64,000 bases of DNA, taken from contig JAJTGG010000002.1 in NCBI GenBank assembly GCA_021299355.1, positions 1 through 64,000 on the forward strand. The letters are read 5' to 3'. The position numbers were made by a program, and so were the translations under genes. Numbering within the stretch: position 1 is the stretch's first letter; each line of letters begins with the position of its first letter. The DNA is from Lysobacteraceae bacterium (GTDB taxonomy: Bacteria; Pseudomonadota; Gammaproteobacteria; Xanthomonadales; Xanthomonadaceae). The notes beneath the pieces are model-generated. The model saw only the letters and a list, made by a program, of their open reading frames with translations, was not told the origin of the DNA and did no database searches. Shown piece after piece: positions 1 to 64,000 of the stretch.

Positions 1-1007
1 TCCGCGAGCAGCTCGCGGTAGCGCTCCCCCATCCAGATGGTGTGATGCACGACCTCGGGATAGCTCCGGGTGGTGCCGAAATACAGGACATACAGACCCA
101 TGGAATATTCGGCCGCGGCCAGCTTGGCACGCACTGGCAGTGACTGCTTGCGGTGCGGAATCATCTGGCGGTAAAGGAAGGCCGGATCGGCATTGGACAC
201 GATCACGTCCGCCGCCATCACCGTGCCATCGGCAAGGATGACGGCCTCGGCCCGCTTTCCGGAAACCTGCAAGGCGGATACGGTGGTGTCGAGCAGGATG
301 CGGACACCCTGGCGCCGCATCAGGTCTTCAAGCGCGCGGGTGATGGCTCCCGTTCCGCCCATGGCGAAATGGACGCCGTAGGCGCGTTCAAGATAATGGA
401 TCAGACCGTAGATGCTAGTGGTGTCGAACGGATTGCCACCGACCAGCAGGGGCTGTATCGAAAACGCACGGCGCAGCTTCGGACTGCACAGGAAGCGGGA
501 CACCATCTGCCATACCGTCTCGTGCGATCGCAGGCGGAGCAGGCTTGGAATCTGACGGAGCATGGTCCACAGCCGGTGGAACGGCTGGGCGGACAGTTGG
601 GTGAAGCCGACATCGAAGATGCGCTGGGAATGGCGCAGCAGGGCCAGGTAACCCTCGACATCCCGGGGCTCAATGCGGCGGATTTCAGCCAGCGTCTGTT
701 CAAGCGTACCACCGTAATCGAACCGGCTGCCGTCACGGAATGCGAAGCGGTACCAGGGCGTCAGCGGCACCAGCCGGACATGATCGGAGAACTTCTCGTT
801 GAACAGCGCGAACAGTTCTTCGAAAAGGAACGGTGCGGTGATGACCGTCGGCCCGGCATCATGCCGGAAACCCTCGCGTTCGAACACACGGGCGCGGCCG
901 CCGATGTGATTGCAACGATCGATCAGAGTGACTTCATAACCTTTGGCACGCAGGCGCAGGGCCGCGGCAATGCCACCGAACCCGGCACCGACGACGATGG
1001 CGTGCAT
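1..1007 (-). CDS. crtI: Phytoene desaturase (CrtI family), C-terminus truncated by window edge
   Basis: Read on the minus strand from ATG at 1007: MHAIVVGAGFGGIAAALRLRAKGYEVTLIDRCNHIGGRARVFEREGFRHDAGPTVITAPFLFEELF..., an N-terminal FAD-binding GxGxxG motif plus CrtI-like GGRA and DAGPTVI blocks. Absent from the ORF list because it runs off the edge. TGATG overlap with crtE. Confidence 0.88.
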   Translation of the reverse strand, partial: MHAIVVGAGFGGIAAALRLRAKGYEVTLIDRCNHIGGRARVFEREGFRHDAGPTVITAPFLFEELFALFNEKFSDHVRLVPLTPWYRFAFRDGSRFDYGGTLEQTLAEIRRIEPRDVEGYLALLRHSQRIFDVGFTQLSAQPFHRLWTMLRQIPSLLRLRSHETVWQMVSRFLCSPKLRRAFSIQPLLVGGNPFDTTSIYGLIHYLERAYGVHFAMGGTGAITRALEDLMRRQGVRILLDTTVSALQVSGKRAEAVILADGTVMAADVIVSNADPAFLYRQMIPHRKQSLPVRAKLAAAEYSMGLYVLYFGTTRSYPEVVHHTIWMGERYRELLA

Positions 1008-1966
1008 CAGCAGGCTTCAAGGACGGATACGGCATCATCCAGTTTGGCGCGCATCCCGGCACAGTAGGCGAGCAGCATGCGCCCCGCGCCGCAGGGCAGA
1101 TTCACCGCATCTGCTTCGCATTGATCCAGATGGCTCGCGGCCAAGGCAACAGCCATCGGCAGGGCACGGGCCTGCAGACCGCGGTTCTGCATGATCAGGA
1201 CTATGTTGAGTGCAGGTGCGCTGGCGATCCCACCAGATCCGGTTTGCACGGGACGCGCCGCATCGATGGCTGTATCCTGGATGTCATCCAGGGCCTGATA
1301 GCTGATCGCGAAATTTTCACAGGCTGCCGTCGCCAGCGGAATGCTTTGCGCATTGCCGGAAAGCAGCAGGGAGAGTTCGATCGGTAGCGCGAGCAGCGCA
1401 CCCGACTTGGACTTGGCGATGGCCAGGTACTGTTCGACGGCATCCTCGCCCTCAGGCCGCTCGGCAAGATCGGCGCATTGTCCATGCACGGCACGGGCAA
1501 CACGCCGGTGTGTCAGGGCCAGGGCTTCGGGGAGTAAAGGATGGTTGCCGATACCGCCAAGGGCGGCATAGGCAGCGGACAGGAACAGGTCGCCGCAGCA
1601 CAGCGCCGTGTTCTTTCCGAATTGGTTCCAGATCGCCGGGACGCCGCGCCGGTAAAGGTCGCCGTCCTGCAGATCATCATGGATGAGCGAAGCATTGTGC
1701 AGCAGTTCGGCACAGGCGGCGATGCCGATAGCCTCGCTTTCGGACAGGCCCAGGGCCAGTGCCGAGCTGAGGCCGAGACGCGCCCTTACTTTCTGGCCGC
1801 CCGCCCGAAGATGGTATTCGGCAGGCGTGGAAACGCCGGGGTCGGCATCGGAAACCCATTCCGCGTGCATCCCGGTCAGCATCCGCATCCGGTCATCAAC
1901 GCCCTCAAGCAACTGGGCGAGTTTTGCCGATGGGGCTTCCGGGAAATTCAATAGGGTTCCGGGCAT
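1007..1966 (-). CDS. crtE: Geranylgeranyl diphosphate synthase / polyprenyl synthetase
   Basis: Asp-rich motifs HDDLQD and YQALDDIQD; adjacent to crtI. ORF opens at GTG 1999; the internal ATG at 1966 (MPGTLLNF) is a likelier start. Confidence 0.85.
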   Translation of the reverse strand: MPGTLLNFPEAPSAKLAQLLEGVDDRMRMLTGMHAEWVSDADPGVSTPAEYHLRAGGQKVRARLGLSSALALGLSESEAIGIAACAELLHNASLIHDDLQDGDLYRRGVPAIWNQFGKNTALCCGDLFLSAAYAALGGIGNHPLLPEALALTHRRVARAVHGQCADLAERPEGEDAVEQYLAIAKSKSGALLALPIELSLLLSGNAQSIPLATAACENFAISYQALDDIQDTAIDAARPVQTGSGGIASAPALNIVLIMQNRGLQARALPMAVALAASHLDQCEADAVNLPCGAGRMLLAYCAGMRAKLDDAVSVLEAC

Positions 1967-2006
1967 GGCGCATTTCCGGCTAGAGTGGGTTGCTGCCACA
2001 GACCGC

Positions 2007-2038
2007 CGCTTCCCCTGCCTCGAAAGGCAGGGAAAGCG
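2007..2038 (-). other. Inter-cistronic hairpin between proteorhodopsin and crtE
   Basis: cgcttcccctgcct-cgaa-aggcagggaaagcg: 13 of 14 positions paired, tetraloop cgaa, no T-tract after it on the transcribed strand. Confidence 0.7.
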
Positions 2039-2057
2039 TGGTCATGATTACCAGCTG

Positions 2058-2852
2058 TTAATGTTTTTCAGATTCACTGACTGCGACCGACCAGATGATC
2101 AGGCCGAAGGCAATCTTATTCAGGACGTCAGCGAAGTTGTAGGTGATGTTAAGCGCATTGGCGGTATCTGCCGGGCTGCCGCCGTTGAGATAACCCAGGA
2201 AATAGCCAAGCGGATAAACAGCCCAGCCCACGGTCACGATCCAACGCATCAGTTTGAAACCCGCTTGGACGGAAGCCGGTGCGCTGTTGGCGTTGACCTT
2301 GCTGGCTTCACCCATGAAGATTTCATAGAGGATGTATAACCAACCGGCCATACCGATGATGAATGCGGGCATGGCCTGCATGTAGCCGGCTTCACCTAAA
2401 TAGCCACCGACCAGCATCACCATGGTACCGATGATCAGGCGCCAGAAAATACCGGAAGACACCTTGGTGACCGCAGAGAGGATCAGATAGAACTCGACCA
2501 TCAGCAAGGGCACGGTAATCAGCCAGTCGATGTAGCGGAACACGGTTGGTGTGGAGCCCGTGGTGACCCAGACATCGCGCATGTAGAAGTAATGGACGGC
2601 CGCGATTAGGGTGACCAGTCCCGATACGGTCAGGGATGTTCTCCATTTTGGTGAGACACGATCACGCTCCAGGAAGAAGAAGACCGTGGAGGCGATGAGT
2701 GCCATCGAAATCAGCCAGAAGGAAATTCCGACGAAATCATCGCTGTTCAGAACGGATGACTCACCGGCTGAAGCCTGTGTCGCACCAAGGATAAGAGCGA
2801 GTGAAAAAACCGACTTGCCAATTGATTTTATAAAATTGTTTTTATGTAACAT
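2058..2852 (-). CDS. Proteorhodopsin (green-type light-driven proton pump)
   Basis: Helix C RYIDWLITVPLLMVEFYLIL gives the D/T/E pump motif (D109, T113, E120), Leu at the spectral tuning position, His in AAVHYFY, and retinal Lys in FADVLNKIAFGLIIW; N-terminal signal peptide. Confidence 0.97.
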   Translation of the reverse strand: MLHKNNFIKSIGKSVFSLALILGATQASAGESSVLNSDDFVGISFWLISMALIASTVFFFLERDRVSPKWRTSLTVSGLVTLIAAVHYFYMRDVWVTTGSTPTVFRYIDWLITVPLLMVEFYLILSAVTKVSSGIFWRLIIGTMVMLVGGYLGEAGYMQAMPAFIIGMAGWLYILYEIFMGEASKVNANSAPASVQAGFKLMRWIVTVGWAVYPLGYFLGYLNGGSPADTANALNITYNFADVLNKIAFGLIIWSVAVSESEKH

Positions 2853-2974
2853 TGCGTTTATCTCCTAAAGGATTAAATCAATGAACGACAGCACCCCGAT
2901 GAAAGCACTTGCCCCTTGCATGACAACTGCAAACCAACCAAAAACCTGCAATCTAGAAGTTGCATAGTTAGGTC

Positions 2975-3003
2975 ACAGTACGAAATTTATGTACTAATGT
3001 AAA
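2975..3003 (-). promoter_or_regulatory. Candidate promoter of the proteorhodopsin operon with inverted repeat in the spacer
   Basis: Minus strand TTTACA-N17-TACTGT; AGTAC-N9-GTACT inverted repeat (2977-2995) lies between the hexamers. The -10 is weak. Confidence 0.35.
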
Positions 3004-3168
3004 TACTCTAAAATAACGATTTTTTAATACTTAATGATAAATTAACAATTCCCGTTTTTGGCTTTCCCCTTGTCCTCATAGCACCGCACAAACCGTTTGG
3101 CATGGGCTTATCGAACAGGCATGATTCTGTCACCCTAGATAATCAATTTCAACAATTACTTAGCCTCT

Positions 3169-3639
3169 ATGAACGCACTCATCTTCCGCTGGGCCCGCCT
3201 GCACGAACTGACCGCCCCGGAGTGGCACGCCGTGATGGCTGCGCGTGAAGCGGTATTCATCGTCGAACAGAATTGTCCGTATCAGGATGCCGATGCGCTC
3301 GATGCGCAGTCCTGGCACCTGATTGGCACCTGCGACGGCCTTCTCGCCGCTTACCTGCGCGTGGTCGATCCGGGCCGCAAATCGGTGCATGCCGGCACGT
3401 TCTACGCCGAACCCTCGATCGGGCGTGTGCTGACCGCGACGGCCTTCCGCGGCAAAGGCTTCGGCCAACAGCTGATGCGCGAGGGCATCGCCGGTTGCGA
3501 TCGTCTGTTCCCCGGTCAGGGCATCCGCATCAGTGCGCAGTCCTATCTGCTGAATTTCTACCGGGCGCTCGGCTTTGTTGAAGTGGGTGATGAATACGAC
3601 GAAGACGGCATTCCGCATTTCGAAATGCGGCGCACCTGA
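3169..3639 (+). CDS. elaA: GNAT family N-acetyltransferase, ElaA-like
   Basis: EWHAVMAAREAVFIVEQNCPYQDADALD...GRVLTATAFRGKGFGQQLM is typical of ElaA. Confidence 0.85.
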   Translation: MNALIFRWARLHELTAPEWHAVMAAREAVFIVEQNCPYQDADALDAQSWHLIGTCDGLLAAYLRVVDPGRKSVHAGTFYAEPSIGRVLTATAFRGKGFGQQLMREGIAGCDRLFPGQGIRISAQSYLLNFYRALGFVEVGDEYDEDGIPHFEMRRT

Positions 3640-3642
3640 GCG

Positions 3643-4344
3643 CTAATCGGCCAAAAACCACCCGGTAATCGCCAGCCGGTCGGCGCCGGCCCAGGGCGCC
3701 ACCAGACTGACCGTGTGCGATTGCGGTACGCGGAACAGCGATAGCGTATTCCAGTACGGCACGAAGCTGTCAACCAGCCGGTCGGCATCATCATGGAACT
3801 GCAGTAGGCCGCCCCAATCGCTGTCCCAGTTTTTACTGAGATTGATGACGAACGCACACACCCGGTTCTCGTTGTCTTCGCGATCCTGATGCCGGGTCAG
3901 GAACTGGCCGGCGCGGTAACGCGTGCCTTGGGCGCTGACGCGGTTCACGGTCGGCTCGCCGGTCAGCCGGCGCGCGAACATCAGGAACTCGGCTGAGTTC
4001 AGGAATTCCAGCACCGTATGAAGCGGATTCGGTGCCCAGCCCTCTTTCATGGCACGCACGATCATGTAACTGTCGTAGGAAAACTGGAATTCGGATTTGG
4101 CGCGCGCATACGCCTTGTATAGCAGCGCCTGCCGGGCGGCCTCGTCCATGGCCGCATAAGTTTCCGCATCGATGGTGTGTGAGCTGCCGCCGGAGCGCTC
4201 GGCCAAGGCGAAGGGAATGTCGTCACGCAGACAGCGGTGCAGGGTTTCAGCGGCACCGGGCTGCAGAAAATCAGGAATCTGCACGCGCGTGTGCTGCACC
4301 AGCTGTTGGCGGTAGCGGTTCAGATCGATGGCGTTGTTGAGCAT
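3643..4344 (-). CDS. 2OG-Fe(II) oxygenase / prolyl 4-hydroxylase-like
   Basis: HQDRE...CAFVINLSKNWDSDWGGLLQFHD...FNTL/RVPQSHTVSLVAPWAGADRLAITGWF, the 2OG oxygenase HxD...H fold region. Confidence 0.8.
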   Translation of the reverse strand: MLNNAIDLNRYRQQLVQHTRVQIPDFLQPGAAETLHRCLRDDIPFALAERSGGSSHTIDAETYAAMDEAARQALLYKAYARAKSEFQFSYDSYMIVRAMKEGWAPNPLHTVLEFLNSAEFLMFARRLTGEPTVNRVSAQGTRYRAGQFLTRHQDREDNENRVCAFVINLSKNWDSDWGGLLQFHDDADRLVDSFVPYWNTLSLFRVPQSHTVSLVAPWAGADRLAITGWFLAD

Positions 4345-4347
4345 GGC

Positions 4348-6054
4348 TCAGTACCCGGCGGCTTGGCCGTCTTTACGGCTTTCACTGGCGCCGACGTAGC
4401 CACCCTCCGGATTGACCTTGATGGCTTGATAGCCGCCGTACGGACCGTCGGCGTAACGCACGCTATGCCCCTTGCGCATCAGGGCGCGGATGGTGCTGTA
4501 GGCAAATCCGGTTTCCAGATCGACCTCGCCACCATCGGCCATTGCCACAGCCTGACCGGCCGGATCGGTCGAACCATCATGCTGGATGCGCGGCGCATCG
4601 CCGGCTTCCTGCAGGTTCATGCCGAAATCAACCAGATTGATCACGATCTGGGCGTGGCCCTGTGGCTGCATGGCGCCACCCATCAGCCCGAAACTGATCC
4701 AGGGCTTTCCATCCTTGGTGATGAAGGCCGGAATGATGGTGTGGAACGGGCGCTTGCCCGGTGCGAAGCTGTTGGCATGGCCGGTTTTGAGCACGAACTG
4801 TTCACCGCGGTCCTGGAAAATGAAACCGAGTCCGGGCGGCGCCATGCCGCTACCCATGCCGCGGTAATTGGATTGGATCAACGAGACCATCATGCCGTCG
4901 GCATCGGCGGTGGTCAGATAAATGGTGTCTCCTTCATTCAGTTCGGGAATGATGCCCGGCTCGGTCGCTTTCATGGCCTTGTCCATCGAAATCAATTTGC
5001 CGCGCTCGCGCGCATAGTCCTTGGAGATCAGGCGGGCCACCGGGGTCTTGTAGAAATCCGGATCGGCATAAGACGCGGCACGATCGGCAAACGCCAGTTT
5101 CTTGGCCTCGACAAACAGGTGTATGTGTTCGGTGCTGCCGAAGCCGTAAGCTTTCAGATCATACGGCTCGAGCAGATTCAGAATCTGTAACGCAGCGATG
5201 CCCTGTCCGTTCGGCGGCAGCTCCCAGACATCGTAACCGCGGTAGTTGGTGCTGACCGGCGTGACCCACTCGCCCTGATGCGTAGCCAGGTCTTCATAGC
5301 GCAGGAAGCCGTCGTTGGCCTTGAAATAGGTGTCAATACTCCGGGCGATGGCACCCTTGTAGAACGCATCGCGTCCTTCATGGCCGATGATTTCCAGGGT
5401 GCTGGCCAGATTCGGATTGCGCCAGCGTTCGCCAGTGCGTGGCGCGCGTTTGCCGTCCACGGTGAATTGTTCGGAAAAACCCGGCCACTTCGACAGGGTT
5501 GGCACACTGCGGCCCCAGTAGTAGGCGATGGTTTCATGCACGGGGTGACCCTCGCGCGCATAGGCGATGGTCGGTGCCAGATTCTGCGCCATGCTGCGCT
5601 TGCCGAAGCGGGCATGCAACGCGAACCAGGCGTCCACCGTGCCCGGCACGGTCACCGGAAGCGGGCCATGTGAAGGGATGTCGGCCAGTCCGCGACGCTG
5701 GAACTCGGCCAGGCTGAGCGCTTTCGGCGACCGGCCCGAGCCGTTATAACCGTGAAGCTTCCGGGTTTTCGGATCCCATACGATGGCGAACAGGTCGCCG
5801 CCGATGCCATTGCCGGTCGGCTCCATCAGCCCGAGCGCGGCATTGGCGGCAATGGCGGCGTCCATCGCACTGCCACCCTCGCGCATGGTCTGCAAGGCAA
5901 TCTGGGTCGCCAGCGGGTGCGAGGTCGCGGCCATCGCCTTCGGCGCATATACTTCACTGCGCAAGGCAAAGCTCGGCCCGGTGATGCGATCGGCGGCATG
6001 CAGACCGAAAGCGGCCAGAACACCTAGCAAGCCTAATTTTTGGCACAATGTCAT
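4348..6054 (-). CDS. ggt: Gamma-glutamyltransferase family protein
   Basis: NGIGGDLFAIVWD, SHGPLPVTVPGTVDAW, PPNGQGIAALQILN, GDTIYLTTADADGMMVSLIQS; N-terminal signal-like segment. Start chosen at ATG 6054. Confidence 0.88.
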   Translation of the reverse strand: MTLCQKLGLLGVLAAFGLHAADRITGPSFALRSEVYAPKAMAATSHPLATQIALQTMREGGSAMDAAIAANAALGLMEPTGNGIGGDLFAIVWDPKTRKLHGYNGSGRSPKALSLAEFQRRGLADIPSHGPLPVTVPGTVDAWFALHARFGKRSMAQNLAPTIAYAREGHPVHETIAYYWGRSVPTLSKWPGFSEQFTVDGKRAPRTGERWRNPNLASTLEIIGHEGRDAFYKGAIARSIDTYFKANDGFLRYEDLATHQGEWVTPVSTNYRGYDVWELPPNGQGIAALQILNLLEPYDLKAYGFGSTEHIHLFVEAKKLAFADRAASYADPDFYKTPVARLISKDYARERGKLISMDKAMKATEPGIIPELNEGDTIYLTTADADGMMVSLIQSNYRGMGSGMAPPGLGFIFQDRGEQFVLKTGHANSFAPGKRPFHTIIPAFITKDGKPWISFGLMGGAMQPQGHAQIVINLVDFGMNLQEAGDAPRIQHDGSTDPAGQAVAMADGGEVDLETGFAYSTIRALMRKGHSVRYADGPYGGYQAIKVNPEGGYVGASESRKDGQAAGY

Positions 6055-6073
6055 AACGTCTCCGGTGGTAGCC

Positions 6074-6718
6074 ATGGCCCAGATCAACCCGATTTTCAGC
6101 GTTCCGTTCGCTTTCGACCAACTGGATGATTGTGCCAGTTTAAATCAGGCCCTGCGCGAATTGTTCATCCGCCGCGAAGCCCAGGGCCCGCGCTTCGCCA
6201 ATCCGAATCCGTACACGCCGCGCAACAAGGAGCTGTTCGAAAGCAATTTCGACCTGTTCAGCTGGCCGGAAGCCTGCATCGCCGAACTGAGCGAATTCTG
6301 TCTGTCGCGGATCGTGCAGACCGTGGCCGAACTCAACCGTTACGATGCGGCACGCATGGCGCGCCTGCAGATCGTCACCGATGCCTGGTTCCACATCACC
6401 CGTCGCGGCGGTTTCTTCGGCGTGCACAACCATCCCATGGCGTCCTGGTCGGCGGTGTACTGCGTCAGCGCCGGCGAGCACGATGCCGACCAACCCGACT
6501 CGGGCCGGCTCAGTTTCATCAATCCGATGGCCCAGATGTATCTGGATGCCGGCAATTCCCAGCTGGGCTTTCCCTACCAGCTCGGCAATTACGCATTCGA
6601 CCTGAAGCCGGGCATGCTGGTGATCTTCCCGTCCTGGGTGCAGCATCAGGTCATGCCGTTCTACGGCGAAGGCGAACGCATCACCGTCGCCTTGAACTGC
6701 GCGATGCATTTCAAATGA
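6074..6718 (+). CDS. 2OG-Fe(II) oxygenase, TIGR02466-like
   Basis: [25 protein letters not shown]...SGRLSFINP...[17 protein letters not shown]. Real start ATG 6074, not 5783. Confidence 0.75.
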
Positions 6719-7581
6719 TCGACACCGCTCTGGTCAGCGGCGTCCTGCTGCCGGCGTCGCTCGGCATCATCATGCTCGGTCTGGGCATGACCCTTCATCC
6801 GGCCGACTTCCGCCGCATCCTGAGTCAACCCAAAGCGGTACTGATCGGGCTGGGCGTGCAGATGCTGCTGCTGACCGCGATCTGCTTCGGTCTGTGTCTG
6901 CTGCTGCAGCTGCCACCGGAACTGGCGGTGGGCATGATGCTGCTGGCGGCCGCGCCGGGCGGTGCCAGCGCCAACATCTATTCGCATCTGGCCGGCGGCG
7001 ATGTGGCGCTGAATATCACCCTGACTGCGGTCAATTCGCTGCTGTGTCTGCTCAGCCTGCCGCTGATCGTCGGGTTCTCTCTGGCCTATTTCATGGCGGC
7101 CGATCAGGCGGTGCCGCCGCCGTTCGCCAAGATCATAGAGGTCGGTGTCATCATCCTGCTGCCGGTCGCCATCGGCATGGGTATCCGGCGCACCTGGCCG
7201 CAGTGGTCCGACCGCGTCGAGAAACCCCTGCGTGTGTTTTCGGTGCTGCTGCTGGCTCTGCTGGTGGCACTGACCATGATTCAACAATGGCAGCTGCTGG
7301 CCGAATATGCGGCGATCATCGGACTGGCCTGCGTACTGTTCAATGTGCTTTCCCTGCTGATCGGATACACGGTGCCGCTCGCCCTGAAGCTGCCGCGCCG
7401 GCAGGCCATCGCGATTGCCATGGAGATCGGCATCCACAACGGAACCCTGGCCCTGTTCGTGGCATTCACAGTACTGGACAACAGCGTGTTGGCGGTTCCC
7501 GCGGCGTTCTATTCAATCAGCATGTTCATTACCGCCGGGCTGTTTGCGGCCTGGCTGAATCGCCCTGCCCGGGCGGCATGA
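6715..7581 (+). CDS. Bile acid:sodium symporter (BASS) family transporter
   Basis: Multi-[38 protein letters not shown] overlap with the upstream gene. Confidence 0.85.
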
Positions 7582-7835
7582 GCACGGTCTGGCATCTGTA
7601 TCTGCTGGAATGCCGCACCGGCAACGGCACCAGCCTGTATGCCGGCATCACCACCGACCTGGACCGGCGTTACGCCGAACATACGGCCGGCACCGGCGCC
7701 CGTTACACGCGTGCGCATCCGCCGATCCGCGTGTTGGCCTCGCGTGTTTACCCGGACCGTTCCAGCGCCTCGAAAGCCGAAGCAGCGCTGAAGAAACTGC
7801 CGCGCCCGCGCAAGCAAGAATTTTTCAGCGCGTGA
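7578..7835 (+). CDS. GIY-YIG nuclease family protein
   Basis: [45 protein letters not shown] overlap with the transporter gene. Confidence 0.9.
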
Positions 7836-7848
7836 AGCCGGCACGGAT

Positions 7849-8163
7849 GTGCATTTGATCAAGCAGGAATACGGTGCCTGGGCGTTGCCGGCGATTAAAA
7901 CTCTGCGCCACCTGAAGTTCCTGCGCGGCACCGCGTTGGATGTGTTCGGCAAAACCGAAGAACGCAAAATGGAACGCGCCCTGATTGAAGACTACCAGCG
8001 CAACATCACAACCATCGTGTCGCAGCTGTCAGTCAGCAATCATGTGCAGGCGGTGCAATTCGCGCGTCTTCCGGAGCACATCCGCGGCTTCGGACACGTC
8101 AAGGAAAAGCATATGGCCAAAGTGAAAGCGCAGTGGGCGGAGTTGATAGCGAAGTTTGCGTAA
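7849..8163 (+). pseudogene. Remnant of indolepyruvate ferredoxin oxidoreductase (C-terminal end only)
   Basis: AWALPAIKTLRHLKFLRGTALDVFGKTEERKMERALIEDYQRNITTI...RLPEHIRGFGHVKEKHMAKVKAQWAEL matches the C-terminal tail of the large fused enzyme; the rest is missing. Confidence 0.7.
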
Positions 8164-8186
8164 GCGCTGCTGAATGTTGGAAATGA

Positions 8187-8210
8187 AAACGCCTCCGGAT
8201 GGAGGCGTTT
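8187..8210. terminator. Hairpin terminator
   Basis: aaaacgcctccggatggaggcgttt. Confidence 0.65.
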
Positions 8211-8234
8211 CACTTTAGCTATCGTGATGCTGGC

Positions 8235-8864
8235 TTACTTCATGCCCACACACTGTAAAAACTCGGCACGGGTACGCGCATCGTCGCGGAAGCTGCCCAG
8301 AAGCTTGCTGGTGACCATACTCACGCCGGTCTTGTGCACGCCGCGCGTGGTCATGCATTCGTGCTTGGCCACGATCACCACGCCCACGCCCTTGGGCTTG
8401 AGCACGTCCTGGATGCAGCGCGCGATCTGCGCGGTCATCTTTTCCTGCACCTGCAGGCGCTTGGCGTAGGCTTCCACCACCCGCGCCAGCTTGCTGATGC
8501 CGACCACGCGGCCGTTCGGGATGTAGCCCACGTGCGCCACGCCGATGATCGGCGCCATGTGGTGCTCGCAGTGCGATTCAAATTCGATGTCGCGCAGGAT
8601 CACCATCTCGTCGTAGCCTTCCACTTCCTCGAAGGTGCGCTTCAGATAGTTTTCCGGGTGCATTTCATAGCCACCGAACCATTCCTTGTAAGCCTTGGCC
8701 ACACGCTTGGGCGTATCGAGCAACCCTTCGCGTTCGGGGTTATCGCCGGCCCAGCGCAGCAGCAGCTTGATGGCGTCTTCGGCCTGCGCCTGGGAAACGG
8801 CGGCAGATTTGGCTGGAGCTTTGTTCTTGGCGGCCATGATGCCTCCTCGTTTGGATAGGAACAT
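8235..8864 (-). CDS. folE: GTP cyclohydrolase I
   Basis: [52 protein letters not shown]. Confidence 0.97.
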
Positions 8865-8947
8865 TATGCCCTGAAGGCTGTGAAGGTTTCATCCATGCGG
8901 TTTTGCGCTAGGCCAGGCCCATGGCGATGGCCAGAAACAGGCATTCC

Positions 8948-10003
8948 TCAGGGGCGTTCGGCGTTGTGTACGGTATCCGGCTCGTCAGTCAGCACGGTCA
9001 TGTTCCGCACGCCATCGAGGTTGATCGGCTCATCAGTGAGCAGCAGCGAGCTGCCCGGCTGCAGGGTGGAATACAGCAGGCGCGCGAAATCGACCGGCAC
9101 CGCGATGCGGCGGATGGCGGCCGGATCCAGGCCGGCAGTGGGCGCGACGCCGCTGGCCGAGGCATTCACCCGCAGCCATTTCAGTTCCATCTCATCCGGC
9201 ACGATCCGGCTCGGCTCGGTACCGACGCCGTCCATGACCACATAGGCCTGGCTGCCGAACGGTTCGCCACCGACCACTCCGATTTTCGAACGGCCGATTT
9301 CGATGCCGTTACGCAGCGCAATCACGGTCTGGTTACGCGTACTGATCAGCACGGTGACCGGGCCGAACGGTGATTTCTCCGGCTGCCAGCGGTAATCTTC
9401 GTACGCCGACAGCGGCTCAACCGGCACCACTTTGCCTTTCTCGTTCACCGACTGCGCAAACATGTTCGGATCGACCATGTTCTGCGGACTGGTGACCTTG
9501 TCGTTGCTGACGATGACGGTCATGCCCAGTTCGGTTTCGGCAAACAAACGCCGGGCGAAACCATCGGGCATGCGCACGCAGCCGTGCGAGGCCGGGTAGC
9601 CCGGCAGATTGCCGCTGTGCAGGGCGATGCCGTCCCAGGTCAGGCGCTGCATGTAAGGCATGGCCGCCGGGCGGTTCTGCGAATCCTTGTACAGGCTGGA
9701 TTTGTGATCTTTGTTTTTCTGCAAAATGGTGAACACACCGGTCGGGGTGTCGTGGCCTTTCATGCCGGTACTGACCGTGGTTACCGCCACGCGCACGCCG
9801 TTGCGGTACAGATAGGCTTTCTGCTGGGTAATGCTGACTAGCATCAGCATCGGACCTTGCGGCACCGCCTCGGCATACCATACCCACTGACCGGGCTTGA
9901 GCGCTTCACTCGGGGTATTGGCCGGCATGGCCTGCGGCGCGGCCTGCGCATGCAGGGAAGACAGGGCAAGGGTCAGGGCGGTGGCGAGCAGGATTTTTTT
10001 CAT
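8948..10003 (-). CDS. L,D-transpeptidase (YkuD) family protein
   Basis: Signal peptide; IALHSGNLPGYPASHGCVRMPDGFARRLF catalytic His/Cys motif. Confidence 0.92.
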   Translation of the reverse strand: MKKILLATALTLALSSLHAQAAPQAMPANTPSEALKPGQWVWYAEAVPQGPMLMLVSITQQKAYLYRNGVRVAVTTVSTGMKGHDTPTGVFTILQKNKDHKSSLYKDSQNRPAAMPYMQRLTWDGIALHSGNLPGYPASHGCVRMPDGFARRLFAETELGMTVIVSNDKVTSPQNMVDPNMFAQSVNEKGKVVPVEPLSAYEDYRWQPEKSPFGPVTVLISTRNQTVIALRNGIEIGRSKIGVVGGEPFGSQAYVVMDGVGTEPSRIVPDEMELKWLRVNASASGVAPTAGLDPAAIRRIAVPVDFARLLYSTLQPGSSLLLTDEPINLDGVRNMTVLTDEPDTVHNAERP

Positions 10004-10022
10004 GGCGGGCTTCTGGGCCGGG

Positions 10023-11225
10023 TCAGAAAATGCGGCAGAACACGGCTTTAAGGTAACGGCTTTCTTTCACATGCGCCATATACGGGTGGTCAGCGCCGGC
10101 ACCGGACACCTTCAGGATCTGGGCACGGCGCCCTGCGAAGAACGCGGCGCGACGGATCATGTCGAGGAAGTCCTCTTCACTGACCAGACCGGTGCACGAG
10201 CAGGTCAACAAAATGCCGCCGGGCTTGACCACGCTCATCGCCAGCTTGTTCATGTCATTGTATTTCTTCAGCGCTGAAATCACCTGGTCACGGTCACGGG
10301 TCAATTTCGCCGGATCGAGGATCACCACATCCCAGGCATCGCCGCGGGCGGCGGCATCGCGCAGGTAGGGAAACAGATCGGACTGCACGAACTTGACTTT
10401 GGCGTCATTCAGATACGCATTCTTGCCGGCGATCTCGAGGATTTCCTCGTCAAGATCGATGCCGGTGACCTCACTGGCATCACCGCGGGCCTTGGCGTAA
10501 ATGGCGAAGCCGCCGGAGTTGCAACAGATATCCAGTACGGTCTTGTCTTTGACCAGCTGCGACAGATATTCACGGTTGTCGCGCTGGTCGGCGAAGAATC
10601 CGGTTTTGTGCCCGGAGCCGGGACTTGCGCGGAATTTCAGGCCGTATTCGGTAATCACGCTCGGCTCGGGCGCATCGGGCGCACGGAAGTCGAAGCTTTC
10701 CTGTTTCTGCACGTGTTCTTCGGCAAAGCTGTAGAAACGGCAACCGGGGAACTGGGTGCGCAGAGCCTCGTAGATCCATTCGCGGTGGCGGAAGGCGCCG
10801 GCCGAGAAGAACTCGACCACCAGCAGATCGCCGTAGCGGTCGACCACCAGACCGGACAGGCCATCGCCCTCGGAGTGCACCACCCGCCAGGCATCGGAGA
10901 CCGCATCCAGCTTCAATACCTCGCGGCGCAGGGCCACGGCCTCGGCGATCTTGCGCTGGAAGAAAGCAGCATCGACCGCCTCCTCGTAATCCTCGGTCAG
11001 CACCCGCAGGGCGATGCGTGAATGGCCGTTGTAGAAGCCACGGCCGACCCAGTGGTTGGTGGCATCCACGATATCGACCACGCTGCCGGGGCGCGGCTTT
11101 TGCTCCGGCTTTTCCACCATTTTCTGGAAAATCCAGGGGTGGGTCGATTTGCGCTCGATCTTCAAGCGGACGAAGGGTAACTCGGTGCTCAGGTTCATAT
11201 TTGTATTGTAAGCGTAAACGCGCAA
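10023..11225 (-). CDS. rlmI: Class I SAM-dependent rRNA methyltransferase, RlmI-like
   Basis: HPWIFQKMVEKPEQKPRPGSVVDIVD...HKTGFFADQRDNREYLSQLVKDKTVLDICCNSGGFAIYA...DVVILDPAKL. Confidence 0.9.
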   Translation of the reverse strand: MRVYAYNTNMNLSTELPFVRLKIERKSTHPWIFQKMVEKPEQKPRPGSVVDIVDATNHWVGRGFYNGHSRIALRVLTEDYEEAVDAAFFQRKIAEAVALRREVLKLDAVSDAWRVVHSEGDGLSGLVVDRYGDLLVVEFFSAGAFRHREWIYEALRTQFPGCRFYSFAEEHVQKQESFDFRAPDAPEPSVITEYGLKFRASPGSGHKTGFFADQRDNREYLSQLVKDKTVLDICCNSGGFAIYAKARGDASEVTGIDLDEEILEIAGKNAYLNDAKVKFVQSDLFPYLRDAAARGDAWDVVILDPAKLTRDRDQVISALKKYNDMNKLAMSVVKPGGILLTCSCTGLVSEEDFLDMIRRAAFFAGRRAQILKVSGAGADHPYMAHVKESRYLKAVFCRIF

Positions 11226-11249
11226 GATGACTTTTCCGGGCTATCCAGC

Positions 11250-11255
11250 TATGAT
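11250..11255 (+). promoter_or_regulatory. -10 hexamer upstream of the Mn riboswitch
   Basis: tatgat a few nt upstream of the aptamer P1 stem. Confidence 0.4.
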
Positions 11256-11261
11256 GGGAGT

Positions 11262-11350
11262 CGAAGGGGAGTAGCTCCCGCTATCGCGTCGTCAGCACGG
11301 GGCCGCCGCCCCCGGTTCGATAGGCAGTTCATCTGCAAGCAAGACCTTCG
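11262..11350 (+). ncRNA. yybP-ykoY (Mn2+-sensing) riboswitch aptamer
   Basis: P1 strands cgaagg / ccttcg enclose the signature GGGGAGTAGC and GCAAGACC segments, immediately upstream of a TerC/Alx family gene. Confidence 0.88.
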
Positions 11351-11354
11351 CAGC

Positions 11355-11385
11355 ACCTCGATGCCCTCGGGGTTTTATTTTGTTG
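11355..11385 (+). terminator. Riboswitch expression-platform terminator
   Basis: acctcga-tgccc-tcggggt hairpin followed by tttattttgtt between aptamer and CDS. Confidence 0.65.
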
Positions 11386-11402
11386 CGAATGGAGAGTTTT
11401 GC

Positions 11403-12389
11403 ATGATCAGCATTGCCACCCCCACCATGTGGGCGGTTTTCACACTATTTGTCATCTTGGCGCTACTCGTCGACCTGTTGGTGCTTAAAGCCAATGGGCC
11501 GCATAAGGTCAGCACCAAAGAAGCCCTGATCTGGAGCATGGCCTGGATTGCATTGGCCTTTATTTTCAACGCCGGCCTGTGGTGGTACCTGAAAGACAGC
11601 GGCAGCCCGGATGCCGACCGGATTGGCATGGAATTTTTGACCGGTTATCTGGTCGAGAAGGCCCTGGCGGTCGATAACATTTTCGTGTTCCTGATGATCT
11701 TCACCTACTTCGCGGTGCCGGCACCTTCGCAACAGCGTGTGCTGATCTACGGCGTCCTGGGTGCCATCGTGTTGCGCGCGATCATGATTTTCATCGGTGC
11801 CGCATTGATCCAGCAGTTCCATTGGATCCTTTACTTCTTCGGTCTGTTCCTTCTGGCCACCGGCGCTAAAATGCTGTGGGCGGCCGGAAAAGAGCCGGAT
11901 ATGGAGAAAAACCCGATTCTGCGCTGGATTACCGGTCACCTGCCATTGACCCGTCATTACCACGGTGAATCCTTCATCGTGCGCGAAGACGGTATCAAGA
12001 AATACACGCCGCTGTTCGTGGTGATGATGATGGTCGCGTTCACCGACGTCATTTTCGCGGTCGATTCGATTCCGGCCATTTTCGCCATCACCACCGATCC
12101 GTTCATTGTCCTGACCTCGAACGTGTTTGCGGTGCTTGGCCTGCGCGCCCTGTATTTCCTATTGGCTGGCATGGCCGAGAAATTCCATCTACTGGCCTAT
12201 GGTTTGGCGCTGGTGTTGATGTTCATCGGCGTGAAAATGCTGATTGTGGATTTCTACAAGATTCCGGTCGGCATTTCGCTGGGCGTGGTGGCGGCGCTGA
12301 TTACCGCAGCCATGGCGTTCAGCCTGATGTTCAAGCCGAAGGAAAAAAAGGCCGTGGTCGGCGAAGAATACCTGCTCAAGGACGAATAA
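11403..12389 (+). CDS. TerC/Alx family integral membrane protein
   Basis: YLVEKALAVDNIFVFLMIFTYFAVP...RWITGHLPLTRHYHGESFIVREDGIKKYTPLFVVMMMVAFTDVIFAVDSIPAIFAIT. Start at ATG 11403 (GGAG upstream) rather than the in-terminator ATG at 11361. Confidence 0.95.
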   Translation: MISIATPTMWAVFTLFVILALLVDLLVLKANGPHKVSTKEALIWSMAWIALAFIFNAGLWWYLKDSGSPDADRIGMEFLTGYLVEKALAVDNIFVFLMIFTYFAVPAPSQQRVLIYGVLGAIVLRAIMIFIGAALIQQFHWILYFFGLFLLATGAKMLWAAGKEPDMEKNPILRWITGHLPLTRHYHGESFIVREDGIKKYTPLFVVMMMVAFTDVIFAVDSIPAIFAITTDPFIVLTSNVFAVLGLRALYFLLAGMAEKFHLLAYGLALVLMFIGVKMLIVDFYKIPVGISLGVVAALITAAMAFSLMFKPKEKKAVVGEEYLLKDE

Positions 12390-12447
12390 TCCCGGCTCGC
12401 CGGAAAACGGGGCTTGTGCTTTCGGGTACAGCCCCCATGTCCTGTGA

Positions 12448-13206
12448 ATGGATGCCGAAACCCTTTACCAGACCCGCAGCACCGCCTATCTCGGGCGCGT
12501 GAAACAGCAGTTCAACCGCGCCTTGACGTTCAGCCTTTGCTGGGTTGCCGTGCTGCTCGCGGTATTCCTGATGCAGGACCGCTGGTTCGCGACCCGTCCT
12601 CTGGCCATCCAACCCCAGAATATCGACGGGCTGATCGGAATCTTGACTGCACCGCTGCTGCACGGCTCGTTCGAGCATCTGGCTTCGAATGCGTTCGCCA
12701 TCCTGATTCTGGGCACCATCGCCGGCAGTCTGTTTCCGCGGGCCAGCCGGGCGGCGCTTCCCCTGGTCTGGATCGGCTCCGGTCTGGGCACCTGGTTCAT
12801 CAGTCTCGGCGGCCACCACATCGGCGCCAGCGGGGTCACCGTCGGCCTGATGTTCTTCCTGATTGCCCAAGGCCTGCGCCGGCGCGATCGGATGTCCCTG
12901 ACCGGTCTGATGCTGGCGCTGTTCTTCTTCGGCGGCATGGTGCTGTCGGTGCTGCCGCAAGAGGCCGGGGTGTCCTGGGAATACCATCTGTCCGGCGCGG
13001 TCGTCGGTTTCCTGTGCGGGCTGGCCTTTGCCGGGCGGGATGAGCGGGCCCCCGTGCGTCTGTATAGCTGGGATCTGGAGCCCGAGGCGGATGATGCAAA
13101 CGCCGAACTGCAACTGGAGAAACCGCAGAACGTACCGGTGCTCTGGCACCGACCGGAACCCCGCGGCGGGGATAATGTACTGCCGTTCCGGCGCCCGGAT
13201 TCTTGA
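12448..13206 (+). CDS. Rhomboid family intramembrane serine protease
   Basis: LLHGSFEHLASNAFAILILG...HHIGASGVTVGLMFFL (GxSG) with multiple TM segments. Confidence 0.88.
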   Translation: MDAETLYQTRSTAYLGRVKQQFNRALTFSLCWVAVLLAVFLMQDRWFATRPLAIQPQNIDGLIGILTAPLLHGSFEHLASNAFAILILGTIAGSLFPRASRAALPLVWIGSGLGTWFISLGGHHIGASGVTVGLMFFLIAQGLRRRDRMSLTGLMLALFFFGGMVLSVLPQEAGVSWEYHLSGAVVGFLCGLAFAGRDERAPVRLYSWDLEPEADDANAELQLEKPQNVPVLWHRPEPRGGDNVLPFRRPDS

Positions 13207-13267
13207 TCGGAATCATTCCCTTGGGCGGCAAGCGGAGTAAAATGCCTCCAAGCATCGGGAATCCGCC

Positions 13268-14155
13268 ATGACCACACCGCAACGCGTTGAACACCAGCAG
13301 ACCGATAAGGGTTCCGTACCGGTATACACCACGGGCGTGGTTGAACAACCCTGGGACAGCTACAGCGAAACCGATCATGAGGTATGGCGGACATTATTCC
13401 GACGCCAACAGGCGCAGCTGGGCCAGCAGGCCTGCCGCGAATTCCTGGATGCCACCGCCGCCATGGGCATGGGTGAGACCGGCATCCCCAGATTCAGCGA
13501 ATTGAACGCGATTCTGCAGGCCACCACCGGCTGGCAGATCATCGGCGTCGAAGGTCTGTTGCCGGAACTGGTTTTCTTCGAGCATCTGGCCAACCGCCGC
13601 TTCCCGGTGACCTGGTGGATTCGCCGGCCTGAGCAACTCGATTACCTGTCGGAACCCGATGTGTTCCACGACCTTTACGGCCATGTGCCGCTGCTAATGA
13701 ATCCGGTGTTCGCCGATTACATGCGCGCCTATGGCCAAGGCGGCCTGCGTGCGCACGGCTTCGGCCCCGAGGCGCTGGCGCAACTGACCCGCCTGTACTG
13801 GTACACGGTCGAATTCGGCCTGATCGACACCGCCGACGGCCTGCGCATCTACGGCGCCGGTATTCTGAGCTCGAAGGGGGAGTGCGACTACAGTCTTAAT
13901 TCACCGGCCCCGAACCGCATCGGCTTCGATCTGCAGCGTGTGATGCGCACGCGTTACCGGATCGACACCTACCAGAAAACCTATTTCGTGATCGACAGCT
14001 TCCAGCAGCTGTTCGAGGCTACCTTCGCCGATTTCGAACCGGTGTACGTGCAACTGAAGGGTCTTGAGGCGATTCCGGCCGGGTCCGTGCTCGACAGCGA
14101 CCACGTGTTCCACCGCGGCAGCGGCGAGGGCTGGCTGGCCGATGGCGATATCTGA
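13268..14155 (+). CDS. phhA: Phenylalanine 4-monooxygenase
   Basis: FPVTWWIRRPEQLDYLSEPDVFHDLYGHVPLLMNPVFADYM; YWYTVEFGLI; GAGILSSKGECDYSL. Confidence 0.96.
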   Translation: MTTPQRVEHQQTDKGSVPVYTTGVVEQPWDSYSETDHEVWRTLFRRQQAQLGQQACREFLDATAAMGMGETGIPRFSELNAILQATTGWQIIGVEGLLPELVFFEHLANRRFPVTWWIRRPEQLDYLSEPDVFHDLYGHVPLLMNPVFADYMRAYGQGGLRAHGFGPEALAQLTRLYWYTVEFGLIDTADGLRIYGAGILSSKGECDYSLNSPAPNRIGFDLQRVMRTRYRIDTYQKTYFVIDSFQQLFEATFADFEPVYVQLKGLEAIPAGSVLDSDHVFHRGSGEGWLADGDI

Positions 14156-14160
14156 GGGCT

Positions 14161-15390
14161 TCAGCCCCGGAGTAATATCACTGCAGCGACCACGCCCAGA
14201 GCGGTCAGCATCGCGGCCCCGAACCGCCAGGCGAAATCGCGGCCTCCGGCATACCAGGCGATGCCGGTTTTGACGGTAAAACTCACCAACAGCAGGCCGA
14301 AGAAGCCCCATTCGGGATGCGGCAAGGCTCCGGCCTTGCTGAGCTCGGCCACGCCGACCAAGGCCGCATGCAGCTCAGCGGCGGAGGCGAACAAGGCCAG
14401 GGCCACCGCCCATTCGGACCCCAACACTTCATTGAGATAGGCGGTCAGAAACAAAATGGCGGCGATGATGGCGACCAGTGCCAGCGCATGCTGGATGCGG
14501 AACATGCGCTTCTGCGCCACCGAGGATTCGGTTATGGCATCGCGGCTGTAACGCAGCCCGAACACGCTGAGCAGGACCAGCACCGCAATAGCGGCTGCCA
14601 GCTCGAAACGAATCGCGCGCAGATAGGCCGGCGCCATGGCCAGCAGGATTGGAATGAACAGGCTCAAGGAAGCGACATTCGCCAACAGCGCCGCCGCCAA
14701 GGCCGGGGATTTCAATTCCGGTTCGGCGCGCGCGGTGCCGGCGGAACTGAGTGTGGCCGCGGTGGACGACACATATCCGGAAAAAAAGCCGGCCAAGGGC
14801 AGGCCCCAGCGGTTGCCGACCAGGCGCAAGGCCACATGGGCGATGGCGCCGACCAGCATCACCAACACCACCAAACGCCAGAGTTTGGCCGGATTGAGCA
14901 CGCCGTAAGGGTCGATGGCGCGGTCGGGCAGCAGCGGCAGCACGATCAGGGCGCTGGCAAGAAGGATGATGCCGTCGTGCACTTCCCGTTCGCTTAACAC
15001 TTCCTTGGCGAAGCGGTGTAGGGGCGTTTTGGCATACAGCAGCACCGCCGCCAGAGCACCCAACCCGGCCGCCAACGCGGTCTGGGTGACGGCCAGCGAG
15101 CCCAGCAATGCGGTCACCATCAGCGCGACTTCTCCAGTCATGCCGGCATCCTGCGCGGCCGAACGCCAGTACGCCAGCGACACCAGCACCAGCACCAGAC
15201 CGAGCAGAATCAGGAACGGGCCGGTGCCCAGACTGGTCGACAGCACGGCCGCCAGGGCAGTCAGTGCATGCGTACGCACGCCGGCGAAGGTTTCCAGATG
15301 GGTGCGTTCACGCACCATGCCGATCATCAGGCCGATACCCAGAGCGGTCATCAGCGCCGGCAGCAGCGGTGTGCTGGAAAAAATATGCAT
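14161..15390 (-). CDS. MgtC/SapB-DUF4010 family membrane protein
   Basis: [32 protein letters not shown] followed by a multi-TM DUF4010-like C-terminus. Confidence 0.8.
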
Positions 15391-15452
15391 GCGACTCCGT
15401 TCTGTTTCCCACCACGCATTACAATACGACTAACCGTATCAGGACTTCGCCC

Positions 15453-16469
15453 ATGAAACCGACCGCCCTGTCGCGCTATCTGATCGAAGCGCAGCACCAA
15501 GGCCATATTAACGCGGATCTGCGCCTGTTGCTGGAGGTGGTGGCACGCGCCTGCAAGACCATTTCAACCGCGGTCGGCAAAGGTGCCCTGGGTGACGTGC
15601 TCGGTGATGCCGGCACCGGCAATGTGCAGGGAGAAGCCCAGAAGAAGCTCGATGTATTGAGCAACGAAATCCTGCTGGAAGCCAATGAATGGGGCGGTCA
15701 TCTGGCCGGTCTGGCCTCGGAGGAAATGGAACATGCACATGCCATTCCGAGCAGCTATCCGCGCGGCAACTACCTGCTGCTGTTCGATCCGCTCGACGGC
15801 AGTTCCAATATCGACGTCAACGTTTCGGTCGGCACCATCTTTTCGGTACTGCGCTGCCCGGATGGTGTGACCGAGCCGCGCGACGAACATTTCCTGCAGC
15901 CCGGCAGCGCGCAGGTCTGCGCCGGCTACACCGTGTACGGCCCGAGCACCATCCTGGTGCTCACTTTCGGCCGTGGCACGCACATGTTCACCCTCGACCG
16001 CGAACAAGGCAGTTTCATTCTCACCCGCAGCGACGTGCAGGTGCCGGAAGACACCCGCGAATTCGCCATCAACATGTCGAACCAGCGCTTCTGGCAGCCG
16101 CCGATGCAGGACTACATCCGCGATCTTCTGGCCGGAAAAACCGGCCCGCGCGGCAAGGATTTCAACATGCGATGGATCGCCAGCATGGTGTCGGAAGTGC
16201 ACCGCATCCTGACCCGCGGCGGCATCTTCATCTATCCGGCCGATACCAAGGATCCGAGCAAGCCCGGACGTCTGCGTTTGATGTATGAAGCGAATCCGAT
16301 GGGCTTCATCCTCGAGCAGGCCGGCGGCGCCTGCAGTACCGGGCGCGGACGTATGCTCGATGTGCAACCCGAAGCACTGCACCAGCGCGTACCGGTGTTT
16401 CTGGGCTCACGCAACGAAGTGGCCGAAGCCGAACGCTATCACCACGAATACGACCGCGGCCGACCATGA
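15453..16469 (+). CDS. fbp: Fructose-1,6-bisphosphatase class I
   Basis: [59 protein letters not shown]. Start ATG 15453. Confidence 0.96.
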
Positions 16470-16552
16470 CCGAAACCGATTTCATCGGCGTCTACCCGGG
16501 CCTGCTAAGCGCCGAGCGTTGCGCCGAAAGCATTTACGGAAACCGGGCATGA
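16466..16552 (+). other. 28-codon ORF coupled to both neighbours; possible 2OG-oxygenase N-terminal remnant
   Basis: [32 protein letters not shown] overlaps with the fbp stop and the cls start. Confidence 0.4.
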
Positions 16553-17985
16553 TCACTGCCGCGCTGAATGCCTGGATGCATCTGCAGGCCGCCTGGCCAA
16601 ACATCTCTCTGGTGCTTGGCCTGCTCTGGCTGCTGTATGTGCTGTTGCTCAGCGCCTGGATCCTGCTGCAGAAACGCGAACCGATCGCCACGCTGAGCTG
16701 GCTGCTGTCGCTGATTCTGCTGCCCTACATCGGCTTTCTGATCTACCACTTCCTCGGCCCGACCCGGATCAAACGGCAGAACCTGAAACGCAGCAAGGCA
16801 CGTGCCGGCCTGATGCCGCTGACCGAAGCCAATCTGGCGGATAATGCCGATGCATTGATGCGGCTGAACGCCGCCGCTTCCGGGTTTGCACCCAGCAGTG
16901 CGGTGCAGGTGGATCTGCTGGTGAACGGCGCGGCCACCTACGATGCACTGGAGCGGGCCTTCGATGCCGCCAGCCATCACATCCACCTCGAGTACTACAT
17001 CTTCGAGCCGGATATCACCGGCACCCGCATCCGCGATGCTCTGGTCCGTCAGGCCGTGCGCGGCATCGAAGTGCGGCTACTGCTCGACCGGCTCGGTTCG
17101 AAGAAAATCGGCGATGCGTTCCTCAGGCCGCTGCGTGACGCCGGCGTGGAAATCGCGTTCTTCCATCCGTTCTTTCTGCGCCGGTTGTGGCGGCCGCAGA
17201 TCAACCTGCGCTCGCACCGCAAGATCGTGGTGATCGACGGCATCACCGGCTTTACCGGCGGCATCAACATCACCGACGAGGAAAACGAAAATCTACGCGC
17301 CGATGCCTACGTTGATCTGCATTTCCGCGCCGAGGGCGAAATCGCGCGCTGGCTGCAACTGGCGTTCGTGGCCGACTGGCTGTATGCCGGCGGCCGCTTC
17401 AAGGCCGATGCCCGCTATTTCCTGCCGCCGCCGGCACAGGCCGGGCCGGTAATCGCACAGGTGCTCGCGGCCGGGCCGGACACGCCTTGGGAGCCGATCC
17501 ACCGCGCCCAGGTCGAGGCCATCACCGGCGCCCGCAAACGTGTGCTGCTGGTCACCCCGTATTTCGTGCCCAGCGAAGCGGCGATGATGGCGCTGACCTC
17601 GGCCGCCCTCAGCGGCGTCGATACCGCACTGGTGGTGCCGCGCCAAAGCGACAGCCGGATGGTGACCCTGGCTGCACGCTCCTATTTCGATGTGCTGGCC
17701 GAAGCCGGCGTCCGCATCTATGAATTCCCGCGCATGCTGCACACCAAGGCCCTGTTGGTCGATGACGGCACGGTCATTCTGGGCAGCGCCAATTTCGACC
17801 GGCGCAGTTTCCGTCTCAATTTCGAGCTGTCGGTACTGTTTGAAGATGCCGATCTCGGCGACCGCCTGGCACGCATCCTGTACGGCTATCTCGGCGAATC
17901 ACGTCGCTTTGATCCGAAACAACGGCTGCCGCTGGGCGAACGCCTGGCACAGGCCGGTGCCCGGCTGTTCTCGCCATTGCTATAA
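16549..17985 (+). CDS. cls: Cardiolipin synthase (phospholipase D superfamily)
   Basis: Two HKD-type motifs: SHRKIVVIDGITGFTGGINI and LHTKALLVDDGTVILGSANFDRRSF; N-terminal TM helices. Confidence 0.92.
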   Translation: MITAALNAWMHLQAAWPNISLVLGLLWLLYVLLLSAWILLQKREPIATLSWLLSLILLPYIGFLIYHFLGPTRIKRQNLKRSKARAGLMPLTEANLADNADALMRLNAAASGFAPSSAVQVDLLVNGAATYDALERAFDAASHHIHLEYYIFEPDITGTRIRDALVRQAVRGIEVRLLLDRLGSKKIGDAFLRPLRDAGVEIAFFHPFFLRRLWRPQINLRSHRKIVVIDGITGFTGGINITDEENENLRADAYVDLHFRAEGEIARWLQLAFVADWLYAGGRFKADARYFLPPPAQAGPVIAQVLAAGPDTPWEPIHRAQVEAITGARKRVLLVTPYFVPSEAAMMALTSAALSGVDTALVVPRQSDSRMVTLAARSYFDVLAEAGVRIYEFPRMLHTKALLVDDGTVILGSANFDRRSFRLNFELSVLFEDADLGDRLARILYGYLGESRRFDPKQRLPLGERLAQAGARLFSPLL

Positions 17986-18009
17986 TCGCAGGCATCACGG
18001 AGAACGCGT

Positions 18010-18282
18010 ATGTATATCCTCTATTACCTGCTCAGTGTCGGCGCCGTGGCCATGGCCATGTTCGCCGATCTCAGCACCCGCGGCGTCGGCTTTCTGGTGG
18101 TGATGGCGCTGGTGTTCCTTTTTCTGGGTTCCTGGAACCTGCTCAGCAGCCGCGTGGAAAGCCAGCGCCGGCCCGAGCGTCACATCATCAGTCCGGATGA
18201 ACTGCGACGCATGCGTGAGCTGGCCGAACAGGCCAAAGCCCGAAAGGCCGATACCAACGCCAACAACGGCAACGAGGCGTGA
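18010..18282 (+). CDS. Small predicted membrane protein, unknown function
   Basis: Two hydrophobic segments followed by a charged tail; ATGA-type overlap with pdxJ start. Confidence 0.65.
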
Positions 18283-19025
18283 CCGCACTCAGCGTCAACG
18301 TCAACAAGATCGCGGTGCTGCGCAATTCGCGCGGCGGCGCGGAGCCTTCGGTGCTGAAAGCTGCAGAAACCGCCATCAAAGCCGGCGCCCACGGCATCAC
18401 CGTGCATCCGCGCCCGGATCAACGTCACATCACGCCGGGCGATGTCGATGCACTGGCAAAGCTGTGCCGGAAACACGGGGTGGAATACAACATCGAAGGC
18501 AATCCATTCGCGCCGGCGCATGGCGAATATCCCGGACTGATGGCGCTGATTGAACGCACGCGCCCGACGCAGGCCACGTTGGTTCCCGATGGCGACGGCC
18601 AGATCACCTCCGATCATGGTTTCGACCTGCGTGCCGACGGCGCACGGCTGCAGCCCTATGTGCAGCAACTGCTGGACTGGGGCGTGCGGGTGTCGATTTT
18701 CATGGATGCCGGCACGCCCGATCTGGTTCCGGCCAAGGCGCTCGGCATCGACCGTATCGAACTCTACACCGGACCCTTTGCCGAGGCCTTTGCACGCGGC
18801 GATGCGACGGCGGCCGCAGCCTGTGCACGGACCGCGGCGGAAGCACAGGCGCTGGGTATCGGCGTCAATGCCGGGCACGATTTGAACCAAGCCAATCTGG
18901 GCGCGTTTCTCAGCATGGTTCCGGTGGTGTTGGAAGTGTCGATCGGGCATGCCCTGATCGGCGAAGCGCTGTATGACGGACTGGAAACCACGGTCCGCAA
19001 TTATCTGGCGATCTGCCGCACTTAA
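18279..19025 (+). CDS. pdxJ: Pyridoxine 5'-phosphate synthase
   Basis: [17 protein letters not shown]...[13 protein letters not shown]...NIEGNPF...VSIFMDAG...[13 protein letters not shown]. Confidence 0.96.
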
Positions 19026-19825
19026 AGTACCCGCAATTTCTGCCAGCCCTGCCAGTGGCCGTCGGCCAGCACAGTGACCGGCTGTGCGGCGGCGGCCGCC
19101 TCCACGCAAAGCATGCGCTGCCAGTCGGCGGCCGGCATGTCGCTGAAGCTTGCCGCCAGCTCCGGCCCCGGACACCAGACCACGGTATCGGCAAAACCGC
19201 CTTGGCGGATTTCCAGCGATTCGCCGTTGCCGTAATTGAGGCGAAGCCGCTTCGGTACTTCGGCGAAGACGCGGTCGACCTCGCCGTTGATGAACAGATT
19301 GCCCTGCTGGTTCTTGTAGCGGCCGTCATCGGCGGCATCTTCATACACACAGCCATTCAAACCATGCAAAGTACAGGCAGTAACATCGGGCACGCGCAGG
19401 TACGTGTGCAAGGCGCCAGTGAAAACAAGCGGCTGATCCGAGCGGTTGTGGAAATCGAGACTGATGCTCAGGCCGTCGGCATCCAGCACCAGGGTCTGCA
19501 CCAGCGAAAACGCATACGGCCAAAGTGCCCGCGTATGTTCATCGTCTTCGATGGCGAGGATCAGAGCCGATTCGGTCTGTCCCTGCAACTTCCAGGGCCG
19601 GGTGCGGACCAAGCCGTGTTTGGGCAGGTCGCCGCGGCCGGAGAACTGCGGAAAACACACCGGCACGCCGCCACGCAAAGCGCGCTCCGGAACAAGCTGC
19701 AGTTGCTCGGGCGTATACAAACGTTCGATGCCCGCAGGGCATTGCCAGCTCAGTAACTGGCCGCCGTATTCAGCAACACGCATTTGTCCGAAGCGGTTTT
19801 CTAATTGGAAAGTATGGAGTGTCAT
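19022..19825 (-). CDS. D-hexose-6-phosphate mutarotase / aldose 1-epimerase family (YeaD-like)
   Basis: [10 protein letters not shown]...[31 protein letters not shown]...[11 protein letters not shown]. Confidence 0.88.
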
Positions 19826-19834
19826 AGCGGAAAC

Positions 19835-19911
19835 TGGCGCGCCCGGAGGGATTCGAACCCCCGACCAATGGCTTCGGAAGCCACTACTCTATCCGGCTGA
19901 GCTACGGGCGC
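19835..19911 (-). tRNA. tRNA-Arg (anticodon CCG), CCA encoded
   Basis: Cloverleaf read on minus strand: GCGCCCGTAGCTCAGCCGGATAGAGTAGTGGCTTCCGAAGCCATTGGTCGGGGGTTCGAATCCCTCCGGGCGCGCCA; anticodon loop TTCCGAA. Confidence 0.95.
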
Positions 19912-20023
19912 GGATGGCTTATTTTAACAGATATCCGCGGCTTACTGCCGCAGCAGCACATGCACACACCCTGCCCGAACTTCAGGAAAAGACCATCGGT
20001 TTCGGATTGATCAAATCGCCATG

Positions 20024-20050
20024 AAAAAGCCGCCCATCGGGCGGCTTTTT
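20024..20050. terminator. Bidirectional-looking intrinsic terminator
   Basis: aaaaagccgcccatcgggcggcttttt. Confidence 0.85.
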
Positions 20051-20067
20051 CTACCCATACGCGGTAC

Positions 20068-21033
20068 TCAGATCTGCGGCACGAATAAACCGCGGCAACC
20101 ATCAACGATGATAATCTGGCCAGCGGCCTTATCTGCACTCATCTTTCCGGTACAGGTAGTCTTAGATTCCTGCTTGAACAGACGCGGCATGCCACAGGCC
20201 TCGAAATTCCAGGCACAGGCGGTCGGCTGGCGGTCACGGCTCGCGCATTTCAGGGGATTAGCGACATTGTAAGGACAGCTGACTTTGGGGGCAGCTACCG
20301 CCATCTGCGCACTTTGCTCGGCCTGGCGGCGCTGTTCGGCGATGAGTTGCCGCTCGGCCTGGGCAGCTTCTTTACGAGCTCTTGCGACTTCGACTTCGTC
20401 CATTTGTGCGTTTTGTTGAGCCTGGCGGCGTTCCTCCAATAATTCGCGTTCGGCCTTTAGGATTTCCTTGCGGGCCCGGGCGACCTCGGCTTCGGCCAGT
20501 AGGCGCTCGCGTTCGGCTTCGGCGGCAAACTGCGCATCGGCGGCGGCAATGCCGGCATCCTCGGCGGCGGCCATGGCGGCTTCATCCATACCCCCGCCAT
20601 TGGCGGCAGGCTCGCCCAATGCATCCGCTGCCGGCGCTTCGGCAGCGGCCTCGACGGCATCGTCGATGAATTCGAATGGACACTGGGCCTCGACAATCTG
20701 CCGCACCGTGCTTTCATCCAGACGGTTGGCATCGAAAAAATAGGTGAAGCGGTCGCTAGGCTTGAAGTCCTTCACCAGGGCATTGACTTCCCGGGTTTTG
20801 GCAATCAGCGCGGGGGATTTTCGCACCTTCTCGGAAAGCATTACCACAGCTTCCACAACTGCGGTATCGCGCTCGGCCGCAGCCAATGTTGCCGACATGG
20901 GCGGCAGTGTTTCCTTGATGCGGCAGACCTCGGACTTGACTTCACCGTTCAGACGATCGGCTTCCTTGGTTTTGTCGGCACAGCCCGCGGCCAGAACTAC
21001 GGCCAGCACGGCGATTGTTTTCAGAGTGTCCAT
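20068..21033 (-). CDS. Lipoprotein with coiled-coil and Cys-containing C-terminal domain, unknown function
   Basis: Lipobox-like VVLAAGCADK; Ala/Glu/Arg coiled coil; C-terminal SCPYNVANPLKC...ACAWNFEACGMPRLFKQESKTTCTG. Confidence 0.75.
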   Translation of the reverse strand: MDTLKTIAVLAVVLAAGCADKTKEADRLNGEVKSEVCRIKETLPPMSATLAAAERDTAVVEAVVMLSEKVRKSPALIAKTREVNALVKDFKPSDRFTYFFDANRLDESTVRQIVEAQCPFEFIDDAVEAAAEAPAADALGEPAANGGGMDEAAMAAAEDAGIAAADAQFAAEAERERLLAEAEVARARKEILKAERELLEERRQAQQNAQMDEVEVARARKEAAQAERQLIAEQRRQAEQSAQMAVAAPKVSCPYNVANPLKCASRDRQPTACAWNFEACGMPRLFKQESKTTCTGKMSADKAAGQIIIVDGCRGLFVPQI

Positions 21034-21048
21034 CGTGGTTTTCCCCGT

Positions 21049-21672
21049 TCAGGATTTCGGACGCAGATGTTCTTCGATGCGGTAAATCGCCGGAATCACC
21101 ATCAGGATGAAGATCAGCAGGATGGTGCCGATGATGACTGCAATTGAACCGCCCAGCAGATACATGCGCTGCATGGCACCGGCAGCCTCTTCGGCATCAT
21201 GGCGCGATATCACGTCCAAGATATTCTCGCCACAGAAAAATTCGCGGTTGAGATCCGGATTCTTGATGGCGGCCTCGGCGAAGTCATAGAAGTATTTTTC
21301 GACGAAACTGAAGTATTTGGAACGGGAAGAGGCTGAAAGACCGTTACCGACCAGCACATTGTAAGTCCCTGTCGGATCCGGACACTGGGCGGCCTTGATC
21401 GCCGCCTGCAGGTCCTTGCCGTACTCGTTCTCCACCGAAAGCCGCTCATTGGTGCCCTTGAAAGTATCGCTTGCGTCCTCCCCGGTGCTCCCACCATCCA
21501 TGTTGGCGACCCTAGCAAAGGACTCTTCGAAGCTTTCATAGTCCTTGCTGCCGGAAAAAAGCGTGGATGAGAACATGACGATGCCGCCCACCAAGGCAAC
21601 AAGCAAGACAAATGCCATGATGACCGAAACCACATTCACAATTCCGACACTATTAGCCCCCTCTCCGACCAT
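21049..21672 (-). CDS. Two-TM membrane protein with extracytoplasmic Cys-containing domain, unknown function
   Basis: N-terminal VIMAFVLLVALVGGIVMF and C-terminal GGSIAVIIGTILLIFILMVIP helices flanking a soluble domain; 15 nt upstream of the lipoprotein gene. Confidence 0.75.
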   Translation of the reverse strand: MVGEGANSVGIVNVVSVIMAFVLLVALVGGIVMFSSTLFSGSKDYESFEESFARVANMDGGSTGEDASDTFKGTNERLSVENEYGKDLQAAIKAAQCPDPTGTYNVLVGNGLSASSRSKYFSFVEKYFYDFAEAAIKNPDLNREFFCGENILDVISRHDAEEAAGAMQRMYLLGGSIAVIIGTILLIFILMVIPAIYRIEEHLRPKS

Positions 21673-21679
21673 CCCTCGG

Positions 21680-21780
21680 CGGCTTTAGAGATGATTGGCC
21701 TCCCATGTCCCGCTCTGTCTAAACGGGACGGCTTTAGAGATTACTCCTATTCCTCTGATGCCCCGCTCTGCTTAAACTGG
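21680..21780. repeat. Imperfect tandem duplication (about 50-bp unit) in the leader of 21049-21672
   Basis: Both units begin cggctttagagat and contain cccgctctg(t/c)(c/t)taaac; units start at 21680 and 21729. Confidence 0.75.
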
Positions 21781-21808
21781 CGGCCATAGTGCGGGGAATT
21801 TAAAAGCA

Positions 21809-22069
21809 ATGAACAGTCCGAACACGCATGTCCTGCGGATACTGAGCCATCCGGATACCTTCCGCAGGCCCTCATTGGTATTGAGCGCCCTGAAGATTTT
21901 CTTTCCGATGGATGTCGCAACGCAGTATTTCCTTCTGCTTGAAAAAGGAAATGCCGCCGATGTGCAGTTCGGTAGAACCCGGAGCGATCTGGCGATTCTT
22001 CGCCGCGGTCTGCAGGCTCAGGGCTTCCTGATTGAAGTCATCGACCAGCAAAAGACTTCGGAAAACTGA
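21809..22069 (+). CDS. Hypothetical small protein (86 aa)
   Basis: ORF not antisense to a better candidate over most of its length; 3' end overlaps the RCC1 gene convergently. Confidence 0.45.
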   Translation: MNSPNTHVLRILSHPDTFRRPSLVLSALKIFFPMDVATQYFLLLEKGNAADVQFGRTRSDLAILRRGLQAQGFLIEVIDQQKTSEN

Positions 22070-23267
22070 TTTCCACCGGCAGCCAGGGGCGCCCAGGGTC
22101 CCGCGCACCGAGCAGTTTGGCTTTGTTGCTGCCCCAGCAGTAGACTTTGTCGGCCATGGTCAAAGCGCACATTCCCCACTCGTTATAAGCCAGCTCGACC
22201 ACGGGCGCTTCCAGCGCAACGGGCATCGGGACCGGCACATTCGGGTAACGGGCGGGATCCTGGCCGGCCGAGCCGTGTTCGTTGTAACCCCAGCAGAAAA
22301 CCCGGCCTGACGCATCCAGCGCGCAGTTATGCGACGAGCCACTGCTGAGCTGGACGATGTTTTCAAGGCCGGGGACGGGTCCGGGACTCAGGCGCTGGGC
22401 ATCCTCGGCGGGGTTGCGCAGACCATCTCCGAGCTGGTTTTGGATGTTCGTACCCCAGCAATAGACGCGCTTGCTGACCGCAATCGCGCAGGTATGCAGA
22501 TAGCCCGGCGTGATCGTGGCCAATTTTTCGGGAAGATCCAAGACGCGCACCGATTGCATGCGGTCGGTGACGCTGCCGTCGCCAAGCGCACCCCTGCCAT
22601 TGAAACCCCAGCAGTAGGCCGCGCCCGAATCACCGACGGCGCAGGCATGGTGCGGTCCGAAGCCGAGATGGATCGCCGGCTCGGGAAGCGGCATCGGTTC
22701 CGGACGACTAAAGGTTCTGAATACCCGGGCGCGCTGCCGGCTGTTGCTTCGGCCGATGGCGCCCCAACAGAACACCTTGCCAGCGGCATCCAAGGCGCAC
22801 ATGCCGTCAAAGCCGGACGCGATGTGGACGATAGCTGACAACCCGGGAACCGTCATCGGACGGATGACGGGTTGCGCCCTGGTGCCGCCGTCGCCCATCA
22901 CACCCATGGCCGGATCGCCCCAGCACAGCACCTGTCCGGCCGTGGTCAGGGCACAGCTGTGATCGGCACCGCCCTCCATCATGCTGAATGGCCGGTTGAA
23001 AGGTATCGCCTGCGGTTCCGGCTGCAGTGCGAAGCGAGAATTGCCGAGCTGCCCTTTCAGATTATTGCCCCAACACCAGAGCGTGCCGTTCTGATCGTTC
23101 CGACAGAGGTGGTTTTCACCTTGATTGAGCCGGTGCAAGGTCATGCTCAGGACTTTGCCTGAAGCGGGTATCGGCACTCGAGTCTTATCTTCAAGCCGTC
23201 TGGAATCCATCAGCATCGTGATGAAAGCCACCAAACATATGGCATAGATCAGCAGATGGCGCTTCAT
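22038..23267 (-). CDS. RCC1-repeat seven-bladed propeller protein with N-terminal export/anchor helix
   Basis: Seven C-x9-CWG motifs (e.g. HSCALTTAGQVLCWG, HNCALDASGRVFCWG); N-terminal hydrophobic HLLIYAICLVAFITMLM; ATGA overlap with the kinase gene. Confidence 0.88.
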   Translation of the reverse strand: MKRHLLIYAICLVAFITMLMDSRRLEDKTRVPIPASGKVLSMTLHRLNQGENHLCRNDQNGTLWCWGNNLKGQLGNSRFALQPEPQAIPFNRPFSMMEGGADHSCALTTAGQVLCWGDPAMGVMGDGGTRAQPVIRPMTVPGLSAIVHIASGFDGMCALDAAGKVFCWGAIGRSNSRQRARVFRTFSRPEPMPLPEPAIHLGFGPHHACAVGDSGAAYCWGFNGRGALGDGSVTDRMQSVRVLDLPEKLATITPGYLHTCAIAVSKRVYCWGTNIQNQLGDGLRNPAEDAQRLSPGPVPGLENIVQLSSGSSHNCALDASGRVFCWGYNEHGSAGQDPARYPNVPVPMPVALEAPVVELAYNEWGMCALTMADKVYCWGSNKAKLLGARDPGRPWLPVEISFPKSFAGR

Positions 23268-24859
23268 CGCCGCGGCACCTGCACCAGAAACCCGATTTTC
23301 TTGAATGCCGGCTTCCGTCCGTGTCGGAGGATGCCACCGACCTGACGGGTTTTCTGGACCAAGCCATCAAGTCCGGTCGAGCCGATTTTATTGAAGTTGA
23401 AATACCGTTGAATGTCATTGTCACGGATGCTGCCGGCAAAGAGGATCTGATCGGCTCTTATGCGCATTCGCAGGTCAATCCAGCATTGATCGGCACGGCT
23501 ATGCCGAAGGATATTGGTCACCGACTCCTGGTAAAAGCGGTGGATGTAGGCATAGATTTCCGGCGGCACTTCGCTCCACGCGGGCGACTCCGGCGTGATG
23601 GTGAAATGGTAGCCGATTCTGGATCCGTGCAGGAGCTGGGCGATACGGCCGGAAGTAAGCTCTTGGCTGAGATAGGCGTAATTCATCGGTTGCCGGTCGA
23701 GGCTATTGAGCATGTTGCGGATACTGACGGAGGTCGACTCCAGCATTGCCGAACCTTTTTCGAAGGCACGCCTTGCGTTGGCGCTTTCCAGTGAATTCTC
23801 GAGCGACCGGATATAGATGCTGGCGGCGACCAGCCCCTGTCCGACCTCGTCATGCAGATCGCGCACGACTTTATCCATCCGTTCGTTAATGACCAGATTC
23901 TGGGAATACACGATATCCTGCATGCTGCGGATCAGAAGATCCTCGCGCTTTTTGGAGTCCGCCAGACTTTCCTGTGTCTGGTTCAGGCGGTTGATGAAAA
24001 ATGCGATGTAAAGGTTGAAGATGCACAGGAAAATCAGATAACTGATGGCGCCGTGCCAGGTGCTGAGCGTCCAGCCGTTATGCTGGCTGGAGAGGATGAG
24101 TACCGCCGAAAGACAGCCGACCCAGGTGGTGACCACCCCGAGCCGGTAGGCCGTGACCGCAAGCCCACCGATCACCAGCAGCAGCACCAGATAGATGAAG
24201 GATAGGTTGTTCAGTATTTCGAATACCGCCACACCCCCCCGATACAGCAGATACAGCAGAATCGGCATTGCCAACGCCATGGCGACCGACCCGCGCCTAT
24301 ATCCCGGATTATCAATGACATAGACAGCAAAGAACCCGAAGACGACCGCAGACAGGGAATAAATGGCCAGCGTGGCATAAGCGGCGCTGATCAGATAGAA
24401 GAAATCCCGCGGTTTGCTGAAATGCCCGAACACCAGCATGGCGGTGATGGTGGCCGCCGATATCGCGCCGATGAACAGCACATAGCGGGGGAAAATAGCC
24501 GGACGCTCACCTGCGGAGGATTTGATATCGCGGACCAAAAACCAGGCGGACAGGTAAGTCGTGGCGATGCCGACGAGGTGGGCCTGGTAGGCGATGGGGT
24601 CTAAGAAGTTATAAATTCCATAGCCCGGATTGATGGACACCATGGCGGCTTCCAGCAGGGCTGCGGGCAAATAGTAGCGGGCCGGAAGCCGCAGGATGAC
24701 AACCAACCGCAGACCGAACAGCGTGCTGATGTAGATGCCTTCGATATCACCGCCGATAAAAACCAAAAGGCTCAGCGCCAGAACGGCGATGATACTACCC
24801 TTGCTCATGGTTTCCGTTTTTGCTTTAAAGGCGCGATTCATAGATACAGGGTGCAACAA
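23264..24859 (-). CDS. MASE1-like multi-TM sensor histidine kinase, HisKA_3 (NarL/UhpB class)
   Basis: Many N-terminal TM helices; H-box DKVVRDLHDEVGQGLVAASIYIRSLE; N-box-like FYQESVTNILRHSRADQCWIDLR. Start may be 24805 (MSKGS). Confidence 0.85.
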   Translation of the reverse strand: MLHPVSMNRAFKAKTETMSKGSIIAVLALSLLVFIGGDIEGIYISTLFGLRLVVILRLPARYYLPAALLEAAMVSINPGYGIYNFLDPIAYQAHLVGIATTYLSAWFLVRDIKSSAGERPAIFPRYVLFIGAISAATITAMLVFGHFSKPRDFFYLISAAYATLAIYSLSAVVFGFFAVYVIDNPGYRRGSVAMALAMPILLYLLYRGGVAVFEILNNLSFIYLVLLLVIGGLAVTAYRLGVVTTWVGCLSAVLILSSQHNGWTLSTWHGAISYLIFLCIFNLYIAFFINRLNQTQESLADSKKREDLLIRSMQDIVYSQNLVINERMDKVVRDLHDEVGQGLVAASIYIRSLENSLESANARRAFEKGSAMLESTSVSIRNMLNSLDRQPMNYAYLSQELTSGRIAQLLHGSRIGYHFTITPESPAWSEVPPEIYAYIHRFYQESVTNILRHSRADQCWIDLRMRIRADQILFAGSIRDNDIQRYFNFNKIGSTGLDGLVQKTRQVGGILRHGRKPAFKKIGFLVQVPRR

Positions 24860-24952
24860 GGCGGATGCCGCTGCTATAAGAATTATTCCTATTGGCTTTT
24901 GACATCAAGTCATGGATTATGGCGACAGTGTTAATGGAATCTTAACTAAGGC

Positions 24953-25552
24953 ATGATACGGATTATCTTATTGGAAGACCATGCCATTGTCCGTGAGGGC
25001 GTCCGGTTTCTTCTCGACCAAGAAACCGATATGTCCGTTATCGCCGAATTCGATTCTCCAGAGCAGCTATTCGACGCGTTGCCCGGACTGGATACGGACA
25101 TCCTGATCACCGATCTGGATTTCGAGAAATTCAAAGGTATCGAGATTCTGCAGCATCCGTCTGCCATCACCAGCAAGTGCCGCACCATCGTACTGTCGAT
25201 GCATGGCGAAGCGCATCTGGTCAAGCGCGCGATGGATCTCGGCGTATTCGGCTACGTCACTAAATCCCGCGGTGCGCGGGAATTGGTGAATGCAATCAAC
25301 GAAGTGCACAATGGGCACTTCTACCTCAGCGACGACATACGCAACCAGATTGCCGCCACGCCACCGCATATCACCAAGCGCGAACGGGAAGTCCTGATGC
25401 TTCTGCTCAACGGCGAAACCGCGAAGGCTATCGGCGCACAGCTCGGTATTTCCGATAAGACCGTATACATCCATCGCGCCAGCCTAATGGAAAAATTCAG
25501 CGCCAAGACCCTTATCGAGCTCGGGCACAAAGCCCGCGAAGCCGGCATCTGA
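24953..25552 (+). CDS. NarL/FixJ family response regulator
   Basis: REC domain (LLEDHAIVREGV, ILITDLDF, GYVTKS) plus LuxR HTH (ITKREREVLMLLLNGETAKAIGAQLGISDKTVYIHRASLMEKF). Confidence 0.95.
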   Translation: MIRIILLEDHAIVREGVRFLLDQETDMSVIAEFDSPEQLFDALPGLDTDILITDLDFEKFKGIEILQHPSAITSKCRTIVLSMHGEAHLVKRAMDLGVFGYVTKSRGARELVNAINEVHNGHFYLSDDIRNQIAATPPHITKREREVLMLLLNGETAKAIGAQLGISDKTVYIHRASLMEKFSAKTLIELGHKAREAGI

Positions 25553-25665
25553 CTGCCGACACGGCTGGCGGCGCGTCCGGATGTCCGCCGCAACAACATG
25601 CCTCTAGACCGCCGCACGCGGCCTGCCCCCGAGCCGGCACCCCCCGCGGCCTGATCGGCGCGATG

Positions 25666-25698
25666 AAAAAAAGCCGGCATGCAAATGCCGGCTTTTTT
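25666..25698. terminator. Intrinsic terminator between the response regulator and rpoH
   Basis: aaaaaaagccggcatgcaaatgccggctttttt. Confidence 0.85.
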
Positions 25699-25716
25699 CA
25701 GAATCGCAGCAATTAA

Positions 25717-26580
25717 TCAAGCCGCGAATAGCGCCTTCATTTTCTTCAGGGCATTGGCTTCCAACTGGCGGATGCGTTCGGCGGATACGCCGTATTCATC
25801 GGCCAGTTCGTGCAGTGTGGCCTTATTCTTGGCCAGGAATCGCTTCTGCAGGATTTCGCGCGAACGCGCATCCAGAGCACCCAGACCTTCGCGCAGCAGT
25901 TCAAGCTGGTTGTCGTCGTGGCTGTCGCGCTCGTAGGCGGCGGCCGGATCGGCATTGGCAGCGACCAGATAGGCCGAGGGCGACGGCGGTGCGTGATCAT
26001 TGTCGTCATCGTCCGGAGCATCGAACGCAATATCCCGGCCGGAAAGGCGCGATTCCATTTCAAGCACTTCGCGTTCGGACACATTCAGATCCTTGGCGAC
26101 TGCGGAAACTTCGGCGGCATTCAGCCAACCCAGACGTTTTTTCGATTTGCGCAGATTGAAGAACAGTTTGCGTTGGGCCTTGGTGGTCGCGACCTTGACG
26201 ATGCGCCAGTTGCGCAGGATGAATTCGTGCATCTCGGCACGCACCCAGTGCACGGCGAAGCTGACCAAACGCACGCCCTGGTCGGGATCGAATCGCTTGA
26301 CCGCTTTCATCAGGCCGATGTTGCCTTCCTGGATCAGATCACCCATACCAAGGCCATAGCCCTGATAACCACGGGCGACATGCACCACGAAACGCAGATG
26401 CGCCATCACCAGATGGCGGGCGGCTTCAAGATCGTCGTTGTCGCGGTAGGCCCGCGCCAAGGCCTGCTCGTCCTCGACGGACAGCACCGGCACGCGGTTG
26501 ACCGCGTTGATGTAGGCATCCAATGAACCCAGGGCGCTGGGAATCGGAAGGCTGTGGCTGATTAAGGCTTTGCTGGTCAT
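25717..26580 (-). CDS. rpoH: RNA polymerase sigma-32 (heat shock) factor
   Basis: GMGDLIQEGNIGLMKAVKRFDPDQGVRLVSFAVHWVRAEMHEFILRNWRIVKVATTKAQRKLFFNLR, the RpoH box region. Confidence 0.97.
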   Translation of the reverse strand: MTSKALISHSLPIPSALGSLDAYINAVNRVPVLSVEDEQALARAYRDNDDLEAARHLVMAHLRFVVHVARGYQGYGLGMGDLIQEGNIGLMKAVKRFDPDQGVRLVSFAVHWVRAEMHEFILRNWRIVKVATTKAQRKLFFNLRKSKKRLGWLNAAEVSAVAKDLNVSEREVLEMESRLSGRDIAFDAPDDDDNDHAPPSPSAYLVAANADPAAAYERDSHDDNQLELLREGLGALDARSREILQKRFLAKNKATLHELADEYGVSAERIRQLEANALKKMKALFAA

Positions 26581-26605
26581 GGTCTCTTTACTCCTGACGG
26601 AAAGT

Positions 26606-26632
26606 TTAGCACTCTGGGCCTTAGAGTGCTAA
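26606..26632. promoter_or_regulatory. CIRCE element (HrcA operator) upstream of rpoH
   Basis: TTAGCACTC-tgggcctta-GAGTGCTAA: perfect 9-N9-9 match to the CIRCE consensus, 25 bp upstream of the rpoH start. Confidence 0.95.
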
Positions 26633-26713
26633 CCGCCCTGTAGAGTTCCCGTGAAGCCACCTTGGTCCACGCGCCACATAAACTATAATATTATTCAATA
26701 TCAATGAGTTAAT

Positions 26714-27391
26714 TTATAACCGCCAGTCCATAGGAGGCTGCCCACGGCCCTGAAGATAGCGGTTGGCGGCGGAAAAGTGTCCGCAGCCCAGAAATCCACG
26801 GTGTGCCGAAAGTGGCGAGGGGTGTGGCGCCCGCAGAATGCAGTGGCGGTTGCGGTCGATGCGGACGCCCTTGGCCTGGGCATAGGCACCCCAGAGCATG
26901 AATACCAGTCCGTCGCGCTGCGCGGACAGCGCACTGATGGCGCTATCGGTGAAAGCCTCCCAACCTTTGCCCTGATGCGAACCGGCCTTGCCGGCTTCCA
27001 CGGTCAATACGGCATTGAGCAACAGAACGCCCCGCTCCGCCCATGGCGTCAGGTTACCAGTGACGGGGCGCGGCAGACCGAGATCGCGCTCGATTTCCTT
27101 GAAAATATTCTGCAGCGAGGGCGGCGGCGGCACGCCGTCGGGCACGGAAAAACTCAGGCCGTGCGCCTGTCCAGACCCATGGTAGGGATCCTGGCCGAGA
27201 ATGACCACGCGTACCGCCTCGAATGGCGTACGGTTGAAGGCATTGAAAATCAGCGGGCCGGGCGGATGGATGACTCGGCCTTTGGCTTTTTCGGTACGCA
27301 GAAATGTGCTCAGGCCACGCATCGGAGCCGATGCCAAAGCCGCGCCCAGATAGCGCTGCCAGGATTCGGACAGCTGACCCTCGGCACTCAT
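26714..27391 (-). CDS. ung: Uracil-DNA glycosylase
   Basis: VVILGQDPYHGSGQAHGLSFSVPDGVPPPPSLQNIFKEI; LLLNAVLTVEAGKAGSHQGKGWE; APHPSPLSAHRGFLGCGHFS. Confidence 0.97.
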   Translation of the reverse strand: MSAEGQLSESWQRYLGAALASAPMRGLSTFLRTEKAKGRVIHPPGPLIFNAFNRTPFEAVRVVILGQDPYHGSGQAHGLSFSVPDGVPPPPSLQNIFKEIERDLGLPRPVTGNLTPWAERGVLLLNAVLTVEAGKAGSHQGKGWEAFTDSAISALSAQRDGLVFMLWGAYAQAKGVRIDRNRHCILRAPHPSPLSAHRGFLGCGHFSAANRYLQGRGQPPMDWRL

Positions 27392-27525
27392 CGCGAGCGC
27401 TGGCGATTCCGATCGATCAGATGAAGCAGATCCATGGCAAACAGCACATGACGGACCATCTTCGAGCCATCCACCATGACCGTGTGCGGATGCTGCAAAT
27501 CCAATGGCAGGAAGGCAAGCGCCAT
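27388..27525 (-). CDS. 45-aa small ORF between ftsX and ung
   Basis: MALAFLPLDLQHPHTVMVDGSKMVRHVLFAMDLLHLIDRNRQRSR; start overlaps the ftsX stop (TGATG), stop overlaps the ung start (ATGA). Not in the supplied ORF list (below its length cutoff). Confidence 0.65.
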   Translation of the reverse strand: MALAFLPLDLQHPHTVMVDGSKMVRHVLFAMDLLHLIDRNRQRSR

Positions 27526-28448
27526 CACCTGTCCACCGGTCGGGTCAGACGAAGATAGTGACCGGCGGCGAGACGAGCTCCGAAAACTCCAAGCAAGGTA
27601 GCCGCCGCCAGCACTACCGGCGGCAGAAAGAGCGGTAACGGCGTAAAGGCAAAGTCACTGCCATAACTTCGAATCAGGCCCAGAATTTCGGGGCTGATGG
27701 CAAAAGCCGCCGCCGCCAAAATGCCGAGCGCCAGCGCACCGGCCAGAAACCCGAGCAGACCGCCGGCATACAGGAGCGGCCGGCGGATATAGGCATCACC
27801 GGCACCGAGCTGCTGCATCACCACGATTTCCTGTTCGCGCGTGGCGATATCCAAACGGATGTTGTTGGCGACCGCCAACACGGCACCGCTGACGAACAGC
27901 ACGGTCAGCAGCAGCAGCAAACGCTGGCCGAAGGCCAACCAGGCATTGAGGCGGTTTTGCCAGATGCCATCATACTGCACGTACTCGGCTTCCGGAAGCG
28001 CCTGCAGTCGGCTCAACAGCGCTGTTTCATCATCGCGTGGCGTCACGATCATCACCGCCGGCAGCGGATTTTCGCCGAGCACTGCCACGGCTTTGGCCAA
28101 GGCACTGCTGTCCTTGAAATCGGCCAAGCCCTGTTCCGGTGTTTTCACGGTGACGGCAGCGACATCGGCATTGCCTTGGAAGCTTCCGGCAATGGCTTTG
28201 GCCTGCGTGACGCTGACCGCCGGCTGGAAGAAAACCTGGATGGCGCGCGAGGTCTGCACCTGCGATGCCAATTGATTCATCTGCAGCATCGACCAGGCCA
28301 AGGCCAGCGGCAGGGCCAGCGCGATGGCCATCACCGCCAGCGACAGCACACTGGAGAACGGTCGGCGCAGAAGCCGCGCGAAACTGCCGCGGAATGCGGC
28401 GGCATGCTGTGCCCGCCAGGCAGCGAAGGCGCTGTAGGAATTACTCAT
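27525..28448 (-). CDS. ftsX: Cell division protein FtsX
   Basis: MacB-like 4-TM permease; AVTVKTPEQGLADFKDSSALAKAV; ATREQEIVVMQQLGAGDAYIRRPLLYAGGLLGFLAG; downstream of ftsE with 8-nt overlap. Confidence 0.93.
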   Translation of the reverse strand: MSNSYSAFAAWRAQHAAAFRGSFARLLRRPFSSVLSLAVMAIALALPLALAWSMLQMNQLASQVQTSRAIQVFFQPAVSVTQAKAIAGSFQGNADVAAVTVKTPEQGLADFKDSSALAKAVAVLGENPLPAVMIVTPRDDETALLSRLQALPEAEYVQYDGIWQNRLNAWLAFGQRLLLLLTVLFVSGAVLAVANNIRLDIATREQEIVVMQQLGAGDAYIRRPLLYAGGLLGFLAGALALGILAAAAFAISPEILGLIRSYGSDFAFTPLPLFLPPVVLAAATLLGVFGARLAAGHYLRLTRPVDR

Positions 28449-29133
28449 CGGCCAACTCCTCCGGCGAGATGTCATCCATCAGGCGGCCCTTGTCGATGAC
28501 CAGCACGCGCTTTTTCATGCGTTTGACCAGCGCCAGGTCATGACTTGCGATGACCACCGCTGTACCTTGTGCACACATTCCGACCAGCTGCTGCATGATG
28601 TCGGCGGCCAGGCCCGGATCGAGATTGCCGGTCGGCTCATCGGCCAACAGCAGGGTCGGCCGGGTCACCATGGCACGCGCGATGCCGACCCGCTGCTGCT
28701 CGCCGGTAGAGATGTCGGTGGAACGGTGGCCGGCACGCCCGGCAAGACCCAGGCTCTGCAGCGTCTGGTGCACGCGCTGACGGATGAGCGCGGGCGACAT
28801 GCCGGCAATCTGCAACGGCAAGGCGACATTGTCGAACACGGTGCGGTCCAGCAGCAGACAGTGATCCTGATGCACCAGGCCGAGGCGGCGGCGGTGCAGG
28901 GCGGCCTTGCCGCCGCGCAGATCGGCGAGATTGCGGCCGTCGAACCAGACTACGCCGGCACTCGGACGCTCGGACAGATGTGCCAGCTTGAGCAGCGTGC
29001 TTTTGCCGGCACCGGAATGTCCGGTGATGAATAGCATTTCGCCGGCCTGAACGGAAAAACTCAGGTCATTCAGGGCGAGATGGCCACCCGGATATTTTTT
29101 GCTGACGCCGTCGAAGCGCAGAAGTGTCATCAC
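28441..29133 (-). CDS. ftsE: Cell division ATP-binding protein FtsE
   Basis: [46 protein letters not shown]. Confidence 0.96.
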
Positions 29134-29170
29134 ACGCCTTCTTTGAGGATACCCCGCTTAGTGTGCCGTA

Positions 29171-30741
29171 TTACGGCTTCGGCGAGGAGGGGGTGAACCA
29201 AGATTTTATACGCGACAGAACAGACGGCTTGGCGGCCGGTGCTGTGACGAAAGACGAATGCATCTGGGCACGCGCTCCGGCATCCGCGGGCTTCCGGCGG
29301 CGGCGCGGTTTGCGCGCGGCGTCGCTGGCTGAGGCGGAAGCCGCTTCAACCGGCTTGTCGGCGGCCGGACGCTCGCTGCGCGGCTTGTCCGAACGGGGAC
29401 GGTCCGAGCGCGGTCGGTCGCTGCGCGGCTTGTCGCCGCGCGGACCACCCGAGGATCGTCCGGATTTCGGGCCACCGCGTTTGTCGGCCGGGGCATTGGC
29501 ACGCACTTCGTTGAATATGTCGGCGATGCTTTCGCCGCTCGCGGCCTTCGGCAAGGGCTGGCGCGGAATGGCGACCAACAGTTCCGAGGTGACCGGCGCG
29601 GTCGGAATTTTCTGTTCGATGTAGCTTTCGATTTCCGGCAGGCCCTGGGCATACAGTTCGCAGGCAAAGCTGATGGCGTCACCCTCGGCGCCGAGGCGGG
29701 CGGTCCGGCCGATACGGTGCACGTAATCGGCGGCATCGAAGGGCAGGTCGAAGTTATAGACATGGCTGACGCCGTCGATGTGCAGGCCGCGGGCGGCGAC
29801 ATCGGTAGCGACCAGGATTTCAAGTTCGCCGCGCTGGAACTTGGCCAGCAGCGATTGGCGCTTCTTCTGCGGCACATCGCCGGACAGCACGCCGACGCGG
29901 TAATGGGCTTTTTCCAAAGCGCGCGCAACGCGTTCGACCCAAACCTTGGTGTTGACGAACACCATGCTGCGGCCGCCTTCGACGCGCGACAGCAGGCTGA
30001 TCAGCAGCGGAAGTTTTTCTTCCATGGCCGGAAAATACAGAAGCTGGCGTACGCGCGCGGCGGTCACCGTTTCGGTTTCCACCGACAGCTTCTCCGGATC
30101 GTTCATGTGTTCGTACGCGAGTTCGAGCACGCGGTGGCTGAGCGTGGCCGAGAACAGCAGGGTCTGGCGCTCTTCGCGGATCGGCAGTTTGCGCAGCAGG
30201 TAGCGCAGATCCTTGATGAAGCCGAGGTCGAACATGCGGTCGGCCTCGTCGAGGATGCAGACTTCGCAGGCATGCAGCGAGACCACGCCCTGCTTGACGT
30301 AATCGATCAGGCGGCCGGGCGTGGCGATGATGATGTCGGAGCCCTGCTCGAGCATGACCTTCTGTTTGTCGTAATCGACGCCACCGTAAACCAGCGCAAA
30401 TTTCAGGCCGAGGCGGGCGCCGAACTGCTCGGCATCCTTGGCGATCTGGATGGCCAGCTCGCGGGTCGGGGCCAGAATCATCGCGCGCGGATCGGCGGCG
30501 CGGCGGTTGGCCAGGGCCGGTTTGGTCAGCAGGCGGTTCATGCAGGCGATCAGGAAGGCCAGAGTTTTACCGGTGCCGGTCTGCGCCTGGCCGGCCACGT
30601 CACGGCCACTGAGGGCGAAAGGTAGGGTCATGGCCTGAATCGGCGTGCAACGGGAGAAGCCGGCCTGTTCCAGGCCATCGAGTAATGCGGGGGTGATGTC
30701 GAAATTGGAAAAGGCTATATCGGTCAGTGCTTTATCAGTCA
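29171..30741 (-). CDS. rhlB: DEAD-box RNA helicase RhlB with long basic C-terminal tail
   Basis: [38 protein letters not shown]; opposite orientation to trxA-rho as in Xanthomonads. Start assumed at [14 protein letters not shown]. Confidence 0.93.
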
Positions 30742-30902
30742 TTTTTGGGTTTCCGCAGCGGTCTTGCCGCTTGCATTGCGCCCCCGGACGGCGCAAACTG
30801 CGCTATGAGAATTCGGGCGATTGGGATTGTATTTGCGATGTGCACCCCTATTCTACCCTAAAGCCCGTGCCGACACGGCCAACCCCTGCAAGGAGCCCTT
30901 CT

Positions 30903-31229
30903 GTGAGCGATAAAGTCCACCATGTAACCGACGCCAGTTTCGATGCCGACGTCCTGAAATCATCCACCCCGGTGTTGGTGGACTTCTGGGCCGAATGGTG
31001 CGGTCCGTGCAAGATGATCGGCCCGCTGGTCGATGACATCGCCGACAGCCACGCCGGCAAAGTGAAAGTGGTCAAGATCAACATCGACAACAACCCCGGC
31101 ACCCCGCGCCAGTTCGCCGTGCGCGGCATTCCGACCCTGATGCTGTTCAAGGATGGCAAGGTTCAGGCCACCCAGGTCGGCGCCGTGGGCAAGGTCCAGC
31201 TCGCCGCTTTCGTGGACAGCAACATCTGA
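30903..31229 (+). CDS. trxA: Thioredoxin
   Basis: [37 protein letters not shown] start at 30903 ([10 protein letters not shown]); the 30645 start is an upstream read-through. Confidence 0.96.
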
Positions 31230-31372
31230 TTTCCGCACCTGGCCGGCGGCATCTGCCGCCGGTCGCTTGCCCTCGACGGGCAACAATGCTAATTTAATGG
31301 CGAACGCGCCACGCGCGGCCTGAATTTCCTCTCTCCCCCTTCTCCCCTGCTCGCACTCGCGAGGACCCCCCT

Positions 31373-33037
31373 GTGTCAGAAAACGAAAACACCTCCGGCG
31401 ACGACGTTGCCAAAAAAACCCGTAAACCCCGCATCACCAAAACCGCCAAGCCCAAGAGCGAAGCTCCGGCCGAGGTCGTGGTGCATGTCGATCCTGCACC
31501 GCCGCAATCGCCGCCGCCTGCGGCCAACGCGCCTGCTGAAGCACCGTCGCACGAGCGCCAGAACGGCGACGGCGACAACGGCGGCGAAGGCCAGGATTTC
31601 CGGCAGAATCGTCACAATAATCCGAACAACAACCGGCGTGACCGCTTCCAGAACCGCAAAGACCGGTTCCAGAACCGCGACCGCCAGCCACGCGCCGAAG
31701 GCGAGGGCAACAACGGCAATTACGAAGAGCGCCCGGCCTACCAGCCCCCGCAGCTGCCACCGGACTTTCCGAGCTATACACTGACCGAACTCAAGCGCAT
31801 GCCGATGCCGAAACTGCTGGAAATGGCCGAGCAGCTCAATCTGCACGAAGGCGTGGCGCGTATGCGCCGCCAGGACGTGACCTTCGCGCTGCTGAAAGTA
31901 CTGACTCGCCATCCGAACGGTGTGGCCGGCGAAGGCGTGCTGGAAATCCTGCCGGACGGTTACGGCTTTCTGCGCTCGGCCGATGCCAGCTATCTGGCCG
32001 GCCCGGACGACGTGTACATCTCGCCCAGCCAGATCCGCCGCTTCAACCTGCGCACCGGCGACGCGATCACCGGCCGCATCCGCAATCCGAAGGACGGCGA
32101 ACGCTATGTAGCGCTGAACGTGCTCGATACCATCAACGGTGAGCCCTTGGAACAGTCCAAGAACAAGGTGCTGTTCGAAAACCTGACGCCACTGTTTCCG
32201 CGCCGTCGTTTTGTGCTCGAGCGCGGCAACGGATCGACAGAAGACATCACCGGCCGCATCATGGATCTGATGGCGCCGCAGGGCAAAGGCCAGCGTGCGC
32301 TGATCGTGTCGCCGCCGAAAGCCGGCAAGACCATGATGATGCAGAATATCGCGCAGGCCATCATCAATAACCATCCGGAAGTGCACCTGATCGTGCTGCT
32401 GATCGACGAGCGTCCGGAAGAGGTCACCGAAATGCAGCGCACCGTGCGCGGCGAAGTGATCAGCTCGACCTTCGATGAACCGGCCGCCCGCCACGTGCAG
32501 GTCGCTGAAATGGTGATCGAACGCGCCAAGCGTCTGGTCGAACATAAAAAAGACGTGGTGATCATGCTCGATTCGATCACCCGGCTGGCGCGCGCCTACA
32601 ACATGGTGGTGCCGAGCTCCGGCAAGGTGCTGTCCGGCGGCGTCGACGCCAATGCCCTGCACCGTCCGAAGCGCTTCTTCGGCGCCGCGCGTAATGTGGA
32701 AGAAGGCGGTTCGCTGACCATCATCGCCACCGCCCTGGTCGACACCGGTTCGAAGATGGACGAAGTGATTTACGAGGAATTCAAAGGCACCGGCAACTCG
32801 GAAGTGCATCTGGACCGCCGCATCGCCGAGAAACGCGTGTTCCCGGCCATCAACATCAACCGCTCGGGCACCCGACGCGAGGACCTGCTGATCGATCCGG
32901 ACATGCTGCAGAAGATCTGGATCCTGCGCAAGCTGTTACATCCGATGGACGAAATGGCGGCGATGGAATTCATGCTCGACAAGATGAAGACCACCAAATC
33001 CAACGACGAATTCTTCAGCGCGATGAAGCGCGGCTAA
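31373..33037 (+). CDS. rho: Transcription termination factor Rho with N-terminal disordered extension
   Basis: [70 protein letters not shown] start. Confidence 0.97.
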
Positions 33038-33058
33038 TCCGATTACCCTAGAGCGACC

Positions 33059-33607
33059 ATGAACGATTCCAGTGCACCGCAATTGAACCCTCTGCAAAAA
33101 CTTATTTTCAGTTCACGCTGGCTGCAGCTGCCGCTGTATCTCGGCCTGATTGTGGCTCAGGGCGTTTATGTCGTCCTGTTCATGAAAGAGCTGTGGCACC
33201 TGATTTCACACGCCACCTCGCTGAGCGAGCAGTTGATCATGCTGGCCGTTCTTGGCTTGATCGACGTAGTGATGATTTCCAACCTGCTGGTAATGGTCAT
33301 CGTCGGCGGCTATGAAACCTTCGTGTCGCGTTTGAATCTGCAAAGCCATCCGGACCAGCCGGAATGGCTCAGCCACGTCAACGCCAGTGTGCTGAAAGTG
33401 AAACTGGCCATGGCCATCATCGGCATCAGTTCAATCCACCTGCTGAAGACCTTCATCGATATCGGAACGCTCGGCAGTGAAGGTTCGCGCTACACCGAAA
33501 CCGGCGTGATGTGGCAGACCATCATTCATACCATCTTCATTATCTCTGCCATCGGCATCGCCTACACCGACAAGTTGATGGGCACGGCTATCGTCAAAAA
33601 ACACTGA
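33059..33607 (+). CDS. YqhA family (UPF0114) membrane protein
   Basis: [25 protein letters not shown]...[21 protein letters not shown]...[21 protein letters not shown]. Confidence 0.9.
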
Positions 33608-33685
33608 GCTCCGCCCGCATTCCAGTCTAGCAGAGCATTTATACTCTACTAAAGTCGCCGCAGTGTGGCGAAATATTGGATTTCC

Positions 33686-35479
33686 ATGCATGACTCCGGC
33701 TTGATTGATGCACTATGGTTTCTGCTGGCTTCGGTGCTGGCAGTTCCGCTGTTCCGCCGCTTCGGCCTGAGCGCGGTGTTGGGTTATCTCTTCGTCGGCC
33801 TGCTGCTCGGGCCTTACGGATTCGCGGTCATCAGCGATCCGGAGAGTACCCTGGCCATTTCCGAGCTGGGCGTGGTCATGATGCTTTTCGTGATCGGATT
33901 GGAGTTGTCACCGCCGCGCCTGTGGCAGATGCGGCACCGTATCTTCGTAGCCGGCGGCATCCAGGTGCTGCTCAGTGCTGCCCTGCTGTATGCCGTGTTG
34001 CTGGCCTTCGGGCTGTCCTGGCAGAGCGCTGTCATCGTGGCTTTGGCACTGGCGCTGTCATCGACCGCGGTCGTCTTGCAGCTGTTGGCCGAGCGCAAGC
34101 AGCTGAACTCGGCACACGGCAAAGCCGCATTCGGCATTCTGCTGTTCCAGGACATCGCAGCCATCCCGCTGCTGGCCGCCATTCCCTTGCTCGGTCATGC
34201 CCAGTCCAAGTCCGAACACTTCACCGGCGGCATGGCTTTAACCGCAATTCTCGTGCTGTTGCTGATGATTCTGTTAGGCCGGCATGTCATGCGCTATCTG
34301 TTCCGTGCCGTCGCCTGGACGCAGATGCGCGAGATCTTCACCGCTATGGCCTTGTTGTTGGTCATCGGCACCGGATGGATCATGCATTCGGTCGGTCTAT
34401 CGATGGGCTTGGGAGCGTTCGTGGCCGGCGTACTGATGGCCGATTCGGAATTCCGCCATGAAATCGAAGCCCAGGTGGAACCCTTCAAAGGCCTTCTGCT
34501 CGGGCTGTTCTTCATTTCGGTCGGCATGACCGTGAATCTGACGACCGTTGCATCCAGCCCGCTTCTTATCGCCGCAGGCGTTCTGTTTTTGATGGCGATC
34601 AAGGCCGGTGTGCTGCTGATGGTCGGCAAATGGCAGAGCCGCATCGGCTTCCGCGAGTCCGCACTGCTGGCCGCGACTATGGCGATGGGCGGTGAATTCG
34701 CTTTCGTGGTGTTTGCCGACTCCGTGCGTTTCGGCTTGATTGATGCTCTGCTGCGCGACCGCCTTGTCGCCGTCGTCGGCATCAGCATGGCTTTGACTCC
34801 GCTGCTGCTCATGGCGATGCAGGCCTATTTCAAGCGGCATCCTGTCGAAACCACAGCACCGGTTTACGACAGCATCGAGGACGGCCATCCACGCGTAGTC
34901 ATTGCCGGCTTCGGACGGATGGGCCAGATCGTCGGCCGCATGCTCGGCGCCCGCAAGATTCCGTTCATCGCGCTTGAAAACAGTGTCGACCAGGTGGCGC
35001 TATCGCGCAAATTCGGCAGCATGATCTACTTCGGCGACCCGACCCGTCTGGAGGTGCTGCAGTCGGCACACATCGCCAGTGCTGAAATGCTCATCATCAC
35101 CGCCGATGATCCGGAAACCAATCTTAAAATCGCACGATTGGCGAAACGGCATTATCCCAAGCTGCGCATCATCGCGCGCGCGCGCAACCGCCAGCATGCC
35201 TTCCGCCTGATGGACATGGGCGTCGCGGCCATCCGTGAAACCCTGCATTCCAGCGTTGAAATCGGCAAGATGGCCTTCATCGGGCTGGGTATCCGCCACG
35301 AGCGCGCCGAGGAATACGCCCGGCTTTTCCTCGAGCACGACGAGCACATCCTGGCCGAGCAGTATCTGGTCCATGACAACGAGGCCGCGCTGCTCGCCAG
35401 TGCCGAAGAGGCCTACCGCGAACTGGAAGCCTTGTTCGATGCCGACCGCCTTGATCGGCCGGACGGCGATCAACCCTGA
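33686..35479 (+). CDS. CPA2 family cation/proton antiporter with TrkA-N domain (KefB/KefC-like)
   Basis: LGYLFVGLLLGPYGFAVI; LALSSTAVVLQLLAERKQLNS; GRMGQIVGRMLGARKIPFIALENS. Start assumed at MHDSGLIDAL. Confidence 0.9.
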   Translation: MHDSGLIDALWFLLASVLAVPLFRRFGLSAVLGYLFVGLLLGPYGFAVISDPESTLAISELGVVMMLFVIGLELSPPRLWQMRHRIFVAGGIQVLLSAALLYAVLLAFGLSWQSAVIVALALALSSTAVVLQLLAERKQLNSAHGKAAFGILLFQDIAAIPLLAAIPLLGHAQSKSEHFTGGMALTAILVLLLMILLGRHVMRYLFRAVAWTQMREIFTAMALLLVIGTGWIMHSVGLSMGLGAFVAGVLMADSEFRHEIEAQVEPFKGLLLGLFFISVGMTVNLTTVASSPLLIAAGVLFLMAIKAGVLLMVGKWQSRIGFRESALLAATMAMGGEFAFVVFADSVRFGLIDALLRDRLVAVVGISMALTPLLLMAMQAYFKRHPVETTAPVYDSIEDGHPRVVIAGFGRMGQIVGRMLGARKIPFIALENSVDQVALSRKFGSMIYFGDPTRLEVLQSAHIASAEMLIITADDPETNLKIARLAKRHYPKLRIIARARNRQHAFRLMDMGVAAIRETLHSSVEIGKMAFIGLGIRHERAEEYARLFLEHDEHILAEQYLVHDNEAALLASAEEAYRELEALFDADRLDRPDGDQP

Positions 35480-38400
35480 TCTTTCTTGATCAGCAGACTG
35501 GCGATATCGACCCGCTCGGGCCGGTCCTGTAACAGATTGGCGGTTTCCGAAAAACCGCCCATGACCGCGAAATCATAGGCGCTGCGCCCGAGGTTGTCGC
35601 GCAGCTGACGGTCGGCGCCGGCACGCAGCAGGCGGCCGGCCAACTGGCTGTAGCCGCGTGCAGCGGCATGATGCAGGGGCGTGAATCCGCGCGCATCGAG
35701 GGCGTCGATTGCCGGCGTTTCCTGCAGTAGGCGTTCAAGCGCCGACAGCACCAGCCCTTCCTTGAGCGTCTGCAATTTCTGCAGGCTGGCGCCGCAGAGC
35801 AAGTGTAGCGCCGTCTGGCCGTGCTTGTCTGCGCCATCCGTGGGCGTGCCGGCACGCAAAAGGCTGTCGATTAACAGCACGGAATCCAGTTTCGCTTTCT
35901 CCGAAACCAGAAAACCCGACGCGGCATGCAGGGCGGTCTGCGACTGCGCATCCCGTGCCTGAACATCGGCGCCGTATTCCAGCAGCATCGCCGTATGTTC
36001 CGTGCTGCCGAGTGCGCTGGCCAGATGCAGAGGCGGAAAGCCGGCAACCGTCTGGTTGACATCCACGCCGGCGAAAAGCAGCTCCTGCAACACCTCCGTA
36101 TGGGCCTGGCTGAGCGCGGCCCAGAGCGCATTGACGCCGCTGGCGGCGGCAATTCCGGCATCCGCGCCATGTGTCAGCAGAAGACGTACCATCGCGGTCT
36201 GTCCCTGACCACAGGCATGGATCAGCGCCGTTGATCTTTTACTGTCGAAGGCATTCACCGGCAATCCGAGTTCGAGCAGGCGCTTGACCGCATCGGCATC
36301 GCCGGCCAGCACCGCCGCCGGAACATCCTGGCCGCACAAACGCCGACCGGGCAGATGCCAGTTCGGCCAGGACAGCCAGGCTACTGATGTGGTATTACCA
36401 TTCAGAAGCGCCACGCCAAGCGCGCTTTGCCCATCACGGGCGCGTCGTTCGGGATCCGCGCCGGCGAGAATCAACGGTTTCAGCATGCCATCACGGCCCA
36501 GATGGGCGGCGTGATGCACTGCCGTGTACCCTGCGGCATCGGATGCATTGGCATCACATCCGCGGGCCAAAAGCTCATCCACGACGCGTTGCCAGCCCAA
36601 GCGCACCGCCAAAACCAGTGGCGATGCGCCGGCCACTACGCCGAACGGATCTGCGCCCTGCTGCAGCAACTGCAGGGCAGTCTGTTCATCGGCACGACGA
36701 TGGAAATCATTGCGCAGACAGCATTCCAGATAGGCGGCCAATGTGCCCGAACCGCTGATCGGCACCGGCATGGCCATCAGGTAGCCGAGCAATCCGGCTA
36801 GATTCTGCGTACCTGCCATCAGCCGCCGGTAAACACTGCGGCCCTGGGCATCGCTGCCGAACACATTGGCGCCGCGCCCGAGCAGCCAAGAGACGATTTC
36901 CCGCCGGTCCTGCTGGCAGAAGGACAGCAGCATTTCAGCCAGTTCGCTGCCCACCGGTTGCAGGCCGGCAGCGAGAAGATCATCTGCGGCGGCGGTATCG
37001 CCCGAACCGAGCACGGCGAACAACTGTTGACCGCCACTGCTGCGGCGCTCAGGCAAGGGGGCTTCATTGAGATGTTCCGGCAGGGCGTAAGCCGGATCGA
37101 TGCAGGCCACAGCCGACCAACGCCCGCCGGCCAAGGCATGGGCGAGCGCGCTTCGGCCCTGTGCATCCACCGCGGTGCGCGACAGCTTCGGTTGGGCCTG
37201 CAGGCGCTTGAGCACTTCAACCTCGCCGGCCTGTGCCGCCAGCATGAAGGCGCTGATGCCGGCATCATCCTGGGCATTGACCTGCGCGCCGAGCTCCAGA
37301 AGGGCGGACACCACTTCGGTCAGTCCGGCTTGTGCGGCCACCATCAGCGGTGTCATCTGTGCGGCATTGCGCACATCCACCTTGGCTTTGTGTTTGTGCA
37401 ACAGACGGATGCCGATTTCATCATCCTCGGCGCCGGCGGCGGCAATCAACACCGGAACCGCGCCGACCGGTTCGACTTTCGCCTTGCGTTCCAGCATATA
37501 GCGGGCAACCCGCCAATTGGCGGCCTGGCAGGCCAAAGCCAGCGGCGTGAAGCCTTCCTTGTTTATCGCCTCGATACCGGCACCGGCATCCAGCAACAGG
37601 GCGGCCACGGCTGCGTCGGTACTTCGCATGGCATGATGCAGCGGTGTGTTGCCGTCCGAATCGGTGACATCGGTTCGGGCACCGTTGGTCAGCAGCATGG
37701 TGACCGCTTCCGACCGGCCATGCCAGCTGTCGCGGGTGGCGCTGAGCAGAGGATTCAATCCGGCATGGAATGCATTTACATCGACACCCTTGCCGATCAA
37801 AGCACGCATCAGACGCAGATCGCTGAGCGTGCCGGCGATCATCATCAGGCTGCGCTGGTCCTTGGCGCCGGCCGTCGGCAACTGATGCGGATTGGCACCG
37901 GCGTCAAGCGCCTGCAATGCCGCATCGACCTGGCCGTTGTGCACGGCCTGCAACAGGGCGATATCCGGATCGAGCGATGGCGCCGCTGATTTTGCGGAGG
38001 CGGGGACCTCCGCCGCTATGCTTTCACCGGGCGCCACTGTTTTCGGCAGCGGGATGTTGACGGCCACCGCATGCCAAAGCAGCGCGAGCACACCGTAACC
38101 GAGCACCCATAGACTGGAGGCCTGCAGCCAGAATGCCCAACCGGCCCCGGCCAACAGCGCCGGTATGGCCAAGAGCAACAGCACGAAACCGGCCAAGGCC
38201 GAACGCCAGAATGCAAACCGCGGATGGCTGGCCTCGAAGGTGGGCCAGCCCTGCCGGAAGTCCTGCTGCCATTGCGCCCAGTTCGGCCAGATGCGCTGCA
38301 GACCCAGCACCACCACGCCGGCCGCGACCGACAAGGCCAGCGCCGACAGCAGACTCTGGGTCTGCTGCACGGCCTGGATCGGCCAGATCAGCAGCAGGGC

Positions 38401-38562
38401 CAGGCCGCACTGCAAGAGCAGCCAGGCTCCGGCAACATGCGCGATCGATTTCAGCATCGGCAGAAAGCGCCATTGCTTCGGATGTGCGCCGGCTTTCAGC
38501 AGTTCTACCATGACAGTATGAAACACGGCCAGCTTCACGGCCAGCAAAGCGAACTCAACCAT
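35470..38562 (-). CDS. Large membrane-anchored ankyrin-repeat protein (about 1030 aa)
   Basis: N-terminal TM helices (MVEFALLAVKLAVFHTVMVELL...) then a long array of ankyrin repeats (e.g. DGNTPLHHAMRSTDAAVAALLLDAGAGIEAINKEGFTPLALAC). Start ATG 38562; 8-nt overlap with ycgL stop. Confidence 0.88.
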   Translation of the reverse strand: MVEFALLAVKLAVFHTVMVELLKAGAHPKQWRFLPMLKSIAHVAGAWLLLQCGLALLLIWPIQAVQQTQSLLSALALSVAAGVVVLGLQRIWPNWAQWQQDFRQGWPTFEASHPRFAFWRSALAGFVLLLLAIPALLAGAGWAFWLQASSLWVLGYGVLALLWHAVAVNIPLPKTVAPGESIAAEVPASAKSAAPSLDPDIALLQAVHNGQVDAALQALDAGANPHQLPTAGAKDQRSLMMIAGTLSDLRLMRALIGKGVDVNAFHAGLNPLLSATRDSWHGRSEAVTMLLTNGARTDVTDSDGNTPLHHAMRSTDAAVAALLLDAGAGIEAINKEGFTPLALACQAANWRVARYMLERKAKVEPVGAVPVLIAAAGAEDDEIGIRLLHKHKAKVDVRNAAQMTPLMVAAQAGLTEVVSALLELGAQVNAQDDAGISAFMLAAQAGEVEVLKRLQAQPKLSRTAVDAQGRSALAHALAGGRWSAVACIDPAYALPEHLNEAPLPERRSSGGQQLFAVLGSGDTAAADDLLAAGLQPVGSELAEMLLSFCQQDRREIVSWLLGRGANVFGSDAQGRSVYRRLMAGTQNLAGLLGYLMAMPVPISGSGTLAAYLECCLRNDFHRRADEQTALQLLQQGADPFGVVAGASPLVLAVRLGWQRVVDELLARGCDANASDAAGYTAVHHAAHLGRDGMLKPLILAGADPERRARDGQSALGVALLNGNTTSVAWLSWPNWHLPGRRLCGQDVPAAVLAGDADAVKRLLELGLPVNAFDSKRSTALIHACGQGQTAMVRLLLTHGADAGIAAASGVNALWAALSQAHTEVLQELLFAGVDVNQTVAGFPPLHLASALGSTEHTAMLLEYGADVQARDAQSQTALHAASGFLVSEKAKLDSVLLIDSLLRAGTPTDGADKHGQTALHLLCGASLQKLQTLKEGLVLSALERLLQETPAIDALDARGFTPLHHAAARGYSQLAGRLLRAGADRQLRDNLGRSAYDFAVMGGFSETANLLQDRPERVDIASLLIKKDQG

Positions 38563-38824
38563 CGCCGACGCCCCCGGCAACCAAGGGATCCAATACGCTT
38601 GGCGGAAACTGCAGGTGGAATCCCTGCGCATCGAGGTTGGCCCGCAGCACGGCGGCATCAACGCGCGGAAGGCGCTTTTCTGGCGCAAGTTCGAACTCGA
38701 GCACGAACTGCCAGGGCTGCAAAGGCGCGGCGATGGTTTCGGGCAGGGATGCGAAAGCGTCGGCTTTCGGCAAATACAGGTAGGTATCCGGTTTGCGCAG
38801 TGATTTGTAGACGAAAACGGGCAT
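38555..38824 (-). CDS. ycgL: YcgL domain protein
   Basis: MPVFVYKSLRKPDTYLYLPKADAFASLPETI...LRANLDAQGFHLQFPPS. Confidence 0.88.
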   Translation of the reverse strand: MPVFVYKSLRKPDTYLYLPKADAFASLPETIAAPLQPWQFVLEFELAPEKRLPRVDAAVLRANLDAQGFHLQFPPSVLDPLVAGGVGDG

Positions 38825-38925
38825 ACGCGGTCCAAGGCCTTTGTCTCATTGTCCTCTACAACGCGCTTTCAGGAAAGCCTTTTATTATTTGGTACGCTAT
38901 GGGAGTTTTCATCAAGGAATGCCAC

Positions 38926-41265
38926 ATGTCCGCCCGCCGTCTTTTGTCCCTTTCCGCCCTTGTTTTCAGTACCGCCGTTTGTGCGCAGACGCCGATCACA
39001 CTCGACCAGGCCATGACCCATCCGGATTGGATCGGCACACCGGTCGAACAGGCCTGGTGGTCGGCCGATTCCGGCAGCGTGTACTACCGACAGAAGCTGA
39101 CCGGCAGCCCGGTGCGCGCCACCTACCGCGTGGGCACGGATGGCGCCAGCCAACGCGTTGAGAATACGGGCTGGGCGCAGCTCGACGAAACCCAGCAGAG
39201 TTTCGACCGCAGCCGCCAGCGCGCGCTGTTCGTGCGTCAGGGCGATGTATTCCTGCGCCAGCTCGGCAGCAACAGCCTGACGCAGATTACCAAGAGCGCC
39301 GAACCTGAATCCAATCCGGTATTCGGCAGCGACGGCAGCGTCCTGTTCCAGCGCGGCAACGACTGGTTTGCTGCGCGGAACGGACTGATCGAGCCGGTGC
39401 TGCAGCTGAAGACGGAAAACGATCCGAAGAAAACTCCGCCGACCAGCGCCGCAAGCGCGCATGAGCTCCGGCTAATCGCTACCTTGGCCCGGCAAAAAGC
39501 CGAACGCGAGGCCTTGAACAAGGACCGCGATGACCGCCGTGCCGGTGACGGTAGCGGTGCGATGCCGGCCACCTACCTCGGCAGCAAGCTCGATATCTCC
39601 GGCAGCGCGCTGTCGCCGGACGGCCGCTATGCCCTGGTCACCACTACCGAAAAAGGTGCCGATGAAGGCCAGACCGGCAAGATGCCGAAGTACGTGACCG
39701 AAAGCGGCTTCGAGGAATTCGAAAACGTACGCACACGGGTCGGCCGCAATATGCCGCTGGCGCAGAAACTCTGGCTGGTCGATGTGCGTACGCAGCGCGT
39801 GCGCGAACTCGATTTTTCGGCCCTGTCCGGCATCGCCACCGATCCACTGGCGGACCTACGCAAGGCCCAGAAACTCGATTCGCTGAAAGGCAACCGGGCG
39901 GTGCGCATGGAGACACCGGCGGTATGGAGCGCCGACGGCACGCAGGTTGCGTTGATGGTGCGCGCCATCGACAACAAGGACCGCTGGCTGGTCGGCGTCG
40001 ATTTCACCGGCGGCAAACTGACCGTCCGTCACCGCCTGACCGATCCGGCCTGGATCAACTGGAGCTTCAACGAATTCGGCTTCCTGCCCGACAACCGCTT
40101 CTGGTATCTGTCCGAACAGAGCGGCTACAGCCATCTGTATGTGGGTGAAGGCAAAGCTGCGAAAATGCTGACCGCCGGCAACTACGAAGCCAGCAGCGTG
40201 CAGTGGAATGCCGAGGGCAGCCAGGCCTACTTCCTGTGCAACCGGCGCTGGCCGGGTGATTACGAGGTCTGCCGCATCAATCGTGACGGTTCCGATCTTC
40301 GTGAAATGACCGCGCTTGATGGCGTCGAGGACTTCAGCCTGTCGCCGGACGGCAAACGTCTGGCCGTGCGCTACTCGGGCAGCTACCTGCCGGTGCAGCT
40401 GGCCGTGGTGGATGCCGGCAACGGCGAGACCCGGAAACTGACCGACACCCGCAGCGCGGAGTTTAAGGCGCGCAACTGGATCGAGCCGGAATACGTGCAG
40501 GTGCCGTCCAAACACGGCGCCGGGGTGATCTGGGCCAAACTGTACCGCCCGAAAAACGCCGAGGCCGGAAAAAAATACCCGATCGCGATGTTCGTGCACG
40601 GCGCCGGCTATCTGCAGAACGTAAGCGCACGTTACCCGGTGTATTTTCGCGAACAGATGTTCCACAACCTGCTGGTGCAACAGGGCTACGTGGTGCTCGA
40701 CATGGACTACCGCGCCTCGGAAGGTTACGGCCGCGACTGGCGGACCGCCATCTACCGGCAGATGGGCCATCCGGAGCTGGAGGATTATCTTGACGGCGTC
40801 GATTACATGGTCGCCAATCACCAGGGCGACCGGGCCAATGTCGGCATTTACGGCGGCAGCTACGGCGGCTTCATGAGCTTCATGGCGCTGTTCCGTGCCC
40901 CGGAGGCTTTCAAGGCCGGTGCCGCGCTGCGTCCGGTTACCGACTGGACATCGTATAACCATGAATACACTTCCAACATTTTGAACACGCCGGAGCTCGA
41001 CCCTGAAGCCTATAAGAAGTCCTCACCGATTGAGTATGTCGAAAACCTGAAAGGCGCGTTGCTGATCAGCCACGGCATGATGGACGACAACGTGTTCTAT
41101 CAGGATTCGGTGCGGCTGTCGCAGCGTCTGATCGAAATGAAAAAGCATAACTGGACGATGGCCTCCTATCCGCTGGAACGCCACGGCTACGTGCAGCCGG
41201 AAAGCTGGTACGACCAGTACCGGCGGATCTATGAGCTGTTCGAAGCCAATCTGAAAGCGAAATGA
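38926..41265 (+). CDS. S9 family prolyl oligopeptidase / dipeptidyl peptidase IV-like, exported
   Basis: Signal peptide MSARRLLSLSALVFSTAVCAQ; GIYGGSYGGFMSFMALF nucleophile elbow; HGMMDDNVFYQDS; RHGYVQPESW. Start at ATG 38926, not 38224. Confidence 0.92.
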   Translation: MSARRLLSLSALVFSTAVCAQTPITLDQAMTHPDWIGTPVEQAWWSADSGSVYYRQKLTGSPVRATYRVGTDGASQRVENTGWAQLDETQQSFDRSRQRALFVRQGDVFLRQLGSNSLTQITKSAEPESNPVFGSDGSVLFQRGNDWFAARNGLIEPVLQLKTENDPKKTPPTSAASAHELRLIATLARQKAEREALNKDRDDRRAGDGSGAMPATYLGSKLDISGSALSPDGRYALVTTTEKGADEGQTGKMPKYVTESGFEEFENVRTRVGRNMPLAQKLWLVDVRTQRVRELDFSALSGIATDPLADLRKAQKLDSLKGNRAVRMETPAVWSADGTQVALMVRAIDNKDRWLVGVDFTGGKLTVRHRLTDPAWINWSFNEFGFLPDNRFWYLSEQSGYSHLYVGEGKAAKMLTAGNYEASSVQWNAEGSQAYFLCNRRWPGDYEVCRINRDGSDLREMTALDGVEDFSLSPDGKRLAVRYSGSYLPVQLAVVDAGNGETRKLTDTRSAEFKARNWIEPEYVQVPSKHGAGVIWAKLYRPKNAEAGKKYPIAMFVHGAGYLQNVSARYPVYFREQMFHNLLVQQGYVVLDMDYRASEGYGRDWRTAIYRQMGHPELEDYLDGVDYMVANHQGDRANVGIYGGSYGGFMSFMALFRAPEAFKAGAALRPVTDWTSYNHEYTSNILNTPELDPEAYKKSSPIEYVENLKGALLISHGMMDDNVFYQDSVRLSQRLIEMKKHNWTMASYPLERHGYVQPESWYDQYRRIYELFEANLKAK

Positions 41266-41270
41266 GAAGA

Positions 41271-41294
41271 GGCGCCGCAAGGCGCCTTTTCTTT
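41271..41294 (+). terminator. Intrinsic terminator
   Basis: ggcgccgcaaggcgccttttcttt. Confidence 0.75.
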
Positions 41295-41312
41295 ATGTCC
41301 AGGTAACCGGCT

Positions 41313-43185
<1,873 letters not shown>

Positions 43186-43199
43186 AGTGAAGGCCTAGC

Positions 43200-43604
<405 letters not shown>

Positions 43605-43699
43605 TTATAGGAAAATAACTTGGCGTTTCGCCAGAAAGGATGACAGACCCGCCCCGGGCCGGCCGGCACACTGAGCGAAACCCATACGGAGCACCACCC

Positions 43700-43963
43700 A
43701 TGATCGATCTCGCCGCCATTGATGATTTGGCCCGCCGCCTCAGCAACCTGGTGCCGCCCGGCATGCAACAGGCCCGTGAAGACCTTGAACAGAACATCAA
43801 AGCCACGTTGCAGATGAGTCTATCCAAGCTCGATCTGGTCACCCGCGAGGAATTCGACGTGCAGCGTGCGGTGCTGTTGCGCACCCGCGAAAAGATGGAC
43901 GCGCTGGAACGCACCATCGAACAACTGGAAGCCCGTCTGCGTTCGCAGGACGCCGACAAATAA
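43700..43963 (+). CDS. ubiK: UbiK/YqiC (BMFP) accessory factor
   Basis: MIDLAAIDDLARRLSNLVPPGMQQAREDLEQNIKATLQMSLSKLDLVTREEFDVQRAVLLRTREKMDALERTIEQLE. Confidence 0.88.
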   Translation: MIDLAAIDDLARRLSNLVPPGMQQAREDLEQNIKATLQMSLSKLDLVTREEFDVQRAVLLRTREKMDALERTIEQLEARLRSQDADK

Positions 43964-43984
43964 TCCATCCCCACGGGGTTTCCC

Positions 43985-45508
43985 ATGTCTCTTGCACTGG
44001 TCCACAGCCGGGCTAAATCCGGCGTGCAGGCCCCGGCTGTGCGCGTTGAGGTGTATCTCGCCGCCGGCTTGCCTGTCCTCAATATGGTCGGTCTGCCGGA
44101 AGCGGCGGTGCGCGAAAGCCGCGACCGTGTGCGCGCCGCCATCTCCTGCGCGCAGTTGGAGTTTCCCAATCGGCGCATCACGGTCAATCTGGCGCCGGCC
44201 GATCTGCCCAAAGACGGCGGCCGTTTCGATCTGCCGCTTGCGCTCGGCATTCTGGCGGCCAACGGCGCCATCGATCCGCAGGCGCTGAACGACTATGAAT
44301 TCATCGGCGAGCTGGCACTGACCGGCGAACTGCGTGCCATTGATGGCGTATTGCCGGCCGCTCTCGCGGCCAAACAAGCCGGACGCCGGATGATCGTGCC
44401 GCTCGGCAATGCCGCTGAAGCCGGGCTGGCGCGCGGGGAACACCTGTATACCGCCCGCACGCTGATGGAGGTAGTGCATCATCTGCGTGGCGAGCGACCG
44501 TTGCCGAAAGCAGCCGGTGCTTTCGATTTCATCGACGCCCCGATGCCGGACATGGCCGATGTCCGAGGTCAGCACAGCGCACGTCGGGCCATGGAGATCG
44601 CGGCGGCCGGTGGCCACCATATGCTTTTGATCGGCTCGCCCGGCTGCGGCAAAACCCTGTTGGCTTCGCGCCTGCCGGGCATTCTGCCGCCGGCCTCGGA
44701 TGAAGAGGCCATCGAAAGCGCGGCCATCGCCTCGGTGTCCGGCAAAGGCCTCGATCTGACCCGCTTCCGGCAACGCCCGTTCCGCAGCCCGCACCACACA
44801 TCGAGTGCGGTTGCACTGGCCGGTGGCGGCACCCAGCCCAAACCTGGCGAAATCTCGCTGGCGCATCAAGGGGTGCTGTTTCTCGATGAATTGGCCGAAT
44901 GGGACCGCAAAAGCCTGGAAGTGTTGCGGCAGCCCCTGGAATCGGGCACGGTCAGCATTTCACGCGCCGCCACCAGCGCGGAATTTCCGGCCCGCTTCCA
45001 GTTGGTGGCGGCGATGAACCCATGCCCTTGCGGCTGGTTCGGCGACAGCTCGGGCCGTTGTCGCTGCAACCCGGATGCTATCGAACGCTACCGCGGGAAG
45101 CTTTCCGGCCCCCTGTTGGACCGCATCGACATTCACTTGGCGATGACGCGTCTGAGCCATGAAGAGCTGCATCTGAACGCGCCCTTGGGTGAGCCCAGTT
45201 CCGTCATCCGTCAGCGAGTGATTGCGGCCCGCGCTCTGCAGATGCAACGCAGCGGCGTCAGCAATGCCCATCTGTCCCAGGCCGATCTGAAAACACACTG
45301 CCAACTGAATTCAGGTAATCAGGAACTGCTCGACAAAGCCATGAATTCACTCCAGCTGTCGGCACGGGCCACCTATCGGATTCTGCGTGTGGCCCGCACC
45401 ATTGCCGATCTGGCGGCCAGCCCGACCATTGGCACCCCGCACCTGGCCGAGGCCATTCAATACCGGCAACTCGACCGTGCCTTGAGCGTTCCAAAACGCC
45501 GTTCGTGA
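43985..45508 (+). CDS. comM: YifB/ComM family Mg-chelatase-like AAA ATPase
   Basis: LNMVGLPEAAVRESRDRVRAAI; IGSPGCGKTLLASRLPGILPP; FRSPHHTSSAVALAGGG; MNPCPCGWFGD. Confidence 0.96.
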   Translation: MSLALVHSRAKSGVQAPAVRVEVYLAAGLPVLNMVGLPEAAVRESRDRVRAAISCAQLEFPNRRITVNLAPADLPKDGGRFDLPLALGILAANGAIDPQALNDYEFIGELALTGELRAIDGVLPAALAAKQAGRRMIVPLGNAAEAGLARGEHLYTARTLMEVVHHLRGERPLPKAAGAFDFIDAPMPDMADVRGQHSARRAMEIAAAGGHHMLLIGSPGCGKTLLASRLPGILPPASDEEAIESAAIASVSGKGLDLTRFRQRPFRSPHHTSSAVALAGGGTQPKPGEISLAHQGVLFLDELAEWDRKSLEVLRQPLESGTVSISRAATSAEFPARFQLVAAMNPCPCGWFGDSSGRCRCNPDAIERYRGKLSGPLLDRIDIHLAMTRLSHEELHLNAPLGEPSSVIRQRVIAARALQMQRSGVSNAHLSQADLKTHCQLNSGNQELLDKAMNSLQLSARATYRILRVARTIADLAASPTIGTPHLAEAIQYRQLDRALSVPKRRS

Positions 45509-45551
45509 CTCATGGGCTGGCAATTCCCTTTCATATGGCTAAAATGACACC

Positions 45552-45896
45552 ATGAATAAGAATCATTCTCCCTTTGCGGTCGATGCCATGGTGGCACAGT
45601 CGGAAGCCGCCGCCGAACTGTTGAAGGCCATCGCCAACGCGCAACGGCTGCGCATCCTGTGCATGCTGATCGAGGGCGAGATGAATGTGTCACAGCTGAA
45701 CCAGCGCTTGTCTCTCAGCCAATCCGCGTTGTCGCAGCATCTGGCGGTGCTGCGTGAAAAAAATCTGGTCAGTTTCCGGAAAAATGCGCAAACTGTCATC
45801 TACCGCGTTGCCGAAGGGCCGGCCACCGCCATTATCCAGACCCTTCACGACACGTATTGTCCCGCCCATATAAACACCGCGCGCGGCCATACGTGA
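45552..45896 (+). CDS. ArsR/SmtB family regulator, BigR/SqrR-like
   Basis: LLKAIANAQRLRILCMLIEGEMNVSQL...LSQSALSQHLAVLREKNLV...LHDTYCPAH; cysteines C37 and C103. Confidence 0.9.
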   Translation: MNKNHSPFAVDAMVAQSEAAAELLKAIANAQRLRILCMLIEGEMNVSQLNQRLSLSQSALSQHLAVLREKNLVSFRKNAQTVIYRVAEGPATAIIQTLHDTYCPAHINTARGHT

Positions 45897-45925
45897 TACC
45901 GAAATTTCTCAAAAGGATGTTCGCC

Positions 45926-46240
45926 ATGCCCCTATCCGTGCCGGTGAAAGAAGCCGCTGAACGTCATCAGAATGGCGCCACGCTGGTCGATGTGCGGGAG
46001 ACCGATGAGTTCGAAGCGGTGTCGGCGCCCGGCGCGATCAACGTACCGCTGTCGCTGATCCAAAAGCATGGCAAAAAAGCGTTTACCAAAGCCGGTGTGG
46101 ACCCTGAAACGGATGGCCTGCTCGTTATCTGCCGCAGTGGCGGCCGAAGCGCAATGGCCTGCCAGCTCATCGGCGCACAGGCCATCAATGTCGAAGGCGG
46201 TATGCTGGCCTGGGTCACTGCCGGGCTGCCGACCTCCTGA
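45926..46240 (+). CDS. Rhodanese-like domain protein
   Basis: LVDVRETDEFEAVSAPGAINVPLSLI...VICRSGGRSAMACQLI; AAAAGGA before ATG 45926. Confidence 0.93.
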   Translation: MPLSVPVKEAAERHQNGATLVDVRETDEFEAVSAPGAINVPLSLIQKHGKKAFTKAGVDPETDGLLVICRSGGRSAMACQLIGAQAINVEGGMLAWVTAGLPTS

Positions 46241-46635
46241 TGACGCACGTGCACGGCACGTGTCTTTGCGGCGCATTGACGTTTACCGCCGCGTTGCCCA
46301 CGTTGTGGGTTGCACACTGCCACTGCACGCTGTGCCAGAAAAATGCCGGTGCCGCATTCGTCACATGGGCCGGATTTTCCGAAGCGGATGTCACCATAGG
46401 CGATGATGCTGACGCATTGCGCTGGTACAGCGCTACGGAAAACGCTTACCGCGGCTTCTGCGAAAACTGCGGATCGACGGTATTCTTCAAATCGGCACGT
46501 TGGCCTGGCGAACTGCACATCACAGCAGTGAATTTCACCGAGGCGCTAGACCGTGAACCACAAGCGCATGTGAACTGGGAAACGCACCAGCCTTGGCTGC
46601 ATTTCAACGACGGCCTACCTCGTCAGCCGACATGA
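46240..46635 (+). CDS. GFA family (glutathione-dependent formaldehyde-activating-like) Zn protein
   Basis: GTCLCGALTFTAALPTLWVAHCHCTLCQKNAGAAFVTW...GFCENCGSTVFFKS. Confidence 0.93.
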   Translation: MTHVHGTCLCGALTFTAALPTLWVAHCHCTLCQKNAGAAFVTWAGFSEADVTIGDDADALRWYSATENAYRGFCENCGSTVFFKSARWPGELHITAVNFTEALDREPQAHVNWETHQPWLHFNDGLPRQPT

Positions 46636-46668
46636 AAAAAGGGATGGCCGGAGCCATCTCTTTTTTAG
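46635..46668 (+). terminator. Intrinsic terminator after the GFA gene
   Basis: aaaaaagggatggccggagccatctctttttta. Confidence 0.65.
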
Positions 46669-46687
46669 GCCAAGCAAAAAGACTTTT

Positions 46688-46839
46688 TTAAGCATCGACT
46701 TGCGCGGCCGGGCTCGAATGCGGCATGCAGATTCCCCGTAGAAGCTCCAGCGCATCCTCGTCCAAAAGCACCCGGGCTGCCGATTCGGGCTCAACCTGGA
46801 TCTAAAGGCGGGTCAGAGGCTGTTTCTGGGCGAGGTCAT
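46688..46839 (-). pseudogene. Interrupted/frameshifted small ORF
   Basis: SD-like AAAGGAGA before ATG 46839, but that frame stops after 8 codons. Another frame reads DLAQKQPLTRL-stop-IQVEPESAARVLLDEDALELLRGICMPHSSPAAQVDA-stop. Confidence 0.35.
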
Positions 46840-46880
46840 GGCGGTCTCCTTTGCCAAGACCGTAGATCTCGAATTAATAT

Positions 46881-46909
46881 TTGACAAATTAAATATATTA
46901 AAGAATAAT
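46881..46909 (+). promoter_or_regulatory. Near-consensus sigma70 promoter of the LysR-type gene
   Basis: TTGACA-N17-AATAAT, flanked by TTAATATT (46874) and AATATTAA (46907) inverted repeat. Confidence 0.65.
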
Positions 46910-46949
46910 ATTAACAATTGTTATAGATATAGGAATAACGGGGAAAATC

Positions 46950-47924
46950 ATGACAAAAGCACCGAAGAAAAAAGCCCAGCCGCGGTTTTATTACAAGGGT
47001 GACCGCCTGAAACCCCTGCGCGCCTTTTGCCAAACCGCCCGCCTGGGCTCGGTGTCGCGGGCGGCCGAGTCCCTGTTTCTCAGCCAACCGGCGGTGACCT
47101 TGCAGCTGCAGGCCCTGGAGCGCGAATTCGGCACCCGCCTATTCGAACGCTTTGGCCGGCGCTGGACCCTGACCCAGGAGGGAGCCGCCTTGTACGATCT
47201 GGCCCGCCCCTTGGTGGAAGGGCTGGACCGCATTGACAAGGACTTCCAAGAAAAGGTCGGTAATCAGGAAACGGCGGAGCTGCACATCGCCGCCGGGAGT
47301 TCGACGATTTTGTATCTTCTTCCTGAAATTGTGTCTAAATTCCGCGAAAACCACCCTAAAGTACAGTTATTTCTGCATAACGTGACAGGGCAGGACGGCC
47401 TCGGCCTGCTCCGCAATGACGGTTGCGATCTGGCGGTGGGTTCGGTGCTGGATGTGCCGGGCGATTTGGTCTACAACCCGGCCTACAGCTTCGACCCGAT
47501 GCTGATCATGGCCAAAGACCATCCTTTGGCCAAAAAAGACAGTATCAAACTGGCCGATCTGTCGCCCTTCGGCTTGATTCTGCCGCCGAAACGCCTGAGC
47601 ACCTGGCGGCTGGTGGATCTGGTGTTCCAGAAAAACCGGGTGCCCTACACCGTCGCCTTGGAAGTGGGCGGCTGGGAGGTGATCAAACAATACGTGGCCA
47701 TGGGTCTGGGCATCTCAATTGTCACCGGCATCTGCTTGAATGCGCAAGATCAGGAACGTTTGGTGGCGCGCAACATGAAGGAATATTTTCCCTCGCGCAG
47801 TTATGGCGTGGTGATGCGTAAAGGCAAACTGCAGTCGCCGGCGGCACAGGCTTTTGCGGAGCTGGTCAAACCGGGCACGATTCCGTCATGCGGCCATTTC
47901 GAAAACGGCCACTCGGAACGCTGA
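46950..47924 (+). CDS. LysR-type transcriptional regulator (CysB-like)
   Basis: LKPLRAFCQTARLGSVSRAAESLFLSQPAVTLQLQALEREFGTRLFERFGRRWTLTQEG plus effector-binding domain. Confidence 0.92.
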   Translation: MTKAPKKKAQPRFYYKGDRLKPLRAFCQTARLGSVSRAAESLFLSQPAVTLQLQALEREFGTRLFERFGRRWTLTQEGAALYDLARPLVEGLDRIDKDFQEKVGNQETAELHIAAGSSTILYLLPEIVSKFRENHPKVQLFLHNVTGQDGLGLLRNDGCDLAVGSVLDVPGDLVYNPAYSFDPMLIMAKDHPLAKKDSIKLADLSPFGLILPPKRLSTWRLVDLVFQKNRVPYTVALEVGGWEVIKQYVAMGLGISIVTGICLNAQDQERLVARNMKEYFPSRSYGVVMRKGKLQSPAAQAFAELVKPGTIPSCGHFENGHSER

Positions 47925-47927
47925 GGC

Positions 47928-48935
47928 TTATTGCGCGGGCGCACACACCGGATCGCGGCCGAGCATTTTATCCATGCGGCTCTGCACCTCGCACACCGGC
48001 GCAGAAGGGGGCTTCGGGCGTTTGGCCTCCTGTGCCACCAGCTGTGCTTTCTGCCATTCGGCGATACGGGCACGAATCTGTGGCAGCACCGCCTGGGCGG
48101 CGCGTTCGCCTTCCAGAATGGCCTGATGCCGTTGTTCGAATTCGGCCGGACCGATGGCGGCCACACGCGGGCGGATGATCACTTCGGCGCGGGCCAACTC
48201 CTGCTCACCGAGTTTCTGGCCCATGATCGCTACCGACTGGTTGACGATGCCGAGCATGCCATCGGGCGTCTTGCCGTTGGCTTTGCTGGAAATGTCGACG
48301 GCAATCACCAGATCGGCACCGAGTTGGCGTGCGGCATCCACCGGCACCGGGCTGACCACGCCGCCATCGACATAGGTTTTGCCGCCGATCTTGACCGGCT
48401 CGAACACCCCGGGAATGCTGCTTGACGCGCGCACCGCCTGACCGGCGTTGCCGCGGTTGAACACCGTGCGCTGGCCGTTTTCCAGCTGCGTGGCCACGGC
48501 CGCGAACGGTTTGGGCAGACGCTCGATCGGCTTGCCGCCGATCTGACCGTTCACGTAATCCTGAAGCTTCTGGCCTTTGACCACGCCGCCGGAAAAAAGA
48601 CTGACATCGCGGATGGCCGACTCATCAAGCGCCACGGCGCGTTGCTGCAGACGGTAAGGATCCATGCCACTGGCATACAGCACGCCGACCACACTGCCGG
48701 CGCTGGTGCCGGCCACGACTTCAGGCCGGATGCCGTTGGCTTCCAATATCTTGATCACGCCGATATGCGCGAAGCCCTTCGCGGCACCGCCGCCGAGCGC
48801 CAGACCGATGCGGATTTTCGGCAAAGGTGCCGGCTTCGGTGCGGTGACTACCGTGGGCGGCACGGTCTTGGGCGGCGGCGTGCTGCTGCAGGCAGCCAGC
48901 AGCACCAAGGACAGAAAGAAGACGAATCGGGACAT
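47928..48935 (-). CDS. Patatin-like phospholipase lipoprotein (RssA-like)
   Basis: Lipobox LVLLAACSS; IGLALGGGAAKGFAHIGVIKILEANGIRPEVVAGTSAGSVVG; DGGVVSPVPVD. Confidence 0.92.
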   Translation of the reverse strand: MSRFVFFLSLVLLAACSSTPPPKTVPPTVVTAPKPAPLPKIRIGLALGGGAAKGFAHIGVIKILEANGIRPEVVAGTSAGSVVGVLYASGMDPYRLQQRAVALDESAIRDVSLFSGGVVKGQKLQDYVNGQIGGKPIERLPKPFAAVATQLENGQRTVFNRGNAGQAVRASSSIPGVFEPVKIGGKTYVDGGVVSPVPVDAARQLGADLVIAVDISSKANGKTPDGMLGIVNQSVAIMGQKLGEQELARAEVIIRPRVAAIGPAEFEQRHQAILEGERAAQAVLPQIRARIAEWQKAQLVAQEAKRPKPPSAPVCEVQSRMDKMLGRDPVCAPAQ

Positions 48936-49028
48936 GCGCCGAAGTGTAGCATGCAGGCGAGCGACGGCATTTCCCCAAGCGGCCGGCACCGGCGTAAAAT
49001 ACAGCATCCATTCATCCAGAATCCGGCC

Positions 49029-49268
49029 ATGAGCACCGATATCCCGCCTGACCGCCTTGCCCTCGACAACCGCAGCCCGTATTTCAACGAGGCTGCGCTC
49101 GACCGCGGCATCGGCGTACGTTTCAAAGGCGTGGAATACACCAATGTCGCCGAGTACTGCGTATCGGAAGGTTGGATCCGGCTGCCGGTCGGCAAATCGC
49201 TTGACCGTCGCGGCAACGCCATGACCTTCAAACATATCGGCCCGGTGGAAGTCTGGTATCTGACCTGA
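49029..49268 (+). CDS. DUF3297 family protein
   Basis: MSTDIPPDRLALDNRSPYFNEAALDRGIGVRFKGVEYTNVAEYCVSEGWIRLPVGKSLDRRGNAMTFKHIGPVEVWYLT. Confidence 0.85.
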   Translation: MSTDIPPDRLALDNRSPYFNEAALDRGIGVRFKGVEYTNVAEYCVSEGWIRLPVGKSLDRRGNAMTFKHIGPVEVWYLT

Positions 49269-49283
49269 GCCTGATCGGTTGTT

Positions 49284-49319
49284 AAAAAAATACCGCCCTT
49301 CCGGGCGGTATTTTTTTTT
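49284..49319. terminator. Intrinsic terminator
   Basis: aaaaaaataccgcccttccgggcggtattttttttt. Confidence 0.88.
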
Positions 49320-49331
49320 CTGTGAGTGCTT

Positions 49332-51146
49332 TTATTTCTGTTTATCGATCCACTGCTGGACCCGGCGTTCAAGCAGGGCCATCGGCATGCTGCCGCCGGT
49401 CAACACTACGTCATGAAAGGCCTTCAAATCGAATTTCGGACCGAGCTGCTTTTTGGCGTTATCGCGCAGTTCGAGTATTTTATTCATGCCGACCTTGTAG
49501 GCCAGCGCCTGTCCGGGCATCACCAGATAGCGTTCGATTTCAGCAACGACGTCGGTTTCCGGCATGCCGGTTTTATCCAGCATGTAGGCAATGGCCTGCT
49601 CGCGGGTCCAGCGCTTTTCATGCATGCCGGTATCCACCACCAGACGCACGGCTCGGAACATTTCCGCCTGCAGACGGCCGAGGTTATCGAGCGGCGCTTT
49701 TTGGAAACCGGCCTCCCAGGCCAGACGTTCGGAATAGAGGGCCCAGCCTTCGGCATAGGCGGTAAACGGCAGCACCTTGCGGAAAATCGGCACGCCGGAC
49801 AGTTCCTGCTGGATGGCAATCTGGAAATGGTGTCCGGGAATGCCTTCATGATAGGCCAGCGTGCGCATTCCGAATTTGGCGACTTCACCGGTGTTGCGCA
49901 GGTTGATGTAGAAAACGCCGGGCCGCGAACCGTCGAAAGCGGGCGGGTTGTAGTAGGCGGCGGGCGCAGTGGCTTCGCGGAAAACCGGAACGCGTTCGAC
50001 CTTGACGCCGGTTTTCGGACGCACGTTGAAATACGGCGTCAGGCCCTTGTCGATGTCGTCAATGATGGTCTGGAAATCATCGATGATCTGCTGACGGCCA
50101 GCATCGGTATTGGCATAAAGCTGGTCGGGGCGCTTGGAGATGCCCTGCACGCGCGCGCCGACCGAACCGAGGGTCAGGCCTTCCGCCTGCAGGATGATTT
50201 CCATTTCAGCTTCAATCCGCGCCACTTCGGAAAGACCGAGCTGGTGCACTTCATCCGGCGTCTTGTCGGTGGTGGTATGCATCTTTACGGCATAGGCATA
50301 AAACGCCTTGCCATCCGGCAGGGCCCAGACCCCGTGATTGCCCGTGGTTTTCGGCAGCAACTGTTCATAATAGGCAATGAATTTGCCATATGCCGGATAC
50401 ACTTTGTCACGGATGGCCGCCTCGGTTTCCGCCAGTATGGCTTTGCGCTGATCGGCGCTGATGGCTTTTTCTCCAGCCTTGTCGATTTTTTCGACCAACG
50501 AGGTATACAGGATGTTCTTGGTCGGCTCGGCCGCCGCGAATGCGCGCATTTCCTTCAACACCTTTTCCACAACGAAGGTCGGCGGCGTGATGTTCTCCCG
50601 TTCGCGGACCTGCAAGCCTTCCATGACCTGCGCAACCATGACCGGGGCCTTGCCCAGACGTGCAAGATAGTCTTCCGCTTCGGACGGCGTACCTACCGGA
50701 TGCTGCGTGGCCATGAAGGTCGGAAATTCATTCTGAATGCCGAAAAGCTGGTTCAGCGGGTAATTGTGGTGCGCGTACTTCTCGCCCTCGACCTGCAGGG
50801 CCAGGAAATATTCGAGCATGTCGTAATTCAAGGCGTCGGCCTCGTTCATGCCGGCACGGTCGTATCGGCGAAGCGTTTTCAGATCGGCGCGCACTTTTTC
50901 CTGCAGTTTCTTTTCCTGGGCCAGACTCTGGTCGGTCAAATCGTCGCTGTACCAATCCATCCAGCTGGGCAGCATGCGCATCGAGCTCATCATCTGCGGA
51001 TCCTGGAAACCGTACTCCATGAATACCCGGTCATAGAACCAGTTTGGCTTGATGGGCTTGAACCAAATGCTGTGAATCAGCAACAAAGCCAAGGCGGCGA
51101 GCAATAGCAGGAATAGGCGGAAAACCCAGCGGAATGCGGTACGCAT
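49332..51146 (-). CDS. DUF885 family protein, putative membrane-anchored metallopeptidase
   Basis: LAYHEGIPGHHFQIAIQQELSG; N-terminal TM (MRTAFRWVFRLFLLLLAALALLL). Confidence 0.88.
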   Translation of the reverse strand: MRTAFRWVFRLFLLLLAALALLLIHSIWFKPIKPNWFYDRVFMEYGFQDPQMMSSMRMLPSWMDWYSDDLTDQSLAQEKKLQEKVRADLKTLRRYDRAGMNEADALNYDMLEYFLALQVEGEKYAHHNYPLNQLFGIQNEFPTFMATQHPVGTPSEAEDYLARLGKAPVMVAQVMEGLQVRERENITPPTFVVEKVLKEMRAFAAAEPTKNILYTSLVEKIDKAGEKAISADQRKAILAETEAAIRDKVYPAYGKFIAYYEQLLPKTTGNHGVWALPDGKAFYAYAVKMHTTTDKTPDEVHQLGLSEVARIEAEMEIILQAEGLTLGSVGARVQGISKRPDQLYANTDAGRQQIIDDFQTIIDDIDKGLTPYFNVRPKTGVKVERVPVFREATAPAAYYNPPAFDGSRPGVFYINLRNTGEVAKFGMRTLAYHEGIPGHHFQIAIQQELSGVPIFRKVLPFTAYAEGWALYSERLAWEAGFQKAPLDNLGRLQAEMFRAVRLVVDTGMHEKRWTREQAIAYMLDKTGMPETDVVAEIERYLVMPGQALAYKVGMNKILELRDNAKKQLGPKFDLKAFHDVVLTGGSMPMALLERRVQQWIDKQK

Positions 51147-51232
51147 GATATGTCCTCGGAAGCAAAGACCCATCCTAGCCTCCGCTCCCGGTCCTGTAAA
51201 GGCGCATTAGGTGCCAGTGCAGCAGATAGCGT

Positions 51233-51820
51233 TCAGACACCGCGGTGTTTGCCCTGATACGGCGCGTACCAGGCCTTGATGGCGGCGATGTCGGCGGCCA
51301 TGTTATCGCTGAGATGGAACACCCGGCCGACGCCGATGGTTTTGCTTGGATAATCGAAGTAAACGCATACCACCGGCACGTCGGCTTTTTTCGCGATTTT
51401 CCAAAATCCGGTCTTCCACTGCGTCACCGCGCGGCGGGTGCCCTCGGGCGCAAGCACGAACCACATGCGATCGGCGGCAATCATCTGCTCGGCGACCTGA
51501 TTGGCGATGCCGCCGGGATTGGCGCGGTTGACTGGAATGCCGCCCAGCCATTTGAGCAGGCTGCCCAGTGGCCAGAAAAACACTTCCTGCTTGCCCATGA
51601 ACACGATATGCAGATCCATCGCCACTTTCGCAATCAGGCCATGGATGGCATCCCAGGCCGAGGAATGCGGCGCGCCGACCACCACCATTTTTTTCAGATC
51701 CGGCCATTCACCAACCATCTTCCAGCCGCTGATCGACAGCAGGCGTCCGGCCAAGCGGCGCAACCAGGGCGGCGTGTTGGCGGGCGGGGCGTTGGGCGGC
51801 AGCGGCAGTACGTTCGACAT
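51233..51820 (-). CDS. Lysophospholipid/1-acylglycerol-3-phosphate acyltransferase-like protein
   Basis: VVVGAPHSSAWDAIHG (HxxxxD-type), GGIPVNR, FVLAPEGTRRA. Confidence 0.88.
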   Translation of the reverse strand: MSNVLPLPPNAPPANTPPWLRRLAGRLLSISGWKMVGEWPDLKKMVVVGAPHSSAWDAIHGLIAKVAMDLHIVFMGKQEVFFWPLGSLLKWLGGIPVNRANPGGIANQVAEQMIAADRMWFVLAPEGTRRAVTQWKTGFWKIAKKADVPVVCVYFDYPSKTIGVGRVFHLSDNMAADIAAIKAWYAPYQGKHRGV

Positions 51821-52245
51821 CAGTCCTCACTGGCGCCGGGGGCCTGACGCTGCTGCTTGAGTGTGCCATGCGCCCTTTTGTTTTCCAAGCGCCGGCGCTG
51901 CGAGGCGCGCGTGGGTTTGGTGGCCATCCGCGGCTTCGGCGGCTCCAGTACCGAGCGCACCAGCGCCGCCAGGCGTTGGCGGGCATCTTCGCGGTTCTGC
52001 TCCTGGCTGCGGAAGCGCTGGGCCTGGATGATGATTTCGCCGGATTCGGTAATGCGCTGGTCGCGCTTTTTCGCCAGGCGCTGCTTGACCGCATCCGGCA
52101 GCGCGGCGCAGGCCCAGATGAAAAAACGCAGCTCGATGGCGGTCGACACTTTATTGACGTTCTGTCCGCCCGGACCGCTGGAGCGGATCGCGCGTTCGGT
52201 GATGTCCTGTTCGGGAATGACGATGCGCTCGTTGACCGCAATCAT
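51820..52245 (-). CDS. arfB: Peptidyl-tRNA hydrolase ArfB (YaeJ)
   Basis: RAIRSSGPGGQNVNKVSTAIELRF GGQ motif with basic C-terminal tail. Confidence 0.94.
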   Translation of the reverse strand: MIAVNERIVIPEQDITERAIRSSGPGGQNVNKVSTAIELRFFIWACAALPDAVKQRLAKKRDQRITESGEIIIQAQRFRSQEQNREDARQRLAALVRSVLEPPKPRMATKPTRASQRRRLENKRAHGTLKQQRQAPGASED

Positions 52246-53039
52246 GCCGGCACCGGCAAGCCGAAGAAGGCGCGGCCGGTGGCGGTGCTGGCGGCGGCGG
52301 TCTGTTCCGGGGTTTCACCGCGGTCACGCGCCAGCTCTTCGACGATGTGCTTCAGGTACATCGGTTCGTTGCGGCGATGCGAAGGCATCGGTCGGACCGT
52401 GCGCGGCAGCAGATACGGCGCGTCGGTTTCAATCATCAGGCGGTCGGCCGGAATGTTCTTGACGATGTCGCGCAGATGGCCGCCGCGGCGCTCATCGCAC
52501 AGCCAGCCGGTGATGCCGATGTAGAAATCAGCATCGAGGCAATCGAACAGCTCTTCGCGCGTGCCGGTGAAACAATGCACCACGGCCGGGCCGATGCGGC
52601 CCTCGAATTCCTTCATCACACCCATGAAATCGGCATGGGCATCGCGCTGGTGCAGGAACAGCGGTTTGCCGAGCTCGGCCGCCAGCTCAAGCTGCCATTC
52701 GAACGCGCGGCGCTGTGCGGGGCGCGGGGCCAGATCGCGGAAATAATCCAGGCCGCATTCGCCCACCGCCCGCACCTCGGGATGGGCATGCAAGGCGCGC
52801 ATTTCGGCCATGCCCTCGGCGGTCACTTCCAGCGCATGATGCGGATGTACGCCGGCGGTGGCATACAGAAATCCGGGGTGCGCCTGTGCCAGCGCCAGCG
52901 CTTTCGGCGAGCCCTCGCGGGAGGCACCGGTCACCACCATCTGCGAAATGCCGGCCGCACGCGCACGCGTCAAGACCTCGTCGAGATCGTGGTCGAAGCT
53001 TTCATGGCCGAGGTTGGCACCGATGTCGATCAATTCCAT
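52242..53039 (-). CDS. tatD: TatD family hydrolase
   Basis: MELIDIGANLGHESFDHDLDEVLTRA; GVHPHHA; GECGLDYFRD; ETDAPYLLP. Confidence 0.95.
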   Translation of the reverse strand: MELIDIGANLGHESFDHDLDEVLTRARAAGISQMVVTGASREGSPKALALAQAHPGFLYATAGVHPHHALEVTAEGMAEMRALHAHPEVRAVGECGLDYFRDLAPRPAQRRAFEWQLELAAELGKPLFLHQRDAHADFMGVMKEFEGRIGPAVVHCFTGTREELFDCLDADFYIGITGWLCDERRGGHLRDIVKNIPADRLMIETDAPYLLPRTVRPMPSHRRNEPMYLKHIVEELARDRGETPEQTAAASTATGRAFFGLPVPA

Positions 53040-53100
53040 GCCACTATTGTACCGTTGCAGGCACACGGCAAGCGGTCCGGCGAGCGCATACAATAGCCGT

Positions 53101-55584
53101 ATGCCCGATTTCCCGATCCAGACCCTGCTGCCGGACATTCTCGATGCGCTGGCGAAACACCCGCGTCTGGTCCTGGAAGCGCCGCCCGGCGCGGGTAAAA
53201 CCACGCAGGTTCCGCTGGCCCTGCTGAACGCACCCTGGCGCGATGGCCGGAAAATCCTGATGCTGGAACCCCGTCGCGTCGCCGCACGCGCGGCTGCCGG
53301 CTTCATGGCCCAGCAGATCGGCGAGGCGGTTGGGCAACGCATCGGTTACCGTATCCGTTTCGAATCCAGGGTTTCCGCGGCCACTGAAGTTGAAGTGCTG
53401 ACCGAAGGTCTGCTGACCCGGCGCATCCAGGACGATCCGATGCTGGACGATGTGGCGGCGATCCTGTTCGATGAATTCCACGAACGTCATCTGGCCGGCG
53501 ACCTCGGTCTGGCCATGACCCGCGACATCCAACAGCAGCTGCGTCCGGATCTGCGGCTTGTGGTGATGTCGGCCACGCTCGACGGTGAGCGTCTGGCCAC
53601 ACAACTCGACGCACCGCGCCTGAGCAGCGAAGGCCGTAGTTTTCCGGTTGAAATCACACACTTTCCGGCGCGCAAAGACGAAGCCCTGGTCGCGCAATGC
53701 CGGCGTGCCGTGGAACAGGTCCTGCAGCAGCATCCGGGCGATGTGCTGGTGTTTCTGCCCGGGCGCCGCGATATACAGAGTCTGCAGGATGCGCTGATGC
53801 CCTTGGCCTCGGCGCAGCTGGAAGTGCTCGCATTGCATGGCGATCTTCCGGTTGAACAGCAGAGCCGCGTTCTGCTGCCGGCCGGCAACGGCATCCGGCG
53901 CGTGGTGGTGGCCAGCAATGTCGCCGAATCCAGCGTGACTTTGCCGGGCGTGCGCGTGGTCATCGATTCCGGGCTGGCGCGTGAACCGCGTTTTGATCCG
54001 AACTCGGGCTTCAGCCGCTTGCAGACAGTAGCGATTTCACAGGCCTCGGCCGATCAACGCAGCGGACGCGCCGGACGCGTCAGTAGCGGCTGGAGTTACC
54101 GGCTATGGCCGGCCTCGCAACGCCTGGAACCGATGCGCCGCGCGGAAATCCAGCACGGCGAATTGAGCAGCTTGGCGCTCGAACTGGCGGCCTGGGGCGG
54201 AACGGAGCTGCCCTTCGTCGATCCGCCGCCGACCGGCGCCCTGCAAGCGGGGCGTGATTTGCTGATTGCGCTGGGCGCACTCGATGGCGATCGGCGCATC
54301 ACCGCGCTTGGCCGACGCATGCTCTGCTTGGGTACGCATCCGCGCCTGGCCGCGATGTTGCTGGCCGTGCATGACGACAGCGAAAAAGCCCTGGCCTGCG
54401 ATCTGGCCGCACTGATCGAAGCGCGTGATCCGTTGATCGGTTACCGTCGCGAGGATTGGCAGTCGCGTTGGCAGGGCTTGGCCGATTTACGCGCCCGCCG
54501 CCCGTTGCATGGCGCCAGCAGCAGCGGCCTGAAACTGATTGATGCCGCATCGGCACAATGGCGTCGCCGACTGCGCTGCAAAACCTTGCCGCCGGCATCG
54601 GTGCCGGCGCATGCACTCGGCGATGTGCTGCTGCATGCGTTTCCCGACCGCATCGGCAAACAACACGAACACGACCCGCTGCGCTATCAATTAGCTAGCG
54701 GCAAAATGGCGCGCATTCATGCCGATAGTGCCCTGTATGGCGAATCCTGGCTGTGTGCCAGTGAACTGAAATTCGACGCCAAGGAAGCGTTGATTCTGCG
54801 GGCCACGCCGCTCGATGTGCACCGTCTCGAACAGGATTTTCCGGAACGCTTCATCAGTAGCGATAGCGTGCGTTGGGATGAGCGCAGCAATGCCCTGATT
54901 GCCCGCCGTGAACGTCGCTTTGATCAGATCGTGCTGTCCAGCCAGTCCGGCGGCAAAGTGGATCCCGAGCAGGCCGCCGCCGCGCTATGCGCCTTGGTGC
55001 GCCTGAAGGGTCTGCACATCCTGCCCTGGACCGAGAAGGCGCAGCAATTCCGGTTGCGGGTCTGCCGTCTGCGCGAATGGCTACCGGAACTGCCACTGCC
55101 GGATTTATCGGAACCGGCGCTGCTGGCCACACTGGAAGATTGGCTGCAGCCGGCGCTGCGCGGCAAATCGCGCCTGGACAGTCTGGACGCGGCAGCACTG
55201 GGCGATGCGCTTTACGGGCTTTTCGATTGGAACACGCGCCAGCAGATCGACCGGCTGGCGCCGACGTCACTGAAGGTGCCATCCGGCATTGAGCGCACGA
55301 TTGCCTATGCCGAAGACGGTCCGCCGGTATTGGCAGTCAAACTGCAGGAACTGTTCGGTCTGGCCGAATCGCCGCGCATTGCCGACGGCTTTGTGACGGT
55401 GATGCTGCATCTGCTTTCCCCGGGCGGCAAGCCGCTGCAGATCACCCAGGACTTGAAGAATTTCTGGAACAGCACCTATGCACAAGTGCGCAAGGAAATG
55501 AAAGGCCGTTATCCGCGCCACCCTTGGCCGGAAGACCCGTGGAATGCACCGGCCACCCACCGCGCCAAGCCACGGGGAACCTGA
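53101..55584 (+). CDS. hrpB: ATP-dependent helicase HrpB
   Basis: LEAPPGAGKTTQVPLALL; DEFHERHLAGDLGLAM; VVASNVAESSVTLPGV; QRSGRAGRVSSGWSYRLW. Confidence 0.95.
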   Translation: MPDFPIQTLLPDILDALAKHPRLVLEAPPGAGKTTQVPLALLNAPWRDGRKILMLEPRRVAARAAAGFMAQQIGEAVGQRIGYRIRFESRVSAATEVEVLTEGLLTRRIQDDPMLDDVAAILFDEFHERHLAGDLGLAMTRDIQQQLRPDLRLVVMSATLDGERLATQLDAPRLSSEGRSFPVEITHFPARKDEALVAQCRRAVEQVLQQHPGDVLVFLPGRRDIQSLQDALMPLASAQLEVLALHGDLPVEQQSRVLLPAGNGIRRVVVASNVAESSVTLPGVRVVIDSGLAREPRFDPNSGFSRLQTVAISQASADQRSGRAGRVSSGWSYRLWPASQRLEPMRRAEIQHGELSSLALELAAWGGTELPFVDPPPTGALQAGRDLLIALGALDGDRRITALGRRMLCLGTHPRLAAMLLAVHDDSEKALACDLAALIEARDPLIGYRREDWQSRWQGLADLRARRPLHGASSSGLKLIDAASAQWRRRLRCKTLPPASVPAHALGDVLLHAFPDRIGKQHEHDPLRYQLASGKMARIHADSALYGESWLCASELKFDAKEALILRATPLDVHRLEQDFPERFISSDSVRWDERSNALIARRERRFDQIVLSSQSGGKVDPEQAAAALCALVRLKGLHILPWTEKAQQFRLRVCRLREWLPELPLPDLSEPALLATLEDWLQPALRGKSRLDSLDAAALGDALYGLFDWNTRQQIDRLAPTSLKVPSGIERTIAYAEDGPPVLAVKLQELFGLAESPRIADGFVTVMLHLLSPGGKPLQITQDLKNFWNSTYAQVRKEMKGRYPRHPWPEDPWNAPATHRAKPRGT

Positions 55585-55616
55585 TCGGCTGAATGCTCAC
55601 TCGTTGCGGCCTCAAC

Positions 55617-55643
55617 AAAAACCCGCCGATGGGCGGGTTTTTT
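55617..55643. terminator. Intrinsic terminator
   Basis: aaaaacccgccgatgggcgggtttttt. Confidence 0.85.
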
Positions 55644-55645
55644 AT

Positions 55646-56191
55646 TCATCCGGCTTCGCTGCGCCATTGCCCCGGCGCCAAGCCGTCAAGCCGGTGTGGG
55701 CCCACCGAGATGCGCACCAGGCGAAGACAGGGCAGACCGACCGCGGCGCACATGCGGCGCACCTGCCGATTGCGGCCTTCCTTGATGGTCAGTTCCAGCC
55801 AGGATTCCGGCAGGCTCTTGCGGAACCGTACCGGCGGATCGCGCGGCCACAGCCAATCGGGTGCTTTTTCGAGCAGGCGTGCGGTGGCAGGTTGGGTCGG
55901 TCCGTCGTTCAGCACCACACCAGCGCGCAGCTGGGCCAGATGGGTTTCATCGGCCACGCCTTCAACCTGCACCAGATAGGTTTTCGGCCATTTGAATTTC
56001 GGCGACGAAATTTGGGCGATGCGGGCGCCGTCGTCGGACAGCAGCAACAGGCCTTCGGAATCGATGTCGAGCCGTCCGGCGGCATACACATCCTGCGGCA
56101 AGCCGAACCCTGCCAGCGTCGGCCGCGGTGGCCTGCTTTGGTCGGTGAATTGCGTCAGCACGCCGTAGGGCTTGTTGAAAGCGATTAACAT
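55646..56191 (-). CDS. rluE: RsuA/RluE-type rRNA pseudouridine synthase
   Basis: AFNKPYGVLTQFTD; GRLDIDSEGLLLLSDDG; EGRNRQVRRMCAAVGLPCLRLVR. Confidence 0.92.
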   Translation of the reverse strand: MLIAFNKPYGVLTQFTDQSRPPRPTLAGFGLPQDVYAAGRLDIDSEGLLLLSDDGARIAQISSPKFKWPKTYLVQVEGVADETHLAQLRAGVVLNDGPTQPATARLLEKAPDWLWPRDPPVRFRKSLPESWLELTIKEGRNRQVRRMCAAVGLPCLRLVRISVGPHRLDGLAPGQWRSEAG

Positions 56192-56226
56192 AAGCCAGTG
56201 TAACCGCAAAAAGAGCTGGCCCGCCG

Positions 56227-57984
56227 ATGATTTCCGTACATCCCCTGAAACGCCTGCGCCGTTTCGCCGAACCCTACCGCACGGCGATACGCCGTGGCGT
56301 GCTGTATTCGGTGCTGAACAAGGCGTTCGACGTGCTGCCGGAAATCCTGATCGGCGTCGCAGTCGATGTGGTAGTCAACCAGCGCGAATCGTTTCTGGCG
56401 CGCCTGGGCATTGCCGATCCGATGCATCAGCTCTGGGTGCTGGTCGGTCTTACCGTGGTGGTGTGGGTCTGCGAATCGCTGTTTGAATACCTGCATCGTC
56501 TGGTCTGGCGCAATCTCGCGCAGAATCTGCAGCATGATCTGCGCCTCGAAGCGTATTCACACATCCAGCGCCTGCCGCCGGACTTCATCCAGGAAGAGCG
56601 TTCCGGACGCTTGATGGCGGCACTGAATGAAGACGTCAACCAGATCGAACGCTTCCTCAACACCGGCGCCAACGACCTGATTCAGGTCGGTGTGTCTTCG
56701 CTTCTGGTCGGCGCGGTGTTCTTTTCGCTCACCGCCAGCACCGCGGTGTTGGCCCTGCTGCCGATTCCGCTCATCCTGTTCGGCACCTTCTGGTTCCAGA
56801 AGCGCCTGTATCCGCGTTATACCGCGGCGCGCGAAGCCGCCGCGGGCGTGTCCAACCGGCTGGCCAATAACCTGCAGGGCATGAGCACCATCCAAGCCTA
56901 TACCGCCGAAAACTTCGAGGCCGAACACCTGCGCGCGGCCAGCGACGGCTTCCGCAAACACAATCGCGATGCGATCCGCTATTCGGCGGCAATCACCCCG
57001 GTGATCCGCATGGCGATTCTGGCCGGCTTCGTGATGACCCTGCTGTACGGCGGCTCACTGGTACTCAAGGGTGAACTCGGGGTCGGCAGTTATTCGGCGC
57101 TGGTCTATCTGACCCAACGCCTGTTGTGGCCGATGACGCGTCTGGCCGATATGACCGATCTGTACCAGCGGGCTATGGCCTCGGTCGACCGGGTCATGGA
57201 TCTGCTGGACATCGCGCCGACAGCCGACGGAACGGTGGTGGTGAAAACACCCGTGCGCGGTGCGCTCACGTTCGATGCGGTCAGCTTCGCCTACGGCGCC
57301 ACGCCGGTGCTGCACAGCGTCAGCCTGAACATTCCTGCCGGCGCCACTATCGCACTGGTCGGCGTTACCGGTAGCGGCAAAAGCACGCTGATCAAACTGG
57401 CCCTCGGTTTCATTGAAGCACAATCCGGTGAAATCCATTTCGACGGCGAGGATCTGCGCATGCTGTCGAAATCCTCACTGCGCGCCGCCATCGGTTACGT
57501 CGCTCAGGAATCGTTCCTGACCGACGGCTCTGTGGCGGAAAACATCGCGTACGGACAACTTCCTGATCCGGAACGGGTGCGCGCGGCGGCGATCGCTGCC
57601 GAAGCGCACGGCTTCATCAGCGCACTGCCGAACGGCTACGACAGCCCGGTCGGTGAACGCGGCAGTCTGCTGTCCGGCGGCCAGCGCCAGCGTATCGCGC
57701 TGGCCCGGGCACTGTACAAAAATCCGGCCCTGCTGATTCTGGACGAGGCGACTTCGGCGGTGGATAACGAAACCGAAGCGGCCATCCAGCGCTCGCTGAC
57801 ACGGCTGAATCACAGCCGATCCTGCCTGATCGTGGCGCACCGGCTGTCGACCGTGCGTTTCGCCGATTGCATCCACGTGCTGGATGGCGGCCGGATCGTC
57901 GAGTCCGGCACGCATGATGAGCTGCTCAAACAAAACGCCGCTTACACGGCGCTTTGGAAACTGCAGACCGGCGAAACGGTTTAG
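56227..57984 (+). CDS. ABC transporter, fused permease/ATPase (MsbA-like)
   Basis: Six-TM domain; VGVTGSGKSTLIKL; LLSGGQRQRIALARALYKNPALLILDEATSAVD. Confidence 0.94.
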   Translation: MISVHPLKRLRRFAEPYRTAIRRGVLYSVLNKAFDVLPEILIGVAVDVVVNQRESFLARLGIADPMHQLWVLVGLTVVVWVCESLFEYLHRLVWRNLAQNLQHDLRLEAYSHIQRLPPDFIQEERSGRLMAALNEDVNQIERFLNTGANDLIQVGVSSLLVGAVFFSLTASTAVLALLPIPLILFGTFWFQKRLYPRYTAAREAAAGVSNRLANNLQGMSTIQAYTAENFEAEHLRAASDGFRKHNRDAIRYSAAITPVIRMAILAGFVMTLLYGGSLVLKGELGVGSYSALVYLTQRLLWPMTRLADMTDLYQRAMASVDRVMDLLDIAPTADGTVVVKTPVRGALTFDAVSFAYGATPVLHSVSLNIPAGATIALVGVTGSGKSTLIKLALGFIEAQSGEIHFDGEDLRMLSKSSLRAAIGYVAQESFLTDGSVAENIAYGQLPDPERVRAAAIAAEAHGFISALPNGYDSPVGERGSLLSGGQRQRIALARALYKNPALLILDEATSAVDNETEAAIQRSLTRLNHSRSCLIVAHRLSTVRFADCIHVLDGGRIVESGTHDELLKQNAAYTALWKLQTGETV

Positions 57985-58943
57985 GGTTTCACGAAACGCA
58001 GGGTCATGCGGTCGCTTTCACCGATGGCTTGGTATTTGGCACGATCCTTATCGCCCTGGCCGTAGGTCGGCGGCAAGGTCCAGACACCGCCCGGATAATC
58101 CTTGGTGTCGTTCGGGTTGGCATTCACTTCGCTGCGGGCATCCAGCTTGAAACCGGCCTGGGTCGCCAATGCGATGACTTGCGCTTCGGAAACGTATCCG
58201 GACCTGTCGTCTTCGGCCACGTCCTTGGCGGCGCGGTGTTCGACCACGCCGAGCGTGCCGCCTTTTTTCAGCACCGCGAAGAAACCGGCGAACATGCTTT
58301 CGGCCTGCTTGGCCATGCGCCAGTTGTGCACGTTTCGGAAGGTCAGCACGGCATCGGCCGAGCCGGGCGCGCCGAACTCCGGCTTGGCCGGATCATATTC
58401 ATGTAGCGCGGCTTTGCCGTAGATTTCGGGCTTGGCGGCGAACTTGTCGCGCAGGGCCTGGTTCTGTTTCGCGTAATAGGCTTTCGAACTTTCCTTTTCG
58501 ATCACGGCCGGGCTGGTGACTGCACCGGTGTAGCTGCCGTGTTTGGTGGCATATGGGGCGATGATTTCGGAATACCAGCCGCCGCCCGGCGAGATTTCGA
58601 TGACCTTGCTGTGCGGGGTAATGCCGAAGAACATCAGGGTTTCCAGCGGATGGCGGTATTGATCGCGGGCCGTGTTTTTCGGATCGCGCCAATCGCCTTT
58701 AAGGATTTGCTGCAGCATCTCGCGGTGATGTGCGGCCATCATTTCCGGCGTCATGCCTTTTTCATGGTCCATGCCTTTGCCGTCCATCGGCATGTCGCAG
58801 GCCTTCTTGCCGTCGCCGTGATCCATGCCGCACATCGCCTTGGGTGCGGTCTCGGCCGCGGGCGCGGCGGCATGGTCGTGTTGGGCAAAGGCGTTGGCAG
58901 TGGCCAGCAGGCCGGTAGCGGTAAGCAGATATAACGGTTTCAT
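57981..58943 (-). CDS. Exported methyltransferase-fold protein with Met/His/Cys-rich N-terminus
   Basis: Signal peptide MKPLYLLTATGLLATANAFAQ; MCGMDHGDGKKACDMPMDGKGMDHEKGM; SKVIEISPGGGWYSEIIAPYA methyltransferase motif I. Confidence 0.82.
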   Translation of the reverse strand: MKPLYLLTATGLLATANAFAQHDHAAAPAAETAPKAMCGMDHGDGKKACDMPMDGKGMDHEKGMTPEMMAAHHREMLQQILKGDWRDPKNTARDQYRHPLETLMFFGITPHSKVIEISPGGGWYSEIIAPYATKHGSYTGAVTSPAVIEKESSKAYYAKQNQALRDKFAAKPEIYGKAALHEYDPAKPEFGAPGSADAVLTFRNVHNWRMAKQAESMFAGFFAVLKKGGTLGVVEHRAAKDVAEDDRSGYVSEAQVIALATQAGFKLDARSEVNANPNDTKDYPGGVWTLPPTYGQGDKDRAKYQAIGESDRMTLRFVKP

Positions 58944-59109
58944 GGCAATCCCCAGTTGAATGAACAAGGCAGACAGTCTAGCGAATTTCGCGGCTTTCCG
59001 TCAGGGCTGCGGTGGATGCAGTTTGCCGCCGGTAAAGATTTCATTGGGTTTTTGGAACTAGGCCACAGCACGACCTTCTTCGGACCTAAGACAACCAATT
59101 GGCGCGTAT

Positions 59110-60015
59110 CTAACGGGCCGGCTTTGCGGCCTCGCACGCCGGCGCGAAAGTCCAGCACAGGGCGTCGGGCAGAGCCGTGCGCCAGGCCGCTTCGTTGTGA
59201 CCGGCTTTGGCGGCGGCGGCGAACTGCAGTGCCGAGGTGGCCGGCAACGTGGCCTTCCAGCGCACGGCCATCGCTTCGGCATCGGACAGCATGTCATCGC
59301 CCTCGGAGCCGCCGACATAAACGTACACGCGCTGTCCGGGCTGCAGAGGCGTTATTGCGGTCTCTTGGGCGATGGCGGGGGAAAACCAATAGCTGGGCGA
59401 AAAAACCAAGGCGCGGCCAAATACCTCCGGGTGGCGCATCACGGCCGCATGCGCCATCAATCCGCCCATGGAGCTGCCAACAATGACGGTGGTAGCGGCT
59501 TCCGTCTGTGTCCGGTAGCGTGCATCCACCGCCGGCTTCACTGCACCGATGAGATCGGCCAGATAGGCTTCACCCCTGGCGGGCGCGAACTCGGAATGAG
59601 ACCACACGCTGAGCTCCTGCATGCGCGCTTCGCCGCCATGGTCGATGGCGACGGCAATCACCGCCAGACCATGCTTTTCATACAAGCCGTCGAGCACTTC
59701 ATCAACGCCCCATTCACCGGCATAGCTGGTCGCGGCGTCGAATACATTCTGCCCGTCCATGAAGTACACGACCGGATAACGGCAGTCCTTGCAGTCGGCA
59801 TAATCCGGCGGCAGGTACACGCGCACGGTGCGGTCAACGCCCAGCGCCGGCAGCGCCAAGCCGAAGGTTTCGAAACGCTGCAGTTCGGCCACCGATGTGG
59901 GGCGCGGCTGTGCCTCCGGCGTCTGCTGGCGCATGAGCAGAAAGGCAACGGCAGCAGCAATCAATGCGCCGGCCAACAGGCCAACAAGGGCGTAGCGCAG
60001 TGCGGTGGATTTCAT
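59110..60015 (-). CDS. Alpha/beta hydrolase, esterase-like (Fes/IroE-type fold)
   Basis: YPVVYFMDGQNVFDAATSYAGEWGVDEVLD; VIVGSSMGGLMAHAAVMRHPEVFG; N-terminal TM. Confidence 0.88.
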   Translation of the reverse strand: MKSTALRYALVGLLAGALIAAAVAFLLMRQQTPEAQPRPTSVAELQRFETFGLALPALGVDRTVRVYLPPDYADCKDCRYPVVYFMDGQNVFDAATSYAGEWGVDEVLDGLYEKHGLAVIAVAIDHGGEARMQELSVWSHSEFAPARGEAYLADLIGAVKPAVDARYRTQTEAATTVIVGSSMGGLMAHAAVMRHPEVFGRALVFSPSYWFSPAIAQETAITPLQPGQRVYVYVGGSEGDDMLSDAEAMAVRWKATLPATSALQFAAAAKAGHNEAAWRTALPDALCWTFAPACEAAKPAR

Positions 60016-60023
60016 GGTCTGAT

Positions 60024-62333
<2,310 letters not shown>

Positions 62334-62387
62334 TTATTGTCGTTGATTTCAGGGGTTTTGGGAAATGACGTAGTGCAAAGTAATCAC

Positions 62388-63731
62388 TTACTTCCCGATA
62401 CAGAAACTCGAAAAAATCCGGCCGAGCAGCGCGTCGGCATCCATGTGTCCGGTAATCGAACCGATGGCGTTGTGCGCGAGGCGCAGTTCTTCGGCGGCCA
62501 ACTCGGCCTGGGCCTGATTGCACAATCCTGTAGCAGCCGCGAGATGCGCGGCGGCCAGATCCAAAGCTTCAATATGGCGTGCACGGGCACTGAAACTGCC
62601 GGTCCCGCTTTCGCCGAATCCGGCGGCCTGCGCCAGCTCATGACGCAGCGCCTCCAGGCCTTCGCCGTTCTTGGCCGACAACCACAGATGCACGCCGTCA
62701 TCGCGTTGTTCCCGGCCAATGGCATGCCCGCTCAAATCGGATTTGTTGTGTAGCCAGAGAATACGGGCGGCGCTGCCCTGCAAGGCTTCGGCCAAAGACG
62801 CGAAGGCGTTGCTGGTATCGTCGAGCACGGCCAGCACCAGATCGGCCTTGGCCAGCTCACCGCGGGCGCGGCGGATGCCTTCGGCTTCCACGGTTTCTTC
62901 GGTTTCGCGCAGCCCGGCGGTGTCCGCCAAGGTCAGCCACAGGCCATCGACCTGGATGGTTTCACGCAGCACATCGCGGGTGGTACCGGCGATGTCGGTG
63001 ACGATGGCGCGGTCTTCGCCGGCCAGGGCGTTGAGCAAGGACGACTTGCCGGCATTGGGCGCACCGACGATGACCACATGCAGGCCGTCCATCAGGCGCT
63101 TGCCCTGCTCGGCCTCAGCGCGCAGCTGCGCCAGATCGGTTTTACCGCGTTCCAGCAGATTGCGGATTTCCGGCGCGGCCAGAAAATCGATTTCTTCATC
63201 GGGAAAATCCAGCGCCGCTTCCACGTAAACGCGGGCGTGCACCAGCTGTTCAGCCACGGCATGGCAACGCTTCGAGAACACGCCGTCCAACGAACGGCGA
63301 GCGGCGCGGGCCGCGGTTTCCGATTGCGCGGCAATCAGATCGGCCACGGCTTCGGCCTGGGCCAGATCGAGTTTGTCGTTGAGGAAGGCGCGTTCGGTGA
63401 ACTCCCCGGGGCGCGCATCACGTGCGCCCAAGCGGCGGCATTCGCGCAGAATGGCATTGAGCAGGGACGGATTGCCGTGCGCCTGCAATTCCAGTACGTC
63501 TTCGCCGGTATAGGAGTGCGGGCGCTGGAAATAAATCAGCACGGCGTCATCGAGCACTTCGCCGCTGCCCTCGCGCAGATGCGCGTGCAGCGCATGGCGC
63601 GGCTTCAGACTTTGACCGCACAGACTTTCACCGATTTCACGCGCTTTCGGCCCGGACACCCGGACAATGCCGACGCCGGCCGGACCGAAGGCGGTGGCGA
63701 GCGCGGCGATGGTGTCGGTCGTGGCCGTCAT
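62388..63731 (-). CDS. mnmE: tRNA modification GTPase MnmE
   Basis: DTIAALATAFGPAGVGIVRVSG; VGAPNAGKSSLLNAL; IAGTTRDVL; C-terminal FCIGK. Confidence 0.98.
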   Translation of the reverse strand: MTATTDTIAALATAFGPAGVGIVRVSGPKAREIGESLCGQSLKPRHALHAHLREGSGEVLDDAVLIYFQRPHSYTGEDVLELQAHGNPSLLNAILRECRRLGARDARPGEFTERAFLNDKLDLAQAEAVADLIAAQSETAARAARRSLDGVFSKRCHAVAEQLVHARVYVEAALDFPDEEIDFLAAPEIRNLLERGKTDLAQLRAEAEQGKRLMDGLHVVIVGAPNAGKSSLLNALAGEDRAIVTDIAGTTRDVLRETIQVDGLWLTLADTAGLRETEETVEAEGIRRARGELAKADLVLAVLDDTSNAFASLAEALQGSAARILWLHNKSDLSGHAIGREQRDDGVHLWLSAKNGEGLEALRHELAQAAGFGESGTGSFSARARHIEALDLAAAHLAAATGLCNQAQAELAAEELRLAHNAIGSITGHMDADALLGRIFSSFCIGK

Positions 63732-63744
63732 CGCACGCGCCGGA

Positions 63745-64000
63745 TTATTTCGCCGGCGCGGGATGGTGACCGTGCGTGCCGTATTTCTTGGTCATCCACC
63801 ATTGCTGGGCCAGACCGAGCAGACCGTTGGTCACCCAGTACAGCACCAAGCCGGACGGGAAGAAGGCCATCATCACGCCGAAGATCAGCGGCATGAAGGT
63901 CATCATCTTTTTCTGCAGCGGATCCATGCCCGGCATCGGCGTCAGCTTCTGGGTCAGGAACATGACGATAAGATTCAGTGCCGGCAGGATGAAATACGGA
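63745..64000 (-). CDS. yidC: Membrane protein insertase YidC (C-terminus; continues past window)
   Basis: [60 protein letters not shown]. Confidence 0.96.

Follow-up and report, generated by a model that had tools for sequence, protein, structure and literature searches.

The residue roles of proteorhodopsin and the pathway that supplies its retinal are established (e.g., PMC10284914, PMC9239080). Six-gene sets combining a rhodopsin with retinal biosynthesis are well known in lake bacteria, and the transfer of freshwater proteorhodopsin cassettes has been published for Methylophilaceae (PMC6794327) and for Nitrosospira (NspGL1) (PMC9239080). The freshwater betaproteobacterial clusters, which also include Polynucleobacter, resemble the locus described here in gene order, green-type rhodopsin, full retinal pathway and horizontal acquisition; the closest of them are the loci L015 and L016. 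The present host differs in lying outside the Betaproteobacteria, to judge from the name under which its nearest relative was deposited (uncultured Gammaproteobacteria), and apart from the rhodopsin and CrtI its proteins are only about 47–60% identical to those of L015. In the open-access literature, subscription journals being outside the search, we found no paper on a rhodopsin from this order.

The analyzed DNA, a stretch of 64,000 nucleotides referred to below as the window, begins at base 1 of contig C73 of genome G000 (1.66 Mb, 74 contigs, 85% complete). A second contig of this genome, C64 (7282 bp), continues with the 3' end of crtI, crtB, crtY, and blh. The features of the two contigs are as follows.

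Window 1..114, no strand: terminal segment of contig C73; the last 114 bp of contig C64 have the same sequence.
Window 3..1007, minus strand, running off the window edge: crtI, phytoene desaturase, N-terminal 335 of 491 aa (crtI_fam TIGR02734, 347 bits, cut-off 238).
Window 1007..1999, minus strand: crtE, geranylgeranyl diphosphate synthase-like (PF00348, polyprenyl_synt, 131 bits, cut-off 27).
Window 2002..2043, minus strand: stem-loop with a UUCG loop and no U-run, 14 nt after the rhodopsin stop, −30.1 kcal/mol, kept in L014.
Window 2058..2852, minus strand: green-type proteorhodopsin, 264 aa (PF01036, Bac_rhodopsin, 159.8 bits, cut-off 24.6).
Window 2853..3050, minus strand: A+T-rich upstream region, presumed promoter region, conserved with G001.
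C64 (L009) 6700-7281, minus strand: crtI 3' end; the frame joined across C73 and C64 has no stop and encodes 491 aa.
C64 (L009) 5766-6722, minus strand: crtB (198 bits, profile search of the genome).
C64 (L009) 4619-5776, minus strand: crtY (176 bits, same search).
C64 (L009) 3750-4622, minus strand: blh (141.5 bits, same search).

The operon order is thus rhodopsin-crtE-crtI-crtB-crtY-blh, and the rhodopsin is accompanied by every gene of a self-sufficient photosystem. The original prediction had read a rhodopsin, crtE, and crtI in one direction at the left edge, with a TGATG shared by the crtE stop and the crtI start; all of this was confirmed, on the minus strand and with profile scores far above the cut-offs. 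The prediction also hinged on the genome holding crtB, crtY, and blh, which it expected to the left of position 1, and all three were found, on C64, where they had been placed. The crtE frame opens with GTG; the first ATG, at 1966, is the probable start and gives 319 aa, and the translation contains the motifs DDLQD and DDIQD. Because the assembly is fragmented and incomplete, the case for joining C73 to C64 is built on the 114-bp overlap and a second genome of the same genus, G001, in which the six genes are unbroken on one contig in the same order and encode proteins 92–98% identical to those of the window. Contig C33 of G001 and the public contig L014 carry the same rhodopsin and are treated together as G001/L014.

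The block shared with G001, at 93.6% nucleotide identity, begins where blh ends and reaches 198 bp beyond the rhodopsin start on its upstream side (window about 3050), which indicates that the upstream region travels with the operon genes. The GC content is 38% in 2853-3168, compared with 61% across the window. Scanning the region ahead of the rhodopsin for sigma-70 promoters gave nothing above chance level, so a promoter there is only presumed. An Rfam search of window 1-3300 matched no known family.

We consider it highly probable that this locus is a complete proteorhodopsin photosystem operon, predicted to make retinal and a green-light proton pump, and that, in the simplest case, the operon reached the common ancestor of G000 and G001 in one piece from a freshwater pool in which Betaproteobacteria account for most of the other members sampled. 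CrtE, CrtB, CrtI, and CrtY would produce beta-carotene, which Blh would split to retinal, and the retinal would form a Schiff base with Lys246. Absorbed green light would then drive a proton outward via Asp109 as acceptor and Glu120 as donor. Such export would add to the proton-motive force of the host, a presumed heterotroph, which may benefit from light in this way. By shielding or partly terminating the rhodopsin message, the stem-loop downstream of the rhodopsin gene would probably yield more pump than pathway enzyme.

This stem-loop is the part of the locus that goes beyond what is known. The whole rhodopsin-crtE spacer of the window folds better than all but one of 200 shuffles (z −3.25). 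The first 80 bases downstream of the rhodopsin stop were compared with 40 dinucleotide shuffles per locus in a mainly freshwater, dereplicated sample (65 loci, threshold 93% rhodopsin identity); in 45 loci the native sequence folded better than every shuffle (median z −3.9). The same test succeeded in 3/51 cases after crtE, 3/49 after crtI, 5/49 after crtB, 3/47 after crtY, and 4/42 after blh, control regions that are partly coding. Stems stand at the equivalent position in most of the other freshwater operons (L014-L093), and they are often unrelated in sequence. In seven related loci, picked because they could be aligned and hand-aligned on the stem, 5 of the 12 pairs show double changes that compensate each other, and a single pair, next to the loop, is broken. 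Stem-loops matched by none of 60 shuffles each also follow two distant proteorhodopsins of the order and the rhodopsins of the two readable xanthorhodopsin cassettes of the genus; the result for the other xanthorhodopsins of the order was mixed. No mention of a stem-loop after a proteorhodopsin was found in the open-access literature, most subscription journals lying outside this search.

The puf operon of purple bacteria offers a parallel. Its structural proteins are abundant, and its hairpins likewise separate the gene of such a protein from the remainder of a phototrophy operon. These intercistronic hairpins are the model for raising the rhodopsin message over the pathway message (PMC7509114). 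The genes and sequences are unrelated. Hairpins of the puf type stabilize mRNA, letting the part of the message ahead of them persist longer than the part behind, and a comparable effect is presumed in the rhodopsin case. By this analogy, the window stem-loop is presumed to be an expression-ratio element that raises the rhodopsin message over that of the pathway. We give an even chance to the broader proposal that photosystem operons of both the proteorhodopsin and xanthorhodopsin types generally carry a stem-loop after the rhodopsin gene, selected for its structure and not its sequence, and that this element controls how much rhodopsin is made relative to the retinal enzymes. Like its counterpart in the puf operon, such an element would be a regulatory solution common to these operons, having either evolved several times or been renewed again and again. 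Stem-loops of this kind would explain, in a way that can be tested directly, how cells could obtain rhodopsin in excess of the retinal-pathway enzymes from a single gene cluster.

Another possible, though rather unlikely, explanation is that the stem-loop is an ordinary terminator, the rhodopsin being a separate transcript and the crt genes being transcribed from a promoter of their own. A U-run does follow 9 of the 45 significant stems, and some of these stems come near the classical form of an intrinsic terminator. However, 36 of the 45, including that of the window, have no U-run; after the window stem, no more than 3 of 8 bases are T, and a terminator scan called no terminator there. In the window, just 91 bp separate the rhodopsin gene from crtE, and a scan for sigma-70 types found no promoter-like site in this gap.

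The expression-ratio reading concerns how the cassette works; its relatives bear on where it came from. The closest rhodopsin in the genome collection is that of G001/L014 (94%), followed mostly by rhodopsins of lake and other freshwater Betaproteobacteria at about 70–82%, going by record names of which some are clearly misassigned. Verrucomicrobiota and others also occur among the relatives, and the gene order is the same in most related loci that are long enough to show it. A rhodopsin phylogeny, one of the checks named with the original prediction, was built by a quick method with SH-aLRT support only, as was a tree of concatenated crtI, crtB, crtY, and blh; some reference rows have long branches, while those around the window are short. 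In the rhodopsin tree, the window and G001 are sister to L015/L016 (Sulfuritalea and Burkholderiales MAGs; support 96) and nest within a mainly betaproteobacterial freshwater clade. The concatenated tree gives the same sister group (support 100), which argues that the cassette was transferred whole. The predicted proton-pumping rhodopsin with its retinal operon is supported, with the amendment that the cassette is a further case of horizontal acquisition in fresh water and did not originate in this lineage. With it, the freshwater proteorhodopsin pool gains a gammaproteobacterial host.

The record of this acquisition is unusually clear, in that a close relative shows the site intact and without the operon. 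In G001, the operon sits between the gene of a presumed outer-membrane protein (labelled DUF481 by eye, without a family search) and the gene of an ACTWNEP-containing protein. In G015, a member of the same genus without rhodopsin, these two genes adjoin directly and are followed by a GNAT-like gene, which also flanks the operon in the window. In the window genome, the operon lies between cdgsh and the GNAT-like gene, and four genes that G015 has at that place are absent; the flank has thus been rearranged, most simply after the insertion. An isocitrate-dehydrogenase tree groups G000 with G001 (97/92), with G015 next (100/100). A single gain before the split of G000 and G001 is the simplest reading, although there may instead have been a loss in G015. 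As a separate observation, a gamma-glutamyltransferase-like gene (window 4348-6087, minus strand; L131 1540-3276) has just 74% identity to its G001 counterpart, compared with 92–98% for its neighbours, possibly owing to replacement by recombination.

Rhodopsin was found in 5 of the 28 genomes of the genus, and blh in exactly the same five. Three of the five (G002, G010, and G025) carry a xanthorhodopsin cassette instead, whose best solved match is psXR (249.8 bits). In these cassettes (L124 3012-10235 in G002, L125 in G010, L126 in G025), the rhodopsin is followed by crtE-I-B-Y-blh as in the window, and, in the two that can be read, by a stem-loop. They differ from the window in their rhodopsin subfamily, with glycine at the antenna position (read on L013), and in their genomic site; that of G002 lies beside unrelated genes, and its blh is followed by a type 2 isopentenyl-diphosphate isomerase-like gene. 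The uptake of an antenna-less and an antenna-type cassette within one genus provides a natural comparison of light-harvesting designs. Across the order, 16 of 398 genomes have a rhodopsin above the family cut-off, and the full-length ones group with xanthorhodopsins, except in two genomes, where they fall with distant proteorhodopsins.

This distribution also bears on vertical inheritance, in which the cassette would be ancestral to the genus and lost in most species. Streamlined genomes often lose genes, and three other species of the genus do own a rhodopsin cassette. However, those three are xanthorhodopsins at another site, and we reject this improbable explanation because they belong to a different rhodopsin subfamily. 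The nesting of the window rhodopsin inside a mainly betaproteobacterial clade and the intact gene pair of G015 at the G001 site also argue against it.

The best solved matches of the window rhodopsin are the green and blue proteorhodopsins GPR and BPR, the green ones being its best solved relatives (292.7 bits, E 2.4e-86), and the rhodopsin tree places it with GPR/BPR and the freshwater clade against the xanthorhodopsins (support 100). In an alignment with GPR, residues H87, D109, T113, L117, E120, and K246 correspond to GPR positions 75, 97, 101, 105, 108, and 231. The pump residues D109, T113, and E120, the conserved histidine, the retinal lysine, and the leucine at the green/blue tuning position, all named in the original prediction, were thus correctly assigned. 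The protein shares with GPR (PDB 8cqc/2l6x) the Asp97, Thr101, and Glu108 pump residues and the equivalents of His75, Leu105, and Lys231; overall, the two sequences are only moderately similar. It is therefore predicted, from residues and alignment, to be a green-type, light-driven outward proton pump.

An antenna is not expected. Glycine at the position of XR Gly156 is the criterion for an antenna-binding rhodopsin (PMC12308411), and the window rhodopsin has Phe164 there, so no carotenoid antenna should be bound. A search for a crtZ-type hydroxylase gave a single FA_hydroxylase-family match, a 298-aa open frame on a different contig.

It is very improbable that the rhodopsin is instead a light sensor or a pump for another ion. 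Residue rules only predict a function, which leaves some room for either alternative. However, the D/T/E set together with His87 is that of proton-pumping proteorhodopsins, as are the best solved matches, and no transducer gene occurs among the immediate neighbours that were read. Contamination or a binning artefact from a betaproteobacterium, suggested by the betaproteobacterial nearest relatives outside the genus and by the involvement of two contigs, is rejected as barely credible, since the independent genome G001 has the same operon at 94% beside genes that G015 also has, and the window rhodopsin shares its contig with 61 kb of host genes, with orthologues within the genus for the neighbouring p4h, GNAT-like, and other genes.

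Reduced cassettes occur elsewhere: in L019 the rhodopsin is followed directly by blh, and in L056 by crtY and blh only. Additionally, contig C92 of G133 (L149), from the same order, carries beside an intact rhodopsin a second, fragmentary one with an internal TGA, possibly a decaying copy.
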